Source: Muricoccus nepalensis (lineage in GTDB: Bacteria > Pseudomonadota > Alphaproteobacteria > Acetobacterales > Acetobacteraceae). Taken from it: a DNA stretch of 64,000 nucleotides. Shown here in pieces: positions 1 to 64,000 of the stretch. The notes beneath the pieces were generated by a model. That model ran no database searches, was not told where the DNA came from, and was given only the letters and a program-made list of their open reading frames with translations. The translations under genes were made by a program, and so were the position numbers. The stretch lies in assembly GCF_006438825.1 (NCBI RefSeq), contig NZ_RCZP01000029.1:1-64000 (forward strand), written 5' to 3'. Numbering within the stretch: the first letter of the stretch is position 1; each line of letters opens with the position of its first letter.

Positions 1-1136
1 CCCACGGGCTCACGGGCGCCTTCGACGAGGTCGCGCAGCAGGTGGCAGAGGTTGGTCCGGTGGTTGTGGGGCACGTGGTCGGCTTTGGTGGCGACGAAGG
101 CCACGCGCTCGATGGCGCTCTGCCGCGACCAGAGGCTTCCCCAGTCCTGCTTGTAGGTAAGGCAGCCGGCGATGAGGGCCAGGGCCTGCTCCGTGTCAAG
201 GAAGGCATCCCGGCCGCTGTGCAGGGCGCCGAGCACGTCGACGAGCAGGATCTGTCGGTCGAAGCGGGCGAAGTGCGTCTCGAAGAAGCGTGCCCGCATG
301 TCGGCCTTGTAGGCCTCGAAGCGCTCCTCCAGCAGCGCCGCCGTCGTGCTGCGTAGCGGGTGGTCCGGAACCTCGTCGAGCGGGAAGAACCACATGAAGG
401 GCGCGTCAGCCCGCGGGCCTGGGCAGAGGAAGCGTCCGGGCTGGAGCAGACGCAGGCCGTACTCGTTCTGACAGGCGTGCAGCCCGTCGCGGTAGAGGCC
501 GTGCAGCCGGCGCAGACGCTCGTGCTCCGCCCTGGCGCCGGGCTCCACGGTGGGGAGCTGCTCCAGGAAGGCGGCGCAAGCGAGGCTGCGGGGCGCCTCG
601 CGCAGGCGGGCCAGGGTCTCACGCGACCAGGCCTGGAAGGACTGGTTGAGCATGGGTAGGTCGAGCAGCCACTCGCCGGGGTAGTCGAGGATCTCCAGGC
701 GCAGGCGCTCGGGCCCGAGGTGCTTCCGGAAGGTGCCCTCCCGGTCCAGCACGAGCTCAATGGCGGTCTCGGTGAGGTCGTTGGTGCGGGGCGGCCAGTT
801 GGGTTCGACGGCCGTCAGGGTCGCCAAGTTGCGGGCGTGGTCGAAGAGAGGTGTCTCGCTGCTGCCGGGCGGCACCAGGCGCACGCTGCGCAGGCGCGAC
901 GGTGCGCCGCTTCCTGCCGCCTGCCCAGCTAGGCGCTGGTGCAGGCTCGGCAGGGTGTCAAAGCTGCGGCCCAGCGCCAGGAGGTTGGTGATGAGAGAGG
1001 TGACGAAGACCGTCTTGCCGGCGCGCGACAGGCCGGTCACCGCGAGGCGCAGGGTCGTCTCGTGCAGAAGGGCGTCGGTGCGGGCGGAGGCGTCGTGGGC
1101 CGTGTTGCGCAAGCCAGATTGAAGCCAGGTCAGCAT
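1..1136 (-). CDS. YcjX family GTP-binding protein (DUF463), partial
   Basis: The reverse strand is open from an ATG at 1136 to the window edge, giving about 378 residues with the C-terminus missing. Near residue 35 it carries the P-loop GLSRAGKTVF, which is the characteristic Walker A of the YcjX/DUF463 family. Further family-like segments follow, including LRLEILDYPGEWLLDLPML and FMWFFPLDEVP. YcjX proteins are cytoplasmic P-loop nucleotide-binding proteins, often stress-associated, whose cellular role is poorly defined. The usual length is about 460-490 residues, so roughly the last 100 lie outside the window. The gene is divergent from the XRE regulator at 1270, with an AT-rich gap between. 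The family assignment is firm; the start is chosen as the first in-frame ATG. Confidence 0.9.
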   Translation of the reverse strand, partial: MLTWLQSGLRNTAHDASARTDALLHETTLRLAVTGLSRAGKTVFVTSLITNLLALGRSFDTLPSLHQRLAGQAAGSGAPSRLRSVRLVPPGSSETPLFDHARNLATLTAVEPNWPPRTNDLTETAIELVLDREGTFRKHLGPERLRLEILDYPGEWLLDLPMLNQSFQAWSRETLARLREAPRSLACAAFLEQLPTVEPGARAEHERLRRLHGLYRDGLHACQNEYGLRLLQPGRFLCPGPRADAPFMWFFPLDEVPDHPLRSTTAALLEERFEAYKADMRARFFETHFARFDRQILLVDVLGALHSGRDAFLDTEQALALIAGCLTYKQDWGSLWSRQSAIERVAFVATKADHVPHNHRTNLCHLLRDLVEGAREPV

Positions 1137-1195
1137 GCGAGAGAGAGCCTCGGGCGAGGAGAGGATGGGCGGCAGGCCGCGGTGCGGGCGCTGAG

Positions 1196-1240
1196 TATTA
1201 TACACTAAACGTGAATAATAACACGATAAGTTTATAGGCG
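1196..1240. promoter_or_regulatory. AT-rich divergent intergenic promoter region
   Basis: Between the YcjX-like gene and the XRE regulator lies a strongly AT-rich stretch in otherwise GC-rich DNA. It contains TATTATACAC-type and TTTATAG-type hexamers and an imperfect CGTG/CACG dyad. It is the obvious place for divergent promoters and for a binding site of the adjacent XRE protein. No exact operator can be defined by eye. Confidence 0.35.
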
Positions 1241-1269
1241 AGGCACGATCTCTGCCGCACCACCGCGGC

Positions 1270-1614
1270 ATGCAAGAGGTCGGCAGCCGCCTGCGCGTGA
1301 GAGCCCGGGTGCTCGGGCTATCCGACGCCGAGGTGGCGCGCCGGGTTGGCCTCGGGGCTACCCGCTACGCCAACTACGTGAATGGGACGCGTGAGCCCGA
1401 CTTCGCCACCTTCCTGCGCATCTGTCAGGTTCTGGAGACCACGCCTAACGATCTTCTCGGGGTCGGGGGTGAGCAGGCGTCGACCCCGAGCGCCGACGTG
1501 CTGCTGCGTCGGATTGAGGCAGCTGCCAGGGTGATGGACCTGCAGACGCTGCTGGTTGCGGCTGAGGTGGTCGAGGCCCTGGCCCGACGGACACCTGGCG
1601 GCCAACGGGATTAG
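1270..1614 (+). CDS. XRE-family helix-turn-helix regulator
   Basis: A 114-residue protein with a Cro/CI-type HTH at about residues 8-65: LGLSDAEVARRVGLGATRYA is the helix pair, followed by NYVNGTREPDFATFLRICQ and an NDLLG motif that ends the domain. The remainder (about 66-114) is short and probably mediates dimerisation. Such proteins bind DNA as dimers and usually control neighbouring genes. Here the divergent YcjX-like gene and the AT-rich gap are the natural candidates. The start is the ATG at 1270; no strong Shine-Dalgarno is visible. Function beyond DNA binding is inference. Confidence 0.8.
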   Translation: MQEVGSRLRVRARVLGLSDAEVARRVGLGATRYANYVNGTREPDFATFLRICQVLETTPNDLLGVGGEQASTPSADVLLRRIEAAARVMDLQTLLVAAEVVEALARRTPGGQRD

Positions 1615-1759
1615 CAAGCCCGCAACAGCCCGGCGCCCGACCGGTGGATTGGCTACGGGACGTGCCAAGCCCTGACCATGTGCAGAACAGGCGTGCGTGC
1701 AGCAGAGCTAAAAGCAACCTTTTCGTCCCGTCAGCCACTTTGACCCCCGAAACGCGAAA

Positions 1760-1791
1760 AGCCCCATGACCTCGGGTGAGGTCATGGGGCT
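1760..1791 (-). terminator. Rho-independent terminator downstream of KilA-N gene
   Basis: A perfect 14-bp stem (1760-1773 with 1778-1791) encloses a 4-nt loop. Read on the minus strand the stem is followed by TTTTCG, so it terminates transcription coming from the KilA-N gene. A second perfect 8-bp stem with a 3-nt loop at 1798-1816 lies between the gene's stop codon and this terminator. Confidence 0.8.
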
Positions 1792-1826
1792 CTGCGTGCC
1801 TCCTCTGGGAGGAGGCGTGGGTTGGC

Positions 1827-2705
1827 TCAGCTAGGGGGCAGCGGCAGCGAGCGCTTCAGCGCCCGCCACCGCAGGGCGAGCACCGCCGCCTGGAAGCGAC
1901 GAAACTCGGGCATCCGCTCGAACTGGACGACGTAGCCGCCATAGGTCAGCTCATCGTGGCACGCTCCGCAGACCAGCCATCCATGCTCCGGCCGGTTCAG
2001 GCCGCGATGGTAGTAGTGGTCGAACTCGGCGCCCTCGATGACGCGGCCCTCCTCGGTGAGGACGGGCGCGCTCGTGCAGCAGGGACACCGGCCCAAGTAG
2101 GGCTCGGCCGCCACCGCCTCGATGATGAGCGCCTGGCTGCGCAGCGAGAAGCGCCGCCGCTGGCCGAGCACCACCTCCTGCGCCGAGACCTGGAGGAACA
2201 TCAGGTCGGCCGCGTGCCGGTCGAGCGTGTCGAACCGGCGGTGCAGGGGCTCAAAGAGGCGGGTGAGGTGCGCCATCAGCCGGTCGCCGCCGGGTGCGGG
2301 GACTGCGTCCCGCCGCTCCATGGCGGCGCGGACGACGGTGTTGCACCAGAGGTGAAAGGGCGGCGAAAGGTAGCGCCCGTAGGATAGCGCGAGCTGCCAG
2401 TGGGCCCAGGTCCCGCCGCCCTGCCCTCGGATCGTGGCGACGAAGCGGTCGGTGTCGGTGTCGGCACCCCTGTCAGGGTTCCAAATGCCGACCTCGTCGG
2501 CATTTGCACCGAACGGGTCGAGGACCTCGCAGGGCTGGGTGTCGGCATGGGCACGGAGGCGCTTGGTTTCCTCAAGGGAGAGCCAGTCGGTCGGGCGCCG
2601 GGTGTCGGGTCGGCCCGCGGCCTTCCACATGTCGGTCAGGTTGAGCATCGCGCCACGTAGGCGGATGGGGGTGCCCTCGTAGGTGAGCGTGTTGATGGGG
2701 GTCAT
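1827..2705 (-). CDS. KilA-N domain protein with C-terminal zinc-finger/HNH-like module
   Basis: A 292-residue protein. The first ~125 residues match a KilA-N domain: an MLNLTDMWKAAG opening, a middle WLSLEE segment, and GGGTWAHWQLALSYGRYLSP, the signature that ends this DNA-binding fold in phage and plasmid proteins. A helical linker (about 130-200) leads to a cysteine-rich module with C207, C209 and C210, then D229-H230-Y-Y-H, then C246 and C249. This arrangement is typical of a zinc-stabilised HNH-like fold. KilA-N proteins are usually phage antirepressors or DNA-binding proteins. The second module suggests nucleic-acid cleavage or simply zinc binding. The gene stands alone with its own terminator. 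Domain calls are from motifs; nuclease activity is inference. Confidence 0.75.
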   Translation of the reverse strand: MTPINTLTYEGTPIRLRGAMLNLTDMWKAAGRPDTRRPTDWLSLEETKRLRAHADTQPCEVLDPFGANADEVGIWNPDRGADTDTDRFVATIRGQGGGTWAHWQLALSYGRYLSPPFHLWCNTVVRAAMERRDAVPAPGGDRLMAHLTRLFEPLHRRFDTLDRHAADLMFLQVSAQEVVLGQRRRFSLRSQALIIEAVAAEPYLGRCPCCTSAPVLTEEGRVIEGAEFDHYYHRGLNRPEHGWLVCGACHDELTYGGYVVQFERMPEFRRFQAAVLALRWRALKRSLPLPPS

Positions 2706-4020
2706 GGGTGATCTCCAACCTTGTTTCGGCCTTGCTCAAGGAGCCGCGTCAGTCGGCTTGGGAGCTGCCGAGACGGGTGGAGAGGACGGGGGCAGGCTAG
2801 AGGCCTGCCGCCGCCCCAGGACGCCGCTGCAGCGGCGTCCTACCCGGTGCTGTGGCTTGGGATGCGCAGGGAGCCCAGGCCAGGATGGTGCCGCGTCTGG
2901 CGCGGCGTGCCGGTGCGTCAGCCCCGGGGTGAGCCGGGGCGGCGCCGGGTGAGCCCTCTCATCGCCGCCACCCTGCCCCCGCGGGCAGGGTGATGGTTCG
3001 CAGAAGCAGCCAGGCTCAGTGCCGGATGCGCGGTGCCGGGCCGAGCGGCGCCATGGAGGGCGCGGCAGGGCTCCGCCGGGCGGGTGAGATGAGAAGGGAG
3101 GACGAGAGGCTCGCGGCCGGTCTCCCGAGCCAGGCCTGAGGTGGGCGCGACGTGGTGGGCGCCAGTGCTGGGGAGAAGGACGAACTGGCAGGCTGGCGGG
3201 GAGACAAGAAGGGCCGCGCCTCTCGTTTATACCACATGGGGATGCATGCTGATTTTTACAATATCAGATCGAGTATTTTTACCAGTAGAGGTCGATTTTC
3301 GATGCCGCCTACACCTCTATAGTGAGGTGATAAGTCATTTTTAATCGGCTTAGTTATGACTCATCAAGTAACTAATCTCACCAACTGCGGTTGCAAACCT
3401 TGTTAACGCTCAGCGGCACACAGGCATTCCGGCATAGAATAAGCCTTCTAATTGACTTCAACGCCCAAAATTTTGTGTCGAGTTGCGCGGTCGGCATACT
3501 TCGTTTGGCTGTCGTGGAGCTTCTGGAAGGTAACGAAGCGCTGGGAATTGAAGCAGGTGATCTGCTAAGGAAAACCACACCCAGACCTGAGCCGCAAAAC
3601 ATCGCTCTCAAGCCATTCTCCAGCATTGGTCAACAAGGCAGCTGCACTGCCCATACCTGCGCCGCACCTGTTATGCTGTGATCACACGACTATTTCCACG
3701 GCAAAGTTTACGACCGCCCAGTGCCACAACTTTTCACGCCGAGGAAGGCCTATAAACTGTTTGACCGCTCTCGTCGGAGCATCCGCTATCGGATCTGCGC
3801 GGGAAAGCTGCGCGCTTGTCAGGGTAGGTCGAACCTCATCCATTCGGTGGGCCGAACTGGAACCGATGTTGGTCCTTAGGGGAGACTTGACGATGAGCCA
3901 GAACCGCGGGTCTCACAGATCGCACGGCTGCCGAGTAGGCCATTCTACCTGATAAGTTGGGTGTAGACTCTTCTCATAATTGTTGGCAGCCTCGACGTCG
4001 CCTGAGGAGAGGAAGCGACG
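2706..4020. other. 1.3-kb stretch without a convincing gene; island boundary
   Basis: No open frame here reads like a protein. The first part (2706-3230) is GC-rich and contains a perfect 22-bp palindrome at 2819-2840 and a 10-bp stem with 4-nt loop at 2969-2992. At about 3225-3240 the base composition changes abruptly to AT-richer DNA, which continues through the recombinases and the defence operon. The change marks the probable left boundary of an acquired island. No terminal repeats could be identified by eye. Confidence 0.5.
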
Positions 4021-5952
4021 GTGTCCAGTCAACTGCAGCTCAAGTTCCCTCTCGGGAAACCAGCCCAACAGGCACGCAACGGATCTCTCAATGCCGCAGA
4101 CGCTCTCGCGTTCATCGAGAGCTACCCAAACCTCGAAAAGACACAGCGAGCTCAACTTGCCAGCGCCGTCCGCAAAGCCGTTCGGATCTGCCGGCCCGAG
4201 CTTGATCAACGAGGTAGAGACAAGGCAGCTATTCTGCACGCTGCTCAGGTCGTTCCCATGGAGTGCAGTTACCTGAATGCCCGGCTTTTTAAGGCCAGCT
4301 CCGCAATGCATGGCCTAGAGGACGCCTCATTCGACAATCTTGTCTATAAACTACGAGACGTATTCCGACTGTTTGGGCGCTACCCACCTGATTTACCTCT
4401 TTCTGGCAATTTAACGCCGCCCTGGCAGGCCCTCTACCGCTTGCTATCACGCGAGCGGCAGAAAGGGCTCATTGCCTTCTTTGGCTACTGCGATCAGCAA
4501 AACCTCCTGCCGACAGAGGTAAAGCAGAAGGTCCTGGACGACTTCGTGACCTGGACTGCGGAGAAAACTCTCCACCGTGACCCGGTAGGCAGGGGACGGC
4601 GGGCCGCATCGAATTGGGAATGGGCACGTCAGCACATTGAGAGTTGGCCCGATATTCCGCTCGTACGATCCGGAATGCGCGAGGAATACACCCTTCCTTT
4701 TACCGCTTATCCAAGCTCCTTTCAGGATGATGTTGAAGCATTTCTCGATCGCTACGCCTGTCGGACTAAGGAGGAAATTTTTCCGGATAAGGTTACCGAT
4801 CCCACTTACAAAAGTTTTCGCAGCCGCAGACGACCACTCAGTCCCCGCTCGGTTGAGACACGTCGCTATCAGATCCGACAAGCTGCCGCCGCTCTGGTCG
4901 CTGAAGGCGTTCCGATCGAAAGCATCACCAATCTGAACGATCTTGTGCAGCCAGTTGAACGGGTCAGGACCATCCTGCTCTTTCACCGCAGCCGTGTAGA
5001 GGAGCGGCAGAGACGGCAGGAGGAGCTGGAGCAGCCGGCTGGGGCAGAAGTGTTGGTTCCCTCCTCTAACGCCAGAAGCACGTTCCAGGACATTCGCACG
5101 TCAAACCTGGCCGGTATCGGTGAGGCGCTACGGCAGATAGCCCAGTTCCACTGCTGCGTGAGCGAGGATGACCTCGCTTTGATGAAGGAGTGGATCAGCC
5201 AAATCAAGCCACCGCAACAGACCAGCATGACGGAGAAGAATACGAACCGCCTGAGAGCATTCTTGGACACGCAGATCTATCCGCAGATCATCCATTATCC
5301 GGCGAGCCTGATGCACCGAAGCAGTGCGTCGGAACTCAAGCCGCAAGCAGCAGCGAGGCTAGCGCTTTACGCAGTTGCCTTTGAGATCCTGACAGTCTGC
5401 CCCCTGCGGCGAGGCAACCTTGCAGGTCTTCGCCTTAAGCAACATGTGCGCCGTGCCAAACCAGATGGTCCGATCACCCATCTTCATCTGCGTGCGGAAG
5501 AGGTCAAAAACAGGAAGGCGATTGACTGGCCTCTTCCTCCCGAGAGTGTCGAGCTCATCCAGCGTTACCTGGACCAGCACCGCTGCCACCTTGCGGAGCC
5601 TGGCAACCTCTTTCTGTTTCCCGGCAAGGGTCAACGTGGTCGCTCTGGGCACGACCTTGGTGTCGGTCTCACGGAGCGCTTCGAGCGAGACATCGGTGTG
5701 AGCTTCAACACCCATGCCATGCGCCACCTTGCGGTCGTCCGGTTCCTGATCAAGCACCCCGGAAAGTATGAAATCGTTCGTCGCATCCTGGGTCACAGCC
5801 GGGTAGAGACAACACTCGCTTTCTACTCGGGTCCAGAGATGGACCGAGCCATCGCACTCCTTGCCGACGTTATCCGGAATGATCGTCGCGAGTTCGGGCC
5901 GCCGGCGCTGTCCCCGCCGAAGAAGCCTCGCACCAAACGAGGGGACAACTAG
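4021..5952 (+). CDS. Large tyrosine recombinase (tandem-recombinase type), 643 aa
   Basis: The C-terminal third is a tyrosine recombinase with a complete active site: Arg in CPLRRGNLAGLRL, Lys in EEVKNRKAIDWPLP, the His-x-x-Arg pair in NTHAMRHLAV, His in RRILGHSRVETT and the nucleophile Tyr in LAFYSG. The long N-terminal part (about 400 residues) is unlike XerC/D. It resembles the large recombinases found in pairs or trios in Tn554-like and RIT-type elements. The start is GTG at 4021, preceded by a GGAGAGG ribosome-binding site. The stop lies 1 nt before the ATG of the next recombinase gene, so the two are co-transcribed. These enzymes act together to move their element. Catalytic residues are seen; the element type is inference. 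Confidence 0.9.
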   Translation: MSSQLQLKFPLGKPAQQARNGSLNAADALAFIESYPNLEKTQRAQLASAVRKAVRICRPELDQRGRDKAAILHAAQVVPMECSYLNARLFKASSAMHGLEDASFDNLVYKLRDVFRLFGRYPPDLPLSGNLTPPWQALYRLLSRERQKGLIAFFGYCDQQNLLPTEVKQKVLDDFVTWTAEKTLHRDPVGRGRRAASNWEWARQHIESWPDIPLVRSGMREEYTLPFTAYPSSFQDDVEAFLDRYACRTKEEIFPDKVTDPTYKSFRSRRRPLSPRSVETRRYQIRQAAAALVAEGVPIESITNLNDLVQPVERVRTILLFHRSRVEERQRRQEELEQPAGAEVLVPSSNARSTFQDIRTSNLAGIGEALRQIAQFHCCVSEDDLALMKEWISQIKPPQQTSMTEKNTNRLRAFLDTQIYPQIIHYPASLMHRSSASELKPQAAARLALYAVAFEILTVCPLRRGNLAGLRLKQHVRRAKPDGPITHLHLRAEEVKNRKAIDWPLPPESVELIQRYLDQHRCHLAEPGNLFLFPGKGQRGRSGHDLGVGLTERFERDIGVSFNTHAMRHLAVVRFLIKHPGKYEIVRRILGHSRVETTLAFYSGPEMDRAIALLADVIRNDRREFGPPALSPPKKPRTKRGDN

Positions 5953-5953
5953 G

Positions 5954-7129
5954 ATGACGTCTCAAGCATCACGTGGTGCTGCAAAGCTTGTCTTGAAACT
6001 GGAAGACTGGCCGACAACCTGGCAGGAGCTCTGGCATACTGGTTTGAGGCCGGGAGAGCTTCTGGGTAAACGCCCGTACGCGGCAAAGTTGAGCGATATA
6101 ACAATTCGCAATGCAAGGCGAGGTTTCGGAGCCTGGCTGCACGTGCTGCTCGAGGAGAGCAGCGTGGACCTGAACGCTCTACCATCGGACAGCATGACGC
6201 CAGCCAATGTGCGTCAATTCTTTGGGGCCTTAAGATCCCGCGGCAACACAGACAACACCCTTGTCACCCGCCTTTACGACATCCAGTGCGCGCTGCGTAT
6301 TATGCAGCCTGACATTAGCTTCCCATGGCTTACCTCGCCGGGCGGTGTGTCGATCCGCCAGCAACTGCAGCCCGAGCCGAAGCGGAAGGATGCGGTGAGG
6401 AGTGCTGAACTTCTGCACTGGGGATACACGCTTATTGAAGCAGCACCACAGCGCCGCAGCGCCGACCTTCGCCTGACCCAGTACCGCAATGGCTTATTGA
6501 TTGTGTTGTTTACCTATCTTGCTCCTCGGCTACGCAGCATGGCACTGCTGCGGATCAGCAAACATCTTGAGGTGTCAGATACGAGCTACCGTATCGTCCT
6601 CAGGCGCGAGGACAACAAAACCAAACGCGAACGGATTGATTATCTTGTTCCTGACGATCTCGCTCCCTTACTGGCCCACTATCTCCAAGTCATCCGCCCA
6701 GCATTGCTCGGGGACGCTCGGCACGACTGGCTGTGGGTGAATGCGAACGGTACTCGCTTTGGACAGCGTGGCATCGAAGGGATGATCTGGCGAGGCTCAG
6801 AAATCCACTTGGGCCGAAAGGTCGGTCCCCACCAGTTCCGCCATGCCCTTGCCACGACCGCGGCGGAGAAACTTCCAGACTTTCCTGCTCTGGCCGCGAG
6901 GATCCTTGCCACTTCGCCCCGGGTTGTAGCAGAGCATTACAACCGCTCTCAGGACCAATTGGCCATTGAAGCCTTCCAAGAACACATGCGTGAGGAGCGA
7001 GGAGGATTGCTGAACGGTCTTGCCGCACCCTTGCGTATGCCGCCAGCCGTCGCTGCGGTCCCTCGCAACTCAGCCCGACTTCGCCGCTGTCAAGGAGTGC
7101 TGCCGTTGTTCGATACTAAGCTTGTTTGA
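5954..7129 (+). CDS. Second tyrosine recombinase of the pair, 391 aa
   Basis: It starts at ATG 5954, one base after the stop of the 643-aa recombinase, with GAGGGG as ribosome-binding site. The longer open frame begins inside the upstream gene and is not needed. The catalytic domain shows Arg in YLAPRLRSMALLR, a Lys in the DNKTKRERIDYL beta-hairpin region, the His-x-x-Arg pair in GPHQFRHALATT and Tyr in VVAEHYNRS. The second conserved histidine, normally LGH, is replaced: the sequence reads ILATSPRVV. Pairs or trios of overlapping recombinase genes characterise RIT and Tn554-type elements. It probably works with its upstream partner to integrate the island that carries the CBASS operon just downstream. 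Confidence 0.85.
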   Translation: MTSQASRGAAKLVLKLEDWPTTWQELWHTGLRPGELLGKRPYAAKLSDITIRNARRGFGAWLHVLLEESSVDLNALPSDSMTPANVRQFFGALRSRGNTDNTLVTRLYDIQCALRIMQPDISFPWLTSPGGVSIRQQLQPEPKRKDAVRSAELLHWGYTLIEAAPQRRSADLRLTQYRNGLLIVLFTYLAPRLRSMALLRISKHLEVSDTSYRIVLRREDNKTKRERIDYLVPDDLAPLLAHYLQVIRPALLGDARHDWLWVNANGTRFGQRGIEGMIWRGSEIHLGRKVGPHQFRHALATTAAEKLPDFPALAARILATSPRVVAEHYNRSQDQLAIEAFQEHMREERGGLLNGLAAPLRMPPAVAAVPRNSARLRRCQGVLPLFDTKLV

Positions 7130-7214
7130 GAACCATTCTGCTCGGCCTGCTTTCCCCCTCTGGAACGCCGTCACCATATAAACGTTAACGACATCTGCTA
7201 TCAGTGCGTTTCTG

Positions 7215-7841
7215 TTACGTGTTTTTCCAGCTACCTGCGGCAGCGTAGCGCCAGAGCATCAAATCTATCACCCTCACCCTTTCGCCCGTAGCTTGAGCAA
7301 GGGCGGCGCAGAACGTGTGCGGATCCGAAAAACCGTGCGCGTGCGCCATGCGCACAAGATGTCGGTCAGGCTTGGCCACGTCGAAGCCTAGGTTCTTGGC
7401 CAAGTGCCACACTGTCACCTCGCCGATGTGCGGAAGCAGCCGTAGCTCGGTCATGGGCCGTTCGACGATGGACCTCTTCAGCGCGTAGAAACCCGCGTGC
7501 TCCACACGGCGTGCGACCTCAACAATAGCAGCGAGCTTGCGCGGATTCTTGAAAGCCCTACTTGCGGAGAGAGCGCACGCATCACTTGCGGCAGTTATCT
7601 CAGCGGCAGATTGCCAATCAAAAAAGCATAGGCTTATATAGTCAAAAACTCGGCGAACCATGGACTCGCGAAAGCCGCCGCACAAGATAACCCAGGCTGT
7701 CTCGCGTAGCAGATCAGACTCTGTAAAATGTTCGGGCTCCACCGTACGCTGCCAATCGAGCTCACCTTCAGGTGTTAGGCGAAATGCAGCGGCTCTTGCC
7801 TTTTCGAAGGTTGCCAACGCAAGGTCAACATTAGGTTGCAT
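7215..7841 (-). CDS. cap11: Cap11-like HhH-GPD (OGG-type) DNA glycosylase-like protein of type IV CBASS
   Basis: A 208-residue protein with a helix-hairpin-helix motif LPHIGEVTVWHLAKNLG at about 136-152. The catalytic-type aspartate follows in KPDRHLVRMA (D159). This is the HhH-GPD glycosylase layout. The lysine of bifunctional OGG/EndoIII enzymes is not in the hairpin, which reads G-E-V-T. It is the last gene of the five-gene minus-strand operon and its ATG at 7841 overlaps the SLATT gene stop by 11 bp. An OGG-like N-glycosylase is one of the three ancillary proteins (Cap9, Cap10, Cap11) that define type IV CBASS. Its exact role in immunity is not established here. Confidence 0.85.
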   Translation of the reverse strand: MQPNVDLALATFEKARAAAFRLTPEGELDWQRTVEPEHFTESDLLRETAWVILCGGFRESMVRRVFDYISLCFFDWQSAAEITAASDACALSASRAFKNPRKLAAIVEVARRVEHAGFYALKRSIVERPMTELRLLPHIGEVTVWHLAKNLGFDVAKPDRHLVRMAHAHGFSDPHTFCAALAQATGERVRVIDLMLWRYAAAGSWKNT

Positions 7842-8499
7842 CGCGCTTACCGTAGCTGAAATTGTCTTTTAGCCAGAAACGCAAACGCGTTAACGTGAGC
7901 GAGGCCGCTGGGCTTGAGTCAAGGTGTTTACTGATGGCGATCTTAAGCAAATGCCTTTGCTTTTGCCGTAGAAAATCTCCCTCAGGAATTGAGGTTGCTC
8001 CCGCTGCACCGTAACGAGCGAAAATCGGCCGACACGCCTGTTCTGTGATCTCGGCCGACGCCGCTAGCAGAACTCCTGCGTCGCGTTTCACCTCGGTGTA
8101 ACCTTCAAATGCGCGGGCGTGCGCGTCGGCGCGCCCTTTCCAGTCAACACGGAGCTGAACAATGGACAAGCCGAACACGGCTACGCCGAGAAGACCTACC
8201 CACACCTGGGGCTCAAACCCGAAGGGCGTCAGCGTTAAATTAATTCGAGGCTCGACAAAGGCGAGGGCCGCTAGCCAAGCTGACGGGAGCAGAATGGCTA
8301 GATCCAGCCCAAGTGCCCGACGCTTGTAGCGATCGCGGAGCCCTGCATGCGCCGTGCACATCATGTCGGACACTCGCGCGACGCGCCGCATTTCGTCGCG
8401 GAGATCGTTGACAGTACCCGTAGTGCCCAAGCCTCCGACACGTAAAGGGGCACTGTTAGGCTGAACAGCGCTTGGAGAAGCTTCAAGCCCCTTGCTCAT
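7831..8499 (-). CDS. SLATT-domain two-transmembrane effector of CBASS
   Basis: A 222-residue protein starting at ATG 8499, whose ATGA overlaps the stop of the CD-NTase gene. An in-frame start further upstream at 8526 is less likely. Two hydrophobic segments (LGLDLAILLPSAWLAALAFV and VWVGLLGVAVFGLSIVQL) are separated by a short loop. They are preceded by a helical region with RVSDMMCTAHAGLRDRYKRR and followed by a long helical tail. This is the SLATT family (SMODS- and SLOG-associating two-TM effector), thought to form pores or disrupt the membrane after binding the cyclase's nucleotide signal. Its position between cyclase and Cap11 identifies it as the killing effector of this operon. Confidence 0.85.
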   Translation of the reverse strand: MSKGLEASPSAVQPNSAPLRVGGLGTTGTVNDLRDEMRRVARVSDMMCTAHAGLRDRYKRRALGLDLAILLPSAWLAALAFVEPRINLTLTPFGFEPQVWVGLLGVAVFGLSIVQLRVDWKGRADAHARAFEGYTEVKRDAGVLLAASAEITEQACRPIFARYGAAGATSIPEGDFLRQKQRHLLKIAISKHLDSSPAASLTLTRLRFWLKDNFSYGKRDAT

Positions 8500-9440
8500 T
8501 CGTCCAAACCGAAGAGACCGCGCCAACGCGCCAGTGAGCCGGCAGCATTTGCGTTGCGCATCCGTTTTGCGATGGCGCCAAGTACGTGGCCTGCTGCAAT
8601 TCGCTGCGGACTCTCAGCGTCGCCCAGGTAACCATCAACGTGAACCGACTGGCCAGTGCTGTCGCGAATAGGGGAGCGGACCAGGTCGCGTGCCTTTTCG
8701 AAGAACGATGGGAGCATGGCTGCCGTCGTCTTCGGGCCATTGTAGCCCCGGAATGCTGCGATTGCGAGACTTTCTACGTGATAGCCGGAGAGGCGCTGCG
8801 CCTCTGGCAAAGTGCCGTTGATAGCCTTAGCAAGCTTGATAACCGGAACCAACTTGCCGCCGCACTCGCTATTCCTGCGTGTCAAAACCTCCTGAAAGGC
8901 TTTTGGGTCGATGGCAGACCAGGCGTGGGGCTGTCGCGAGGAAGGTACGCGCAGACGTCCGTCCCCTTCTCGGACCGCAGGGAGAAGCTGGATCATCATT
9001 CCGTCATTGTACTCGACAGTGACAGCCATCTGGCCGTGCGTGATGACGGCGCGTCCAGCTAGTCGCTCCCTGAGTACTTTTTCCATGCGCTCAAGCGCCT
9101 TCCTCGGCCCACCGTCTGCCAAACTCGCGTCATTAAGGATAAGAAGGGTGTCCACGTCGCTGAGGCCATCGACGTAGGTGTGCTTGGCTACGGATCCGCC
9201 GAACACTTGGTCGAGGGTACCTTCTAGGGCGCCCTCAAGTGCTCGCTTCACATCCTCAAGCCGTTCACGGACGAGTTCGACGTCGCGTCCGTTATAGCCT
9301 GCGAGTAGTTGTCCCAGCTCACTCGACAGAGTGGATTCGAAGCTCGCATCCGCGCTTTGCTGCTCGGAATTTCGCACGAGCTGTACCAGCTCCGCCGGTG
9401 TCCTACTGCCCACCCAGCTGCCACCACCTCCACCACCCAT
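8496..9440 (-). CDS. CD-NTase (CBASS oligonucleotide cyclase) with N-terminal polyglycine
   Basis: A 314-residue cGAS/DncV-like nucleotidyltransferase. The active-site signature GGSVAKHTYVDGLSDVDTLL lies at residues 81-100, with the metal-binding pair D95/D97. The segment before the usual third-acid strand reads VEYNDGMMIQLLPA; the residue in the canonical Asp position appears to be Gln151. The protein opens with Met followed by six glycines and Ser-Trp. An N-terminal polyglycine is the reported site at which Cap9/Cap10 attach a 7-deazaguanine group to the CD-NTase of type IV CBASS. The gene abuts cap10 with no gap (stop at 9441, ATG at 9440) and overlaps the SLATT gene. It is the phage sensor and signal synthase of the system. 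Confidence 0.93.
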   Translation of the reverse strand: MGGGGGGSWVGSRTPAELVQLVRNSEQQSADASFESTLSSELGQLLAGYNGRDVELVRERLEDVKRALEGALEGTLDQVFGGSVAKHTYVDGLSDVDTLLILNDASLADGGPRKALERMEKVLRERLAGRAVITHGQMAVTVEYNDGMMIQLLPAVREGDGRLRVPSSRQPHAWSAIDPKAFQEVLTRRNSECGGKLVPVIKLAKAINGTLPEAQRLSGYHVESLAIAAFRGYNGPKTTAAMLPSFFEKARDLVRSPIRDSTGQSVHVDGYLGDAESPQRIAAGHVLGAIAKRMRNANAAGSLARWRGLFGLDE

Positions 9441-10427
9441 CTAACCCTCCAACGCCTCAAGCAGGCTCTCATGCGCTTTTCGAAAGAGGTCGCTATGATG
9501 TTCGAAAGAGGCGAAGTCGCCGGTGCTCAAAAAACGGCGCATCTCCAGCTCCATATCTTTCATATAATAGTAGTTGCTGAACCAGCACCGCCCGTCCACC
9601 ACATGAGCTCGAGTGTTTAAGCCTAAATCAAGAGCGGCGTAGTTGTGCCGGTAGATCGTTAGACCCCGGTGAAACGCGTAACGCAACCAAGTGAGACCGT
9701 CGAAGATGTCGGCGCCGGCCAGGAAGTAGAGCGGTGTCGATACCGTATCCAAGCTGCCAAAGATGTGGATAGGGATCTGTTCCAGCCCAACCCCGTCGAT
9801 GGCTCGGCGCAGGTGCGCGATGTTGCGCATGCGGTCCAGCAGAGAATTACCGACCTCCTTTTCCGTTACTCCAATTACGTCGAAGTCGCCCAGAGCCCGA
9901 ACGTGCTTTGGCTGCAGAAGGGTGTCCATCTGTAAAAATCGCTGCTGCGTGGTTTCAGGCTTGAGCAGGATCTCCCGCGCAATGCCCTTGCGCCCGGGTG
10001 CGAGTGACCTCGCACGATCAATTTGGTCGGCGACCGGCAGACGTTCATCAGGATGGTCGTAGCTGATTAGCACAGACGGCACAGCCGGGGTCCAGCCTGC
10101 GAGAACCTCCTCGTGCTTGTCGCGGCTCCAGGGTCGCGGCGAATGTTCGCGATCACCCACGTCCGACAGCTCGACATCCCTTCCCGCCTCATAGCCACCG
10201 CTATCAAGGAACAGCAACGGGGCAAAGTCGAAGGGTGGTTCTACCTTTTTGTGCCAAAGATCATAAGCGCTTACGAGTGCGGGGCCGTCGATCACCTCGC
10301 TCGTCGCGGCGACTACCTTGGCAACGTCGGGAAACCCTTTGCTCGAGAAGGAAGGCACCAGAAGTGGAGTCCGCTCCACCTCGACGCCATCCACCAGAAT
10401 AGCTCGGCGTCTCGCCAGCGTTAGCAT
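9441..10427 (-). CDS. cap10: Cap10-like TGT-family protein of type IV CBASS
   Basis: A 328-residue protein of the tRNA-guanine transglycosylase superfamily. LFLDSGGYE (Asp75) matches the TGT base-recognition motif. HIFGSLDTVSTPLYFLAGAD followed by IFDG (Asp243) matches the region of the second catalytic aspartate. The Cys4/His zinc cluster of genuine TGTs near the C-terminus is not present, and the tail is rich in Tyr/Trp (WFSNYYYMKD). In type IV CBASS this protein is a remodelled TGT that binds the CD-NTase tail rather than tRNA. The gene overlaps cap9 by 7 bp and directly precedes the CD-NTase. Superfamily membership is read from the sequence; the protein-modification role is taken from knowledge of type IV CBASS. 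Confidence 0.88.
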   Translation of the reverse strand: MLTLARRRAILVDGVEVERTPLLVPSFSSKGFPDVAKVVAATSEVIDGPALVSAYDLWHKKVEPPFDFAPLLFLDSGGYEAGRDVELSDVGDREHSPRPWSRDKHEEVLAGWTPAVPSVLISYDHPDERLPVADQIDRARSLAPGRKGIAREILLKPETTQQRFLQMDTLLQPKHVRALGDFDVIGVTEKEVGNSLLDRMRNIAHLRRAIDGVGLEQIPIHIFGSLDTVSTPLYFLAGADIFDGLTWLRYAFHRGLTIYRHNYAALDLGLNTRAHVVDGRCWFSNYYYMKDMELEMRRFLSTGDFASFEHHSDLFRKAHESLLEALEG

Positions 10428-10999
10428 CCTAGAATTGCTCTATCGCGGCATGACGCGCAGGTACCGCAGGGGGGTACAGCCCCAGCCTCGCAGCTGTAGG
10501 TCTTGCTGATCGGGATGCTCGCGTCTCGACAATATGCGAGCACGTCAGCCTTGGACCAATCCAGTAGCGGTGTGAGGACGCGCACACGCCCATCCGTGTG
10601 CTCGGCAACTAAACGGTCCATCGCGCCAGCGAAGGCTGGTGAGCAGTCGTAGTAAGGCGTGCCAGCATGGATACCAAGAACGATGCTGCCTCCCGCGATG
10701 CGCCCAAAAAACAGGGCTGCAAGGACGAACATCGCATTCCGCCCCGTCAACTCGCCTGCGCCAAATCTACTTCCGCTTGATAGTGTTAGTTTGCATAGGG
10801 AAATACCCAGGTGTCGAGCGATCTTTTGGGCGGCGTACCGTTCCGGACCGGCCGCCTGCTGTCCATAGGACAAAAAGAGGCCGGTCACAGAATGTCCGGC
10901 CTGCTGGAGCAGGTGGGCACAGGCAGCGGAGTCAAGTCCGCCGCTTAACAGAACGATGGCCGTTCCTGCGGAGGTAGGCGGAGCGCTCAATCTGGTCAC
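10421..10999 (-). CDS. cap9: Cap9-like QueC-family protein of type IV CBASS
   Basis: A 192-residue QueC homologue. The PP-loop ATP-pyrophosphatase motif LLSGGLDSAACAHLL lies at about residues 17-31. The zinc ligands C170, C178, C181 and C184 at the extreme C-terminus have the spacing of QueC. QueC makes the 7-cyano-7-deazaguanine precursor of queuosine. In type IV CBASS the Cap9 homologue uses this chemistry to build a deazaguanine adduct on the cyclase. No other queuosine genes (queD, queE, queF, tgt) are near it, so a defence role is far more likely than tRNA modification. GTG at 10999 is the apparent start; it is the first gene of the operon. No convincing promoter could be read upstream. 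Confidence 0.9.
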   Translation of the reverse strand: MTRLSAPPTSAGTAIVLLSGGLDSAACAHLLQQAGHSVTGLFLSYGQQAAGPERYAAQKIARHLGISLCKLTLSSGSRFGAGELTGRNAMFVLAALFFGRIAGGSIVLGIHAGTPYYDCSPAFAGAMDRLVAEHTDGRVRVLTPLLDWSKADVLAYCRDASIPISKTYSCEAGAVPPCGTCASCRDRAILGC

Positions 11000-11307
11000 T
11001 ACTCAGCTGTCATAGCTGGTACGGCTCGGCTTGCAACAACATTGTAGGGTTATCAGTGGGTCTCACCCGAGCGGCACTGTTTTGGGTCAGTGGTCACAGT
11101 CGAACACGCCCCTTTGCTTCCTGTCATTCAGGCTGCGGGCCATGCCCTTGGCCACAGCGCGACCTTCTGCCCCCCGACAAATGGGTTGCCGACGTCCACA
11201 TGGGCGAGATGGGTATGTAGGGCTCCCGTCCGGCGTCTCGTTATTCCCTGGGCAGGGTCCCTCCCCTCTCCTGCTGCCGCAGCCTCGTTGTCGGTCTGGT
11301 AGAGCCC
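11000..11307. other. Intergenic gap between CBASS promoter side and recD2 remnant
   Basis: About 300 bp without a gene. It must contain the minus-strand promoter of the CBASS operon and the right boundary of the less GC-rich island, since composition returns to high GC from about 11200. No terminal repeat or att core could be identified by inspection. Confidence 0.4.
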
Positions 11308-12020
11308 GTGAGTCAGTCTGCCGCCCAGCGCGCCTCCCCCTGCGCCACCGCCCCCACCGAGGCCCTGGCGGGCTTGGTGGAGCGGGTGACCTACCACAAC
11401 GCCGAGAACGGCTTCTGCGTGCTGCGGGTCAAGGCGCGCGGGCACAAGGACCTCGTCACGGTGGTGGGGCACGCGGCCAGCATCGCCGCCGGCGAGTGGG
11501 TGCAGCTCTCCGGCAGCTGGACCAACGACCGCACCCACGGGCTGCAGTTCCGCGCGGGGTTCCTGAAGGCGAGCCCGCCGACGACGCTGGAGGGCATCGA
11601 GCGCTACCTCGGCTCGGGCATGATCCGCGGCATCGGCCCGGCCTATGCCAGGAAGCTCGTCCGCGCCTTCGGGGACGCCGTGTTCGACCTGATCGAGGCC
11701 GAGCCCGCGCGGCTGCGCGAGGTCACGGGCATCGGCCCCAAGCGGGCGTCACGGATCGTGGCCGGCTGGGCCGAGCAGAAGGTCATCCGCGAGATCATGC
11801 TCTTCCTGCACGCCCACGGGGTCGGCACCTCGCGGGCGGTGCGGATCTACAAGACCTACGGTGCGGACGCGGTGCGGGTGATCAGCGAGAACCCCTACCG
11901 CCTCGCCCGCGACATCCGCGGCATCGGCTTCCGCACCGCAGACCTCGTGGCCCAGAAACTTGGCATCGAGCCCACCGCCATGATCGGGTGCGCGCCGGCA
12001 TCTCCTTCGCGCTCACACGC
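11308..12020 (+). pseudogene. recD2: Truncated, frameshifted N-terminal part of RecD2-like helicase
   Basis: From GTG 11308 the frame encodes the N-terminal OB/helix-hairpin-helix part of a RecD2-type SF1 helicase, with [39 protein letters not shown] and [20 protein letters not shown]. After PTAMI the frame shifts by one base near 11985. The natural continuation [11 protein letters not shown] is readable in another frame for a few codons. Homology then stops at about 12016, before any Walker A motif. The helicase core is absent, so this is a dead fragment left by a rearrangement. The breakpoint lies next to the partition genes. Confidence 0.85.
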
Positions 12021-12029
12021 ACGATTCGC

Positions 12030-12048
12030 CTACCTAGCCGGTAGGTAG
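12030..12048. repeat. Small inverted repeat at recD2/par junction
   Basis: A 7-bp perfect inverted repeat with a 5-nt centre sits exactly where recD2 homology ends. Next to it, at 12045-12056, is the sequence TAGCCGCTATC, which recurs at 13921-13932. Related GATAGC-type words occur around the parA promoter. It may be a partition-protein binding site or a scar of the event that truncated recD2. Confidence 0.4.
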
Positions 12049-12062
12049 CCGCTATCAACTGG

Positions 12063-12389
12063 CTATAAAGCCGCTTTGCGACTATTTTTCCCGCTTAGCG
12101 CTTCAACCGCTTGCTCGATGACCTCGGCCACGAGCAGGCCGCGCTCCTCGGCCAGCTTTAGGATGCTGGCCTTGGTTTCGGCGGTGACCTTGACGTTCAG
12201 CTGGTGGACCCTGCCCGTAGCTCGGAGCGACCGACCGTCCAGTACCGGCGGCGGCGCCAAGGCGAGTCCGGCCGCTGATGGTTCCGCGGGCGGCGGTAGC
12301 TCCGGCTGCCGCTCGATGCCCGGAGCGCCTTCATCCATCGGGGGCGGGCTGGGCAGGCGGCGCTTCAGCTTCGATGCGTCGATTGCCAC
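12063..12389 (-). CDS. ParG-like small partition protein (ribbon-helix-helix)
   Basis: A 108-residue basic protein encoded 6 bp downstream of parA. The first ~65 residues are Pro/Ala-rich and disordered. The C-terminal part VHQLNVKVTAETKASILKLA followed by EERGLLVAEVIEQAVEAL has the strand-helix-helix pattern of a ribbon-helix-helix DNA-binding dimer. Small RHH partners with a flexible N-terminal arm are typical of ParFG-type plasmid partition. They bind the centromere, stimulate the ParA ATPase and autoregulate the operon. The role follows from the position directly behind the Walker-type ATPase. Confidence 0.75.
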   Translation of the reverse strand: MAIDASKLKRRLPSPPPMDEGAPGIERQPELPPPAEPSAAGLALAPPPVLDGRSLRATGRVHQLNVKVTAETKASILKLAEERGLLVAEVIEQAVEALSGKNSRKAAL

Positions 12390-12395
12390 GTCGGG

Positions 12396-13022
12396 CTACT
12401 CCGGGATGCTGTCGATAATGGACTGGACGACCGTTTCGGCTGCCGCGCGCAGGGTCGGGGCGCTTACTTCGGTGACCGTGCGGCCCGCGTTCTGCGCCTG
12501 CCGGTAGGACGCGCGCTCCGGCAGGTAGCCAGTTGCGACGCGATACCCGGCCTCGCTGATGTAGCCCCGCGCCGCCTCGGCCTCGGCCTCGGTGCTGATC
12601 CGGCTGAGGGCGCAAATCAGACGCTCCCTTGGGATGCCCGCCTTAACGAGCGAGTGCGCCACCCGGACCAGCGGGCGCAGGTCGTCCATGGACGCACCCG
12701 CTGGCAGCACGACGAGGTCGGCGGCCCGAGCCAGCGTGAGCGTGTCTCGGCTGGCGCGGGCGGGGCCGTCAAGCAGCAGAACATCCACGTGGGTCGCCAG
12801 GGCAAGGGCGGCGGTGACGTTAGGATACAGCTGCACCGGGGGCGTCGGTGCCAACCCGGCCCCAAGCCGGTCGCGGTGCCAGTCTACTTGGCTGCCCTGG
12901 TCTACGTCGAGGTCGGCGAGGTGAACCTCAAGGCCTGACCGCGCCAGCTCGACCGCGAGGGCGCGCGACAGGGTGCTCTTGCTGATACCGCCCTTGCCGC
13001 CCACGGCCGCGATCACCGTCAC
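12396..13022 (-). CDS. parA: ParA-family partition ATPase (ParF-like, short form)
   Basis: A 208-residue deviant-Walker ATPase. MTVIAAVGGKGGISKSTLSR carries the KGGxxKST signature with the extra lysine; LADLDVDQGS follows as Walker A-prime, and DVLLLDGPA as Walker B. The protein lacks an N-terminal DNA-binding extension, as in ParF/type Ib systems. It would segregate the replicon together with the small RHH protein encoded next to it. The start is the ATG at 13022. A dyad-containing AT-rich sequence (13046-13067) lies immediately upstream. Confidence 0.9.
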   Translation of the reverse strand: MTVIAAVGGKGGISKSTLSRALAVELARSGLEVHLADLDVDQGSQVDWHRDRLGAGLAPTPPVQLYPNVTAALALATHVDVLLLDGPARASRDTLTLARAADLVVLPAGASMDDLRPLVRVAHSLVKAGIPRERLICALSRISTEAEAEAARGYISEAGYRVATGYLPERASYRQAQNAGRTVTEVSAPTLRAAAETVVQSIIDSIPE

Positions 13023-13045
13023 CGCTTTCTCCTCGCTTGGTCGCC

Positions 13046-13067
13046 GTTAGATAGCAGCTAGCTATAC
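13046..13067. promoter_or_regulatory. Probable parA operator dyad
   Basis: Just upstream of parA is ATAGC-N5-GCTAT inside a longer AT-rich block, a perfect short dyad. Its half-site resembles the words in the repeat array at 13269-13321. This is the expected location of the autoregulatory site of a ParF/ParG-type operon. Confidence 0.45.
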
Positions 13068-13268
13068 AAGGCGTCTAGCCGTTGGTGTGACCGTGCAAGT
13101 AGTTCCAGATGTGTTCCTGGCACGAGGCTCACTGCCTGAAAGGTGCACCAAGCTTGGCTACCCCGCTCTGGTCCTGCCGCAACGACGCGCTGTGGGCGCG
13201 CTGCGCCTGCGGCTGCACCGGCTGCGATCAGTTTCCGCGGGTAAACGGTATTGTCTAAGCATGATCAC

Positions 13269-13321
13269 GGCTAGGTATCTGCTATCTGCTAGATATCTGA
13301 TATCTGATATCTACCGGCTAT
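13269..13321. repeat. Iterated TATCTG-type repeats, candidate partition centromere
   Basis: About 50 bp of AT-rich DNA consist of overlapping short repeats: TATCTGCTATCTGCTAGATA followed by two further ATATCTG units, bounded by GGCTA words on both sides. Such an array about 250 bp upstream of a parA gene is the classical arrangement of a plasmid centromere bound by the small RHH partition protein. The repeats are seen directly; the function is inferred from position. Confidence 0.55.
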
Positions 13322-13465
13322 TACGGTGTTGATACGGCGTCTGCGATAGGCAAGGTGCTTGATTTGGCTTTGAGCGCCAGGAGTTCGATAACGTTCCCGG
13401 CGGTCAAGAAGCCAACAATTTGCTTGACCCTGGGGCAGCAGGAGCCGTCTTCCAGCATCCGCCTC

Positions 13466-13873
13466 TCAAGCGGGGAGCGTGCCGCCGGTGAGGCCCACCA
13501 GATACGGGACGTTGTCCGCGTGGCCAGCCCCAGTATCAGTTCCTCCGGCGTGGTCCTGGCCCGGCGTGGTGCGGACGATCCGCGCTAGACGTTCGGTGTA
13601 GACGAACTCGTCGACACCCACCGCCGTCTTTCGGGCGCCGGTCGGCGGCACCACCGGCAGTCGCCGCGTATCGCGCTCGACCGCCAAGAGGGCGTAGGCG
13701 ATGGCCTGGCGCTCCCGAGGCATATCCGGATACGCCTTCGAGTGCCAACCGACTGCGTCGTTTGCGATATCGAGCGCGCGCTCGTCGAACTGGCGCTCGA
13801 TCAAGTGCCAGATATTGTGCTGGACAGTGACGCAGTACTCGCGGCCTCTCGGCTCGGCGATGTGGACCGCCAA
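13466..13873 (-). CDS. Hypothetical protein, 135 aa
   Basis: An open frame on the minus strand with protein-like composition in its first two thirds (REYCVTVQHNIWHLIERQF, DERALDIANDAVGWHSKAYP, REYC and RETQ-type charged helices). The tail is less convincing. No family is recognised. It lies in a run of three minus-strand small genes between the origin and the partition operon. Such plasmid backbone genes are frequently lineage-specific. Confidence 0.4.
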   Translation of the reverse strand: MAVHIAEPRGREYCVTVQHNIWHLIERQFDERALDIANDAVGWHSKAYPDMPRERQAIAYALLAVERDTRRLPVVPPTGARKTAVGVDEFVYTERLARIVRTTPGQDHAGGTDTGAGHADNVPYLVGLTGGTLPA

Positions 13874-13916
13874 GTCGTTGGATCGCGGGATAGCCCACCC
13901 GTAAACTGGAAAGCGA

Positions 13917-14234
13917 CTAGTTAGCCGCTATCCGGCAGCGGCATGCCCCATTGATGGCGCGCGTTATGGCCACCGCGACAGCGTTGTCGGATGTGCATTG
14001 GGCGGCGCCGACAATCCCCGGCTGTGTGCCCAGGTACGCCAGTGCCTCCGTGGCGTCCATAATCAGCAGCCAGCCTTGGGAGTAGCGCTCGAGGTATGCA
14101 ATGTCGTGTTGGTAGCGTCGGCCGCCGAGGTCCAGCTCGAAGTCAACAATGGCTTCGGGCATTGTGACAAGGTCCGAGACGTGAGCGCGGGCCTCCGCGT
14201 CGAAAGCCAGATCCGCCGTCGCCTCCTCACCCAA
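13917..14234 (-). CDS. Hypothetical protein, 105 aa
   Basis: A 105-residue acidic frame with plausible secondary structure (MPEAIVDFELDLGGRRYQHD, IAYLERYSQGWLLIMDATEA). No family is recognised. The apparent start is TTG at 14234, which overlaps the end of the preceding minus-strand frame (14227-14430) by 8 bp, suggesting translational coupling. The gene is situated between origin and partition genes. Confidence 0.45.
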   Translation of the reverse strand: MGEEATADLAFDAEARAHVSDLVTMPEAIVDFELDLGGRRYQHDIAYLERYSQGWLLIMDATEALAYLGTQPGIVGAAQCTSDNAVAVAITRAINGACRCRIAAN

Positions 14235-14430
14235 GCGCCTCTATGTCGAGAACAACGTCTGCACGGCGGCTGGTGAAACACGTCTCAGCCTTAAAAGGAT
14301 GGACATCAGAGATGTCAGTCGTCAAAGGAATCGCAGGGTCACTTTGCGCTCCCTTGATGACGATACCGTTGCCAGGATGGCGCATGCGCGTGATCCGCCC
14401 CTTCTTCGAGCCTGCTTTCTTAGCCGTCAT
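14227..14430 (-). CDS. Small hypothetical protein, 67 aa
   Basis: Starting at ATG 14430 the frame begins MTAKKAGSKKGRITRMRHPG, a basic Lys-rich N-terminus, and ends with a hydrophilic segment KAETCFTSRRADVVLDIEAL. The frame stays open upstream, but without protein-like features. It overlaps the following 105-aa frame by 8 bp. A competing plus-strand frame (14243-14596) is hydrophobic but less convincing. No family is recognised. Confidence 0.35.
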   Translation of the reverse strand: MTAKKAGSKKGRITRMRHPGNGIVIKGAQSDPAIPLTTDISDVHPFKAETCFTSRRADVVLDIEALG

Positions 14431-14574
14431 CGTGTTGCCAATGCTCTCAGCCTTGCTCCAGGGCGCTGCGAGGGAAGTCACCCTTGCTATGGCTTGGGCC
14501 GTGGGCGCCACCTCGGTGCTCAGCGGGATCGGTGCGCTGGCGACCGCTCTGAATGAGGGGCGGCGGACGTGGTG

Positions 14575-14852
14575 TTGTCCACAGCTCAAAGTCTAAAGAG
14601 TATCTATTAATATAAGTCTATTGGGTTTTTCCTCCCGTAAAATCATTGGCTTGCGGGGGGATCCTGACCCCGCGATTCCCAAGAATGACCCCGCGATTCC
14701 CAAGAATGACCCCGCGATTCACTAGACGAGGATCCGGCATCCACAGGATTGTGGACAACTCGGGAATGGCCGGGTCACTTTTGGGGCTCACAGGCTCGCG
14801 TCATGCGGCTACCATGCCGATTGCGGAATTGCCGGGTCATTATCGGGGGGAC
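14575..14852. other. Replication origin region (oriV) with iterons and DnaA boxes
   Basis: The region upstream of the initiator gene shows all parts of an iteron origin. A DnaA-box-like TTGTCCACA lies at 14575-14583 and its inverse TGTGGACAA at 14750-14758. An AT-rich stretch (about 14595-14645) could serve as the unwinding element. Three tandem 21-bp iterons lie at 14665-14727. Two degenerate copies of the iteron core in inverted orientation lie at 14763-14777 and 14825-14839; the second ends 13 bp before the rep start codon. Inverted iterons at the rep promoter are a common autoregulatory operator. Confidence 0.8.
14665..14727 (+). repeat. Three tandem 21-bp iterons
   Basis: The unit TGACCCCGCGATTCCCAAGAA is repeated at 14665, 14686 and 14707. 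The first two copies are identical; the third diverges in its last six bases. Spacing of 21 bp (two helical turns) places initiator monomers on the same DNA face, as in iteron plasmids. Confidence 0.85.
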
Positions 14853-15791
14853 ATGGTGCAGGGCGGACCGGATAAACTCACCGAGGTCGAGCGCCGCCGC
14901 CTAGAGCGGCTCGAGCGCACGCTCAAACATCGACGAGGCCGCCGGGCGCCTGCTGTCATGCCGAGCCGCCTCGCGCGAACGTCCGCCTTCGCGCCTCGCC
15001 AGCAGGGCCTCAGCAACGCCGCGGATTTCTCGCGGGTCTATGTCGTCCCCGGCCAAAGCGTCGTCGAGGTCCGGGGCAGAGAACTTGGGACGCGTCACCG
15101 GGACATGCTGATGGCCCTGTTCCGGCTACGGGCGCGTCGCGTCGAGGCAACGACCCCGCAGGGCGAGAAGTTTGTCTTCTGCCAAACCACGACGAGCTGG
15201 CGGGAGTTGCTCGCGGCATCGGGCCTGCAGAGCCACGTAAACAATCTGCTGACGTGCCTTCGGGTGCTGGAAGAACTGAGGACCACGAGCGTCCGCGTCT
15301 TTCGTGGGTCATACGAAGACTACCAGTCGGCCTCGGCCAGGGGGCGTCTCGCGGGCGCTGGATGGAGCGACGCGCTTATAGGAAAAATCGAGTGGGCGGG
15401 GGCCACTCTGGATGCCCGGCTTACGGTCGAGTACGGAGAGTGGGTCCGCCGCACCCTAGAAGAGCGGCACCTGGTTGCGGTGGACGCGGACGTCTATTTC
15501 CGCCTTGCTAGCGACCATGCACGCTGCTGGTGGCCATACATTGATAGCCAGCCCGCATACACCTGGATCTCCATCGAGACGCTCGCGCAGCTCGCCGGGC
15601 GCGACTACTCGGAGCTGACGACGCGTCAGCGTGTCAAGCTCCGCGAAGAAGCGAGGCAGGCGCTCGACGACATGGTCCGCGCCGGTGGGCTGACGTCGTG
15701 GTCCACTGAGCAGGTCGGCAGCGGCCGGGCTAAGTCCTACCGCTACCGCTACGAGCGAGCGGCCGGTCCGCAGGCCAAGCTGCCTCTCTAA
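14853..15791 (+). CDS. repA: Plasmid replication initiator (RepA-like)
   Basis: The preferred start is ATG 14853 (312 aa), preceded by a GGGGGG run. The longer frame back to 14646 would translate the iterons themselves and is rejected. The sequence has a DNA-binding, winged-helix-like organisation: RELGTRHRDMLMALFRLRAR, WRELLAASGLQSHVNNLLTC, then a second helical domain with WISIETLAQLAGRDYSEL and KLREEARQALDDMV. No close family can be named with certainty. A position directly behind iterons, DnaA boxes and an AT-rich block, near a par locus, makes it the initiator that binds the iterons. A RepA/RPA-type protein is the best guess. Confidence 0.75.
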   Translation: MVQGGPDKLTEVERRRLERLERTLKHRRGRRAPAVMPSRLARTSAFAPRQQGLSNAADFSRVYVVPGQSVVEVRGRELGTRHRDMLMALFRLRARRVEATTPQGEKFVFCQTTTSWRELLAASGLQSHVNNLLTCLRVLEELRTTSVRVFRGSYEDYQSASARGRLAGAGWSDALIGKIEWAGATLDARLTVEYGEWVRRTLEERHLVAVDADVYFRLASDHARCWWPYIDSQPAYTWISIETLAQLAGRDYSELTTRQRVKLREEARQALDDMVRAGGLTSWSTEQVGSGRAKSYRYRYERAAGPQAKLPL

Positions 15792-15966
15792 AGCTACCAC
15801 CAAGCGCCCAGCAGCCTTATCCATCCGGCCATAACGTTCCAGAACCCTGCCAAAGCTGTCGTTCGGCAGCAGCGCCTATCGGGTGAGTAGTGCCAGATAC
15901 TCACGTTCATGTTTGAAGAGATTGTCATGAGGTGACACCCTCTCTTTCTCGCGTCACAGTTGTTGC

Positions 15967-16155
15967 ATGGCTGCTCAGCACACCCTGCATGTCGCCCTCA
16001 CCGAACCCCTTGTGCGGTATGTGGGAGGGCAGGTCGCATCGGGTCGCTACGCAACGGCAAGCGAGGTGGTACGCGCCGCTCTACGCCTGCTGATCGAACG
16101 GGACGCGGCTGCCTTGGACCGGTTGCCCGAGGCAGAGACATCCGCCGATGTCTGA
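15967..16155 (+). CDS. parD: ParD-like antitoxin (RHH), no toxin partner
   Basis: A 62-residue protein: HTLHVALTEPLVRYVGGQVA then SGRYATASEVVRAALRLLIE, which is the ribbon-helix-helix core of ParD antitoxins. It ends with a short acidic tail. In a normal ParDE locus the parE toxin follows with an overlap. Here the overlapping downstream gene (8 bp) is a 962-aa hybrid histidine kinase instead. The protein may be an orphan antitoxin or a small DNA-binding regulator of the kinase gene. The family call is firm; the function here is open. Confidence 0.75.
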   Translation: MAAQHTLHVALTEPLVRYVGGQVASGRYATASEVVRAALRLLIERDAAALDRLPEAETSADV

Positions 16156-19036
16156 CCAGGAGACGAAGTTAGGTCCTAACCCCTCCCAAGAAGTGGCCGC
16201 TCTGCTGCGTCAGCAGACCACCCTAGCCCGCTTCGGCGAACTTGCCCTTCGCTCGGAAGACCTAGACGAGATCCTGACGGAGTCCTGCAGGCTCGTGGGC
16301 GAGGCGCTCGGGACGGATCTGGCCAAGGTGCTGGAACTGCAGGCGGACGGACGAACCCTGCTGGTGCGGGCCGGTGTTGGCTGGAAGCCTGGCGTGGTCG
16401 GCCATACGCAGACCGAAGCGGACGAGGACTCCTCGGAGGGACGTGCGCTCCGCACCGGCGGACCTGTCGTCTCGGCGGATCTCCTGCAAGAGACGCGCTT
16501 TACGACCCCCGCTTTTCTGCACGAGAACGGCGTTCGGGCCCTCGTCAACGTCGTCATCATCGGCGGCAAGGACCGACCGCCCTACGGCGTGCTCGAGGTG
16601 GACAGCCGATCACCGCGGCAGTTTGACGAGGACGACATCTCCTTTCTTCGGACCTATGCTAACCTGCTCGCTGCGGCCGTGGACCGGTTGCGGGTGCTGC
16701 AGGAGACCCGTCGGGCCTCTGCCTTCGTCCAGGCCACCTCCGAGGCCCTCTACTCGATGAGCCCTGACTGGAGCGAGATGCGCCGCCTTAACGGAGGCGG
16801 CTTCCTGGCCGACACCGAGACGGCCAAGCCGAACTGGTTAGAGGACTACATCCACCCCGATGATCAAGGCGAGGTGGCCGGCGCAATTTCCGAGGCGATC
16901 CGTACCAAGAGGCCGTTCCATTTCGAGCACCGCGTCCGCTTGGTCGACGGCACCCTAGGGTGGACGGCCTCGCGGGCGGTGCCGCTCCTCGATGCGAAGG
17001 ACCGCATCACCGAGTGGTTCGGCGCGGCGTCGGACATCACGGAGCGGGTTCGCGCCAAACAGGCGGCAGATCGGATCAGGACACGACTGGAAACGTCGCT
17101 GCGAGTTGCACGGCTCGGCACCTACGAGTGGCATCCCTTAACGGGCAGGGTCGAGCTGGACGCTCGAGCCCGCGAGATTTTTGGCCTACCTGCTGAAGGG
17201 CAGGTTGATCAGGACGACATGTTCGGCCGCATGGCACCGGACGATGTGGACCGTGTTCGCGGGGAGGCCCAGGCGGCCATCAGTGACGAGGATGGGGACG
17301 CGACCGAGGGCCTCGGCCGGACGTTCGACATCAACTACGATATCGTGCTTCCGGATGGGTCACGACGATCAATCAGCACCAGCGGCACCACCGTTCTCGG
17401 CGACGACGGCGAGCGCCGCCTGCTCGGCTCCATCAACGATGTCACGGACCTCAAGCGCGCCGAGGCACTGCTCCGCGAGGAGAACGTGGCCCTTGGGCGA
17501 CGAGTGGAGGACCGGACGCAGGAGCGCGACCGCATCTGGCAGCTCAGCCAGGACATGCTGGGCGTCGCCGACGCGGACGGAGTCTGGCTGAGCGTGAATC
17601 CTGCCTGGACGGCCATCCTTGGCTGGACGGCGGCCGAGATCGTTGGCCGGACCTCGCACTGGCTGCAGCACCCCGATGACTTGGTCCGCAGCCAGCAAAG
17701 CCGGGACAAGCTAAAAGCCGGCAAGGCCCTGTACGGTTTTGAGAACCGGCTTCGCACGCGAGATGGTGGCTACCGAACCATTCACTGGACGGCGATCCCC
17801 TATGATGGCCGGACCTACGGCGTTGGCCGGGATGTTACGGCCGAGCGGGTGAAAAGCCAGGCGTTGGCTGAGTCCGAGGCTGCCCTTCGCCAGTCGCAAA
17901 AGATGGAAGCCGTTGGCCAGCTAACCGGCGGTGTGGCGCACGACTTCAACAACCTGCTGACCGTGATCCGCTCCTCGGTCGACCTGCTAAAGCGCCCTGG
18001 CCTCGCAGAAGACCGACGCGCCCGCTACGTGGCCGCGATCTCCGACACTGTCGAGCGGGCGGCCAAGCTTACCGGCCAGCTTCTCGCCTTCGCAAGACGG
18101 CAGGCACTACGGCCCGAGACCTTTGCAGTCTGCGACAGCGTGCGCATGCTGAGCGAAATGCTAGCGACGATAGCGGGCTCAAGGATCGAAATCGTTGCGG
18201 GCTTAACAGAAGAGCCATGCTTTGTGAATGCCGATCTCAGCCAGTTCGACACGGCATTGGTCAACATGGCAGTCAACGCCCGTGACGCAATGAGAGAGGA
18301 AGGCCGACTGACCATCAGGGTCAGCACTGTCGAGGAGCTGCCGGCCACGCGCTCGCAATCAGCAGTGGCTGGCGCCTTTGTGGCGGTGTCGCTGACGGAC
18401 ACCGGCAGCGGCATTCCGCCCGATCAGCTGGAGAGAATTTTCGAGCCGTTCTTCACCACCAAGGAGCAGGGCAGGGGCACTGGCCTTGGCCTAAGCCAGG
18501 TGTTCGGCTTTGCCAAGCAGTCAGGTGGCGACATCGCCGTCCAGAGCCGGATCGGCGAGGGCAGCACGTTCACACTCTACTTGCCGCGTGTGGCCGCGCC
18601 GGATGCCCGGCCAGCAGAGGTAAGCGAGCCTGCTCCGCTGGTCGATGGGCATGGCACCTGCGTCCTTGTGGTTGAGGACAACACCGACGTCGGCGCTTTC
18701 GCGACACAGGCTTTGGCGGAGCTCGGTTATCGCCCCATTCTTGCCACCAACGCGGAGCAAGCCTTGGCAGAGCTGGACAAGGATGCAGACCAATTTGACG
18801 TCGTCTTCTCTGACGTGGTCATGCCAGGGATGAGCGGGATCGAGCTCGGGCAACGCATTCGCCAGAACCATCAGGACCTGCCGGTGGTACTTACCTCGGG
18901 CTATAGCCATGTTCTGGCCCAGAACGGTACCTACGGCTTCGAACTGCTGCACAAACCCTACTCGATTGAGCAGCTCTCGCGTGTTCTGCGGAAGGCGGCT
19001 ACCCGGCAGCGGCGCAAGCGCATCCTTAGTCAGTAG
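16148..19036 (+). CDS. Hybrid histidine kinase, GAF-PAS-PAS-PAS-HisKA-HATPase-REC
   Basis: A 962-residue soluble sensor with no membrane segment. The order is: a GAF domain at about 30-190, three PAS domains at about 200-580, and a HisKA helix with the phospho-acceptor in [18 protein letters not shown] (H598). The HATPase_c boxes follow ([40 protein letters not shown]), then a C-terminal receiver with the phospho-aspartate in [13 protein letters not shown] (D889). The ATG overlaps the upstream ParD-like gene by 8 bp. The same HisKA-HATPase-REC core appears in two other genes of the window (41141-43905 and 21712-23466). The ligand or signal is unknown; the cytoplasmic GAF/PAS input suggests an intracellular or light/redox cue. 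Confidence 0.92.
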
Positions 19037-19167
19037 CAGTTAGCGTCGAGCGTAACGGAACGTTGTCCGGGCATCTCGAAGCACGAGAGAATTTGGCTGC
19101 GAGCCACCATCATTTGTAATACATTGGCACTTCCTAGCCCTGAAAGGGCGTCAACATCAAAACGCCC

Positions 19168-19371
19168 GTGACAGTACGGATTGAAGCAGGCCTGCTGGAG
19201 GAGCTGCGCCAGCTCGCCCGGGAAGAGAACCGCACGCTGACGAACTTGATCGAGACAGTCCTGCGGCAGCGGCTCGCAGGGGCAGTTCCGTCGTCCTCAG
19301 CCAGCGAGGCCAAGGCCGTGCCCGCACGCACGGCAAAGCGCAAGAAGGACAAGCCGACCAATGCCGCCTGA
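19168..19371 (+). CDS. RHH (CopG-like) small protein preceding kaiC
   Basis: A 67-residue protein beginning at GTG 19168. The first 40 residues (MTVRIEAGLLEELRQLAREE, then NRTLTNLIETVLRQRL) form a beta-alpha-alpha ribbon-helix-helix unit. The tail is basic ([11 protein letters not shown]). The stop overlaps the kaiC start by 11 bp, so it is the first gene of the kai operon and may autoregulate it. That role is inference; only the fold and the coupling are seen. Confidence 0.65.
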   Translation: MTVRIEAGLLEELRQLAREENRTLTNLIETVLRQRLAGAVPSSSASEAKAVPARTAKRKKDKPTNAA

Positions 19372-21052
19372 GGCGACCCCCTCGACATCGCTGCCCAAGC
19401 TTGCCACGGGCATCTCCGGCTTCGACGACGTCACCCTCGGCGGCTTGCCGGCCGGTCGGCCGTCCCTGATCTGCGGCGCCGCCGGGTGCGGCAAGACCCT
19501 CTTCGCGGTGACCTTCCTGGTGAACGGCGCGACCCGCTATGGCGAGCCCGGGGTCTTCATGAGCTTCGAGGAGCGCGCCGAGGACCTTGCGGCCAACGTT
19601 GCCTCCCTCGGCTATGACCTCGATGGGCTTGTGGCCGAGGGCAAGCTGGCGATTGATCATGTGCGGGTGGAGCGCAGCGAGATCGAGGAGAGCGGCGAGT
19701 ACGACCTCGAGGGCCTCTTCGTCCGGCTCGGCTACGCGGTGGACTCCATCGGCGCCAAGCGGGTGGTGCTCGACACCATCGAGACCCTCTTCTCGGGCTT
19801 CACCGACCCCGCTCTGCTGCGCGCCGAGCTGCGCCGCCTGTTCGGCTGGATCAAGGAGCGCGGCCTCACCGCCGTGATCACGGGCGAGCGCGGCGAGGGG
19901 CAGCTCACCCGCCAGGGGCTGGAGGAGTACGTCTCGGACTGCGTCGTGCTGCTGGACAACCGGGTCGAGGACCAGATCACCACGCGCCGGCTGCGGGTGG
20001 TCAAGTACCGCGGCTCGGCCCATGGCACCAACGAGTACCCGTTCCTGATCGATGCCGATGGCATCAGCGTGCTGCCGGTGACCTCGTCCGGGCTCGATCG
20101 CCCGGCCTCGAGCGAGACGGTCTCGAGCGGCGTGCCGGGCCTCGATGCCATGCTCCGCGGCGGCGGCCTGTTCCGGGGATCCAGCATCCTGCTGTCCGGG
20201 GTGGCCGGGACCGGCAAGACCACCTTCGCGAGCCAGTTCGCGGCGGCCGCGTGCCGGCGGGGCGAGCGTTGCCTGTCCTTCGTGTTCGAGGAGAGCGCCC
20301 AGGAGATCTGCCGCAACGCCCGTTCGGTCGGCCTCGACCTGGCGGGCTGGGTTGATCAGGGGTGGCTCCGGTTCGAGGCGGCCCGCCCCAGCCTCTACGG
20401 CCTCGAGATGCACCTCGCGCGCATGCACCGTGACATCGACCGCTTCCGGCCCGACGTGGTCGTCGTCGATCCGATCTCGGCCTTCCGCGGTCCCGGCACC
20501 GAGGTGCACGCGACGCTGCTGCGGATGATGGACCTGCTGAAAAGCCGGGGCATCACGGCCCTGTTCACCAGCCTGCGGGCGGACGGCGCGATCGCCAACG
20601 GCACCGACCAGGGCTTGTCCTCGCTGATGGACGCCTGGATCAAGCTCGAGGAGGTCGAGGCGAACGGCGAGCGGAACCGCTGCCTCTACCTCATCAAGGC
20701 CCGCGGCCTCAGCCACTCGAACCAGGTGCGCGAGTACCGCATCACCGACACCGGCATCGAGTTGATCGAGCCCTACATCGGCCCGGAGGGCGTGCTCACC
20801 GGCACGGCGCGCCTCACCCAGGCGGCCCGTGAGCAGGCCGCGGCCGCGCGCCGCCGCCAGGAAGGGGAGCGGCGCCAGCGCGAGCTGGCCCGCCGTCGCG
20901 CGGCGCTGGAGCGGCAGATCGGTGAGCTGCGCGCGGCGCTCGAGGTCGAGGAGGAGGAGGCCCGGCTGCTTCTGGCGCAGGAGGGCCATCACGAGGCGGC
21001 GCTGGCGAGCGACGCCGTGGCGGTCGCGGCCCGACGCGGAGCGGCCGAGTGA
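19361..21052 (+). CDS. kaiC: KaiC-family two-domain ATPase
   Basis: A 563-residue protein with two RecA-like KaiC domains. Walker A motifs are GAAGCGKT (39-46) and GVAGTGKT (about 280-287). Each is followed by the paired catalytic glutamates of KaiC ([20 protein letters not shown]). The CII end reads [16 protein letters not shown] and then GVLTGTARL, the region that carries the autophosphorylation sites in cyanobacterial KaiC. The last ~70 residues form an Arg/Glu-rich coiled coil not present in cyanobacterial KaiC. No kaiA is present. The gene is coupled to two kaiB genes and a hybrid kinase. Non-cyanobacterial Kai systems of this layout are linked to stress adaptation or diurnal timing. Confidence 0.93.
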
Positions 21053-21390
21053 GCCATCCGCCCCCCCCACCGCCCGAGCAGGACCCGGACAGCGACCCGG
21101 ATCCCGGTCACTACCACCTGCGGCTCTATGTCGCGGGACAGACAACGAAGTCCCTTGCCGCGATGACCAACCTCAAGCGCGTCTGCGAGGAGCACCTGGC
21201 TGGCCGCTACGAGATCGAGGTCATCGACCTGCTGGTGAACCCGAGGCTGGCCGCAGGGGACCAGATCCTGGCGATCCCGACCCTGGTGCGGAGGCTGCCC
21301 GCGCCGCTCAAGCGGATCATCGGCGACCTGTCGAACACGGAGAAGGTGCTGGTCGGCCTCGACATACGCCCCAGGGCGGCAGCGCCTTGA
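21049..21390 (+). CDS. kaiB: KaiB-like protein 1
   Basis: A 113-residue thioredoxin-fold KaiB homologue: [20 protein letters not shown], the [14 protein letters not shown] strand-loop, [20 protein letters not shown] with the conserved cis-proline region, and the final [14 protein letters not shown]. An acidic, proline-rich N-terminal extension precedes the domain. The GTG start at 21049 overlaps the kaiC stop by 4 bp. KaiB binds the KaiC ring and antagonises its phosphorylation in the cyanobacterial clock; here it presumably also binds KaiC. Confidence 0.92.
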
Positions 21391-21725
21391 GCGATGACCA
21401 CAGCGATGATGCGGAGACGCCTAGCTCGCCGCCTTACCGGCTGCGCCTTTTCGTGGCGGGCAGCACAGTACGATCAAGGCAGGCAATTGAAAACCTAAAG
21501 CGCATCTGCCGGGAGCAGCTGGACGGAGACGTCGATCTTGAGGTAGTCGATATCTATCAGCAGCCCGCACTGGCCGAGCGCTACCAGATCATCGCGGCGC
21601 CAACTCTGGTCAAGCTGCTACCACTGCCGATCCGGCGTATCATCGGCGACCTGTCTGAAACCGAGCGGGTCCTTCGAGGCCTGGATCTGATACCGCAGCG
21701 ACAACAATCTGATGACACCGATTGA
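21387..21725 (+). CDS. kaiB: KaiB-like protein 2
   Basis: A second KaiB homologue (112 aa) follows at once. The likely start is TTG 21387, overlapping the stop of kaiB1 by 4 bp; no in-frame ATG or GTG lies before the conserved domain. Core motifs are [60 protein letters not shown] and [13 protein letters not shown]. It has diverged clearly from kaiB1, so this is an old duplication or a functional pair rather than a recent copy. It overlaps the next kinase gene by 14 bp. Confidence 0.92.
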
Positions 21726-23466
21726 TCTGCAAGGCGCCGACCCGGCGGCGCTGATCGCGCGCGTCCAGGACCTGGAGGCGCGCCTGCAGGAAAGCGAGGA
21801 GACGCTCGGCGCCATCCGGCGCGGCGAGGTCGACGCGCTGGTGGTGGGCGGACCCGTCGAGGAGCAGCGGGTCTACACGCTGGAGAGCGCCGACCGGCCC
21901 TACCGCGTGCTGATCGAGCAGATTCAGGAGGGAGCCGTCACGCTCGCGCTGGATGGGACGGTCCTGTACTGCAACCGCTGCCTCGCCGAGATGCTTGGCG
22001 TGCCGCAGGAGCGCGTCATCGGGCACTCCCTGCGGCCGCTGGTTCTCCCCGAGGACCAGCGTGCCTTTGACCGGCTCTTCGAGGACGCCCAGCACGGCGT
22101 GGCCCGTCGCGAGCTCACGCTTCGTACCCCGCTTGGCGGCCGCGTGCCGGTCTACATGTCGTTGAGCCTGCTCCGCAGCGAGGAGGGCGTGACGCTGCTC
22201 TGCGGGGTGCTCACCGACCTCACGGAGCAGAAGCTGCGCCTACGGGAGCTGGGCGAGGCCAACGAGCGCCTTCTGGAGGAGATCGCCGAGCGCGAGCGGG
22301 TCGAGGACGCGCTGCGGCAAAGCCAGAAGATGGAGGCGGTCGGGCAGCTCACCGGCGGTCTCGCGCACGACTTCAACAACCTGCTGACCGGCATCACCGG
22401 CAGTCTGGAACTCCTGCAGACCCGCGTGGCCCAGGGCCGCATCAAGGACGTCGACCGCTATGTCAACGCGGCACAGGGGGCGGCAAAGCGGGCAGCGGCG
22501 CTGACGCACCGGCTGCTGGCCTTCTCGCGGCGGCAGACGCTCGATCCCAAGCCGACGGACGTGAACCGTCTCGTCGCCGGCATGGAGGAGCTCGTCCGGC
22601 GCACCATGGGGCCGGCGGTCAGCGTCGAGCCGGTCGCGGCGGGTGGCCTGTGGACGACCCTGGTCGATCCGAGCCAGCTCGAGAACGCCCTGCTGAACCT
22701 GTGCATCAACGCGCGCGACGCCATGCCGGGCGGGGGCAAGCTGGTCATCGAGACCGGCAACCGCTGGCTCGACGAGCGCGCGGCCCGTGAGCGGGAGCTG
22801 CCGCCCGGCCAGTACGTCACCCTCTGCGTGAGCGACGACGGCACCGGCATGCCGGCCGAGGTCATCGCGCGCGCCTTCGATCCCTTCTTCACCACCAAGC
22901 CGATCGGGATGGGGACCGGGCTCGGCCTGTCGATGATCTACGGCTTCGCGCGGCAGTCGGGCGGGCAGGCGCGGATCTACTCGGAGGTTGGTCAGGGGAC
23001 GATGATCTGCCTCTACCTGCCTCGACATCTTGGAGAGGCGGTCGAACTCGAAGTGCTGACGAAGCTGTCCGAGGCTCCTCGTGCCAGGCACGATGAGACG
23101 GTGCTCGTTGTTGATGACGAGCCAACGGTGCGCATGCTGGTCGCGGAGATCCTGGAAGACCTTGGCTATACAGCTATCGAGGCTGCGGATGGGGCAGCGG
23201 GGCTCAAGGTGTTGCAATCAGATGTGCGGATCGACTTGCTGGTAACCGATGTTGGCCTTCCCGGCGGCATGAACGGCCGTCAGGTGGCGGATGCCGCCCG
23301 CGTGGCGCGGCCGGACCTCAAGGTCCTGTTCATCACGGGCTATGCCGAGAACGCGGTGCTCAGCCACGGGCACCTGGAAGCCGGCATGCATGTGCTGACC
23401 AAGCCCTTCGCCATGGACGTGCTCGCGGCTCGTATTCGAGAGCTTATCGCAAGCTCTTCGGGCTGA
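21712..23466 (+). CDS. Kai-operon hybrid histidine kinase, PAS-HisKA-HATPase-REC
   Basis: A 584-residue soluble kinase, the last gene of the kai operon. An N-terminal coiled coil (about 10-55) leads to one PAS domain (about 60-180). The HisKA site is [18 protein letters not shown] (H219). HATPase_c boxes are NLCINARDAMPGGG, DDGTGMP and GMGTGLGLSMIYGFARQSGG. The receiver domain has DDE at its acidic pocket and the acceptor in LLVTDVGLPGGMNG. A receiver fused to the kinase suggests a phosphorelay or feedback on the kinase. Linkage with KaiC/KaiB suggests that it reads out or tunes the Kai complex. A decayed paralogue lies at 57409-57915. Confidence 0.92.
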   Translation: MTPIDLQGADPAALIARVQDLEARLQESEETLGAIRRGEVDALVVGGPVEEQRVYTLESADRPYRVLIEQIQEGAVTLALDGTVLYCNRCLAEMLGVPQERVIGHSLRPLVLPEDQRAFDRLFEDAQHGVARRELTLRTPLGGRVPVYMSLSLLRSEEGVTLLCGVLTDLTEQKLRLRELGEANERLLEEIAERERVEDALRQSQKMEAVGQLTGGLAHDFNNLLTGITGSLELLQTRVAQGRIKDVDRYVNAAQGAAKRAAALTHRLLAFSRRQTLDPKPTDVNRLVAGMEELVRRTMGPAVSVEPVAAGGLWTTLVDPSQLENALLNLCINARDAMPGGGKLVIETGNRWLDERAARERELPPGQYVTLCVSDDGTGMPAEVIARAFDPFFTTKPIGMGTGLGLSMIYGFARQSGGQARIYSEVGQGTMICLYLPRHLGEAVELEVLTKLSEAPRARHDETVLVVDDEPTVRMLVAEILEDLGYTAIEAADGAAGLKVLQSDVRIDLLVTDVGLPGGMNGRQVADAARVARPDLKVLFITGYAENAVLSHGHLEAGMHVLTKPFAMDVLAARIRELIASSSG

Positions 23467-23720
23467 GATCTGGAACAGTTCCGGCTGTCGTCCTAAAGGA
23501 TCCTCAGCAGGTCAAAAGGTGAGTTCCACATTTAGCATGGCAGGGTACCGTCCCCGATATGGCCCGCCTTGCACACCGAAACCCAGCAAATCCGGCCAAA
23601 CCCGCTCCGCCAGTGGGCCTTTCACAGCGACCTACACACGATCTATTCCCGTCGTCTAAAATATGATACTGCATCGAATCTCCGCTTTCATGCCGGTTTG
23701 ATGCGGAAAGAGATGGCTCC

Positions 23721-24878
23721 ATGCTCGAATCCGCGGCTTCCGGGCCCGTTCCCACCGTCGTCCTGTTCACGTCCCACCTGGTCACCCCCGGCATCGTCCG
23801 GCAGTTCCAGGCCCTGCGCCGCGCCTGCCCGCCCCACATCACGGCCGTCTGGCTCATGCACGCGCCCCCGGGGGCGAAGCGCCCCCGGTTTTTGCGCAAC
23901 ACCCCCCTGCACTTCGTGACCACGACGGAGATCCGCACGCCCGAATACCCCGCGAAGTCGGCGGGCGGGCCGGAGTGGATCTTCCACTCGGGAGGCCACA
24001 CCGACCTACCGGTTCTGCATTTCTACCGGCAGCACCCGAACTACGAGCGCTACTGGTACATCGAGTACGACGTGCGCTTCAGCGGCCGCTGGGAAACCTT
24101 CTTCGCGGCCTTCGAGAACAGCAAGGCCGACCTTCTCACGACCACGATCCGCAGCGCGGCGGCCGACCCGGACTGGTGGATCTGGTTCAAGTTCGGCACC
24201 CCCGAGGGGCCGGGCGCGGTGGTGCCGGGATTCCGCTGGGAGCAGCGCATGGGCGCCTTCATGCCGGTCTTCCGCGCGAGCCGGCGGGCGATGGAGACCA
24301 TGGACGCGGCCTATCGCGAGGGGTGGTCCGGGCACCTGGAGGTGACCTGGCCGACGATCCTGCACAACGCCGGCCTCCTCCTGGAGGACATCGGCGGCGC
24401 CGGCGCCTTCACGCCGCGCTACCGACGGACCCACTTCTACAGCAACACCCTTCTCGAGCCCTCCTACTACCCCGGCAGCTTCGTCTACCGCCCCCTGAAG
24501 TGGCCCGTGTTCCGGCTCAAGCGGAACTACCTCTGGCACCCCGTGAAGACCTTCAAGGACAGCCTGAAGGAGAGCTACTGGGCCATGCGCAGCGCCCTCA
24601 CCCGGTGGCGGTACGGCGACGTCGTGGCCTACAAGGCCCTGCCGGAGAGCCTCAACCCCTACTACCTCGAGTTCATGGAGGAGACGGACGACCACCTCGC
24701 CTACCGCGAGGGCCGCAACCCCGCGGGCCCGCTCTCGGTGCTGGGCGAGCACGTCATGTGCAGCCTGCTCCGCTCGGGCATGACGGACGAGCAGGTCGGC
24801 GCGCAGATGAGCGTGCCCGCCGAGGATGTCGCCCGCCGGCGCGCCCGCTGGGGGCGGGAGCACGCGGCGTTGGGGTGA
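23721..24878 (+). CDS. Hypothetical protein, glycosyltransferase-like (DUF3405-type?)
   Basis: A 385-residue soluble protein. The opening PTVVLFTSHLVTPGIVRQFQ resembles a nucleotide-sugar-binding strand. YWYIEYDVRFSGRWETFF carries an acidic E-Y-D motif after an aromatic strand, as in GT-A-like families of large, poorly characterised proteins such as DUF3405. Aromatic-rich segments (PDWWIWFKFGTP, THFYSNTLLEPSYYPGSF) are conserved-looking. The gene stands alone, with about 250 bp of non-coding DNA before it. The specific family is a guess; the open frame itself is convincing by composition and length. Confidence 0.6.
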   Translation: MLESAASGPVPTVVLFTSHLVTPGIVRQFQALRRACPPHITAVWLMHAPPGAKRPRFLRNTPLHFVTTTEIRTPEYPAKSAGGPEWIFHSGGHTDLPVLHFYRQHPNYERYWYIEYDVRFSGRWETFFAAFENSKADLLTTTIRSAAADPDWWIWFKFGTPEGPGAVVPGFRWEQRMGAFMPVFRASRRAMETMDAAYREGWSGHLEVTWPTILHNAGLLLEDIGGAGAFTPRYRRTHFYSNTLLEPSYYPGSFVYRPLKWPVFRLKRNYLWHPVKTFKDSLKESYWAMRSALTRWRYGDVVAYKALPESLNPYYLEFMEETDDHLAYREGRNPAGPLSVLGEHVMCSLLRSGMTDEQVGAQMSVPAEDVARRRARWGREHAALG

Positions 24879-25073
24879 GCGCGGGCGGGAACCACCGTCA
24901 GGCCTCGATGGGTGGCAGTGGCGAAGCCGATAGAAACGCCAGCCTCGCTCAGCCTGCCACCAGCCTCATGAAATCAAGCAAACGCAGGCCAAAGCCGCCC
25001 CTCCAGCGGGCCTACCGCAGACACCTCTGCACGATAATCCCCCGCCTACCGTGCCTGCAGCGCTGGGCGAGGC

Positions 25074-25100
25074 AGGGGCCGCAATGATGGTGCGGCCCCT
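25074..25100. terminator. Hairpin between convergent genes (no U-tract)
   Basis: A 10-bp perfect stem (25074-25083 with 25091-25100) around a 7-nt loop. It lies in the 310-bp gap between the glycosyltransferase-like gene and the minus-strand secreted protein. A second perfect 10-bp stem with a 4-nt loop lies at 25166-25189, directly after the latter's stop codon. Both could terminate or protect 3' ends. Confidence 0.45.
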
Positions 25101-25189
25101 GGTCGATGGCCTGATTGGAGATGGGTCGGCCTCAGCACAGCTCTACGAGCCCCTCCGTGCACGAGCATCCGTTCATCGCTGAACGGATG

Positions 25190-25447
25190 TCAGCCGCCGG
25201 AGCCGCCCAACTGTGACGGATCCTGGGTGCCTGGGGTACCGGCCTGCGGGTCCGGAGGGCCGGCTGACGGAACAGGCGAAAGAGGCGAGGCGGCAGCGCC
25301 CGGAACGCCAGCGCCCTGGTCGGGGGTCACGCCGCCTGGAGCATTGGGCGTCGGGGCCGTGGAGACGCTCGGCTGAGGGGCTGGCGACTGAGCAAAGGCG
25401 GGGCTTGCGATCAGAGCAAACGCGAGCGCTAGGCTGTGCTTATACAT
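25190..25447 (-). CDS. Small secreted Pro-rich protein
   Basis: An 85-residue protein with a clear Sec signal peptide (MYKHSLALAFALIASPAFAQ, cleavage after AFA). The mature part is low complexity, rich in Pro, Ser, Gly and Ala, and shows no domain. The start at 25447 is preceded by GGAAAA. It is probably periplasmic or secreted and intrinsically disordered. The function is unknown. Confidence 0.65.
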   Translation of the reverse strand: MYKHSLALAFALIASPAFAQSPAPQPSVSTAPTPNAPGGVTPDQGAGVPGAAASPLSPVPSAGPPDPQAGTPGTQDPSQLGGSGG

Positions 25448-25734
25448 AAGGGTTTTCCTGGGCCGACATGGCCCGTCGATCCAACGCTACCGTTTGTAGC
25501 CCGTTTCTTCGGCCAAAGTTGCGCCATCGGCACCGCGTCACCTGGCGAACGTCAGAACCCCGCACTTCCTTAGATCGATACCATTACTCGGCAGTCTGCT
25601 TGAACCGCCAAGGAGGACTACGCACCGCAATTGCTCGTGATCGCGGATTTAGTCAGTGCCCGTAGCCCTCATGGCGGATTTCTGGACAGGATGATCGTTT
25701 GGAGGGTGATCACTGCAGAGGACTGGAACATATA

Positions 25735-25944
25735 ATGATGAAGTTGAGCGCTCGCAATCAGATCAAGGGCAAGGTCACCACCGTTCAGAAGGGTCAGACG
25801 ACGGGGCACGTCCACATTGATATCGGGAACGGGATCACGGTCCATGCCTCGATCACGAACGAAGCGATTGACGATCTCGCGTTGAAGGTGGGCGACGATG
25901 CGATCGCCGTGATCAAGGCGTCCGACGTCATGGTTGCGAAGTAG
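25735..25944 (+). CDS. mop: Molybdopterin-binding-like (Mop/TOBE) molbindin
   Basis: A 69-residue single-domain TOBE protein: MMKLSARNQIKGKVTTVQKG, then HVHIDIGNGITVHASITNEA and VGDDAIAVIKASDVMVAK. This is the canonical Mop fold that oligomerises and binds molybdate or tungstate. The start is the double ATG at 25735; the longer frame upstream is not needed. It converges on modA, and a shared bidirectional terminator lies between them. It probably stores or buffers cytoplasmic molybdate. Confidence 0.93.
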   Translation: MMKLSARNQIKGKVTTVQKGQTTGHVHIDIGNGITVHASITNEAIDDLALKVGDDAIAVIKASDVMVAK

Positions 25945-25958
25945 AGGTTAGGTAGGTC

Positions 25959-25990
25959 GGCTCTGATCGGCTCTTAAGCCGATCAGAGCC
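25959..25990. terminator. Bidirectional terminator between mop and modA
   Basis: A perfect 14-bp stem (25959-25972 with 25977-25990) with a 4-nt loop is placed between the two convergent stop codons. It lacks a long U-run but matches the expected position of a shared terminator. Confidence 0.75.
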
Positions 25991-26004
25991 CTTCTGGTCG
26001 TCGG

Positions 26005-26781
26005 TCACTCGGCCGTCGAGAACCCTCGCTGAGCGAAGATCGCTCGTGCTTCAGGTCCAGCTAGGAACTCCAGGAGGGCGCGAGCCTCTGGTACATCGCG
26101 CTCCCGCAGGACGGCGAAGGGATAGGTGATGCGCTCGTGGCTGCTCTCAGGAAAGACGCCGACCACGGCGACACCGCTGCTGACCGCGGCGTCGGTGGCG
26201 TAGACGATGCCGGCCGGGGCCTCACCTCGTTCAACCAGGAGGAGGGCGCCGCGCACGTCGTCGGCGCGCGCCAGCCGTGGTTCCACCTGGGCCCATAGTC
26301 CAAGCTGGGTGAGTGCCTGTCGTGCATAGAGCCCGACCGGTACATGGGCCGGGTCGCCCGTGGCAATCCGGCCTCTTGGCCCGAGCAGGGCAGGGAGGTC
26401 GAGGTTGGAGTTGATCTCGATGGTTCGGGCCTGATCCTTCGGAACGATCAGCACCAGCCGATTGCGCAGCAGGTCGCGGCGGGTGTCCGGGGCGATCAGG
26501 TTGCGCTCCGCCAGGTAGTCCATCCAGCGCTGGTCGGCCGAGGCAAACAGGTTGACCGGTGCTCCCTGCTCGACCTGCCGGGCCAGCGTCGAGCTCGAGC
26601 CGAAGGAGAGCCGCAGCGGCCCGTGCCCGGCCCGCGCCCAGGCTCCCGAGATATCTCGCATCGCATCGGTCAGGCTCGCGGCGGCGAAGACCGTGAGGGA
26701 CTCTGGCCGCGGCTGCGCATGGGCGCCGGTGAAGGGCACCACAAGTGCCAGCGCGGCAAGGAGGAGGCCTTTGCGTCGCAT
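26005..26781 (-). CDS. modA: Periplasmic molybdate-binding protein ModA
   Basis: A 258-residue protein with a Sec signal peptide (about 1-22, ending GAHAQ). The mature protein starts LTVFAAASLTDAMRDI, the ModA signature; SFGSSSTLARQVEQGAP and FASADQRWMDYL complete the molybdate pocket, and ATGDPAHVPVGLYA follows later. It captures molybdate for an ABC transporter, but no modB or modC is present in the window, so permease and ATPase must come from elsewhere. It is the last gene of a minus-strand set that includes the PEP-CTERM protein at 26850-27956. Confidence 0.95.
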   Translation of the reverse strand: MRRKGLLLAALALVVPFTGAHAQPRPESLTVFAAASLTDAMRDISGAWARAGHGPLRLSFGSSSTLARQVEQGAPVNLFASADQRWMDYLAERNLIAPDTRRDLLRNRLVLIVPKDQARTIEINSNLDLPALLGPRGRIATGDPAHVPVGLYARQALTQLGLWAQVEPRLARADDVRGALLLVERGEAPAGIVYATDAAVSSGVAVVGVFPESSHERITYPFAVLRERDVPEARALLEFLAGPEARAIFAQRGFSTAE

Positions 26782-26849
26782 GGAGAGTGTCTCCGTGGTA
26801 TGGGTTTGAGGGTGCTGACAGTCAGAGCGATTAGGCTTCCGCCGCAGGC

Positions 26850-27956
26850 CTAAGCCGGTCCTTCTCGGCGGCGGGAGAGCATCGCGAGACCAAACAGTCC
26901 CGACAGCAGCAGCGCGAGACTGCCCGGCTCCGGGACTGTCGTGACGCGAGTGGTGTCCAGCACCTGCAGGCTCACGAGGTTGCTGACATAGCGGCCGCCG
27001 GCAAGATCACCAGGCACCACCAGGCGAGCGAAACCGTCAGCGCCAAGCGGCTGACCATCCTGGGCGAACGCAACCAGATTGGCGTTCGCGCTACCTCCGA
27101 AGCGCGGGTCCAGCTCGCCCAGGGAGAAGGCTGCTTCGTAGCCGTCACTGCCGGTCGCGAGCACGTACTGTCGAAGCTCGGAATTCTTTACTCCCGGATC
27201 GGTGACCAGACCGGCCGACACCAGCAGGGACCAGAGCGATACGCCCGTGAAGATCGCTGAGACAGGCCGTCCGCCGCTGGTGTAGGTTACGCTCTCGGTC
27301 AGCGCCGGCAGGGCAGCGAGACTCACCGCGTCATAGAGGGTGGGACGCTGGACCAGTCCGGACAGGGTGAAGCTGGACGAAGAGCTGCCTCCCTGTGGTG
27401 GGTTCGACGGGGCCTGAACGACATCGATCCCAGCCAGATTGGAGACGTAGCGTCCCCCCGCCGCGTCACCGGGCGCGACCGTCCGAGCGAAGCCGTCCAG
27501 GCCGAGCGGTTGCCCATCGCGTGCGTAGGCGATCAGCGCCGGGTTGCGGCTACCACCGAAGCGAGGGTCAAGCTCTCCGCCGGAGAAGGCGACCGCATAC
27601 CCATCGCTGCCGGTCGCCACGACCACGTTGCGCAAGGTGCTGTTCCTGGCATCAGGGACAGGCGTCAGCCCGGCACCGCTCAAGACTGACCAGAGCGTCG
27701 GGCCGGTGAAGGCGGCCGAGACCTGGCCTGTGCCGGTCCCGTAGGTGACAGCTGTTGTCAGTGCTGGAAGCGCCTGCAGATCCGCAAGAGCATAGCTGCC
27801 AGGTCGGTCGACCGCCCCGCCCAGATCAAAGTTGCTGGTTATCGGCGCGGCGACCGCTGCGGGAGCGCTCGGCAGGAGCAGGGCCGCTGTCACCAAGCCA
27901 GCCAAGCAGTTGGCCAGAAGGGGCCGCGTCCAGCCGGCGGAGCCGTCTGCAGTCAT
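26850..27956 (-). CDS. PEP-CTERM protein with two molybdopterin-oxidoreductase-like domains
   Basis: A 368-residue exported protein: a signal peptide of about 35 residues, then two homologous repeats of about 145 residues. Each repeat carries LPALTT/ESVTY, FTGxxLWSxLxxAGL, LRNVVVATGSDGYAVAFSGG (first copy) or an equivalent, and ELDPRFGGS. These resemble the oxidoreductase molybdopterin-binding (SUOX-like) fold. The C-terminus VPEPGSLALLLSGLFGLAML followed by SRRR is a PEP-CTERM sorting tag, recognised by exosortase, which is not encoded here. It sits between modA and a small gene and opposite a ModE-like regulator, which supports a molybdenum link. Cofactor binding is not proven. Confidence 0.8.
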   Translation of the reverse strand: MTADGSAGWTRPLLANCLAGLVTAALLLPSAPAAVAAPITSNFDLGGAVDRPGSYALADLQALPALTTAVTYGTGTGQVSAAFTGPTLWSVLSGAGLTPVPDARNSTLRNVVVATGSDGYAVAFSGGELDPRFGGSRNPALIAYARDGQPLGLDGFARTVAPGDAAGGRYVSNLAGIDVVQAPSNPPQGGSSSSSFTLSGLVQRPTLYDAVSLAALPALTESVTYTSGGRPVSAIFTGVSLWSLLVSAGLVTDPGVKNSELRQYVLATGSDGYEAAFSLGELDPRFGGSANANLVAFAQDGQPLGADGFARLVVPGDLAGGRYVSNLVSLQVLDTTRVTTVPEPGSLALLLSGLFGLAMLSRRREGPA

Positions 27957-28079
27957 GGGTGAACTCCCTGGAGAGAAGAGGCAGAACCGCGCGGGGCTCA
28001 GGGCGTCAGTTGTTGAACTGGCTGATCCCCATGGAAGCGGGCAGGTTCGCGAGGGAACGGTCCTCGGGAAAGCGCCGGA

Positions 28080-28487
28080 CTAGTTCAGCCGGGACCGGGG
28101 CACTGGCAGTGCCAGCTCGGCTGCTCGCCCCATCTCGGCCAGTTCGCCCGGCCTGAGCGTGAAGGCCACTCCGAAGCCGTCGGTGGTGCTGAGACTAAGG
28201 ATCAGCCGGTTGTGCTCCGTCGCCTGCTCCACCTTCCAGGAGCTGAGCGGGTGAGCAATGCGGGCATCGGTCTCGCCACGCAGTGCCAGGGCACGTTCCA
28301 GGATGCAGGGTAGGGTAAGCAGCAGCCCGCTCAAGACCTCCACCGGGAAGTCGAGATGGGACGCCGCCCCACTGGCTTGGGCAAAGCCAAGCCGCACCCG
28401 CCTTCCATCGGGTGACAGGGCCCAGGTCGTCAGCCGCTCACCCGCAACACCGCGCGTCGGGGGCTCGCCGTCCAACTCGCCGCTCAT
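28080..28487 (-). CDS. Hypothetical protein of the Mo locus, 135 aa
   Basis: A 135-residue cytoplasmic protein of unknown family with a conserved-looking core SHLDFPVEVLSGLLLTLPCI, and WKVEQATEHNRLILSLSTTD near the C-terminus. It is the first gene of the minus-strand set that continues with the PEP-CTERM protein and modA, and it is divergent from the ModE-like gene. No function can be assigned. Confidence 0.6.
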   Translation of the reverse strand: MSGELDGEPPTRGVAGERLTTWALSPDGRRVRLGFAQASGAASHLDFPVEVLSGLLLTLPCILERALALRGETDARIAHPLSSWKVEQATEHNRLILSLSTTDGFGVAFTLRPGELAEMGRAAELALPVPRSRLN

Positions 28488-28510
28488 CCCAGACCCTCCA
28501 GTTGATCAAG

Positions 28511-28534
28511 CGTCATATTCGAACGGATATAGCG
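28511..28534. promoter_or_regulatory. Possible ModE operator
   Basis: An imperfect dyad CGTCATAT-N8-ATATAGCG is centred between the divergent ModE-like gene and the modA-containing gene set. The ATAT half-sites and CG ends resemble ModE boxes (TATAT half-sites, 6-8 bp apart). The position is right; the match is only partial. Confidence 0.35.
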
Positions 28535-28588
28535 CGCGCGCCAGCCCTAAGATGCGGCAGTGCGGCGCCAGAGTGATAAGCTGTGCCC

Positions 28589-28939
28589 ATGGCTCGCCTG
28601 ACCCTTCGTATCGACTTCGACCAGGATCGTGCCCTCGGCCCCGGCAAGGTCCGCCTGCTGGAGCTCATTGGGGAGACAGGCTCCATCTCGGCCGCGGGCC
28701 GCGCCATGGGCATGAGCTACCGACGCGCATGGCTGTTGGTGGACGCGATGAACCAGACTTTCCGCCTGCCGGTTGTCGAGGCGCGCGGCGGTGGGGCCGG
28801 TGGTGGTGGCGCCAGTCTGATGCCGTTTGGCGCTGAGCTGATCGCCTGCTACAGGGCCATGGAGCAGGAGACACAGACCGTCCTGGCACAGCGAGTGGCT
28901 ATCCTGGAGCAGTCCCTCGCGACAGCCGTCCAGTCATAA
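28589..28939 (+). CDS. modE: ModE-like N-terminal winged-helix regulator
   Basis: A 116-residue protein starting at ATG 28589 (a GTG two codons earlier is possible). LGPGKVRLLELIGETGSISA, AGRAMGMSYRRAWLLVDAMN and LPVVEARGGGAGGGGASLMP form the LysR-type wHTH typical of ModE, followed by the helical dimerisation arm. It lacks the C-terminal molybdate-binding TOBE domains of E. coli ModE. The separate Mop protein encoded nearby could supply molybdate sensing. It probably represses the divergent gene set when molybdate is plentiful. Confidence 0.85.
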   Translation: MARLTLRIDFDQDRALGPGKVRLLELIGETGSISAAGRAMGMSYRRAWLLVDAMNQTFRLPVVEARGGGAGGGGASLMPFGAELIACYRAMEQETQTVLAQRVAILEQSLATAVQS

Positions 28940-28965
28940 GCAGGATCGTCAGGCTCCTGCACTAG

Positions 28966-29207
28966 GCCTTCTGGGCACTCCAGGCCGAGCGGTAGGCGCG
29001 ACGGGTGCCCTCGCCACGGGTGCGGGCGGCTTAGACGGCGGCGCGGGCCGAGAGCGCCTGCAGCTCGGACGCTTGCTCCGGGCTTCCTGGCACCCGCAGG
29101 TCGCCTAGCAGGCGGGTGTGAAGCACCAGGGCCTCGGCCGCAGCGGACGACGCGTGGGCTGGCGCATCGGGCGGCCTGGGCGGGGGAGGGGGCGTGGCGT
29201 CGTCCAT
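28966..29207 (-). pseudogene. Remnant of tyrosine recombinase N-terminus with in-frame stop
   Basis: Reading the minus strand from ATG 29207 gives a Pro/Ala-rich start, then LLGDLRVPGSPEQASELQAL, an in-frame TAA at 29031-29033, and on the other side AARTRGEGTRRAYRSAWSA. The last segment is the typical SAM-like N-terminal opening of phage-type integrases (compare ENTRRAYASDWRAFCSWC in the integrase at 32248). No catalytic domain follows. It is a decayed fragment of an integrase unrelated in detail to the one at 32 kb. Confidence 0.65.
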
Positions 29208-29499
29208 GGGCTAATCTCGCCCAGGCCGTTCTGCCGGGAAAGCGCTCGAAACCGTGCTCGTCCAGCACGTCTCTCCGCACGATCAGCCTCAACAGAATGC
29301 CTGAGGTACAAGGTTGGGGTGCTCGCGATGTGAGGGTGTCCATTTGCCGCGTTGCTCCAGCCATAGCTGGTCATGAGCCCACGTCAGCTGTCGGCCGAGG
29401 ATCGCCGGCTTCGTTGTCATGCCACGTGGAATACTCCCGCCGGTGATCCTTCCGGGCACTCGGGCGTTCTATTCGGAGTAACTCACGGCGCGAGACTTC

Positions 29500-31443
29500 A
29501 TGTCGATCAGCACGCTTCTCTTCGGCCGACGGCTTGCGAACCGGGAAGCCGAAGGCCGCAAGATCGGCGCCTTCGAGGGCGTGCCCGCGATGGGGCTCGA
29601 CGGGCTCGGCTCTGCCTCCTACGGGCCGGAAGCGATGCTTGCCGTGCTCGCGGTGGTCGGGGCAGCGGGCCTTGGCGTGGTGCAGCCCGTCACCTGGGCG
29701 ATCGTCCTTCTTCTGGCCATCGTCTTCTTCTCCTACCGCCAGACCATCGCGGCCTATCCAGCCAGCGGCGGCAGCTACACCGTGGCGCGGGAAAACCTCG
29801 GCCTCAATACGGGGCTGGTGGCCGCGGCGGCGCTGATGGTGGATTACATGCTGAACGTCGCGGTCGGCATCTCGGCCGGGGTCGGCGCGCTGACCTCGGC
29901 GCTTCCAGCCCTGCATGCCTACACGTTGCCTTTGTGCCTCGGCATTCTCGCCATCATCACGGTCGTGAACCTGAGGGGCACGAAGGAGTCGGGCCTCGCT
30001 CTGGCGTTGCCGACCTATCTCTTCATTGGCTCGCTGTTCTTCATTCTTGGCTACGGCGTTTGGAGGAGTTGGAGCGGCCACGCGGAACCCGTGGTTCCGC
30101 CGCCCGGCGCGGCAGCGGGTGAGGCGACAGAGGCAGTGACCCTCTGGCTTATCGTGAGGGCTTTCGCCGCGGGCTGTACGGCAATGACCGGCGTCGAGGC
30201 TGTCAGCAATGGTGTCAGCGCCTTCCGTGAGCCCACCGTGAAGCACGCCCACCGCACTCTGACCGCAATCGTCGTCGTGCTCGGGACGCTGCTGTTGGGC
30301 ATCGCTCACCTGGCTCAAGGCTACGGCATCCTTGCCATGAACCAAGAGCAGGACGGCTATCAGAGCGTCGTCTCCCAGGTGGTTGGGGCCGTCTGGGGGA
30401 GGGACTGGCTGTACTACGTGACCATCGGCAGCGTGCTCGCGGTTCTCTGCCTTTCGGCGAACACGAGCTTTGTCGGCTTCCCGCGCGTTTGCCGTCAGGT
30501 GGCGGAGGACGGCTACCTGCCCCGCGCCTTCGCCCTACCCGGGCGGCGGTTGGTCTATACGGCGGGCATCCTGTTCCTGGCGGTTGGAGCGGGAGCGCTG
30601 CTCGCCGTCTTCGGCGGCATCACGGACCGGCTGATCCCGCTCTTCGCGGTCGGTGCCTTCCTCTCCTTCACCCTCAGCCAAGCCGGCATGGCGCAGCACT
30701 GGCGGCGCTCGGCAGGCGGGCGCGCCGACCGCACGCGGCTTGGGGTGAATGGGCTGGGGGCCCTCGCGACGGGCCTCGCCCTCATCGTCATCCTCGCCGC
30801 GAAGTTCACGGAAGGCGCTTGGCTGACCGTCGTGGTGATCCCTCTGACTTTCATCCTGCTCCGGGCCGTGCGCCGCTACTATAGCAGCATCGAGAGCCAC
30901 ATCCTGCCAGAGGGGCTGCGCGAGGTGCGACTGGTGGAGCATCAACCGCCCGTCTTCCTCGTCCCACTGATGCGCTGGGACCGGCTGGCGAGCCGTGCGG
31001 TCCACGCAGCGGTTCGCCTTTCACCCGACGTCGTGGCGCTGCACCTTGAGAATCTGAACGGGCCGGACGCCGGAGCCGAGGAGGGCGGACTACGGGAGGA
31101 GTGGAGGCGGCAGGTCGAGCTTCCCGCGCGGCGGGCGGGCGTACCGGTGCCACGCCTTATCGTAGAGGCCTCACCCTACCGAAGCCTGCTCGCCCCGACC
31201 CTGCGCACCATGGAAGCGCTGCGGGGAGAGAAGAGGGGGCGACCGGTGGTCGTGGTGCTGTCCGAGTTTGTGGGTGGGCGCTGGTGGGAGGTGCTGATGC
31301 ACACCCACCGCACGAAGCGGCTCCGGCGCCAGCTTCTACGCCATGGCGGCCCGGATCTCGCCGTCCTGATTCTGCCTTGGCAACTCGAGGCGCCTGAGAC
31401 GGAGGAGGTCCTCACCGAGGAGGAGCCGGTCGCCGCTGGGTAG
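29500..31443 (+). CDS. APC-superfamily permease, KimA-like potassium uptake type
   Basis: A 647-residue inner-membrane transporter with about twelve TM helices in residues 30-450. FEGVPAMGLDGLGSASYGPE and the SYRQTIAAYPASGGSYTVAR segment are the N-terminal hallmarks of the KimA/amino-acid-permease-like group. The C-terminal ~180 residues form a soluble domain (VFLVPLMRWDRLASRAVHAA; LTVVV then later VVVVLSEFVGGRWWEVL) as in KimA, where this part has a UspA-like fold. KimA imports potassium by proton symport. Amino-acid transport remains possible. The start at ATG 29500 is followed directly by a cytoplasmic N-terminus. Confidence 0.85.
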   Translation: MSISTLLFGRRLANREAEGRKIGAFEGVPAMGLDGLGSASYGPEAMLAVLAVVGAAGLGVVQPVTWAIVLLLAIVFFSYRQTIAAYPASGGSYTVARENLGLNTGLVAAAALMVDYMLNVAVGISAGVGALTSALPALHAYTLPLCLGILAIITVVNLRGTKESGLALALPTYLFIGSLFFILGYGVWRSWSGHAEPVVPPPGAAAGEATEAVTLWLIVRAFAAGCTAMTGVEAVSNGVSAFREPTVKHAHRTLTAIVVVLGTLLLGIAHLAQGYGILAMNQEQDGYQSVVSQVVGAVWGRDWLYYVTIGSVLAVLCLSANTSFVGFPRVCRQVAEDGYLPRAFALPGRRLVYTAGILFLAVGAGALLAVFGGITDRLIPLFAVGAFLSFTLSQAGMAQHWRRSAGGRADRTRLGVNGLGALATGLALIVILAAKFTEGAWLTVVVIPLTFILLRAVRRYYSSIESHILPEGLREVRLVEHQPPVFLVPLMRWDRLASRAVHAAVRLSPDVVALHLENLNGPDAGAEEGGLREEWRRQVELPARRAGVPVPRLIVEASPYRSLLAPTLRTMEALRGEKRGRPVVVVLSEFVGGRWWEVLMHTHRTKRLRRQLLRHGGPDLAVLILPWQLEAPETEEVLTEEEPVAAG

Positions 31444-31463
31444 ACAGGCCCCCCGAGCTCGCC

Positions 31464-31937
31464 ATGGCACGAGAGCCCGCGCTCAATCCCGTCAGCCGCC
31501 GAACTCTCATCGGCTTTGCCCTGCGATCGGGTGCCCTGACGATCGGAGGCGTAGCCACGATTGTTCTCCATCTTCTGGAGTGGCCGAGCGCACTCTGCTT
31601 TGGGAGTGCCCTGTGCGTTCTTGCGGCTGTATTCGCGGTCGGACGGGCAGCGCGTCGTGGTGAACTACTCGGATCGTGCCCCACGGCGTGGTGTAGGAGC
31701 GGTGCTCCTCAGCGGGCTGAGCCGCCTGGGACGAGGCTGCCGCGTTCTGGGCAGCGTTCCTTGCTCTTCATGCCGCGCAGCGTCTCTCCGGCTGACGAGC
31801 TTCCCCTGGGCAGTCCCGTTAGCGGGATAAACCCCCGCTATCATGCATCAATGGTGAACTCGACCGCGGCGGGGCAGGGGCGTGTCATAGTCCATGCGGC
31901 ACCTCGGCGCCCTCTTCCGTCCGGGAAGCGGGATTAG
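31464..31937 (+). CDS. Small membrane protein, C-terminus doubtful
   Basis: The first ~67 residues look real: two hydrophobic helices (TLIGFALRSGALTIGGVATI; WPSALCFGSALCVLAAVFAV) and a basic turn RAARRGE. It starts 20 bp after the KimA-like gene. Beyond about residue 70 the frame enters a dispersed hairpin repeat (31686-31726), and composition becomes random. The true protein has probably been truncated or frameshifted, and the rest of the frame is non-coding DNA. No family is recognised. Confidence 0.4.
   Translation: MAREPALNPVSRRTLIGFALRSGALTIGGVATIVLHLLEWPSALCFGSALCVLAAVFAVGRAARRGELLGSCPTAWCRSGAPQRAEPPGTRLPRSGQRSLLFMPRSVSPADELPLGSPVSGINPRYHASMVNSTAAGQGRVIVHAAPRRPLPSGKRD
31686..31726. repeat. 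Dispersed 41-bp double-hairpin repeat, copy 1
   Basis: It matches 50584-50624 at 38 of 41 positions. The core contains two short dyads, GGAGC-GGT-GCTCC and CTCAGC-NN-GCTGAG; the two bases that differ between copies are in the second loop, so both stems are preserved. Function unknown. Confidence 0.7.
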
Positions 31938-32030
31938 CGGACGGAACGGTCCAGCCTGTGGCGGAACTCGGCTCTGGCTCCCCGAGAAGCACGAAAACCC
32001 CAGCAAAACCGGGCTTCTCCGGTTATTTAC

Positions 32031-32055
32031 GCACGATAATGACCCATTATCGTGC
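32031..32055. other. Perfect palindrome, candidate recombinase core site (dif-like)
   Basis: A perfect inverted repeat: GCACGATAA arms flank a 7-nt centre TGACCCA, or 11-bp arms if read with a 3-nt centre. The ATAA-N7-TTAT inner geometry resembles Xer/dif-type core sites bound by tyrosine recombinases. It lies 193 bp upstream of the integrase pseudogene. It could alternatively be an operator. Confidence 0.5.
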
Positions 32056-32247
32056 CCAAGGGGCAGGGAGGGGGCGGTTGCCACAGCTGAGCGCCGCCGG
32101 GCACACTTGGGAGGGGCGGATCGGCGCCAAGGGGGCGCCGCAGGATCGGCTGGAGCGGGGCAGGGGAGTGGGGACTCTAGTAGGAGCAGCGGCGGTGTCG
32201 CCAACAAACACGCGACTTTCCTCGCCCTCGCAGACGGACGGCGCGGT

Positions 32248-33278
32248 GTGACCGAGCGCCCTGGAACAAGCCCGCCGGCCGTCCCGGCGGCGGTGGTGCG
32301 CTTGGCGGCGGGCGCGCTGCCGGCGGAGGCGCTGGCGGTGCTGGCGGGACCGGTCGGTGAGGCGGTGGCCCGCGCCGCGGGCTACGCCGGGCGGGCGCTG
32401 TCGGAGAACACCAGGCGCGCCTACGCGTCGGACTGGCGCGCCTTCTGTTCCTGGTGCGAGGCGGGCGGCGTGGCGGCCCTGCCGGCCGCCCCCGTGGTGA
32501 TCGCCGGCCACCTGGCGAGCTTGGCCGCCACGCTGGGTCGCAGTGGCTTGCGCCGTCGGCTGGCGGCCATCGCGCATCACCACCGCCAGGCCGGGCATCC
32601 CTGGGAGACGCGCCAGCCGGCGATCAGCGCCACCATGCGCGGCATCCTCGCCACCCACGGCAGGCCCGCCCGCCCGGCGGCCGCCCTCACCTCGGCCGAG
32701 GTCAAGCGCCTGCTGGCGAGCTGCGGCACCGACGTGGCCGGGGTGCGGGACCGCGCGCTGCTGCTGGTGGGGTTTGCCGGGGCGCTGCGGCGCTCCGAGC
32801 TGGTGGGGATTGACCGCGAGCACCTGCGCTTCACCAGCGAGGGCATGACGGTGCTCATCCCGCGGGCCAAGCGTGACCAGGAGGGGGAGGGGGCCTCGAT
32901 CGGCATACCGCGCGGGCTGAACCCGCTCTCCTGCCCGGTGCGGGCGGTGGAGGCCTGGCTCAAGCGCTCACGCATCGAGTGGGGGCCGGTGTTCCGCCGG
33001 GTGAGCGCCGCGGGTGGGCTGGAGGACCGGCTGACGCCGCAGGGGGTGTGGAGGATCCTGCGGCGCCGGGCCGAGATGGCAACCTCGTGGTGGACGAGCG
33101 CGAGCGGCTCTCCCCGCACGGGCTCAGGGCGGGGTTCATTACGGAGGCCTACCTGAAGGGCGCGCTGGACGAGCAGGTGGTGCACCACACGCGGCAGCGG
33201 AGCCTCGCCACCACCCAGGGCTACCGCCGGCGCGCCAAGATCACGCAGGACAGCCCAGCCCGGCTGCTCGACCTTTGA
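32248..33278 (+). pseudogene. Site-specific tyrosine integrase with frameshift
   Basis: From GTG 32248 the frame encodes an integrase: the N-terminal core-binding domain with ENTRRAYASDWRAFCSWC, then catalytic Arg in GFAGALRRSELVGID and Lys in LIPRAKRDQEGE. Near 33078 the frame is lost. The continuation LVVDERERLSPHGLRAGFIT (His-x-x-Arg) and HHTRQRSLATTQGYRRRAKI (His, Tyr) is in another frame and ends at 33278. A single missing base explains it. All catalytic residues are otherwise present, so the gene was recently active, or the shift is a sequencing artefact. Confidence 0.85.
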
Positions 33279-33423
33279 GCGAGGAACCGGGGAGGGTGAG
33301 TGGGAGGGGCACGGGCGTGGCAGGGTTAGAGAGTGAGAGGCGCGCCTTCTCGAATGGGCTGGCGCGTCAGCGGTTCAGGACGCGGCGACCGGCTGGTTCC
33401 GTCGTCCACAACGTCGGTGTTTT

Positions 33424-33696
33424 CTAGGCGCTGAACTGTTCCTCGAACACGCCTGTCAGCACGCGCTCGAGTTCGCGCTTCACCGGGTCGTGGCCACTCT
33501 GCTTGAGGAACTCCCCAAGCTCCAAGCGAACGTTGCCCTGGTACAGGGCGCCACCCCGGCGGGCTTCCACGTTTTCCCAGACGTGCTCAACGTGCAGAAC
33601 GCACTGTTCGGTGTCGAACACCAGGAACCAACGGTCCTGACTGTTACTAACGGGGCTGGGTGGCGTCTGGTGCAGTTGACGGCGAAGTTGGGTCAT
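33424..33696 (-). CDS. Hypothetical protein, 90 aa
   Basis: Starting at ATG 33696, with GGAAGC just upstream, the protein reads as a compact soluble domain: DRWFLVFDTEQCVLHVEHVW, ENVEARRGGALYQGNVRLEL, then FLKQSGHDPVKRELERVLTG. The frame extends upstream without protein-like features. No family is recognised. It is convergent with the integrase pseudogene. Confidence 0.6.
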   Translation of the reverse strand: MTQLRRQLHQTPPSPVSNSQDRWFLVFDTEQCVLHVEHVWENVEARRGGALYQGNVRLELGEFLKQSGHDPVKRELERVLTGVFEEQFSA

Positions 33697-33832
33697 TCCG
33701 TGCTTCCATATCGAGGTTGCAATAAGCGGTACGCGACGCTGAGCCAATTAGGAAGCGTCGCATTCGCATATGATTGTGAAGGGGAGCCGTGAGGCGCTTC
33801 CTCTGGAGGGCCGCTGAGGAGTAGCCGGCCGT

Positions 33833-34177
33833 CTACTGGCCTGACCGGGCCTCCCGCATGATCGTGCGGAGCTCGCGGATGAGGGCCGTGCCTTTGACGG
33901 TACGCCCCACCAGCACGGACCGGCGATCCTGCGGGTTGGGCAGGCGAGAGACGAGATCCGCCTCGACCAGGCGGTCCAGAGCCCGCGAGACAGCGCTCTT
34001 CTGCAAGTCGAGGGCTTCGGCGAGATCGCGTCCGGTGAGCGGGCCGGCGTAGACGTAGACCCTCAGAAAGACGGCGAGTTGCCGCGCGGTCAGGTCAGGT
34101 CCATCACGCCGGACAAGAGCAACGATTGTCTCGTGCAGGAGGGCGACGAACTCATCCGGTGTACTCGGGCGCGGCAT
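33833..34177 (-). CDS. MarR-like winged-helix regulator
   Basis: A 114-residue protein; the start is taken at ATG 34177 with GGAAA 5 nt upstream, though ATGs further up are in frame. LTARQLAVFLRVYVYAGPLT, GRDLAEALDLQKSAVSRALD and RLVEADLVSRLPNPQDRRSV form the wHTH with the MarR wing (DRRSV). It has a short C-terminal helix. It precedes no obvious target gene; the PEP-CTERM gene at 34321 reads in the same direction from upstream. Confidence 0.8.
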   Translation of the reverse strand: MPRPSTPDEFVALLHETIVALVRRDGPDLTARQLAVFLRVYVYAGPLTGRDLAEALDLQKSAVSRALDRLVEADLVSRLPNPQDRRSVLVGRTVKGTALIRELRTIMREARSGQ

Positions 34178-34320
34178 GCTGGTTTCCATCGCGAAGCGTC
34201 GGGCCGAACGGCCCGTCAAAAGGGGAGCGGGCGGTGACCCGGCGCTGTTCGGGGAGAGGCCGGGCGCTGACGCCCGACCTTTGGCAACCGGCTGGCCGAG
34301 CGCCCGGCACCTGCCCTGCC

Positions 34321-35034
34321 TCAGGCCGGCGAGGTGGCCTTGCGCCGACGCACCAGGCCGAGGCCGAGGAGGCCGGCGCCGAAGAGGGCCAGCGAAGCGG
34401 GCTCGGGCACCGGTACGGGCGCGGCGACAACGTTGGCGAGCAGCCTCAGGGTGGAGATGGATCCCTCGGGGTTGGACCAGATGCCGGTGAGGGAGTTGAA
34501 CGAGCCGCGTCCCTCTTCCTCGAAGTGGAGACCCGTCAGGGCGTAGCCCGGGATGTTTGCCGTGTAGCTCGCGGCGAGAAGGTTGAGGATGAGGTCGCCG
34601 GCGGGGTTCTGGGTGTTCTGGATGTTGAGGTTGAAGGCCGCGCTCCCGAGGCCGGCGGGCGAGGTGAAGAGGTTCGAGAGGCTCCAGGTGACGTTGAAGC
34701 TGTCATCGGTGCGGTTGTCGGCGGTGGCACGGTTGGTCCAGTTGAGCTGGCCGAGGGTGACGTTCTGCCCGTCGAGGTCGGTGGTGGTTCCGGCGTCAAC
34801 AGCGGTCAGCACGGAGGAGATGAAGACGGAGGGGCTGCCACCGAAGCCGTTCTGACCGCCCCAGTAGACCTGGTTCGGGCCGTTCTGGACGCAAGTGGCG
34901 GGATTGGTGCAGCCGGTGATGCTGCTGAGGGTGCCGTTGGAGGAGTAGGTGACCGAGGCCGCCGCGGCCGAGAGGCTGGTGAGCGCCAGCGGGGCGGCAA
35001 GGGCGGTGCCGAGGAGGAGGTGACGAAGGCTCAT
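34321..35034 (-). CDS. PEP-CTERM exported protein
   Basis: A 237-residue protein with a signal peptide (MSLRHLLLGTALAAPLALTS, AAA cleavage region). A beta-rich mature part (ASVTYSSNGTLSSITGC; NVTWSLSNLFTSPAGLGSAA) contains two Cys. The C-terminal tag is VPEPASLALFGAGLLGLGLV then RRRK. The tag is recognised by exosortase/archaeosortase-type sorting and typically marks surface or matrix proteins. The region from about 35040 to 35360 upstream is non-coding and should carry its promoter. Confidence 0.85.
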   Translation of the reverse strand: MSLRHLLLGTALAAPLALTSLSAAAASVTYSSNGTLSSITGCTNPATCVQNGPNQVYWGGQNGFGGSPSVFISSVLTAVDAGTTTDLDGQNVTLGQLNWTNRATADNRTDDSFNVTWSLSNLFTSPAGLGSAAFNLNIQNTQNPAGDLILNLLAASYTANIPGYALTGLHFEEEGRGSFNSLTGIWSNPEGSISTLRLLANVVAAPVPVPEPASLALFGAGLLGLGLVRRRKATSPA

Positions 35035-35361
35035 TCCTGATGGTCCTGTTCGAGGCCGAGGGGATCCGGCGACAGGACGAATGGCAATTTAGATGCCAAA
35101 ACGAAACTACAACAACATCATTACGTTGCGCCGTGAGAATGGTTAACCCTCGCCGAGGTGTAACGTTTCTCGACAGACGAACCCAGCGTGTGGGCTCGGT
35201 CGCGCCCCCTCTAGCGGGAACTGAGAGAGCCCGGCCGGACCAGCCCAAGTCGGCGCCCAGCGGTAGTGCGTCGGTGACGATTAGGTCACTGCCTTGAGCT
35301 CGAACCGTTGTCGCCCGGACGAACTACAGCATATCGCGTGAGATGACGGTGGAGATGCTGG

Positions 35362-35610
35362 GTGGCTGACGGCGCGGTTCGCACGACGATCCTGGAGGTT
35401 CTACGTCCGAAGGTGGAGCAGGCCGGCCTTTCAGTGGAGGCCCTCGGTGACGAGGACCTTGTGGGCCTTGGCATCATCGACTCCATCGACGTGATGAACC
35501 TGATTGCGGAAGTCGAGCGGCGGACGGGCTGCAGCTTCGTCTGGGACATGTTCGACGCGGAGGACGGCCTCAGCGTCTCCGCCCTTGCCACGGCGTTCCA
35601 GGCGAAGTGA
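35362..35610 (+). CDS. Stand-alone acyl carrier protein
   Basis: An 82-residue protein with four helices and the phosphopantetheine attachment motif GIIDSIDVMNLIAEVE (Ser in DSID). It starts at GTG 35362. No ketosynthase, ligase or other carrier-dependent enzyme is in the neighbourhood, so its partner must lie elsewhere. The divergent neighbour is the PEP-CTERM gene. Role unknown: a specialised acyl or aminoacyl carrier is likely. Confidence 0.8.
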   Translation: MADGAVRTTILEVLRPKVEQAGLSVEALGDEDLVGLGIIDSIDVMNLIAEVERRTGCSFVWDMFDAEDGLSVSALATAFQAK

Positions 35611-35710
35611 GCGCCACGATCGAGCCACTGCCTCGATCGGGCGAACGAGGGTCGCGGCCAGTTGATGCGCCTGGCGCTTGTTTGGAACGTTCAACTCCCA
35701 GTTGCCTTGG

Positions 35711-35947
35711 TCACCTCTTCTCTGCCTCCCGCATCTGCACCCCGGCGCTGTCTCCGCTCGCAAGGATGAACTCCACACCGGCCGCCTCCAGGCAAGTGCG
35801 GATGATGGCGAGCGTCAGCGCCTTCGGCCGCCCATTCCCCGCTTCCACGTAGCGCACCGTCTCCACCTTGATGCCGGCGTGGTTGGCGAGCTGTACTTCG
35901 GTCCAGCCGAGGAGGGCTCGAGCTTCACGGCACTGCTCCGGTGTCAT
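35711..35947 (-). CDS. XRE-family small regulator
   Basis: A 78-residue protein that is essentially one HTH domain: MTPEQCREARALLGWTEVQL, ANHAGIKVETVRYVEAGNGR and the closing LEAAGVEFILASGDSAGVQ, typical of short XRE proteins in alphaproteobacteria. It converges with the acyl carrier gene. Confidence 0.85.
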   Translation of the reverse strand: MTPEQCREARALLGWTEVQLANHAGIKVETVRYVEAGNGRPKALTLAIIRTCLEAAGVEFILASGDSAGVQMREAEKR

Positions 35948-36712
35948 AAGCCAGCCTTCCGGAGTTTGACGCCTGGCTCACCGCCAGTGATGAATGTGAC
36001 GCCCGCTGCCTACAGCGCCGGACCGGCCTCTGCGCTTCCGCGCGGCGCTCGCGAGCACCTTTCTGGCCGGTTTGGAGCTCACGCGCGAGGGGAAACTCTC
36101 GCTCACGCAAGAGGAGCCGTTTGGGCCGATTGCCCTCGACGTGTGCAGGGTGAGCCATAATGGTGTTCAGGACGCAACCTGACTGAGGTCGTCGGGCGTG
36201 CCCTGATTGCCCGCTTCACAGATTGAAGTTGCCACAACCAGGCTGTCCATCCTCCGGGACTGTGGCGCACCACTCTTCGGAGATGTGTTGTCGTGGGCAG
36301 CTTCCATCGCTCTCGCGGCCGCTGTCCAGATGCTGCGACCGACGAGGCTTATGAGGATCGACGGGTGGTTTAGCACCCTCCCGGCCGGACGGGCGCTGTG
36401 GCGGTGCACCGACGTTAACATCCAAACTCTCATCGCTGTGCGGATCGGCAAGGTCATCAAGCCCTGTCCACTCGGCGAAAGTCAGACCTGTGCCAGGGAC
36501 CAGGACGCAGCGGATCCGCGCAACCTACCTGGCTGGCTGAACAGCTCGTCCTATGCCATGGCGAAGCTCTGCTTTGACGAGCAGGGCACCGATAAGGTCG
36601 AACTCAGGAGGCATGGAACTTCCTCTCTCTGTGCTGCGCTTTCCCCACAGTCGGCTGCAGTGCCACCATGGCCTGTGCCCGAGAAGGACCTTAGATATTG
36701 GAGGCGGCAGCC
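35948..36712. other. 765-bp stretch without a convincing gene
   Basis: Several overlapping frames exist on both strands, but none has protein-like composition or a ribosome-binding site. No repeat, hairpin or RNA-like structure stood out. A GGAGG Shine-Dalgarno at its right end belongs to the gene at 36713. Confidence 0.4.
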
Positions 36713-37039
36713 ATGAATCAGGATAGGACGGATCAGAAGCGCGACGAGGAGACCGGGCACTGGGTCTCCGATTTGAAGCCGGGCGCGACCCACGAGGCCA
36801 AGCTCGACAAGGGGGTTGAGGACACCTTCCCCGCCTCGGACCCTGTTCACAAGGGCGGTGCTACCGGCTTCATCTCCCCGGATGGTAGGGATACGGCGAT
36901 CCACGGTCAGGCGGCTGCGTGGAACAGCCAGTCAGCGAGGACCGCCCGTGCGGCTCTCAACCAGCACCCGTTGCCGGCCCTTCTGATTGCCGGGGCAGTT
37001 GGCTTCGTGTTCGGGCTCCTCACCAATGGTCGGCGATAG
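36713..37039 (+). CDS. Small protein with C-terminal membrane anchor
   Basis: A 108-residue protein starting at ATG 36713 after GGAGG. The first 80 residues are hydrophilic (DEETGHWVSDLKPGATHEAK, DTFPASDPVHKGGATG). The end is one TM helix with a basic stop, ALLIAGAVGFVFGLLTNGRR. The layout resembles ElaB/YqjD/DUF883-type ribosome- or membrane-associated stress proteins, but the N-terminal domain is different. Function unknown. Confidence 0.65.
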   Translation: MNQDRTDQKRDEETGHWVSDLKPGATHEAKLDKGVEDTFPASDPVHKGGATGFISPDGRDTAIHGQAAAWNSQSARTARAALNQHPLPALLIAGAVGFVFGLLTNGRR

Positions 37040-37138
37040 GTTGCAACAATCGTGCTGATATTGCCCGTCGGAGAGCCAAGTAGGCGTCGCGCCCTGTTCC
37101 GGCCGCGACGCCGTCGCCCAACGTAGAACGGTGGTTGA

Positions 37139-37543
37139 ATGACGTGCGACGTCCTTGTCCTCGACGACGACGAGCTGGTCCTGGACGTGATGGTCCAGGC
37201 CCTGGAGGACGCGGGCTACGCCGTGCAGATGGCCGAAAATGCAGCCACCGCGCTTGAGTACATTGAAGGCTCAGAGCCGTGTCAGGTTGTTCTTACCGAC
37301 ATCAACTTGGGTGAGCCGCTGAACGGGTTTGCTGTCATTGAGCGGACTCGGATCGCTCGTCCAGACATCAAGGTGATCTATTACTCGGGCCTACCGAGCA
37401 ATTGGCATGGCCGCGCGCTGGGTCAGCAGGAGCGGAGGCTGAACAAGCCGTTCCGCTTCGAGGAACTGCTCCGAGTGATGGAGGATCTCAAGGTCTGGCC
37501 CAGCAATCCTCCAACGCTCGGTCGTGCTCGAACAACCTTTTAG
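37139..37543 (+). CDS. Single-domain response regulator
   Basis: A 134-residue receiver domain: acidic pocket LVLDDDELVLD, phospho-acceptor Asp in VVLTDINLGEPLNGF, Thr/Ser switch YYSGLP, and conserved Lys in LNKPFRFEELL. There is no output domain, so it acts as a phospho-sink or through protein-protein contact. No adjacent kinase. Confidence 0.88.
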   Translation: MTCDVLVLDDDELVLDVMVQALEDAGYAVQMAENAATALEYIEGSEPCQVVLTDINLGEPLNGFAVIERTRIARPDIKVIYYSGLPSNWHGRALGQQERRLNKPFRFEELLRVMEDLKVWPSNPPTLGRARTTF

Positions 37544-37666
37544 CCGCGATCTGTCAGCCGTCAGAACCCCCTGCCACGTCGGGGCAGAAGCGAATTACTA
37601 TCTCCGCCCACGCGGCAATCACACCAGCGTCGGATCATCCGCTCAGCGGTATCAAACAAATTCAAA

Positions 37667-37915
37667 TTAGGCCAGCAACATCCACACCAGACGCGTGATC
37701 ATAAAAAGACCGACGATCAGGTCGATGGTGGCAGTTCTGAGCGCCTTACGCTTTCGAGTGTCTTCCGCAATCCTGGCGCTAACAGCCATGACGGCCTTGA
37801 AGCACTCCCACTCCGCATTGAGCGAAGGGTTGATCGCTGCTCGTGCATCCGCCGCGTCGCAGGCTTTCATCATGGCGCACGCCACCACCAGCGTCTGTCG
37901 TTCACTCATTCTCAT
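37667..37915 (-). CDS. Small hypothetical membrane-anchored protein
   Basis: An 82-residue frame with an N-terminal amphipathic part (ADARAAINPSLNAEWECFKA) and a C-terminal hydrophobic helix (TIDLIVGLFMITRLVWMLLA). It lies 35 bp upstream of nothing co-directional and immediately 3' of the cyclase gene region. The overlapping plus-strand frame is less plausible. No family recognised. Confidence 0.45.
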   Translation of the reverse strand: MRMSERQTLVVACAMMKACDAADARAAINPSLNAEWECFKAVMAVSARIAEDTRKRKALRTATIDLIVGLFMITRLVWMLLA

Positions 37916-37951
37916 CTGTAGTACCGCGGTAAATTAGTTGCGATATGATAA

Positions 37952-40069
37952 CTATATTCGCTTGGCTGTAGCCTGTGAAGGTTCGCAGCTGCTGTTTTCA
38001 GTCTCATTTGCGATTCTCGCTGGGTTCGATGCCGGCCGGCTCACCCGCTGGCGCTCCAGTTCATCCACCGTCAACGCTGCCAAGTCGGCGAGAAGAGCGC
38101 GCTGGGCCGCGTCCAAACCCGCCCGTGGCGTCCAGTCGAGCACGCAGAGCGCACCCAGGTGGTGCTGACCCTCAGGGCTGACCAACGGCATACCCGCGTA
38201 GAAGCGGATCCCGGGCGCCCCGGTGACCAGCGGGTTCCGCTCAAAGCGCGGGTCCGTGGTCGCGTCCGGAACAATGAGGGGAAGGTCTCCTGCAATGGTG
38301 TGGGCGCAGAATGCCACCTCCCGCGGCGTGCTCACGGCATCCAGGCCGTAACGGCCCACGAAGAACTGCTCGTCCCGTCCAACCAACGAGATGACGCTCG
38401 TCGGGGCGCCGAGCAGACCGGCCGTCAGGCGCGCGATCCGATCGAGTGCTTCGGAGTGGCCGCAATGGTCCTCACTGTGGTAGGCGGCCACGGCCGCGAG
38501 CCGCCGCTCCTCGTCAGGGAGGGACGGGGGCAGCGGCGACTTGGGCAGGTCCGACGAACTGACCGCTCGGTTGCGGCCCAGGCGCTTGGCCTCGTAGAGA
38601 GCCTGATCCGCCTTGGCGATGAGGCTCTCCACCTCGTGGCCCTGCGACATCGCACGCGAGTGAAGGGTGGCGCACCCCACGCTCACCGTCACGACCTTGG
38701 CCGGGTTGCCCTCGTGCTCCCACCCGAGCGCTTCGATGCCGGTCCGGATCGTCTCCGCCAGGTGCAGGGCGCCGGCCTCGTCGGTGTTCGGCAGGATCAC
38801 CGCGAGTTCCTCTCCACCGTAGCGCGCCGCCAGGTCGCCGGGTCGGCGCACCGCCCGAGCAAGAACCCCGGCCGCGGCCCTCAGGCAGGCGTCGCCGCGC
38901 TGGTGTCCGTAGCGGTCGTTGAAGGCCTTGAAGCAGTCCAGATCCAGCATGAGCAGCGACAGAGCGCTTTCCTCACGCGCGGCGCGCCGCCCTTCGTGCG
39001 CGAGGACCTCGTCGAAGTGCCGCCGGTTTGCCAGCCCCGTGAGCCCGTCGGTGTGAGCGGCCTCGATCAACTGCCTCTCTACAAAGAGCCGGCGCCGCAT
39101 CTCCTGGCGGAACAGCGCACACAGCACGACCAGCGCGGCGCAGAGCGTGCCGAGGATCAAGGCCATGACAATCGCCTTCCTCTCCCAGGCGGCAAAGACC
39201 TCATCCACCGATACCGCCACGCTGAGCACGAGCGGCAGGTCGGCCACGTGCCGGAAGGTGTACAGGCGGGTTACCCCGTCGAGCGTGGCCTTCCCAACAA
39301 AGCTGCCGGAGGGAGCGCTCAGGAAGCGCTGGAAGGTCGAGGTTCCGCTCAGGTCTCGGTCCACGTCCTCGTCGCGCGAGGGCGTCCTGGTCAGGACACG
39401 GCCGGCGGTGCTGAGCAGGGTCACCGAGCCACCGCGGCCAAGATTGATCTTGCTGAACAGGTCGTTGAAGTAGGCGAGTTGAACGGCGCCGGCGACCACC
39501 CCCGCGAACAGTCCCTCGCGGTCGGCCACGCGCCGGCTGAGGACGATACTGAAGCCTGGATGCCCCACCCGGCTCCGAAGAGGCCGGCTGACGAAGAGAC
39601 CGGTTTCGGGCTGATCCCGGTGGACGGTGAAGTACTCACGGTCGGCGAAGTCGTAGGACGGCGGCGTCAGCGCGGTCGAGACCGCGGTCGCCTCTCCCGT
39701 TGGCCCGAGCACGAGGAGCGAGCCCAGATACTCCGCGCCCGCGGTGCGGTCGAAGAGGGCCATGTGCCGCACCTCCGGCTCGGCTTTGTCCAAGCCGGGC
39801 CGCTGCAGGGCTCTGATCGCCCCCTGCACGGACCGATCAACGAGGGCGATGTTCCGCGCGATCTCGCGCTCGAGGGCCAGCGCAAGATTAGCCGACGCCT
39901 GCTCGGCTTGGTTCCACGTGTCGTTGCGGGCTTCCGCGACGACGAAGGCACCGGCCGCAAGCAGCCCGAGCAACAGGCCGGCTCCCAGAGCAGCCATCCA
40001 GCGCATGGCGGACGGAGAGCTCAGTTTTGTTTGTAGATCCGGCAGCGGTTCGGCGTCACGCAGTGCCAT
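37952..40069 (-). CDS. Diguanylate cyclase, dCache-TM-GGDEF-GAF
   Basis: A 705-residue membrane protein. One TM helix (about 25-45) precedes a periplasmic double-Cache domain (about 50-310; SYDFADREYFTVHRDQPETG is the dCache_1 signature), followed by a second TM (about 315-340). The GGDEF domain then has TDGLTGLANRRHFDEVLAHE, active site RYGGEELAVILPN, and an inhibitory RxxD site (RPGD) five residues before it. The last ~190 residues are a GAF domain (GRDEQFFVGRYGLDAVSTPR; GMPLVSPEGQHHLGALCVLD). It makes c-di-GMP in response to an external small molecule; a C-terminal GAF after GGDEF is unusual. Confidence 0.93.
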   Translation of the reverse strand: MALRDAEPLPDLQTKLSSPSAMRWMAALGAGLLLGLLAAGAFVVAEARNDTWNQAEQASANLALALEREIARNIALVDRSVQGAIRALQRPGLDKAEPEVRHMALFDRTAGAEYLGSLLVLGPTGEATAVSTALTPPSYDFADREYFTVHRDQPETGLFVSRPLRSRVGHPGFSIVLSRRVADREGLFAGVVAGAVQLAYFNDLFSKINLGRGGSVTLLSTAGRVLTRTPSRDEDVDRDLSGTSTFQRFLSAPSGSFVGKATLDGVTRLYTFRHVADLPLVLSVAVSVDEVFAAWERKAIVMALILGTLCAALVVLCALFRQEMRRRLFVERQLIEAAHTDGLTGLANRRHFDEVLAHEGRRAAREESALSLLMLDLDCFKAFNDRYGHQRGDACLRAAAGVLARAVRRPGDLAARYGGEELAVILPNTDEAGALHLAETIRTGIEALGWEHEGNPAKVVTVSVGCATLHSRAMSQGHEVESLIAKADQALYEAKRLGRNRAVSSSDLPKSPLPPSLPDEERRLAAVAAYHSEDHCGHSEALDRIARLTAGLLGAPTSVISLVGRDEQFFVGRYGLDAVSTPREVAFCAHTIAGDLPLIVPDATTDPRFERNPLVTGAPGIRFYAGMPLVSPEGQHHLGALCVLDWTPRAGLDAAQRALLADLAALTVDELERQRVSRPASNPARIANETENSSCEPSQATAKRI

Positions 40070-40332
40070 TTAGCGTCCCGCCGCGGCTCGTTGCTGTTGA
40101 CGCACACGATGAGCGAAGCTGTTTAAAAGGAAGATAACGGCTTAGCGGCATCGCAAATGAACGCTTCTCCAAGTCGGCAGGATGAGACAAAGCGTTCCCG
40201 AAGAAGGTAGGAGAGCCAAGCCGAAGGTCGATGTTCATGCCGGTGGGCATGGCCAAGGCTGGCTACTGCCGCTTCACCAGATCCCGCTCCTCCGTGATCG
40301 CACCACCGGTGCACCGGGAGGGTTTACGTGCC

Positions 40333-40391
40333 CGGTCAGGGCTCTCGACTAGCATCACCGAGGCGGGCCGTACCGGTTCAGGCAGGCGCCA
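40333..40391. repeat. Dispersed 59-bp repeat, copy 1
   Basis: It matches 50474-50532 at 47 of 59 positions without gaps. In this copy its right end contains the last codons and TGA of the minus-strand gene 40378-40545. In copy 2 a minus-strand frame also ends at the same place with the same Ala-Pro-Ala-stop. The shared part may be a 3'-end/terminator-like module. Confidence 0.55.
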
Positions 40392-40545
40392 AGACTTTCT
40401 TAGGTGCTGCCTTCGCAGCGGCCTGTTCGCGCAACAAGATAGCGGTGCGCAGGAGCGTTTCCTGGTCCTGAGCGAACAGGCTCAACGACGCTTTGCGTAA
40501 GGCTTGGTCGATGCTCGCCCGAAGGTCCTGCTCGTTGCCAGACAT
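40378..40545 (-). CDS. Small helical hypothetical protein, 55 aa
   Basis: From ATG 40545 the frame encodes MSGNEQDLRASIDQALRKAS, then LSLFAQDQETLLRTAILLRE and an Ala/Lys-rich tail ending VLAPA. It is highly helical and soluble, and codon use looks coding. The size is near that of small regulatory proteins; no family is recognised. Its stop lies within a repeat found again at 50474. Confidence 0.55.
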   Translation of the reverse strand: MSGNEQDLRASIDQALRKASLSLFAQDQETLLRTAILLREQAAAKAAPKKVLAPA

Positions 40546-41140
40546 GGTGTTGCCTCTCTGCATGGAGGCAGAGTGACAGACCCAGCTTTCATCCCGCTTA
40601 CGTTACTAAAAGCCTGTTCACTAATCCGCACGTTGCCAGCACCGCGTCGAACCGCTCGCTGCCATCTGCTAGGAGATACGCGATGCCAACCACCTCGTCG
40701 TAAGCCGGTTCATCACGCCGCCACTGTGGCCGCAGCTTCTGCAGAAATGCCAGTGGGAGGCGAAACAAGCTGCTTATCAGCCGCCTCGAGCCATGGCTGG
40801 TACTCCTCGCCATCGACTGAGTGCTCGCACGCAATCCTCCAACAGCACCTCATCCACCCTATGCGCCGTAACGTTCCTCCCTCTTGCGTCATTGCCGAGC
40901 CGTGGCTTAGCGTTTTGTAAGCTTGCCGTAAGCTTGCGATTTTAAGAAGCAGTACTTGTCCTGGTTAACACAACAGTTACATTGCGTTACGCTCGCTGAA
41001 TACGACGCTCATCGCGTCAAGGCATCAGCCGAGCGTCAGCGAAGTCGTGCGCACGGCCTCAAGGCTGCTCAAGCGTGCCAACGGTGAGCCTATTGTCCTG
41101 CTCCAGGACAGCATGGAGATCTCCTGCGTGAACGGAACCG
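40546..41140. other. 595-bp intergenic region before four-PAS kinase
   Basis: No convincing gene. Minus-strand frames between 40598 and 40880 contain stretches that look protein-like in two different frames (DEPAYDEVVGIAYLLADGSE and VDGEEYQPWLEAADKQLVSP), as if a short gene had been frameshifted. The part from 40900 to 41030 is AT-richer and likely contains the kinase promoter. Confidence 0.35.
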
Positions 41141-43519
41141 ATGAGCAGCTTTCTCGCTAACTCCTCCGGGCCGCGACAGCTGAGCGACAGCCGGCTGGCC
41201 CAACTCGCCCTGGAGAGCGCTGTCGACTTTGCGGTGTTCACCACTAACCTCGATGGCATCATCATCAGCTGGAACAGCGCTGCTGAACGCCTTATGGGCT
41301 GGCTGGAGGCCGAAGCCGTAGGCCAGCATGCCACCATTATCTTCACGCCCGCAGATGAGGCGGTGCGAGCCTGTCAACAGGAGATGGCACAGGCCCGGCG
41401 CAGTGGACGAGCGGTGGACGAGCGCTGGCATCTTCGGAAGGACCGCTCCCGCTTCTGGGGTTCGGGCTCCATGACGAGGCTCGAGGATGACGAAACAGGC
41501 GAACACCTGGGTTATCTGAAGATCGTCCGCGACCGCACGGCGGAGCACGTGGCTGGGGAGCGGCTCCAAGCCAGTGAAGCGCTTCTGCGGAGCGTGATGG
41601 AAAGCAATCCCGACTGTTTGAAGCTGCTGAGCCTTGATGGGCATATAGTGTTCATGAACAGTTCAGGATTGGCACTGCTTGGGATTGAGCACTTCGAGAA
41701 TATCAGGGGAAAGGATTGGGTGTCGCTCTGGCCGGAGGAGGAGCGTCACAAAGTCAGAGCGGCGCTGAGTAGGGCGACAATCGGTCTACCCAGCCGCTTC
41801 CAGGGTTGGTCCGCCACGGCGACTGACTCGATCCGCTGGTGGGACGTTCAGGTGACGCTCCTGCCAGAGAGCGCTGACCAGGCCCCTCTGCTTCTGACCT
41901 CCTCGCGCGACATCACCGATCAGGTCGACACTGCGGAGCAGTTGCGCGCCAATCACTCGCTCTTCCATAGCTTCGCCGAGAACTCCGCCGACGTTCTCTG
42001 GATTGTTGATGCTGGAATGCAGCACCTGGAGTACCTCAGTCCGGCCTATGAGCAGGTCTGGGGTGAAGCACGGGACAAGATCATGCAAGACCTCGGCCAC
42101 TGGGCCGAGAGGGTGCACCCCGACGATCGGGAGCAAGCGTCTAAAGCCCTTCCCCTCCTCCTCAAGGGCGAGGCGCAGACCTCCGAATACCGCATCGTCC
42201 GCCCAAATGGAGAGGTGCGGTGGATTCGAGATACCGGCTTTCCTATTCGGAGAGAAGACGGTGCTATCTTCCGGGTGGCTGGTATTGCAAATGACGTTAC
42301 GGTCGAAAAGCTTGCCGCACAGGACATGCATGAAACCAGCGAGCGGTATCGTCTTGCTGTCCGGGCCACCAACGATGCCATCTGGGATTGGGACCTTCGG
42401 CACAATCGAGTTGAATGGAACGAGGCTCTACAGCACGCCTATGGCTACGCGCCGGAGGATGTGGGCTCAGGTGGTGAATGGTGGCTTGAGCACATCCACC
42501 CCGACGATCGGGAACGTGTCTACGGCTCCATCCAGAGCGTGATCAAAGGGACTGAAAGCCACTGGTCCGACGAGTACCGCTTTCGCAAGGCTGATGGATC
42601 CTACGCCGACGTATTGGACCGTGCTTTCATGGTGCGCGATTCGCGGGGCGAACCTTCGCGAATAATCGGCGCCATGCTCGATCTGACGGAGCGCCGGCGG
42701 GCTGAAGCCGAGCTGCGGCGTCTCAACGAGCAACTCGAGGTCGAGGTAGCGCGGCGCGCCGAGCAGCTCCGACACCAGGAGGAGATGCTGCGGCAGAGCC
42801 AGAAGCTGGAGGCTGTGGGTCAGCTCACCGGTGGTGTCGCGCACGACTTTAACAATCTGCTAACCATTATCCGATCTTCGGTCGGGCTGCTGCAGCGACC
42901 GAACCTGCCGCCAGAAAAAAGTCAGCGGTACATGCAGGCCATCTCGGACACGGTCGACCGTGCGATGAGACTGACAGGACAACTCCTTGCCTTTGCACGC
43001 CGGCAACCTCTGCAGCCGGAGATCTTCGCCGCAGACGATCGGATTAGAAATCTATCCCAGATTGTTCGCACCATCGTGGGGGGGCGTGTGGCAGTCTCGA
43101 TTGAGGATGGCCGCAAGAATTGCTATGTGCAGGCTGACCCGAGCCAGTTTGAGACCGCTCTGGTCAACCTCGCCGTGAATGCCCGCGACGCAATGGACGG
43201 TGAAGGCCGGCTGACCTTCAAGGTTAAGCAAACCTCATCGGTACCTCCCACACGTGGCCATGCCGGAGCTCCGGGCGACTTTGTGGCGGTGTCGGTCTCC
43301 GACACCGGGTCCGGTATCAGCCCAGAGATGCTGGACAGGATCTTCGAGCCGTTCTTCACCACCAAGGAGGTTGGCAAAGGAACTGGCCTTGGGCTGTCGC
43401 AGGTCTACGGGTTTGCCAAGCAATCCGGGGGGAGGTTCAGGTCGAGAGCAAAGTTGGTCACGGCACCACGTTTACGCTCTACCTGCCGGCGGCTGCAGCG
43501 ACACCCAGTCACACGCTGA
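41141..43519 (+). CDS. Hybrid-type histidine kinase, 4xPAS-HisKA-HATPase (frameshifted end)
   Basis: A 792-residue soluble kinase. Four PAS/PAC units occupy about 15-540, followed by a coiled coil ([20 protein letters not shown]), His[20 protein letters not shown] (H568), and HATPase boxes [21 protein letters not shown] and [20 protein letters not shown]. After the last motif, at the G-run near 43428-43433, the frame changes and the protein ends in an abnormal Arg-rich tail. In the -1 frame the normal ending [20 protein letters not shown] continues without a stop into the receiver gene at 43519. The two were one hybrid kinase, homologous to the one at 16148. Confidence 0.9.
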
Positions 43520-43905
43520 TGACGGATGGAGCGACCGACGAAGCACAGGCAGCCGAAGGCAAGCGCGTGCTGCTTGTGGAAGACAACACCACCGTCGGTG
43601 AGTTTGCCCGGCAGCTTCTTGAGGACCTCGGTTACACCGCCGTCTGGGCCTCGGATGCGGCATCCGCACTGCACCAGTTAGAGGACAATGCGGACGACTT
43701 TGACGTCGTGTTCTCGGACGTGGTGATGCCTGGCATGAATGGTGTGGATCTCGCACGGACAATCCACAGCCGATGGCCGGACCTTAGGGTTGTTCTCACC
43801 AGCGGTTACAGCCATGTGCTCGCGAGCGAAGGCACCCAGGGGTTCGAACTTCTACGTAAGCCGTACTCCCCTGAGGAACTGTCGAGAGCGTTACGACCAC
43901 GCTAA
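43519..43905 (+). CDS. Receiver domain, detached from upstream hybrid kinase
   Basis: A 128-residue receiver: VLLVEDNTTVGEFARQLLED, phospho-acceptor in [24 protein letters not shown], and LLRKPYSPEELSRAL. It matches the receiver of the 962-aa kinase almost motif for motif. Its frame is open upstream through the end of the HATPase domain. The ATG at 43519 could allow separate translation, overlapping the kinase stop by 1 bp. Whether it is now a free response regulator or a sequencing/frameshift artefact cannot be decided here. Confidence 0.85.
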   Translation: MTDGATDEAQAAEGKRVLLVEDNTTVGEFARQLLEDLGYTAVWASDAASALHQLEDNADDFDVVFSDVVMPGMNGVDLARTIHSRWPDLRVVLTSGYSHVLASEGTQGFELLRKPYSPEELSRALRPR

Positions 43906-44112
43906 CTTAGCTACGCCAATCGCTTGAGTGCGAGACAAGAAGGTGCTGCTTGCCACTCCACACGATCGGGAGGAGCACCGAATGACCGCGTAGCCTTAGA
44001 CAGCTCGTTGAGACTGAAACCCCAACATTCTACTGAGAAAGTCTTAGCAGTATTTGATACTTACAATACCTAACCTGTGCGACTGGTCTCTAAAACGCGG
44101 TCTTCAGAATTC

Positions 44113-44861
44113 CTAAGCGAGGCGTCCTGCAACCAGGAATATGCATGCGGTCTGGAGCAGGGATTGGATGATGAAGCCGCAGCGATCATAGCGCTGCGCC
44201 AGTCGCCTGTTCTCCAGCAGCCAGGCGTTGGTGCGCTCCACTGCAAGCGCCGCTTGCCCAGGCCTGAGCCGGGTACCCGTCCGCGTTTGTGGATGCGAGG
44301 TCGGACACCGAGCTTGCGGCAGAGCTCGCGATGCCGCTCGGCGTCGTAGCCTTTGTCGGCGAGTACCGTGCGAGTGCGTACCAGGATAGCGAAAGCAGCC
44401 AGGAACAGGCGCTCGAACAGCAGGGGGTCAGGAACGTTAGCGCCGGTGACGGCGCACGCCACCGGCAGCCCGTCGCCTGTGGCCGCGACATGGTACTTGC
44501 TACCCTTCTTGGCCCTGTCCGTCGGGTTCGGGCCGGTCAGGTCGCCGCCGCGCTTGGCTCGCACTGAGCAGCTGTCGAGGATCAGGTCGGGGTGGCCTCG
44601 CAGCAGGCGGATGAGCAGAGCATGGACCCGCCCCAGTAGGCCCGTGCGTGACCACACAGCCAGGCAACGGCGCAGGGTCGAGCCGCTGGCCCTCTCTGTT
44701 GTCGCCCGCAGGCTCCGCCAAGGCGTACCCTCGCGCAGGAACACCCGCAGGGTAGCCAGCACCCGCACCAATGATGCAGGCGGATGGCCGCGCCTACAGG
44801 AGCGGCGTTCCTTGCAGCACTCTACCGCCGTCGCGATCAGTCCGAGGATCCTTTTGTCCAC
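44113..44861 (-). pseudogene. IS5-family (IS427/IS1031-type) transposase, frameshifted
   Basis: From ATG 44861 the frame encodes a DDE transposase: LILDSCSVRAKRGGDLTGPN (first Asp), GSKYHVAATGDGLPVACAVT and TVLADKGYDAERHRELCRKL (second Asp). After GLGKRR near 44245 the frame shifts. Restoring one base gives LAVERTNAWLLENRRLAQRY (Glu) and an ending at TAG 44113-44115. So one missing base inactivates it. No clear terminal inverted repeats were found, so the ends of the element are probably decayed too. Confidence 0.85.
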
Positions 44862-44983
44862 CTCTCCCCCCGCGCCAAAGCTGCACAGGTGGGGAGGTGC
44901 TCAGCCGATCACCGGAACAGGGTTCCTCAACTGCTGGTAGTAGTGGAAACCACCTCTTAGTTCGGCCAAGCTACTCTGAGTGC

Positions 44984-45202
44984 TCAGTGGAACATGGCGG
45001 CCGGAGTGGGTAGATCGTCGGCTAGCAGAACTTGCGTGATCTCCAGCTTGGTCTCAACATCGATTACCACGAACGGCAATCCCTTTTTGGCCCATCTGCG
45101 GAGTTCCTGAAGGGTAACATAATGCTGAGCTGTCGCGTTGTAGAGCCGGGTTCTACCGTACCGCTTTACGAGGACAGGTTGTACCGCCGCTCGAGTTGGC
45201 AT
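44984..45202 (-). CDS. PhaR N-terminal-like DNA-binding protein (PHB_acc_N)
   Basis: A 72-residue protein: VLVKRYGRTRLYNATAQHYV, TLQELRRWAKKGLPFVVIDV and ETKLEITQVLLA are the N-terminal DNA-binding domain of the polyhydroxyalkanoate accumulation regulator PhaR. The usual protein is about 190 residues, with two further PHB_acc segments; here only the first domain is present. No pha genes are nearby. It may be a stand-alone regulator or a truncated copy. Confidence 0.85.
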   Translation of the reverse strand: MPTRAAVQPVLVKRYGRTRLYNATAQHYVTLQELRRWAKKGLPFVVIDVETKLEITQVLLADDLPTPAAMFH

Positions 45203-45352
45203 GCTCGTTCCACCATCGGTCCTGATTTTGATGGGGTTCTATTTGTGGCCGGTTCTTCTTTTGCCTAGGAGGTAACAGCCTAAGGGTTGAGCTCGCACAG
45301 CATACTGCTGGACATCAGTTGGCGGCGATCATGGCTAGAGGGGGTGATCGCA

Positions 45353-45847
45353 TCAGCTTGCCCTGCCGTACAAGTGCAAGCCCATTGGCAGGCGTTGCGG
45401 CAGCGGGTGCCCGTGCAGCAGCGCGGCTGCAACGGCAACCGATCCCGTTAGCTGACGCTCATCGAAAGGCTTGTGCAGGCAGCCGAGCGCTACCCCCTGT
45501 CCTCGTCCCTCGGGGCAATTACCCGTCACGAAGAGGCAGGGCACCCCAAGGGCGGCCAGGTCCGCCGCCACGTCAAGACCGCTCTCGCCACGGGCGAGAC
45601 GGACGTCGACCAAGGCGAGGTCAGGCCGCTCCGTCCGGGCCAAGACGCCCGCCGAGGCCACGTCCTCGGCCACCCCCACCACCTCGTGCCCAGCGAGTTC
45701 CAGACCAGCCTGGATCTCGAGCGCGACGAGCCCTTCATCCTCGACGACGAGGAGGCGGAGAGACCGAGGAGGACTGCTGCCGCTTCCACTGCCCCCAAGG
45801 TCGCTCGGCACCAAGGCCCAGAGAAGCCCCAGATCAATGCTCGCCAT
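45353..45847 (-). CDS. Response regulator paired with CHASE3 kinase
   Basis: A 164-residue protein starting at ATG 45847 inside the last codons of the kinase gene (15-bp overlap). A receiver domain follows a ~30-residue Gly/Ser-rich N-terminal arm: LLVVEDEGLVALEIQAGLEL, acceptor Asp in LALVDVRLARGESG, LFVTGN and LHKPFDERQL. Single-domain receivers of this kind (CheY-like, GG-type) are common partners of HWE/HisKA_2 kinases. Confidence 0.9.
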   Translation of the reverse strand: MASIDLGLLWALVPSDLGGSGSGSSPPRSLRLLVVEDEGLVALEIQAGLELAGHEVVGVAEDVASAGVLARTERPDLALVDVRLARGESGLDVAADLAALGVPCLFVTGNCPEGRGQGVALGCLHKPFDERQLTGSVAVAAALLHGHPLPQRLPMGLHLYGRAS

Positions 45848-47984
45848 TTTTTCCACCTTCCTGAACCTGCCTTCCGGGTACAATCACCGAGAAGGACGCA
45901 CCGCGGCCGGAGGATCCCCGGCCCACCACGAGCCGCGCCCGAAGCTGCCGTGCGAGGGTCGACACCACGCGCATGCCCACGCCCGCGGACCGGGAAGGAT
46001 CAAAGCTTTCGGGCAGTCCGATGCCGTCGTCCTCTACCTCAAGGGCGAGCCCCCCTTCCCCCGCATGGGCGTTGCGTACGCGGACCCGCAGGACGCCCTC
46101 ACCGCTATCAGGGAAAGCGTATTTGACGGCGTTCGTGACCAACTCGGACCCGATCAGCGCCAGGGGCACGGCCTGGTCAATCGAGGTAAGCCGTCCATCT
46201 CCGCTCTCGTCCGGCCTCGCCTCATCGAAGTCGAGCCGCACCCTCTCCTCTGGATCAAGCGCGGCCAACGTGTCGGTGCACATCTCCCGCAGAAAGCTTG
46301 CCAGGTCCACGCTGCCGTGCGTGCCGCCCTGATAAAGCCGCTGGTGCAGACGGGCCACCACGCCAATGCGTGCCCTCGCCTCGCCAAGGGCGGTGCGCAA
46401 GTCAGGATCGCGGGCCTTGTTGGTCTGAAGCGAGAGTAGCGAGGAGACGAGTTGGAGGGAGTTCTTCACCCGGTGGTTCACCTCGGCGAGCAGCGCCTCC
46501 TTCACCTCCAGCGCTTCGCCAAGCGCGAGGCGCGTCGCTACTAGATCGTCGATCTCGGTGCAGGTGCCATACCAGCGGGTGACCTCGCGGGTGACGGGGT
46601 CGCGCACCGGTAACGCACGGCCGAGCGTCCACCGATAAGTGCCGTCAGCGGCGCGGAGCCGGTACTCGACCTCGTAGGGCTCGCCCGTGGCGAGGGAGTG
46701 CCGCCAGCGGTCCAAGGCACGCCCCTGATCCTCCGGATGGAACTGTGGGTTCCAGCCTTCTCCCTCCGTCTGTTCGGGCGTTGCGCCGGTAAACTCGTAC
46801 CAGCGTTTGTTATAGAAGTCGTGATAGCCGTCGGGGTGCGTCGACCAGACCATCTGCGGGATCGTGTCGAGCGCGATGCGGAGCATGGCCTCGCTTCGCA
46901 CGAGCGCCGCCTGCGCCTCCTGGCGCGGCCTGAGATCGCGAATGATGGCGGAGACGCCAATGACGCCGCTGTCGGAGGCCTGCATACGGGCTGCGGTGAC
47001 AGTGACCGGGATACGGTGTCCTTGCTTTGTCAGCCAAACCGTTTCGTGTTCGTGGACGCGCGTGCCCTCCAGAGCTAGACGGATCACTCCGGTCGACCCC
47101 CCATCTGGCACATCGAGTGGCACCAGCAGGCTCACCGACCTGTCGGTGACCTCTGAGGCAGCATAGCCGAACAAGGCCTCCGCGCCGCTGTTCCAGGTGA
47201 GAATCCGCCCATCGTCGGCGGCGATGCTGATGATGGCGTCGGAAGTAGAGGTGACGATAGCGGCAAGGCGCGCGTTGGCCATTTCAGCCAGGACTCGGGC
47301 ATCAAGGGCGCGGCGTCGAAAATGCCGGAGCCAGACCGCGAGGGCGAGGACGCCCGAGACAAGGACGAGCGCCGCCGCCGAGATGCTCCAGACCCAGCGC
47401 TGCGTAGCGGCATTACGCCCCTCGTGGAGCGAGGTCACTGCCGCTCGCAAGGCGCCCGCCTCAGTTCGAATCGCGTCCATGAGCGACTTGCCTCTGTCGG
47501 TCTCGACAAGGGCCAGGGCCGCGTCCGCGTTGCCCTCTCGCCGCAACGCGATAGTGCGCGCGAGCTCATCGAGCTTGGCAGGAATCAGGCGTCCAAGCTC
47601 GGTAGTTGGGCGGGCGAGCGTCGGCTCCGCCTCGCCGAGGCGGATGAGCTCGGCAATTCTTCCATCCAGCTCGCGCAGCGCGTCGTCGTATGGCTGAAGA
47701 TAGCTCTCGCGACCGGTCAGGAGAAAGCCGCGCTGTCCGGTCTCGGCGTCGCGCAGATCAGAGAGCAGCACGTCTGTCTGATCCTTAGCAGCGTTGATGC
47801 GGGTCGTTCGACCTCGCTCCGCCTCGAAAGTGGCCAAGCCGAAACTGACAGCAGCCAAGGCGAGAACTAACAGGAGAAGCGCAGCGGTGAGGGGGCCAAT
47901 CACACCACGAGAAGCGCCGTTCGCAAGAAAACCGGGGGTCGAACCAGTGGAGGCTTTGCCTGAACCACGAAGGATGAGCGACAC
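45834..47984 (-). CDS. Membrane sensor kinase, CHASE3-PAS-PAS-HisKA_2
   Basis: A 716-residue protein. TM1 at about 27-52 and TM2 at about 195-215 enclose a periplasmic CHASE3 domain (DQTDVLLSDLRDAETGQRGF; LLTGRESYLQPYDDALRELD). Two PAS domains follow (AIVTSTSDAIISIAADDGRI; then TIPQMVWSTHPDGYHDFYNK). The catalytic part is HisKA_2, EVNHRVKNSLQLVSSLLSLQ, with HATPase boxes ELVTNAVKYAF, DDGIGLP and GVGMRVV. It is coupled to the receiver gene downstream. The family often works with general-stress or light regulation in alphaproteobacteria. Confidence 0.92.
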   Translation of the reverse strand: MSLILRGSGKASTGSTPGFLANGASRGVIGPLTAALLLLVLALAAVSFGLATFEAERGRTTRINAAKDQTDVLLSDLRDAETGQRGFLLTGRESYLQPYDDALRELDGRIAELIRLGEAEPTLARPTTELGRLIPAKLDELARTIALRREGNADAALALVETDRGKSLMDAIRTEAGALRAAVTSLHEGRNAATQRWVWSISAAALVLVSGVLALAVWLRHFRRRALDARVLAEMANARLAAIVTSTSDAIISIAADDGRILTWNSGAEALFGYAASEVTDRSVSLLVPLDVPDGGSTGVIRLALEGTRVHEHETVWLTKQGHRIPVTVTAARMQASDSGVIGVSAIIRDLRPRQEAQAALVRSEAMLRIALDTIPQMVWSTHPDGYHDFYNKRWYEFTGATPEQTEGEGWNPQFHPEDQGRALDRWRHSLATGEPYEVEYRLRAADGTYRWTLGRALPVRDPVTREVTRWYGTCTEIDDLVATRLALGEALEVKEALLAEVNHRVKNSLQLVSSLLSLQTNKARDPDLRTALGEARARIGVVARLHQRLYQGGTHGSVDLASFLREMCTDTLAALDPEERVRLDFDEARPDESGDGRLTSIDQAVPLALIGSELVTNAVKYAFPDSGEGVLRVRVRNAHAGEGGLALEVEDDGIGLPESFDPSRSAGVGMRVVSTLARQLRARLVVGRGSSGRGASFSVIVPGRQVQEGGKNGEH

Positions 47985-48257
47985 CTCGATCCCTCCTGGA
48001 CCTGCTGACCAAGCGCCTGGCCGGAAGCGGGCGGCGCGTGCCCCTCCGCCTTGATTAGATTGTCACATTCGGTCAAGGCAGGAATGAGCATAGCGTTAAG
48101 CGCCGACGAGAAAATGTCCAGTGGGAGCAGGTAGCAGCCGGCGCCTGCCCATGTGCGCGGTTGAGTGCCTTTGTCCACGCAGGCGGCTTCTTCACCGTGC
48201 ATTCCAAGAACAATGACGCATCGGACAAGTGCCAGGAGCCTTCGACGACAAACCTTA

Positions 48258-49149
48258 GTGACTGTTTGAGAATTCAGCGGTGGGCGACCCTGCGGAGGAG
48301 GAGGGCGCCCATGGCGACGTGGATCATGGCTTCAGACACGTCGAGGCGTCGCTCGTAGTCCCGCACGAGGCGGCGCCAGCGGATCATCCAGCCGAAGGTG
48401 CGCTCCACGACCCAGCGGCGTGGGAGGACGCGGAAGCCCTGCTGGTCGGAGCGCCGGACGATCTCGACGATGAAGTCGAGGAACGCCGCCTTGTCCATCA
48501 GCTTGGTGCGGTCGTAGCCCGCGTCGGCGAACAGGTGCTTCAGCCAGGGCCAGCGCTTCCGGACGGCGGTGAGGATCTCCTGCGCGCCGGCACTGTCCGA
48601 CACGTCGGCAGGCGTGAGCTTCACCATCAGCAGTCGCCCCTCCGTGTCCACGGCGACGTGGCGCTTGCGGCCGACGATGCGCTTGCCCCCGTCGTGGCCG
48701 CGCACCTCGGCAAAGGGCGCCTTGACCGTCCGGCTGTCCAGCACGCCGCCCGTCGGGCTCGCCTCCCGCCCCGCCGCCTCGCGGTCCAGCTTCAAGGACA
48801 CATCGTGGATCGTCCTGAACAGCAGGCGCCAGACGAAGCGCCTGAACCACCAGTACACCGTCTGCCAGGGCCCGAAGTGGACCGGCAGCATCCGCCAGCC
48901 ACCGCCCGAGCGTGCCAGATAGTGGATCGCGTTCAGCACCTCGCGCAGGTCCACCGAGGGCTTCCTGCCCCGCCTCGGCAGTTTCGGCATCAGCGGCTCG
49001 ATCCGCCGCCACTCCTCGTCCGTCAAGTCAGACGGGTAGCGCTTCGTCTTGCGGGCAAGCTCGGCCATCCGGCGGCGCGTCTCTCGGGTCCACATCCCGA
49101 GCTTGAATCACCTCGCCCGCGCTGCGCCAAGCCATTCTCAAACGGTCAC
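48258..49149 (-). mobile_element. Intact IS5-family insertion sequence
   Basis: The 892-bp element has terminal inverted repeats of about 16 bp (GTGACTGTTTGAGAAT at the left; the right end reads GTGACCGTTTGAGAAT on the minus strand, one mismatch). It is flanked by a 3-bp target duplication TTA at 48255-48257 and 49150-49152, as usual for IS5-group elements. It contains one intact transposase gene. The insertion lies at the stop codon of the RMF-like gene (49150-49371) and recreates it. Confidence 0.92.
48274..49095 (-). CDS. IS5-family transposase
   Basis: A 273-residue DDE transposase. The N-terminal DUF4096-like part is YPSDLTDEEWRRIEPLMPKL. The catalytic core is GGVLDSRTVKAPFAEVRGHD (Asp), KRIVGRKRHVAVDTEGRLLM, LFADAGYDRTKLMDKAAFLD (Asp) and RRWVVERTFGWMIRWRRLVR (Glu in the YREK-like motif). 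Full length with no internal stop, it is likely active; it is the only gene of the element at 48258-49149. Confidence 0.95.
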   Translation of the reverse strand: MWTRETRRRMAELARKTKRYPSDLTDEEWRRIEPLMPKLPRRGRKPSVDLREVLNAIHYLARSGGGWRMLPVHFGPWQTVYWWFRRFVWRLLFRTIHDVSLKLDREAAGREASPTGGVLDSRTVKAPFAEVRGHDGGKRIVGRKRHVAVDTEGRLLMVKLTPADVSDSAGAQEILTAVRKRWPWLKHLFADAGYDRTKLMDKAAFLDFIVEIVRRSDQQGFRVLPRRWVVERTFGWMIRWRRLVRDYERRLDVSEAMIHVAMGALLLRRVAHR

Positions 49150-49371
49150 TTAGCGAGTTGACTTTCGCCCCTCCCTTTTCGGTGCACCTTCGACACGGCC
49201 AACACTGAACCCGTCTAGCCAACAGTCGCGTAAAGGAGCCAGCATATGTGAGTAGGGGCAATCACTAGCATAAGACGCTTGATCCATACCTGCTTGCCAG
49301 CCCTGTGCCGTCGCGAGAGCGACAGCGCGGAGTAGAAAAACTTCGGCCTCGCTGTTGCTAAAATTCTGCAC
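49150..49371 (-). CDS. Ribosome modulation factor-like small protein
   Basis: A 73-residue protein. Residues about 23-60 (AQGWQAGMDQASYASDCPYS, then PLRDCWLDGFSVGR) show the RMF pattern of A-x-x-G-x-x-AG, CPY and W-x-x-G. RMF dimerises 70S ribosomes in stationary phase; the alphaproteobacterial RMF-like family is less studied. The gene ends at the TTA target duplication of the IS, so the TAA stop is intact. Promoter at about 49380 or shared with the DUF6894 gene just upstream (10-bp gap). Confidence 0.6.
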   Translation of the reverse strand: MQNFSNSEAEVFLLRAVALATAQGWQAGMDQASYASDCPYSHMLAPLRDCWLDGFSVGRVEGAPKREGRKSTR

Positions 49372-49380
49372 GAGCCCTTC

Positions 49381-49620
49381 CTATACGATGTGTCCAAGCT
49401 TCACTGTCAGTAACAGAGATGCGGTAAGCACTACGCCGCCTTCCTCGTTCCGTACAGCAACCGCCAGGGCGGGCCGGTCGTGCTGCAGGCTGTCACGCGC
49501 GATGCTGAGAAGCGCAGCGATGGCTTCGTGGCGTGCCACATCAACATTGGGCATTTGCAAGCCCACGTTGTCTTGCTCAGGAATCTGTCCATTCCAGATG
49601 TCAAAGTAGAATAAAGGCAT
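49381..49620 (-). CDS. DUF6894-type small protein
   Basis: A 79-residue protein from ATG 49620. MPLFYFDIWNGQIPEQDNVG, LQMPNVDVARHEAIAALLSI and AVAVRNEEGGVVLTASLLLT match the short DUF6894 family common in Rhizobiales and Methylobacteria (YFD-x-x-G, then D-x-x-G-x-x-x-P). It is upstream of the RMF-like gene, same strand, and may be co-transcribed. Function unknown. Confidence 0.75.
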   Translation of the reverse strand: MPLFYFDIWNGQIPEQDNVGLQMPNVDVARHEAIAALLSIARDSLQHDRPALAVAVRNEEGGVVLTASLLLTVKLGHIV

Positions 49621-49662
49621 GACCTTTGTATGCAATGCTAGAGGCCCAATTATCGATTATAC

Positions 49663-49775
49663 CGTCGGGCAGATGTTCCGACCCGTTCGGATCCGCCAGA
49701 GGCGAAGGGCTGAAGCCACGTCTGCCAGGCAGGGACGAGTTGATGTTGTGTCAGGACATAGGCCCGCCTGTATTA
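49663..49775. repeat. Dispersed 113-bp intergenic repeat, copy 1
   Basis: It aligns without gaps to 50323-50435 with 97 of 113 identical positions. Both copies are in the same orientation, 660 bp apart, outside genes. About half of the differences fall in one codon phase of the minus strand, and about seven of these are synonymous (…YRRAY-x-LT-x-HQLVPA…), so an ancestral coding fragment cannot be excluded. Confidence 0.75.
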
Positions 49776-50057
49776 CCTGTGATAAAGATCATAAGTTTTG
49801 TCAACTCATGCATTGTGCTTGACCAACTTCCCCCATCGCGCGTCACCTCCCCGGCCGTTCCTACCTCTAAACCTTACTGTGAAAGAATATGCCGCGCTCC
49901 GAGTGGGGCTGACTCCGGAATGACTTGCAGCGCTCAGATAATGATGTACCGTTCAATCGTTCCGGCTCCTTCGCCCTCCGTGCTGGTGTCAGGTCGGGCG
50001 ACATGGTGGGACTGGGACCGGCTTTGGGGCGAGGTGATCGCAAGCCTCCCGAGCCGG

Positions 50058-50089
50058 TAGAGGCCTCGTCCTCACGGACGAGGCCTCTA
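50058..50089. terminator. Strong hairpin, terminator-like
   Basis: A perfect 14-bp stem (50058-50071 with 50076-50089) with a TCAC loop is followed on the plus strand by CGTTTC. It lies between the first intergenic repeat and the small gene at 50128. No gene ends directly before it, so it may end a non-coding transcript. Confidence 0.55.
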
Positions 50090-50127
50090 CGTTTCGGCAG
50101 ATAGGGCAGACGGTACAGGCGTGCGGC

Positions 50128-50319
50128 ATGGTCACAGACGAAGGCGAGGAAAGGGCAGAGTGGCGACGTCGCCTCGCGGATGCGCTGCGCGAGTGCTTGA
50201 TGGCCGCGGATCGCCTTGCGACCCGGGCCGAGACGATGGAACTCGAACAGCGGGTGAGGGCTCTGGAAGAGGAAGGGCACCTGAGAAGCTTCAGGCCAGC
50301 TGGTTCATCCGGCTGGTAA
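50128..50319 (+). CDS. Small coiled-coil protein, 63 aa
   Basis: The frame MVTDEGEERAEWRRRLADAL, RECLMAADRLATRAETMELE, QRVRALEEE is strongly helical and charged, as in a short coiled coil. The C-terminal ten residues run into the second 113-bp repeat region. No family recognised. Confidence 0.5.
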   Translation: MVTDEGEERAEWRRRLADALRECLMAADRLATRAETMELEQRVRALEEEGHLRSFRPAGSSGW

Positions 50320-50322
50320 TTC

Positions 50323-50435
50323 CGCCGGGCAGATGTTCCGACCCGTCCAGATCCGCCGCAGGCGAAGGACTGAAGCCGTGTCTGCAAGGCAGGGACCAGC
50401 TGATGATGTGTCAGGGCATAGGCGCGCCGGTATAA
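50323..50435. repeat. Dispersed 113-bp intergenic repeat, copy 2
   Basis: Partner of the copy at 49663-49775 (97/113 identical). It is followed within 40 bp by the second copy of the 59-bp repeat and then by the second 41-bp double-hairpin repeat. Intergenic repeats of three types are thus clustered in 300 bp here. Confidence 0.75.
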
Positions 50436-50473
50436 TTCAACGCGACTTGGGCTCCCGGTCGCCTCAACCTATC

Positions 50474-50532
50474 CGCTCAGGCCTCTCCACCAGCGATAAT
50501 GAGGCTGGCCGTTCCGGTTCAGGCAGGTGCCA
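50474..50532. repeat. Dispersed 59-bp repeat, copy 2
   Basis: Partner of 40333-40391. On the minus strand it contains the end of a 49-codon frame (GTG at about 50668, ending TVAPA) that would be the analogue of the small gene at 40378-40545. The frame itself has a weak start and is not annotated as a gene. Confidence 0.5.
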
Positions 50533-50583
50533 CAGTCCGCTTGAGCGTCGCCTCGCCGCTTGGCACCAGGGTCGTGTCTCTGA

Positions 50584-50624
50584 GCGTGGTGCAGGAGCGG
50601 TGCTCCTCAGCAAGCTGAGCCGCC
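50584..50624. repeat. Dispersed 41-bp double-hairpin repeat, copy 2
   Basis: Partner of 31686-31726 (38/41 identical, both stems conserved). The region from here to 50945 holds no convincing gene. Confidence 0.7.
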
Positions 50625-50945
50625 GTGTCAGGCTGCTGTGGCGGGCAGGCTGACGGAAGGAGTATCACTCACGGCACCAATGGACTCCAGTGTCATGTAG
50701 CTCGAGTGCTGTGTGGCCGACTTATCGGACTGCTCGAAGCAGTCTCAGGTCGGGCTGGTACTGTGTCCGGCTTCACGACAGCAGTGGTCCAACCTAGAAG
50801 GGTTTCCGGATCGCTGAACTTCTTACCACCTGTTTGATCGAAGTCGTAGGGCTCAGATCATTGCTGCCCACCGCAACCAAAGAGGCTGCTGGAACGTCAT
50901 AGTAGCTTGGTGCGGGGCAACGCACTCCATCTCTGGTGCGAGCTA

Positions 50946-52046
50946 ATGACCTTACCCGGCGATCGTACCTCCTCGCCACCTCCGCCTGTCAGTTCCGACA
51001 TGGCCATGCCTTCCGGCGCGTTTGCGCAGGATTTGGACCTGTTCAGGGTCATTGCCGAAACCGTGAGTGATGGCGTCCTGGTGACCAGCGCAGACCTTGA
51101 TCATCCCGGCCCGCGCATCGAATACGTGAACGCCGGCTTTACACGCATCACTGGCTACGAGTCCGAGGAGGTACTGGGCCAGACACCCAGGATCTTGCAA
51201 GGGCCCAGAACGGATCGTACCACGCTGGACCGGCTGCGTTCAGCCCTGTCACGTGGCGAAAGCTTTTTCGGCACTGCTGTAAACTACCGTAAGGATGGAA
51301 CAGAGTACGTCAATGAATGGCTGATCAATCCATCCCGCGGTACCGACGGGCGTATTCTGCGCTGGGTATCAGCGCAGCGAGACGTGAGTGACAGAGCACA
51401 GGCCGAGGCCAGCCAGCAGATCCTGCTCGGTGAACTCAACCATCGCGTCATGAACAACCTGGCTGCGGTGCAGGCGCTTGCCGCCCGGCTTGGCCGTAGC
51501 ACGGGCTCCGTGGACGAGTTCCAGGCCGCCTTGCAGGAGCGGCTGTTTGCCTTGGCACAGGCACAGAAGGCCATCGTTGCCGCCCATGGACGAAGCATAG
51601 GTTTGCACTCTCTGGCACAGGCGCAGCTGGCACCTTTTGGGATCGGCAGCCCAGGGCGCGTGGAGGCCAATGGGCCGCAGGTCCACCTTCGAGCAAGTGC
51701 GGCCGTGGTGCTTGGTTTGGCGCTGCATGAACTCGGGCTCAATGCGCTGAGGCACGGCGCACTTTCCGCACCTCGTGGTCGCGTCGGCCTGAACTGGTCC
51801 GTTGTGCCCGGGCCTGTTGGTGATGAGCTCTGCGTTGACTGGCGTGAGGCCGGAGGAGAAGTCCTTAGCGCTCCAGCACATCGCGGCTTTGGCCTTCGCC
51901 TCATTGAGGAGGTCCTGGTGCGGCAGCTGCAAGGACGTGTGCGCATGACCTTTGATGCCCCAGGGGTACGGTGCCTAATTGGCGCACCGCTCGCCACTGT
52001 TCTGGAGCGCTGTGCCCAACCTTGGGGCGGTGCATCAAGAACATAG
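50946..52046 (+). CDS. PAS (LOV-like, Cys-less) HWE-type histidine kinase
   Basis: A 366-residue soluble kinase from ATG 50946. The PAS domain (about 25-150) has the LOV-like series RIEYVNAGFTRITGYESEEV, then LGQTPRILQGPRTDR. In photoactive LOV domains this last motif reads GRNCRFLQG; here the flavin-binding Cys is replaced by Pro. The HWE-type kinase part has LLGELNHRVMNNLAAVQALA and ALHELGLNALRHGALS. A missing Cys means a flavin-adduct photocycle is unlikely, although redox flavin sensing is possible. Confidence 0.85.
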   Translation: MTLPGDRTSSPPPPVSSDMAMPSGAFAQDLDLFRVIAETVSDGVLVTSADLDHPGPRIEYVNAGFTRITGYESEEVLGQTPRILQGPRTDRTTLDRLRSALSRGESFFGTAVNYRKDGTEYVNEWLINPSRGTDGRILRWVSAQRDVSDRAQAEASQQILLGELNHRVMNNLAAVQALAARLGRSTGSVDEFQAALQERLFALAQAQKAIVAAHGRSIGLHSLAQAQLAPFGIGSPGRVEANGPQVHLRASAAVVLGLALHELGLNALRHGALSAPRGRVGLNWSVVPGPVGDELCVDWREAGGEVLSAPAHRGFGLRLIEEVLVRQLQGRVRMTFDAPGVRCLIGAPLATVLERCAQPWGGASRT

Positions 52047-52149
52047 GTGCGACTTCCGGTGCTGGCGTCCTCGGTCGTTTGCCGCTCTCACACGTTGTAC
52101 TGCGACTGAGAGATCAGCAGCTGGCTCTCTGCGCAACGGAACCGAGACC

Positions 52150-52740
52150 ATGGCCGAGAAGACCCTGAGCGACGCCTTCTACGAAACCCTGAAAGACGTT
52201 TACTACGCCGAGAAGCAGTCGGTACGTGGCTTGAAAAAGTCTGCCAAGGCGGCCGCCTCGCCCCAGCTCAAGGAGGCGTTTACCAGGCACGCGGAGGAGA
52301 GTGCGGTCCAGGTTGAGCGGCTGGTTCGCGTGTTTGAGATCATCGGCAAGCCGCCCCGTGCCAAAACTTGCGAGGCGATGCAGGGCCTGCTGGCTGAGAT
52401 GGAGGAGGACCTGGAGTCCTTTGGCGAAACTGAGGCGGCCGATGACGTGCTGATTGGCTGTGCGCAGGCGATCGAGCACTACGAGATTGCCCGCTACGGC
52501 CTGCTCCGGACCTGGGCAAGTAAGCTGGGCCACGAGGATGCAGTCGAACTGCTGGAGGAGACGCTCGAGGAAGAGAAGCGTACCGACGCCCTGCTCAGCG
52601 AGATTGCGGAGGGTCTTGAGGCTTCTGGTGAGGACGAGGAGGAAGAGGAGGGTGAGGAGGAAGCGGTACCCAAGGCTCCAAAGCGCACTCCTGCCGCCAA
52701 GCGTCCGGCCCCCAAGTCCCGGTCCAAGGCGAAGGCTTAG
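52150..52740 (+). CDS. DUF892 (YciE/YciF-like) ferritin-fold protein
   Basis: A 196-residue protein: LSDAFYETLKDVYYAEKQSV and HAEESAVQVERLVRVFEIIG, then IEHYEIARYGLLRTWASKLG and LLEETLEEEKRTDALLSEIA. This is a four-helix ferritin-like fold with His/Glu ligands as in YciF. An acidic and then a Lys/Pro-rich tail follows, a feature of alphaproteobacterial members. Members are stress-induced. It is the first gene of the stress-type cluster that continues to 57188. Confidence 0.92.
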   Translation: MAEKTLSDAFYETLKDVYYAEKQSVRGLKKSAKAAASPQLKEAFTRHAEESAVQVERLVRVFEIIGKPPRAKTCEAMQGLLAEMEEDLESFGETEAADDVLIGCAQAIEHYEIARYGLLRTWASKLGHEDAVELLEETLEEEKRTDALLSEIAEGLEASGEDEEEEEGEEEAVPKAPKRTPAAKRPAPKSRSKAKA

Positions 52741-52820
52741 TCTACCGTCTCCCGTAAGGGAGCGTCCCCTCACGGTGGACTGGGTGCCAGATACCCGTCC
52801 TGTTGCTTAACCCTTACCGC

Positions 52821-54362
52821 ATGCATGGGTCTGGCCCTTTCGGAACATCACAGGTGACCGAACTCCCCTCCGATCAGAATGCCGACTATCAACAACTTCG
52901 GCTTATCCTGGCGGCCTTGCAGGACGGTGTGATCCTCATCGACCCTGATCAGAGGATCGCCTGGGCCAACAAGGCGGCCCTCCGGATGCATGGTGTGCAA
53001 GAGGTGGCCGAGCTCGGCGCCACCGTCTCCGAGTACCGCACCCGCTTTGAGCTGCGCTATCGCAACCGCCACCGCGTTCCCGAGGGGGCCTACCCGATGG
53101 AGCGGGTGATGGCCGGCGAGGCGTTCGACGAGGTGGTGGTCGAGGTGGCGCCCGCCGGGGAGAACGAGGCGCTCTGGACGCACCGGATCCGCAGCCTCGT
53201 CCTCAACGACACCGCCGGCGTGCCGAACTGCCTCGTGCTGATCCTGAATGACGAGACCGAGCGCTTCGATGCCGAGGAACGCTTTGAGGCCACCTTCAGC
53301 GCGAACCCGGCGCCCGCGGTGATCCTGCGGCTCTCCGACCACCGCCACATCAAGGTGAACCGAGGTTTCCTCGAGATGACCGGCTACGCGGAGGAGCAGG
53401 TGGTCGGCCGCTCAGCCTATGAGATCGATGTTCTGGACGGCGCTGCCCGGCGGGAGTTTGCCGTGGACCGGCTGCAGCAGGGGCGCACCATTCCGCAAAT
53501 GGAGGCCGTGCTGCAGCTTCCTGGGGGCGGCGAGAAACGGGTGGTGGTGGCCGGGCAGCCGATCGAGGTCGGCAATACAAATTGCATGCTTTTCACCTTT
53601 GTCGATGTCGAGCCCCATAAACGCACTGAGGAGGCTCTACGAAAATGCGAGAGCAACTTCGCAGTGGCCTTCCAACTGTCGCCCGTTCCATCCTTCCTCG
53701 CCCGGCGTGTCGGGTGCTGCCTCCTGCGGGCTAACGAGGCGTTTGTGCGGGAGAGCGGCTACACCGCGGTGGAGCTGGCTGGCAGAGGAGCCGGTGAACT
53801 CGGTCTCTGGGCTGACGCGGCAGTGGGGCAGGAGCTGGAGCGACGCCTCGAGCTGCATGGCGGCATACGCGACTTCGCTCTCCAGCTGCGCACCCGGGCG
53901 GGCGACCTGCTGGACCTCCTTGTGTCCGCCGAGGCGGTGAGCATGGGAGAGGGACCCTGCGTGCTGGTGGTGGCGCAGAACGTGGCCGAGCACCGCCGCA
54001 CCGAGGTGGAGATCGCGTCGGCCCTCGAGGCGGTCATGCAGGACACCTCCTGGTTCAGCCGGATGGTGCTGGAGAAGCTCGCCAAGCTGCGACGTCCGGA
54101 CGCTCCCGACGGTGCCATGACCTCCGAGCTCTCCCAACTCTCACCACGCGGGCGCGACGTTCTGGCCCTGGTGTGCCGCGGCATGGCCGATGCGGGGATC
54201 GCCAACAAGCTCGGGCTCTCCCGCAACACGGTCCGCAACCACGTCACGGCGCTCTACCGCAAGACAGGAGTGCGCAACCGAGCGTCCCTGGTCGTCTGGG
54301 CTCGTGAGCGTGGCTTCACGGGTGGCGCGCCGCCCAAGTTGCCTAAGCTCACCAAGGTTTAG
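52821..54362 (+). CDS. PAS-PAS-PAS-LuxR transcription regulator
   Basis: A 513-residue protein. ATG 52821 is chosen; a TTG six codons earlier is possible. There are three PAS domains (about 25-140, 150-265 and 275-395): AALQDGVILIDPDQRIAWAN, ATFSANPAPAVILRLSDHRH, AFQLSPVPSFLARRVGCCLL. The C-terminal LuxR HTH is LSPRGRDVLALVCRGMADAG, then LSRNTVRNHVTALYRKTGV. It is a one-component regulator and lacks kinase or receiver domains. The likely targets are the stress genes around it. Confidence 0.9.
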   Translation: MHGSGPFGTSQVTELPSDQNADYQQLRLILAALQDGVILIDPDQRIAWANKAALRMHGVQEVAELGATVSEYRTRFELRYRNRHRVPEGAYPMERVMAGEAFDEVVVEVAPAGENEALWTHRIRSLVLNDTAGVPNCLVLILNDETERFDAEERFEATFSANPAPAVILRLSDHRHIKVNRGFLEMTGYAEEQVVGRSAYEIDVLDGAARREFAVDRLQQGRTIPQMEAVLQLPGGGEKRVVVAGQPIEVGNTNCMLFTFVDVEPHKRTEEALRKCESNFAVAFQLSPVPSFLARRVGCCLLRANEAFVRESGYTAVELAGRGAGELGLWADAAVGQELERRLELHGGIRDFALQLRTRAGDLLDLLVSAEAVSMGEGPCVLVVAQNVAEHRRTEVEIASALEAVMQDTSWFSRMVLEKLAKLRRPDAPDGAMTSELSQLSPRGRDVLALVCRGMADAGIANKLGLSRNTVRNHVTALYRKTGVRNRASLVVWARERGFTGGAPPKLPKLTKV

Positions 54363-54517
54363 TGCAGCTCCTCTGCCGTCTTAGTGCAGGGGCATCAGCT
54401 CGGAAGAACGGCATCGTTCCTGCCGACGGAACCCTGAGAAGTTCCGCCGGTTACTGGGGCGAATGCCAGGGTCTGAACGATCCTGGTCTCGTTCGGACAT
54501 CCTCATGGAAAAGCCAG

Positions 54518-54700
54518 ATGGATAAGGATCCGGTCCCCGGCACCGCTGAGCGGATGAAGGCTTCTATCAAGGATGCCATCGGCACGCTCACCGGCGATCC
54601 CAGGGCAAAGCCCGAAGGCTGCACTGAAAAGCCCCAAACGGAGGTTCGGAGCACGGCTGCCGACACCGAAGGCGAACCCGAGAGCGCCACCCGCGAGTAA
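54518..54700 (+). CDS. CsbD-like stress protein
   Basis: A 60-residue hydrophilic protein from ATG 54518: MDKDPVPGTAERMKASIKDA, then IGTLTGDPRAKPEGCTEKPQ. It resembles CsbD/YjbJ family proteins (GNWKQ-K-G-x-A-K-x-x-G-type), which are abundant stress proteins of unknown mechanism. The frame upstream is open but not protein-like. Confidence 0.7.
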   Translation: MDKDPVPGTAERMKASIKDAIGTLTGDPRAKPEGCTEKPQTEVRSTAADTEGEPESATRE

Positions 54701-54788
54701 GAGATCCACGCCGGTGCGATGGCTCTCTGAGCTCCTCGCTCCGGTGTGAGTGCGCGGCATCCAGAACAAACCTGAAGGAACTTCTATC

Positions 54789-55739
54789 GTGCAAACACGC
54801 GCCACACCTGACGTCTACAATGATGCCTCTAGGGCAACGGCCGTTCTCCCCGAGGGCGCCCCGTCGCTGCCCTCACGTGTGTCCTGGGGCGCGGTGATCG
54901 CCGGCGCCGTCGTTGCGCTGACGGTCGGGCTGATGCTGAACTCTCTCGGTGCCGGCATTGGCGCCACCACGGTGGACGCCGCAGCCCGGGACACGCCCTC
55001 CGCCTCTTCCTTTGGGATTGGAGCCGCCATCTGGGTGCTGGTGTCCAACCTGATCGGCCTTGCGGCGGGCGGCTACGTCGCGGCCCGGCTGTCGGGCACC
55101 TCGGACAACACGGACGGTACGCTGCACGGCCTGGCGGTCTGGGGCACCACCTTCCTGATCTCGGCGGTGCTGCTGGGCAACCTTGTCTCCGGCATTGCCT
55201 CCACCGCAGCCTCCGGCGCCTCCAGCCTAGTCAGCAGCGTCGCGAGTGGGGCCGGTTCGGCGGTGTCCGCCGTGGGTCAGCAGGCCGCTAACCGGACAAG
55301 CACCAGCACGCTGCAGAATGCGGCCCAGGGCTTGGTGGACCGGGTCCAGGGAGCCCTCAGCGGGAGCGGCGGCGCTCCGGCTACGATGACCTCGGACCAG
55401 CGCAAGGCGGAGATAAGCACCTTGGTGACCCGGCGGGTGACCGACGGGCAGCTCTCGGCAGAGGATCGCACCCGCCTGAACGGGCTGGTCGCGGCCGAGT
55501 ACAACATCAGCCCCCAAGACGCTCAGGCGCGGGTGCAGCAGGCTGAGCAGCAGGCGACCCAAACGGCGCGGCAGGCCGAGGAGAAGGCACGCAGTGTGGC
55601 CGATACCGCGGCCTCCGGAGCCGCCAAGGCCGCCTTCGCGGTCTTCGCGATCATGCTGCTGGGCGCGATCGCCTCGGTGCTGGGCGCCCGCCGTGGCACC
55701 CGTGACCTCCTGACGGTCAGGAGCGCCCGTGTCGCCTGA
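54789..55739 (+). CDS. Membrane protein of PhnA-like/YsnF-linked stress family
   Basis: A 316-residue integral membrane protein starting at GTG 54789 with GAAGGA upstream. It has TM helices at about 30-55 (SWGAVIAGAVVALTVGLMLN), 75-100 and 110-135, a long Ser/Ala/Gly-rich loop with a DUF883-like coiled coil (ARVQQAEQQATQTARQAEEK), and one C-terminal TM (FAVFAIMLLGAIASVLGARR). It overlaps the DUF2382 gene downstream by 11 bp. Such proteins are commonly found with DUF2382/CsbD genes; function unknown. Confidence 0.75.
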   Translation: MQTRATPDVYNDASRATAVLPEGAPSLPSRVSWGAVIAGAVVALTVGLMLNSLGAGIGATTVDAAARDTPSASSFGIGAAIWVLVSNLIGLAAGGYVAARLSGTSDNTDGTLHGLAVWGTTFLISAVLLGNLVSGIASTAASGASSLVSSVASGAGSAVSAVGQQAANRTSTSTLQNAAQGLVDRVQGALSGSGGAPATMTSDQRKAEISTLVTRRVTDGQLSAEDRTRLNGLVAAEYNISPQDAQARVQQAEQQATQTARQAEEKARSVADTAASGAAKAAFAVFAIMLLGAIASVLGARRGTRDLLTVRSARVA

Positions 55740-56232
55740 ACAGGGCGCAGGGACGCCCGGCGTCGAGCAGACACGGCCATCGGGCAGCCCACTCGCCAGC
55801 GGAAGGACTGAGGAGGTCATTCCGCTAGTCGAGGAGATCCTCCACCTCGGCAAGCGGGTTGTGGAGACGGGGCGCGTCAGGGTCTCACTGACCACCGAGA
55901 CGGTGGAGGAGACCCTGCGCGAGACCTTGCGCAGCCGACACGCCGAGGTCGAGCACGTGCCCATCGGCCGTGAGGTAAGCCAAGTGCCGGTGACCCGACA
56001 GGAGGGGAACGTGATCATCGTTCCCGTCGTCGAGGAGGTCCTTATCGTCACGAAGAAGCTGGTTCTCAAAGAGGAGATCCACCTGCGCTTCGTCGACAGC
56101 GAGGAGAGCGTGGAGCAGCCCGCCGAACGGCGGGTGCAGCGAGCCACGGTTGAGCGGCTGGTTCCGAAGCAGGCGGGTTCGCCTGCTGGGACGGCCGAGT
56201 GGACCGACAACACGAAAGGACGCCAACAATGA
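55729..56232 (+). CDS. DUF2382 (YsnF/AvaK) domain protein
   Basis: A 167-residue protein starting at GTG 55729. The core EEVIPLVEEILHLGKRVVET, GRVRVSLTTETVEETLRETL and PVTRQEGNVIIVPVVEEVLI is the DUF2382 repeat. Members of the family are stress-induced and often membrane-anchored via another PRC-barrel domain. It overlaps the next gene by 4 bp. Confidence 0.9.
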   Translation: MSPEQGAGTPGVEQTRPSGSPLASGRTEEVIPLVEEILHLGKRVVETGRVRVSLTTETVEETLRETLRSRHAEVEHVPIGREVSQVPVTRQEGNVIIVPVVEEVLIVTKKLVLKEEIHLRFVDSEESVEQPAERRVQRATVERLVPKQAGSPAGTAEWTDNTKGRQQ

Positions 56233-57188
56233 CGCGTACCATCACCGCCATGTTCAGTGCTCGGGCTGCAGCCGACAGGGCTGTCAACGAACTGACCCGC
56301 GAACTGGGTATCGGGAGCGGCCAGGTTCAAGTGTACGCCGCTGAGGCGGCCCCGAATGGCGCGACCACTGCCGGAGCCGCGACGGGGGACACGGGCCTTT
56401 GGGCCTCGCTGAAGGACCTCTTTGTTCCCGACGAGGACCGTACGGCCTACGCCGAGGGCATTCGCCGCGGCAACTACGTGGTCTCGGCCCAGGTTGATGA
56501 GACCATGCTCGATCGGGCCATGGACATCCTCGAGCATAACGGTGCGGTGGACCTGGACGCTCAGGAAGCCGAGTGGCGGCAGTCCGGCTGGACCGGCCAT
56601 CAGGCGGGCGCAACTACGGGGGCGACTGTGGGCACCTCTCCGTCCAATCCCCAACTGGGTGTGGTTGCCACCGGCGCGGCGGTGACCGGTGCGGCCGCAG
56701 CACCGGTTACCGGTCAGACCTCCGTGGCGACCACCCCGTCTCGTACGGGGGCTGAGGAGGTCATCCCGATCGTTGAAGAGCGCATTCAGGTTGGCAAGCG
56801 CGATGTCGAGCGCGGCCGGGTGCGGGTGCGCTCCTACATCGTGGAGACGCCGGTCAGCGAGCAGGTAACGCTGCGTGAGGAGCACGTTGACGTGCAGCGC
56901 CGCGCTGTTGATCGACCGCTGACCGATGCTGACGAGGCCTTCCGCGAGCGGGTCATCGACGCCACCGAGCACTCCGAGCAGGCGGTGGTTGGCAAGGAGG
57001 CGCGCGTTAAGGAGGAGCTGGTGATCCGCAAGGACGTCGCCGAACGCACGGAGACGGTGCAGGACAGCGTTCGCCGGACCGAAGTCGAGGTGGACGATAC
57101 CAGGGGCACGACAGGCACGTCTGCAAGCCGCGCCGTGGACAAGACGCTCGGCACCAACATCAGCGGCGCCAACCCCAACAAGCGTTGA
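56229..57188 (+). CDS. YsnF-like protein with N-terminal alpha/beta domain and DUF2382
   Basis: A 319-residue protein from ATG 56229 (GAAAGGA upstream). The N-terminal domain (TRTITAMFSARAAADRAVNE; AYAEGIRRGNYVVSAQVDET) is the heat-induced-stress YflT-like/general stress domain. A Gly/Thr-rich linker (about 125-175) precedes the C-terminal DUF2382: EEVIPIVEERIQVGKRDVER, then VTLREEHVDVQRRAVDRPLT. It is the last gene of the cluster. Function unknown. Confidence 0.9.
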   Translation: MTRTITAMFSARAAADRAVNELTRELGIGSGQVQVYAAEAAPNGATTAGAATGDTGLWASLKDLFVPDEDRTAYAEGIRRGNYVVSAQVDETMLDRAMDILEHNGAVDLDAQEAEWRQSGWTGHQAGATTGATVGTSPSNPQLGVVATGAAVTGAAAAPVTGQTSVATTPSRTGAEEVIPIVEERIQVGKRDVERGRVRVRSYIVETPVSEQVTLREEHVDVQRRAVDRPLTDADEAFRERVIDATEHSEQAVVGKEARVKEELVIRKDVAERTETVQDSVRRTEVEVDDTRGTTGTSASRAVDKTLGTNISGANPNKR

Positions 57189-57408
57189 AAGCTGCCCGTT
57201 TATAAACCGCGGGACGGGGCAGTAGTCCCGTTCCGCCCCATCGCTTGAGGATGGCTTCACAGACACTGCAAAGTCTTTCTGCTGATCTGATCGCGGCACG
57301 CGAGGACCACTTACAAATCAGCTCACGCCATAGCGCCAGAACTAACAAAATAGCTTGTTGGTACGCATAAATGGACAGACTTGAGACAGGTTGGGGAAAG
57401 GATGGGAG

Positions 57409-57915
57409 CTACCGTCCGGCAATCAGATCTTTGATGCGGCTGGCGAGCGCTTCCATGGCGAAAGGCCTGGTCATGGCGTGCATGCCGGGCTCCAGATAGC
57501 CGTTGCCGACCACCGCGTTCTCGGCATAACCAGTGATGAACAGCACGCGCAGTCCCGGCCGTGTGACCTGCGCGAAGTCGGCCACCTGCCGGCCGTTCAT
57601 GCCCCCAGGTAGACCGACGTCGGTCACCAGCAGGTCAATGCGGGCATCGGACTGCAACACCCGAAGCCCGGCTGGCCCGTCCGCCGCTTCGATAGCCATG
57701 TAGCCCAAGTCGCCTAGCACCTCGGTGACCAGCATGCGTACGGTCGGCTCGTCGTCCACCACCAGCACCGTCTCGCCCCGCTCCGCCCTCGGCGCCTCGG
57801 CTAGCTCGCTGGGCCAGCGATATCTTCCGCCTCCCTATGATGGCGCGGCAGGTAAAGGCACACCATCGTGCCCTGGCTCGGTTCGGAGTAGATGCCTACC
57901 TGCCCGCCCGATTGC
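57409..57915 (-). pseudogene. Decayed 3' part of Kai-type hybrid kinase (HATPase end + receiver)
   Basis: On the minus strand, from about 57915, a reading frame encodes TRQSGGQVGIYSEPSQGTMV and CLYLPRHHREAEDIAGPAS, then meets a stop after a one-base shift. The continuation ELAEAPRAERGETVLVVDDE is in a second frame, followed by a complete receiver (LLVTDVGLPGGMNGRQVADF). These segments match the kaiC-linked kinase at 21712-23466 (QSGGQARIYSEVGQGTMICL; APRARHDETVLVVDDEPTVR). The kinase 5' part is lost. The receiver alone (57409-57768) might still be translated. Confidence 0.85.
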
Positions 57916-58006
57916 CGGGTCTTCAGTCTGCTGCCCCATCGATGTTAAGGGCAGCACACTGATCGACGCTTTGACCCGGATTCCATGGTCTACTGGGATT
58001 AAGGCC

Positions 58007-58065
58007 GGCGCTGATGCTCCTATAGCGGTGAAGGGGACCTTGACCGCTATAGGAGCATCAGCGCC
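58007..58065. repeat. Near-perfect 59-nt hairpin
   Basis: Arms 58007-58029 and 58043-58065 are perfect 23-bp inverted repeats. After one G-G mismatch the stem continues with AAGG/CCTT and a 3-nt loop, so 27 of 28 positions pair. It lies in a 420-bp gene-free gap between the decayed kinase and the EAL gene. Terminal inverted repeats of an element with no interior (MITE-like) are a possible explanation. Confidence 0.75.
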
Positions 58066-58338
58066 GCTTCGAGCTAGGAGCATCGATCTAATGAGACAAC
58101 CTCGGTCGCTGACAGCGACGCTACGGCTGACAACAACAGACGTCTTGGCCCACGGCCAACAGTTTCACGATGTTTTCAGTCTCTTGCCCCATGCTGGGCA
58201 CGTCATGTTGCGCGAGAGCGGAACAGCCGTTTGGTCCCACTCGCCCAAGGGGAGAGAAGCGCGTTGCTGTTTGAAGGCGAGCCCGCAGCGCACCTGAACG
58301 CCCGAAAGTCCGGTGGCGGTACCCTGTCAGCTTCGCCA

Positions 58339-59091
58339 ATGCCCCGAGATGGATGTGGCGATTGCTCCAGCGGTTTAGTCGCTCCTTTCCCTTTTTCGAT
58401 GGCTTTCCAACCTGTTGTGGACGTCACGACCGGGCGGGTGCACGCCTACGAGGCTCTGGTCCGTGGGCCAGCGGGAGAGCCGGCGGCAGCCGTACTGGCG
58501 CAGGTCACCCGCGCCAACCGCTACGCGTTTGACCAGTCCTGTCGCGTCAAAGCTATCGAGCTGGCGTCGAGCTTGGGAATGGCGGCGAGCGGCGCCACCC
58601 TGTCCATCAACTTCATGCCCGGTGCCATGTACCGCCCCGAGAACTGCGTGCGTGCCACCCTGGCCGCGGCGCGCCGGCACCGTTTCCCACTAAACCGGCT
58701 GCAGTTCGAGGTTACCGAGGGCGAGAAAGTGGGCGACCCGGATCACCTCACCGCCATTTTTCGCGAGTACCGGGCGCGCGGCTTCCGTGTCGCCATCGAT
58801 GACTTCGGCGCGGGCTACGCCGGCCTCGGCCTGCTCGCCCGCTTCCAGCCCGACGTCATCAAGCTCGACATGGATCTGATCCGCGGCCTAGACAACGACC
58901 GCGTCCGCCGCTCCATTGTGGGCGCTGTGCTGTCAGTCTGCGCCGAACTCAACATCGCCGTGGTGGCGGAAGGTGTAGAAACCCGCGCGGAGCTGGACGC
59001 GCTCCGCGCTCTCGGTGTCCGTCTCGTGCAGGGTTACCTGTTCGCCCGCCCCGCCTTCGAGCAGCTGCCGCCTGTCTCTACCCTCGCCTGA
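58339..59091 (+). CDS. EAL-domain c-di-GMP phosphodiesterase
   Basis: A 250-residue protein; the start is taken at ATG 58339, although the frame is open further upstream. All catalytic motifs are present: YEALVRGP, the NFMPGAMYRP strand, LQFEVTEGEKV, AIDDFGAGYAGLGLL, VIKLDMDLIRGLD, VVAEGVET and LVQGYLFARP. There is no input domain other than a short N-terminal part, so it should be a cytoplasmic, active EAL phosphodiesterase. It converges with the PAS-GGDEF gene, pairing synthesis and breakdown of c-di-GMP in one locus. Confidence 0.9.
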   Translation: MPRDGCGDCSSGLVAPFPFSMAFQPVVDVTTGRVHAYEALVRGPAGEPAAAVLAQVTRANRYAFDQSCRVKAIELASSLGMAASGATLSINFMPGAMYRPENCVRATLAAARRHRFPLNRLQFEVTEGEKVGDPDHLTAIFREYRARGFRVAIDDFGAGYAGLGLLARFQPDVIKLDMDLIRGLDNDRVRRSIVGAVLSVCAELNIAVVAEGVETRAELDALRALGVRLVQGYLFARPAFEQLPPVSTLA

Positions 59092-59157
59092 GCGGTTTCC
59101 TCCAGGACGCGCGTCGTCACCGCTGTAGGCGAGCTACGCCGAGCGGCTCGGAACCGG

Positions 59158-60498
59158 TCAGGAGGCGGCGCGCACCCGCGTCACCGGTGCCTCTGCTCCA
59201 GCGACGCACACGCGGTTCCTGCCATCACGCTTGGCTCGGTAGAGCGCTGCGTCAGCATCAGCCAGCAGTTTCTCCAGGGTTGACGCGTCCGGCGTGAGCG
59301 TAGCCAGGCCAAAGGAGGCGGTGAGCACCAAGACAGTCTCACCCTTCTGGGCAGGCGTACCGGCGACCTGCCGACGCAACTGCTCAGCAACCTTTGCGCC
59401 CGTCTCGATGTCGGCGCCAGGTAGCAGGACGCCGAACTCCTCCCCACCCAAGCGACACAGCAGGCCCCCCTCCGGGAGCGCGTCGCGCAGCGCCCTGGCG
59501 ACAGTGCGCAGAGCCTCGTCACCGGCGGCATGGCCGTGACAGTCATTCACCCGTTTGAAGTGGTCCACGTCGACCATCAGCACGGCAGCGGAGCCCGCGC
59601 TGTCTCGAGCGCGTCGCACGAGGTCTATGCCCTGTTCGAAAAAGGCGCGCCGGTTCAGTGCGCCAGTCAAGTGGTCAGTGGTTAGAGCCCGCCGTAACTC
59701 CTCGGCGGTCGAGCGGCGCTCCGTCGTGTCGCGCACCACCATCAGGAAACGCGTGCTGCCGCCTTCGCCCTCTGGGAGAGCGGAGACAATGCAGGTGCCC
59801 CAGAAGCGCGAGCCGTCAGCCCGTGCACGCCACCCGTCGTCGAGGTGCCAGCCGTCGCGCAGCGACACCGCTAGTCGTTCCAGCAGCGCGTCCTGGCTGT
59901 TACCGCCCCTCTCGGCAGGCGTAACGAGGCCTGCCGCCGAGGCGCCCAGGGCAGAGGCCGCGGCGTACCCGAACAACCGCTCGCCGGACGAGTTCCATTC
60001 TGAGACACGCCCTTCAGGGTCGAGGCCAAGCATGGCGTAGTCGTTAGCACCCTGTACCAACGCCGCGAACCATGCGTCACTCTCCCGCAGGCGCCGCTCG
60101 TTGGCTACTTGGGCCGAGATGTCCGACAACACCGCCATATGCCGGTCGGCGTCCATGCGCACCACTGTCAGTGACAGCACGCGCGGATCACGACCATCGG
60201 GCGCTGGGCCAAGATGCAGGCGTAGGCCGTCGCACAACGTTCCACGTGCCGGCTGATCGTCGCGCAGCAGCCGACGCAGCTCGGGGGCGCAAGGCGCCAA
60301 AGCATCGAGCAGGTTGGAGAACATCGTGCCTGGCGGCAGCAGCGGCATCACCAGGCACGAGAAGGCAGGGTTGAGCATGAGCACGGTGCCGTCGGCAGCG
60401 AACTGCGCCATGCCGTGCGGGCAGGTATACAGGAACCGGAGCAGCGCCTCGTACTCGGCATCCGCGTCGTCCTCGGAGGAAGCCTCAGCGGGGTTCAA
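59158..60498 (-). CDS. PAS-PAS-GGDEF diguanylate cyclase of PYP-linked module
   Basis: A 446-residue soluble protein. The first PAS (EYEALLRFLYTCPHGMAQFA; VLMLNPAFSCLVMPLLPPGT) is related to the N-terminus of the protein at 61024-62103. A second PAS covers about 145-270 (NDYAMLGLDPEGRVSEWNSS). The GGDEF domain has TTDHLTGALNRRAFFEQGID and the active site RLGGEEFGVLLPG; no RxxD inhibitory site precedes it. It starts immediately after the stop of the PYP-like gene at 60499, so the two are coupled. Confidence 0.92.
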   Translation of the reverse strand: MNPAEASSEDDADAEYEALLRFLYTCPHGMAQFAADGTVLMLNPAFSCLVMPLLPPGTMFSNLLDALAPCAPELRRLLRDDQPARGTLCDGLRLHLGPAPDGRDPRVLSLTVVRMDADRHMAVLSDISAQVANERRLRESDAWFAALVQGANDYAMLGLDPEGRVSEWNSSGERLFGYAAASALGASAAGLVTPAERGGNSQDALLERLAVSLRDGWHLDDGWRARADGSRFWGTCIVSALPEGEGGSTRFLMVVRDTTERRSTAEELRRALTTDHLTGALNRRAFFEQGIDLVRRARDSAGSAAVLMVDVDHFKRVNDCHGHAAGDEALRTVARALRDALPEGGLLCRLGGEEFGVLLPGADIETGAKVAEQLRRQVAGTPAQKGETVLVLTASFGLATLTPDASTLEKLLADADAALYRAKRDGRNRVCVAGAEAPVTRVRAAS

Positions 60499-60858
60499 CT
60501 AGCTGCGCTCGACCAGCACGTAGCGGCGTCGGTGACCGGGTGCGCGCAGCAGCCGCAGCCGCACTGGTGTGACCCGCATACGAAAGGTGAGGACGTAGGG
60601 AAGCATGCTGTCCAGCGCTTCCTCGCGCTCCAGCCGTTCAGCCACCATAGAGTTGTTCATGCAAGGGGCGACGTCGAGGAAGAAGTGGCGGCCGAGCACG
60701 CGGTCTCGCGTCAGCCTGGCGGCCGTGGCCTCGTAGACATTGTACACCTCCACCATGCCGCTGCCATCAAGGCCGATTACCCCAAAGGGCAGCGTGTCCA
60801 GCATGCCGGCCGGTGCGGCGTCCAGCGCCTCCAGTAGGGCAGCATCGTCGAACTTCAT
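60499..60858 (-). CDS. PYP-like PAS protein 2 (with chromophore-type Cys)
   Basis: A 119-residue single PAS domain resembling photoactive yellow protein: LPFGVIGLDGSGMVEVYNVY, then EATAARLTRDRVLGRHFF, DVAPCMNNSMV and RLRLLRAPGHRRRYVLVERS. Tyr39, Glu43 and Cys66 have the spacing of PYP Tyr42, Glu46 and Cys69, the last being the p-coumaroyl attachment residue. No tyrosine ammonia lyase or coumarate ligase gene is in the window, so holoprotein formation is unproven. It is coupled to the PAS-PAS-GGDEF gene. Confidence 0.85.
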   Translation of the reverse strand: MKFDDAALLEALDAAPAGMLDTLPFGVIGLDGSGMVEVYNVYEATAARLTRDRVLGRHFFLDVAPCMNNSMVAERLEREEALDSMLPYVLTFRMRVTPVRLRLLRAPGHRRRYVLVERS

Positions 60859-61023
60859 GCGGCAATCACCCGAGATGGATGCCGGAAGCCGCCGGCAATC
60901 ACCAAGGCTACCTTCCCATGCTTTACAACCCCTCTACGCCGAGAGGCTTCAGCGAAGACATGGGCGCCAAGGGGTAAGAAAGCAGCCTTCGCCGTTTGCG
61001 GCTCCTTCAAGTGAGGGTACGCC

Positions 61024-62103
61024 TCAGACCAGGCTTGCGGTCCTGACGCGCTCTGCGATGCGGCTGCCGAATTCCGTGATGAACACGGTGCGCACGGCCT
61101 GCATGGCGTGGGTAAGGATGCGGTTCTGATGATCCAGGTTGCTGTCCGAGAACCAGACAATGAAGCAGCTACCCTTGCCAACTTTCAGGATGTCCAACGG
61201 GCCGAGAAGCGGCTTGATGATGGCTTCGGCCAGCATCATCGCCCTCGATTCAATCCGCGGCCAGTCGGCGCCAACAGCCGCGCTAAGAGCCGAGAGGCTA
61301 ATCATTCTGACTTGGCTGCCACCTCGCTGGGTAGCAGGCGTGGTCTGACCGGATGTGCTAGGTTTCGGAACAAGTGTGACAACTCGCAGGTGCCGGGAGT
61401 CTGCATCATCGAGAATGCAGGAACTCATCGTCGCGCGGAAGCGTCGTCCCCCCTTGGCTAGAGCCTCTATCTCAATTTCGTAGGCTTTGCTATCAAGGGA
61501 CTGCTGCGACCGGGCAGCTTCCGTCATGCCGCTCGTGTCGGGCAGAAGCGCGTCAATATTCAGGCCGACAATACTCTTGGCGTCGTATCCCATGAGGTTC
61601 TGGAAAGCGACGTTGCTGAGCAGGATGAAGCCGTCCGCTCTGATGATGACAACCGGCGTGTTCAGCCGCATGAACACCGACGCCAGTAGCCGTTGCGCGT
61701 CGGTCCGCCTGACGACCTCGCGCCGAGCCTCGGTCAGGTCGGTTACGTTCTGCACGACCGCCATCAGCGTGGTGCTGTTAATCTTGTTGATGTCGAGCAT
61801 GAGCACCGTGCGCGAGCTCGGGATCGCGATCTGCATCTGATCGAAAATCTGCCCGGCGGGGTGTCCGAACCGTTCCACGTGCGCCTGGAGGTCGGGGGCA
61901 AGGCCCTCAAACAGCCGGTAGAGATCCGACATGGCGCCGTCGGTCGCGAGCGGCATGAGCAGCTGCGCCGCTGTCGGATTGGCCATGTCAATCGTGCCGT
62001 CCGGGCGGAATTTGATAATGCCAACCGGCGCCAGGTAGAGGAACTCGATTAGGGCTTCGTAGGAAGAAGCGATGTCCGGCTCTTCGTACAGATCGCTGTC
62101 CAT
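61024..62103 (-). CDS. PAS-PAS protein with unknown C-terminal domain, PYP-linked
   Basis: A 359-residue soluble protein. PAS1 at about 10-130 (YEALIEFLYLAPVGIIKFRP) is homologous to PAS1 of the neighbouring GGDEF protein. PAS2 lies at about 140-255 (RLNTPVVIIRADGFILLSNV; KGGRRFRATMSSCILDD). The last ~85 residues (SQVRMISLSALSAAVGADWP; PLLGPLDILKVGKGSCFIVW) form a domain not recognised, in the place where the sister protein has GGDEF. It resembles neither a kinase nor a DNA-binding domain. Confidence 0.85.
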   Translation of the reverse strand: MDSDLYEEPDIASSYEALIEFLYLAPVGIIKFRPDGTIDMANPTAAQLLMPLATDGAMSDLYRLFEGLAPDLQAHVERFGHPAGQIFDQMQIAIPSSRTVLMLDINKINSTTLMAVVQNVTDLTEARREVVRRTDAQRLLASVFMRLNTPVVIIRADGFILLSNVAFQNLMGYDAKSIVGLNIDALLPDTSGMTEAARSQQSLDSKAYEIEIEALAKGGRRFRATMSSCILDDADSRHLRVVTLVPKPSTSGQTTPATQRGGSQVRMISLSALSAAVGADWPRIESRAMMLAEAIIKPLLGPLDILKVGKGSCFIVWFSDSNLDHQNRILTHAMQAVRTVFITEFGSRIAERVRTASLV

Positions 62104-62106
62104 AAC

Positions 62107-62556
62107 TTATGCTTTCCGTTCGACGATCAGATACATGCGCTTTCCCGCCGGTCGCTTGAGCAGTCGCAATCTCACCTTCTTGGGTGACATCCGGAGCGTC
62201 AGGACGTAGTCGATCGTGTCGTCGATCTCGGCCTCGGTCGCAAACCGATGGGCTACCATAAAGTTGTTCATGCACGGCGCCACAGCGTTGAAGAAGTGTC
62301 GGCCAGTCACACGGCTGGGTGTGAGGCCGGCCAGCTTGCCCTCGGCTACGTTGTAGTGCTCGACGGTTGCGTCAGTCGCCATTGCAATGACGCCAAAGGA
62401 CAGTGCGTCCAGCTCCTCCGCGCTCGCACCTTCCAGCCATACGAACAGGGCGGGATCGTTGGTTGTCGTGGGAAGGGAGCGCTGCTCGACCGTCTCGAGA
62501 GCCGGAGTGGCGGAAGCCAGGTGCAAGGGGGAGCCCACCGGGTGCGTCTCCGACAA
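62107..62556 (-). CDS. PYP-like PAS protein 1 (with chromophore-type Cys)
   Basis: A 149-residue protein with a ~45-residue disordered N-terminal arm and a PYP-like domain: LSFGVIAMATDATVEHYNVA, then EGKLAGLTPSRVTGRHFF, AVAPCMNNFMV and PAGKRMYLIVERKA. Tyr68, Glu72 and Cys95 match PYP Tyr42, Glu46 and Cys69 in spacing (27 residues from Tyr to Cys). The stop is 3 bp before the start of the PAS-PAS gene at 62103. Both PYP-like genes have the same APCMNN motif. Confidence 0.85.
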   Translation of the reverse strand: MSETHPVGSPLHLASATPALETVEQRSLPTTTNDPALFVWLEGASAEELDALSFGVIAMATDATVEHYNVAEGKLAGLTPSRVTGRHFFNAVAPCMNNFMVAHRFATEAEIDDTIDYVLTLRMSPKKVRLRLLKRPAGKRMYLIVERKA

Positions 62557-62828
62557 AGGCGCGGCTCAGGGGGCGGCCGCCAAGGCGTGCGCTTGTAGAG
62601 AAGGAGAATGTCCGAGGTCTTAACAGCGTGCTTGTTTCTCTTGCTGAGCTTCGCTGAGAAGAACGCGGCTGCAATCAGCCGGATCGAGCATCGTTGCTAT
62701 GTCAAAATAACCGACTGAAATACTCGGACGTCTTAGCAAATTTTTAGAGTGCGGCTGTCAGGGTGATGGGCAAGTGCACCCGGCACGCGCCGGGAGCCCT
62801 CAGATCGACCGGTTGGAGACGCGCCCGC

Positions 62829-64000
62829 ATGAGCTACCTGACAAACAGGCTTCAGCAGGCTCGTGGCTATACCCGCCGCATGGGCATTGTTACCCGCCTG
62901 CTGCTGGCTTCACTGCTCGGCATCGTGGTGGCCGTGGTGGCGGTCCAGGCCTGGACGCTGCGGGTGGCCTACGAGGCACAGATGCAGGCGGCACAGAGCG
63001 CGTTGCGCACCAACCTTGCGGTGCTGCGGAACGAGCTGAGTGGGATGGGTGGCGACTGGCGCCTGACGGCGGATGGGAAGCTCTCCTTGGGAGGGCAGCC
63101 GCTAAACGGCCGTGAGGATCTGGTCGACAAGGTGGGCCGCCTCACGGGCGGCGTTGCCACCATCTTCGCCGGCGATACGCGGGTGGCGACCAACATCCAG
63201 CGCCCGGATGGCCAGCGCGCTGTCGGCACCAAGCTGGCGGCCGGACCTGCCCGCGAGGCGGTGATCGGGCGCGGTGAGACATACCAAGGAACGGCGGAGA
63301 TTCTGGGTGCCCCGTACCTGACGATCTACGAGCCCATCAAGGACGCAGCCGGTCAGTCCGCTGGCATCCTTTTCGTGGGGGTATCCCTGGCCGATGTTCA
63401 GCAAGCACTGAACAAAATGGTCCATCAGGGCCTGATAGCCGGACTGGCAGTCATCCTGGTGGTCGGCGGCGCCCGGTGGCTCGCGCTGCGGTCCTCCATG
63501 CGCCCGCTCAGCGGGCTTGCGGCCAGCGTTCGGTCCATCGCTGCCGGTGACCTTGACCAGCCTGCCCCTTGTGCGGATCGCACCGACCAGCTTGGCCAGA
63601 TTGGCCGCGCCATCGAGGTACTCCGTGAGGGAGCTCTGCGGGCGCGTCAGGCGGAGAAGGAGGCAGCGGCCGAGCGCGCCGCAAAGGATCGCCGGGGAGA
63701 AGCCATGGAGCGGCTGACTACCGACTTCGGCACCACGGTCTCTGGCGTCCTCGTCAAGCTGACGAGCTCGGCCGACGGCATGCGGTCCGCGGCCGATGGC
63801 ATGGCTCAGGCCGCGGAGAAGACCAAGCTCGAAATGGAGAGTACAGCGGCGGACGCGAATACTTCCTCGCGGAGCCTTGCCACGGTCGCAGCCGCGACCG
63901 AGGAGCTAACCGCCAGCGTAGGCGAGATCTCCCGGCAGGTAAGCCAGGCTGCGGCCGCGGCCCAGGACGCGGTGGTGCAGGCGCGGAGCACGGACACGAC
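62829..64000 (+). CDS. Methyl-accepting chemotaxis protein (Cache, HAMP), partial
   Basis: The 3' end is beyond the window; 390 residues are visible. TM1 at about 20-42 (RLLLASLLGIVVAVVAVQAW), a periplasmic Cache-like domain (about 45-205, with DLVDKVGRLTGGVATIFAGD and YLTIYEPIKDAAGQSAGILF), and TM2 at about 205-225 are followed by HAMP (LRSSMRPLSGLAASVRSIAA) and the start of the coiled-coil signalling domain (AAATEELTASVGEISRQV). The methylation and hairpin tip lie to the right of the edge. The start is ATG 62829. Confidence 0.93.
   Translation, partial: MSYLTNRLQQARGYTRRMGIVTRLLLASLLGIVVAVVAVQAWTLRVAYEAQMQAAQSALRTNLAVLRNELSGMGGDWRLTADGKLSLGGQPLNGREDLVDKVGRLTGGVATIFAGDTRVATNIQRPDGQRAVGTKLAAGPAREAVIGRGETYQGTAEILGAPYLTIYEPIKDAAGQSAGILFVGVSLADVQQALNKMVHQGLIAGLAVILVVGGARWLALRSSMRPLSGLAASVRSIAAGDLDQPAPCADRTDQLGQIGRAIEVLREGALRARQAEKEAAAERAAKDRRGEAMERLTTDFGTTVSGVLVKLTSSADGMRSAADGMAQAAEKTKLEMESTAADANTSSRSLATVAAATEELTASVGEISRQVSQAAAAAQDAVVQARSTDT

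Follow-up and report, generated by a model that had tools for sequence, protein, structure and literature searches.

Two adjacent clade C-type photoactive yellow protein modules in Muricoccus nepalensis point to a receiver domain of predicted PAS fold as a candidate signaling partner

The window analyzed here, a 64,000-nucleotide stretch of Muricoccus nepalensis contig NZ_RCZP01000029.1, carries two genes for small photoactive yellow protein (PYP) homologues, each followed by a partner protein (PAR1 and PAR2) with an N-terminal domain termed the receiver (Table 1). As judged by sequence comparison, this domain is shared by both partners, lies outside Pfam, and is the new element in this locus. 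Our preferred reading, held at a probability of roughly 60%, is that two clade C PYP modules stand side by side, and that the receiver is the docking and input site through which each PYP controls the output of its partner. We infer PYP-receiver binding, the direction of control, and the role of PAR1.

Table 1. Coordinates of the PYP modules and the neighboring EAL gene in the window
Feature	Position	Strand	Description	Evidence or motif
PYP1	62107..62556	(-)	149 aa, clade C-type PYP homologue	TIGR02373, PDB phmmer, alignment
PAR1 (partner 1)	61024..62103	(-)	359 aa	receiver - PAS - putative degenerate GGDEF-like domain
PAR1 receiver domain	61729..62103	(-)	no Pfam family	predicted PAS fold, pLDDT 90.9
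PAR1 second PAS (PAS_9)	61384..61659	(-)		Pfam E 3.5e-07
PAR1 C-terminal domain X	61027..61314	(-)	probably GGDEF-derived	without GG(D/E)EF
PYP2	60499..60858	(-)	119 aa, clade C-type PYP homologue, triad intact	TIGR02373, PDB phmmer, alignment
PAR2 (partner 2)	59158..60498	(-)	446 aa	receiver - PAS - GGDEF
PAR2 receiver domain	60106..60498	(-)	without Pfam match	receiver HMM E 8.2e-42
PAR2 second PAS	59728..60042	(-)		Pfam PAS E 2.6e-08
PAR2 GGDEF domain	59212..59679	(-)	RxxD inhibitory site absent	motif GGEEF, Pfam E 7.6e-41
Stand-alone EAL phosphodiesterase (putative), RimA-like	58231..59091	(+)	convergent to partner genes	Pfam E 1.7e-50

An earlier note on this DNA had described two PYP-like genes, each directly 5' of a two-PAS partner, with one partner ending in GGDEF and an EAL gene facing the pairs, and every one of these genes was found in place, with the PAR2 GGDEF domain intact. 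Only 3 nt separate the PYP1 stop from the PAR1 ATG, and the TTG start of PAR2 directly follows the PYP2 stop. The label of PAS-PAS protein stood for the second PAS of each partner, which passed the Pfam cut-off, but not in Pfam for the first, which is a PAS by fold prediction only. Next to the window pair lies a divergent MCP-like gene; a stretch of 172 aa with 71.5% identity to it is found about 6 kb from the PYP on C64.

Both small proteins matched the TIGR02373 photo_yellow model far above chance (E = 2.9e-21 for PYP1 and 2.8e-18 for PYP2) while missing its curated cut-off of 143.05 bits (75.8 and 66.2 bits, respectively); the model recovers only about 20% of PYP homologues (PMC9664959). 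The best PDB match by sequence was the PYP domain of Ppr (E = 1.9e-14 and 8.6e-13), with PYP entries next. Tyr68, Glu72, and Cys95 of PYP1 align with Tyr42, Glu46, and Cys69, and PYP2 has Tyr, Glu, and Cys at the same positions, so the PYP-like identity and Tyr-Glu-Cys spacing proposed earlier hold for both. Published clade C combines Cys69 with Tyr42, Glu46, and a conserved Met100, while Phe92, Phe96, and Trp119 are not conserved (PMC9664959). At positions 92, 96, 119, and 100, PYP1 has Ile, Leu, Tyr, and Met and PYP2 has Leu, Leu, Tyr, and Met, replacements like those in the published clade, and by this residue comparison both show a match to its described features. Among 88 aligned PYP rows, of which all but two (the second PYPs of loci L083 and L119) are clade C-type, Phe occurs at position 92 in 3 and at 96 in 2, Trp occurs at 119 in 2, and Met100 is present in all. 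Conservation of the cysteine in orthologues, a check the earlier note had asked for, was borne out: the triad is kept in 88/88 rows, a set for which one of two search patterns demanded Cys, and, by eye, in all 13 clade C PYPs of an HMM-based family sample. The source genome encodes five PYP homologues, all with Tyr, Glu, and Cys. A Ppr-like fusion is also present there (L023:4366-7128).

The receiver matched no family in Pfam, NCBIfam, or PHROG, where only chance-like non-PAS matches of 16 bits at best appeared. When it was scanned alone against the Pfam PAS families, neither window copy matched, and one of 31 receiver members did (PAS_4, E = 0.0075); full-length PAR1 gave a weak PAS_8 stretch at residues 25-49 (E = 0.04), and a receiver profile found a single match among PDB sequences (E = 0.86). 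The predicted structure (pLDDT 90.9) superimposed in VIA on 2ykf (Z 11.1, 2.4 Å, 95 residues) and on PYP 1otd (Z 10.0, 3.0 Å, 97 residues). On the basis of this model, the receiver is predicted to have a PAS fold and to form its own family. Its similarity to the PYP profile was weak (P 0.0014, probability 17%), too weak for us to class it as a PYP.

The close coupling of PYP and partner recurs among relatives. In 84 of 85 PYP-receiver pairs the receiver starts between -25 and 70 nt from the PYP stop (192 nt in the remaining one). These pairs include 79 of the best 80 loci, which were kept from 245 relatives in a contig scan and in which the receiver lies directly 3' of the PYP; in the 80th (L089), an IS21-type element splits the receiver. 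Across 160 family genomes, a receiver was found within 300 nt downstream of 12/13 clade C PYPs (the remaining one leads a PYP-PYP-receiver set) and behind 0/19 other PYPs; counted by genome, the comparison is 7/7 versus 1/153 (Fisher p = 1.7e-11, with relatedness ignored). In 33 further genomes, chosen through PYP-receiver loci, it followed 35/35 clade C PYPs (one via a split-gene fragment) versus 0/11 others, and 15 fetched control loci, whose 16 PYPs do not belong to clade C, contained no receiver. Receivers with no clade C PYP in the 2 kb upstream of them numbered 2/14 in the family sample and, for the 33 genomes, 2/49 matches, of which one is the distal part of the IS-split gene. Single receiver-bearing genomes were found among 337 class genomes and among 249 phylum genomes, the source genome both times; these samples are sparse, and in all alignment-based sample searches (family, class, phylum, and domain X) scoring was limited to at most 13 to 28 candidates per genome; the result thus indicates rarity, not absence. 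The near 1:1 coupling spans Acetobacteraceae, Sphingomonas, Methylobacteriaceae, Burkholderiales (with biased sampling), and Pseudohongiella, with different outputs.

The outputs attached to the receiver are diverse. Among 85 first partners, 75 have GGDEF (one also with EAL), 1 has a kinase, 7 are PAR1-type, and 2 are receiver-PAS only, while second partners are GGDEF-EAL proteins in 34/34 scanned. Because outputs vary from GGDEF and GGDEF-EAL to kinase and apparently dead GGDEF-like domains, the receiver is the constant part. In the window, PAR2 carries the GGEEF active-site motif and is a predicted diguanylate cyclase, with PEGG in place of the RxxD I-site, which a pattern search found in 50/74 GGDEF partners; RxxD inhibitory sites are common, but not obligatory, in diguanylate cyclases. 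The EAL protein scored 343.5 bits against the RimA model (cut-off 430), and by eye it retains EALVR, N, E, DDFG, K, EGVET, and QGY, which we take to be the EAL catalytic residues, making it a putative phosphodiesterase. Stand-alone EAL genes occur in 24/84 loci, window included, and receiver-GGDEF-EAL second proteins occur in 34, with no locus having both; at 23 of the 83 other module loci the EAL gene is 50-58% identical to that of the window. The c-di-GMP output suggested by the earlier note is thus upheld by a predicted cyclase with an EAL neighbor that recurs in relatives.

The two pairs did not arise by recent tandem duplication. PYP1 falls into a clade with six other PAR1-type PYPs (100/99), PYP2 is placed with Belnapia (95/86), and the receivers split likewise (100/100 and 98/98), so the earlier description of a duplicated module fails as a local event: the pairs belong to different lineages. 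The PYP tree, built from clade C-type PYPs plus seven other PYPs, uses only 119 columns and has many unresolved forks, and it places both window pairs as the receiver tree does. The PYP1 pair has its sister on a different contig (G000:C63).

Several rival explanations bear on this arrangement. PYPs could be coexpressed with their partners without contact, both answering the same stimulus or the PYP acting elsewhere, for example on the divergent MCP-like gene, while the receiver senses its own ligand. Covariation lends this some weight: over 74 pairs, the PYP-receiver distance correlation (0.859) was no better than that of PYP-GGDEF (0.860), so receiver-specific coevolution was not found and the receiver is not singled out as the contact partner. 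A few receivers also stand without a PYP, and the MCP-like gene and its counterpart on C64 both lie near PYPs. We nonetheless regard an arrangement without contact as distinctly unlikely, given near 1:1 coupling across five groups despite different outputs and an MCP motif in only 2/84 module loci. Doubt of another kind concerns domain X, which has no Pfam match, no GG(D/E)EF motif, and no useful PDB match by sequence. It weakly resembles a degenerate GGDEF half: hhalign sets its hairpin on the GGEEF hairpin (P 0.0024, probability 12%), and sub-threshold GGDEF matches cover it in 3/8 scanned X proteins. Against this origin, at least 48 of the 385 class genomes carry X (E <= 0.001), all 24 inspected X open reading frames lack GG[DE]EF, and X is conserved in PAR1, as might be expected if PAR1 were an ordinary output protein in which domain X performs a separate function with no link to c-di-GMP; on balance this is unlikely. 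The PAR1 structure model is poor outside domain X, and Foldseek and VIA lists for the whole model are full of PAS and LOV entries, making the absence of GGDEF there uninformative on X.

The nature of the signal invites a further alternative. In relatives it is most likely blue light via p-coumaric acid: 16/40 genomes have a TIGR02372 ligase no more than 5 kb from a clade C PYP, with another PYP nearer to it in 2 of them. (A regular-expression count of ligases, 24/84 loci, was replaced by TIGR02372, as the pattern catches any AMP-binding enzyme.) In the source draft genome, TAL was not found, the sole aromatic ammonia lyase found being HutH (650.6 bits, cut-off 539), and neither was a dedicated p-coumarate-CoA ligase, the sole TIGR02372 match at E <= 1e-20 reaching 98 bits against a cut-off of 334.7; light sensing in this strain is therefore unproven. 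Relative G476 has a ligase and an EAL gene directly behind its two pairs, and the window lacks the ligase there. These PYPs could thus be chromophore-free, either serving as subunits blind to light or sensing p-coumarate of plant or lichen origin, with photochemistry lost along with the ligase. This is possible but somewhat doubtful: the triad is intact in each of the five PYP homologues, unexpected after lasting chromophore loss, the assembly is a draft (98.2% complete), and other CoA ligases may serve.

Under the preferred reading of PYP docking on the receiver, each small soluble PYP-type sensor would be made together with its partner, and the N-terminal PAS-fold receiver would serve as its docking and input site. 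The state of the PYP would alter the receiver, the middle PAS would relay the change, and the output would be altered. PAR2 would then make c-di-GMP through an intact GGDEF domain free of RxxD product inhibition, the neighboring EAL protein would degrade it, and PAR1, with its putatively dead GGDEF-like domain, may be a regulatory or decoy partner. If true, such a pair would make a compact, two-component means of switching c-di-GMP by light. A bolder version, which we consider improbable, would make clade C PYPs trans-acting light subunits and the receiver a dedicated domain that evolved to dock them and, as a plug-in relay, was joined in turn to cyclases, cyclase-phosphodiesterases, kinases, and dead cyclases; the two window pairs would be non-interchangeable, one with a live and one with a dead cyclase, the second PYP tuning the first via the decoy, and with the ligase gone, holoprotein might form only with p-coumarate from a plant or lichen host, giving a gate that requires both light and a host phenolic.

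PYP is among the best-studied photoreceptors, yet the onward path of the signal from free PYP is named as an important gap in the abstract of PMC12826048, and that of PMC13250908 (2026) gives the partner of H. halophila PYP as still unidentified. Since its pairing with PYP recurs in many bacteria, the receiver is a good candidate for the missing partner. It is near-invariable behind clade C PYPs in the loci studied here and constant among outputs, making it a concrete candidate testable with two purified proteins, although confirming it would leave the identity of the partner used by the clade A PYP of H. halophila to be established separately.

Contrary to the earlier note, a circuit of this kind has precedents in print: clade C PYPs beside GGDEF/EAL genes have been described, and a role in c-di-GMP control has been proposed for them (PMC9664959, PMC12826048). 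The clade C PYPs of Proteobacteria described by Xing et al. (2022, PMC9664959) have the triad, Met100, and GGDEF/EAL neighbors in common with the window; the Results and Discussion of that paper make no mention of a common partner domain, a dead GGDEF-like partner, or two adjacent modules, all of which the window appears to have. Of 113 predicted pyp operons analyzed by Dohmen et al. (2025, PMC12826048), their Table 2 lists 29 with GGDEF and 22 with EAL, and 16% of genomes have more than one PYP; in the sections consulted, partners are sorted by named output domains, without a description of the N-terminal receiver. Idiomarina loihiensis, whose PYP is discussed in connection with light-reduced biofilm (PMC9664959, PMC12826048), resembles the window in that a PYP of one domain neighbors a GGDEF protein, but its PYP belongs to clade A (PMC9664959), unlike the clade C-type PYPs here. 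In Ppr and Ppd (PYP-phytochrome-kinase or -GGDEF/EAL), PYP likewise feeds an output domain, either a kinase or one acting on c-di-GMP, but it is fused in cis, whereas the window PYPs are separate proteins with what appears to be a dedicated partner domain.

Of special interest in the window are two photoactive yellow protein (PYP) homologs, PYP1 and PYP2, with features of the published clade C (PMC9664959) and each followed by a partner, PAR1 or PAR2. The partners share an N-terminal domain, here called the receiver, and PAR1 ends in a second domain, X. PYP1 and PAR1 are separated by 3 nt in the window sequence, and the TTG start of PAR2 immediately follows the PYP2 stop. Both PYPs scored under the curated cutoff of the photo_yellow model TIGR02373; both also matched PYP structures in sequence searches and retain all of Tyr42, Glu46, and Cys69.

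Genes of the PYP locus and its surroundings in the window
Feature	Coordinates	Strand or direction	Description
PYP1	62107-62556	minus	TIGR02373, E 2.9e-21
PAR1	61024-62103	minus	receiver-PAS-X
PYP2	60499-60858	minus	TIGR02373, E 2.8e-18
PAR2	59158-60498	minus	receiver-PAS-GGDEF
EAL gene	58231-59091	opposite strand, facing PYP/PAR genes	
Cache-HAMP, MCP-like gene	62763-63998 (window end)	directed away from PYP/PAR genes	
DUF2382 genes	55729-57188		adjoining pair
Preceding gene	54750-55739		no clear family
Multi-PAS protein	52803-54362		LuxR-type HTH; further sensory gene near PYP locus

To sample the receiver more widely, named genomes were scanned with five clade C-type PYPs as queries, and the best 80 of 245 relatives were kept. 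A PYP followed by a receiver-first protein was found in 79 of these 80 loci. In the exception, from Burkholderia sp. 4M9327F10 (L089, 5327 to 7546), the receiver gene directly behind an intact clade C-type PYP is interrupted by about 2 kb of an IS21-type element, whose two ORFs match IstB_IS21 and the rve integrase core; this amounts to a natural knockout of the partner. Across 85 pairs drawn from the 79 scan loci, the window's two, L024 (same genome), L039, and L040, the distance from PYP stop to matched receiver was −25 to 70 nt in 84 and 192 nt in one. The receiver was absent from 15 fetched loci holding 16 non-clade-C PYPs. It belongs to no Pfam family (a weak match was returned for 1 of 31 members) and is predicted to adopt a PAS fold (pLDDT 90.9).

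HMM searches of 160 genomes from the window's own family yielded 14 receivers and 32 PYPs, of which 13 are clade C type by our own 100-bit cut (no score falls between 112.7 and 87.0). A receiver lay within 300 nt downstream of 12 of the 13 clade C PYPs and with 0 of the 19 others. The 13th is the first PYP in a PYP-PYP-receiver set of genome G487 (L177, 3425 to 5893), where tandem clade C-type PYPs precede a single receiver protein; the second PYP (112.7 bits) is divergent and retains Tyr, Glu, and Cys. Two of the 14 receivers stand alone, in G487 and G500. Receivers occurred in 7/7 genomes with a clade C PYP versus 1/153 others (P = 1.7e-11, ignoring kinship of genomes). In 33 genomes behind named loci, picked via their PYP loci, a receiver accompanied 35/35 clade C PYPs (in one case through the PYP-proximal fragment of the IS-split gene) and 0/11 other PYPs; 2 of 49 receiver matches lay elsewhere, one being the distal half of the IS-split gene and the other an additional receiver protein encoded on a different contig of G758.

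PYP and receiver trees give parallel groupings. PAR1-type PYPs form one clade of seven rows (support 100/99), as do their receivers (100/100); within it, the PYPs of the window and of contig C63 are sisters (98/81; receivers, 93/65). PYP2 groups with Belnapia moabensis (95/86), as does its receiver (98/98). The pairs look old and appear to have been passed on as units. Because PYP distances correlate equally with those of the receiver (0.859) and GGDEF (0.860), covariation does not mark the contact site.

First partners in the 85 pairs comprise 75 GGDEF proteins (one, at L116, also with EAL), one HisKA/HATPase/REC protein, seven PAR1-type proteins, and two with receiver-PAS only. The HisKA/HATPase/REC case (L093, 2433 to 4397) lies behind a clade C-type PYP, the same input with a two-component output. 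The two shrunken partners, lacking GGDEF, are from Massilia (L080, 5388 to 6218, and L098, 5378 to 6196) and precede the usual receiver-GGDEF-EAL protein. A second receiver protein comes next in 34 loci and carries GGDEF-EAL in all 34. A stand-alone RimA-like EAL protein, 50 to 58% identical to the window's, occurs at 23 of the 83 loci other than the window; the two kinds never share a locus. Neither kind was present in 26 of 84 loci within the fetched flank, which was short in some. Enzymes making and breaking c-di-GMP are therefore commonly together at PYP-receiver modules, and the window's EAL gene is part of a recurrent neighborhood.

Domain X was found in 48 of 385 class genomes. Its model is a strand-helix-strand-strand-helix of fair confidence (pLDDT block means 71 to 89, residues 271 to 359), the rest of PAR1 being modeled poorly. 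None of the 24 domain X ORFs inspected (L191 to L214) contains GG[DE]EF, and the copies scanned matched no Pfam family proper to the domain. A subthreshold GGDEF match covered the stretch in three of eight scanned (best E 1e-4, 22.6 bits versus a cutoff of 23.8), and direct profile comparison with partner GGDEFs was weak. Domain X is likeliest a degenerate GGDEF half.

At 6.5 Mb in 152 contigs, the window's genome encodes five PYP homologs, two in the window, all with the triad intact. C63 (L024) carries a third clade C-type PYP (63% identical to its window counterpart) with a second PAR1-type partner (71%). C88 encodes a Ppr-like PYP-phytochrome-kinase fusion (L023, 4366 to 7128), which adjoins another PAS kinase-like ORF. 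On C64 (L025), a PYP lies beside a long ORF with kinase features, as read by eye; a stretch of this contig (13483 to 14001) is 71.5% identical to the window's Cache-HAMP, MCP-like gene. The p-coumarate-CoA ligase model TIGR02372 had one match in this genome (98 bits), and HutH was the one aromatic ammonia lyase found, raising the alternative that photochemistry has been lost in this strain. Among 40 genomes searched, 23 matched the ligase model at 180 bits or more (5 above the curated cutoff). In 16 genomes the match lay no more than 5 kb from a clade C PYP, and in two of the 16 it was closer to another PYP. Such matches tie clade C PYPs to p-coumarate, and p-coumarate import or another ligase would reconcile the retained triads with the ligase and lyase result.

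The nearest relative locus, from an uncultured Acetobacteraceae metagenome-assembled genome (G476, L182), reads PYP-PAR1-PYP-PAR2-ligase-EAL on one strand, with a ligase scoring 292 bits (below the 334.7 cutoff) and an EAL 50% identical to the window's. Gene order is equal, but the window lacks the ligase and its EAL is inverted. Since PYP2 and the second PYP of G476 do not group in the tree, strict orthology of the second slot may fail.

The earlier note had presented a PYP-controlled c-di-GMP circuit as undescribed. A role for clade C PYPs in modulating neighboring GGDEF/EAL proteins is proposed in PMC9664959, and PMC12826048 lists predicted pyp operons with GGDEF (29) and EAL (22); the circuit is thus a hypothesis already in print. 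PYP-partner interaction and light response in the window are putative. No description of the shared partner domain was found in the consulted portions of these papers or in the other titles and abstract openings searched. Relative to these sources, what is new is the receiver domain, with its tight association with clade C PYPs and its occurrence ahead of different outputs, as well as the PAR1 partner.
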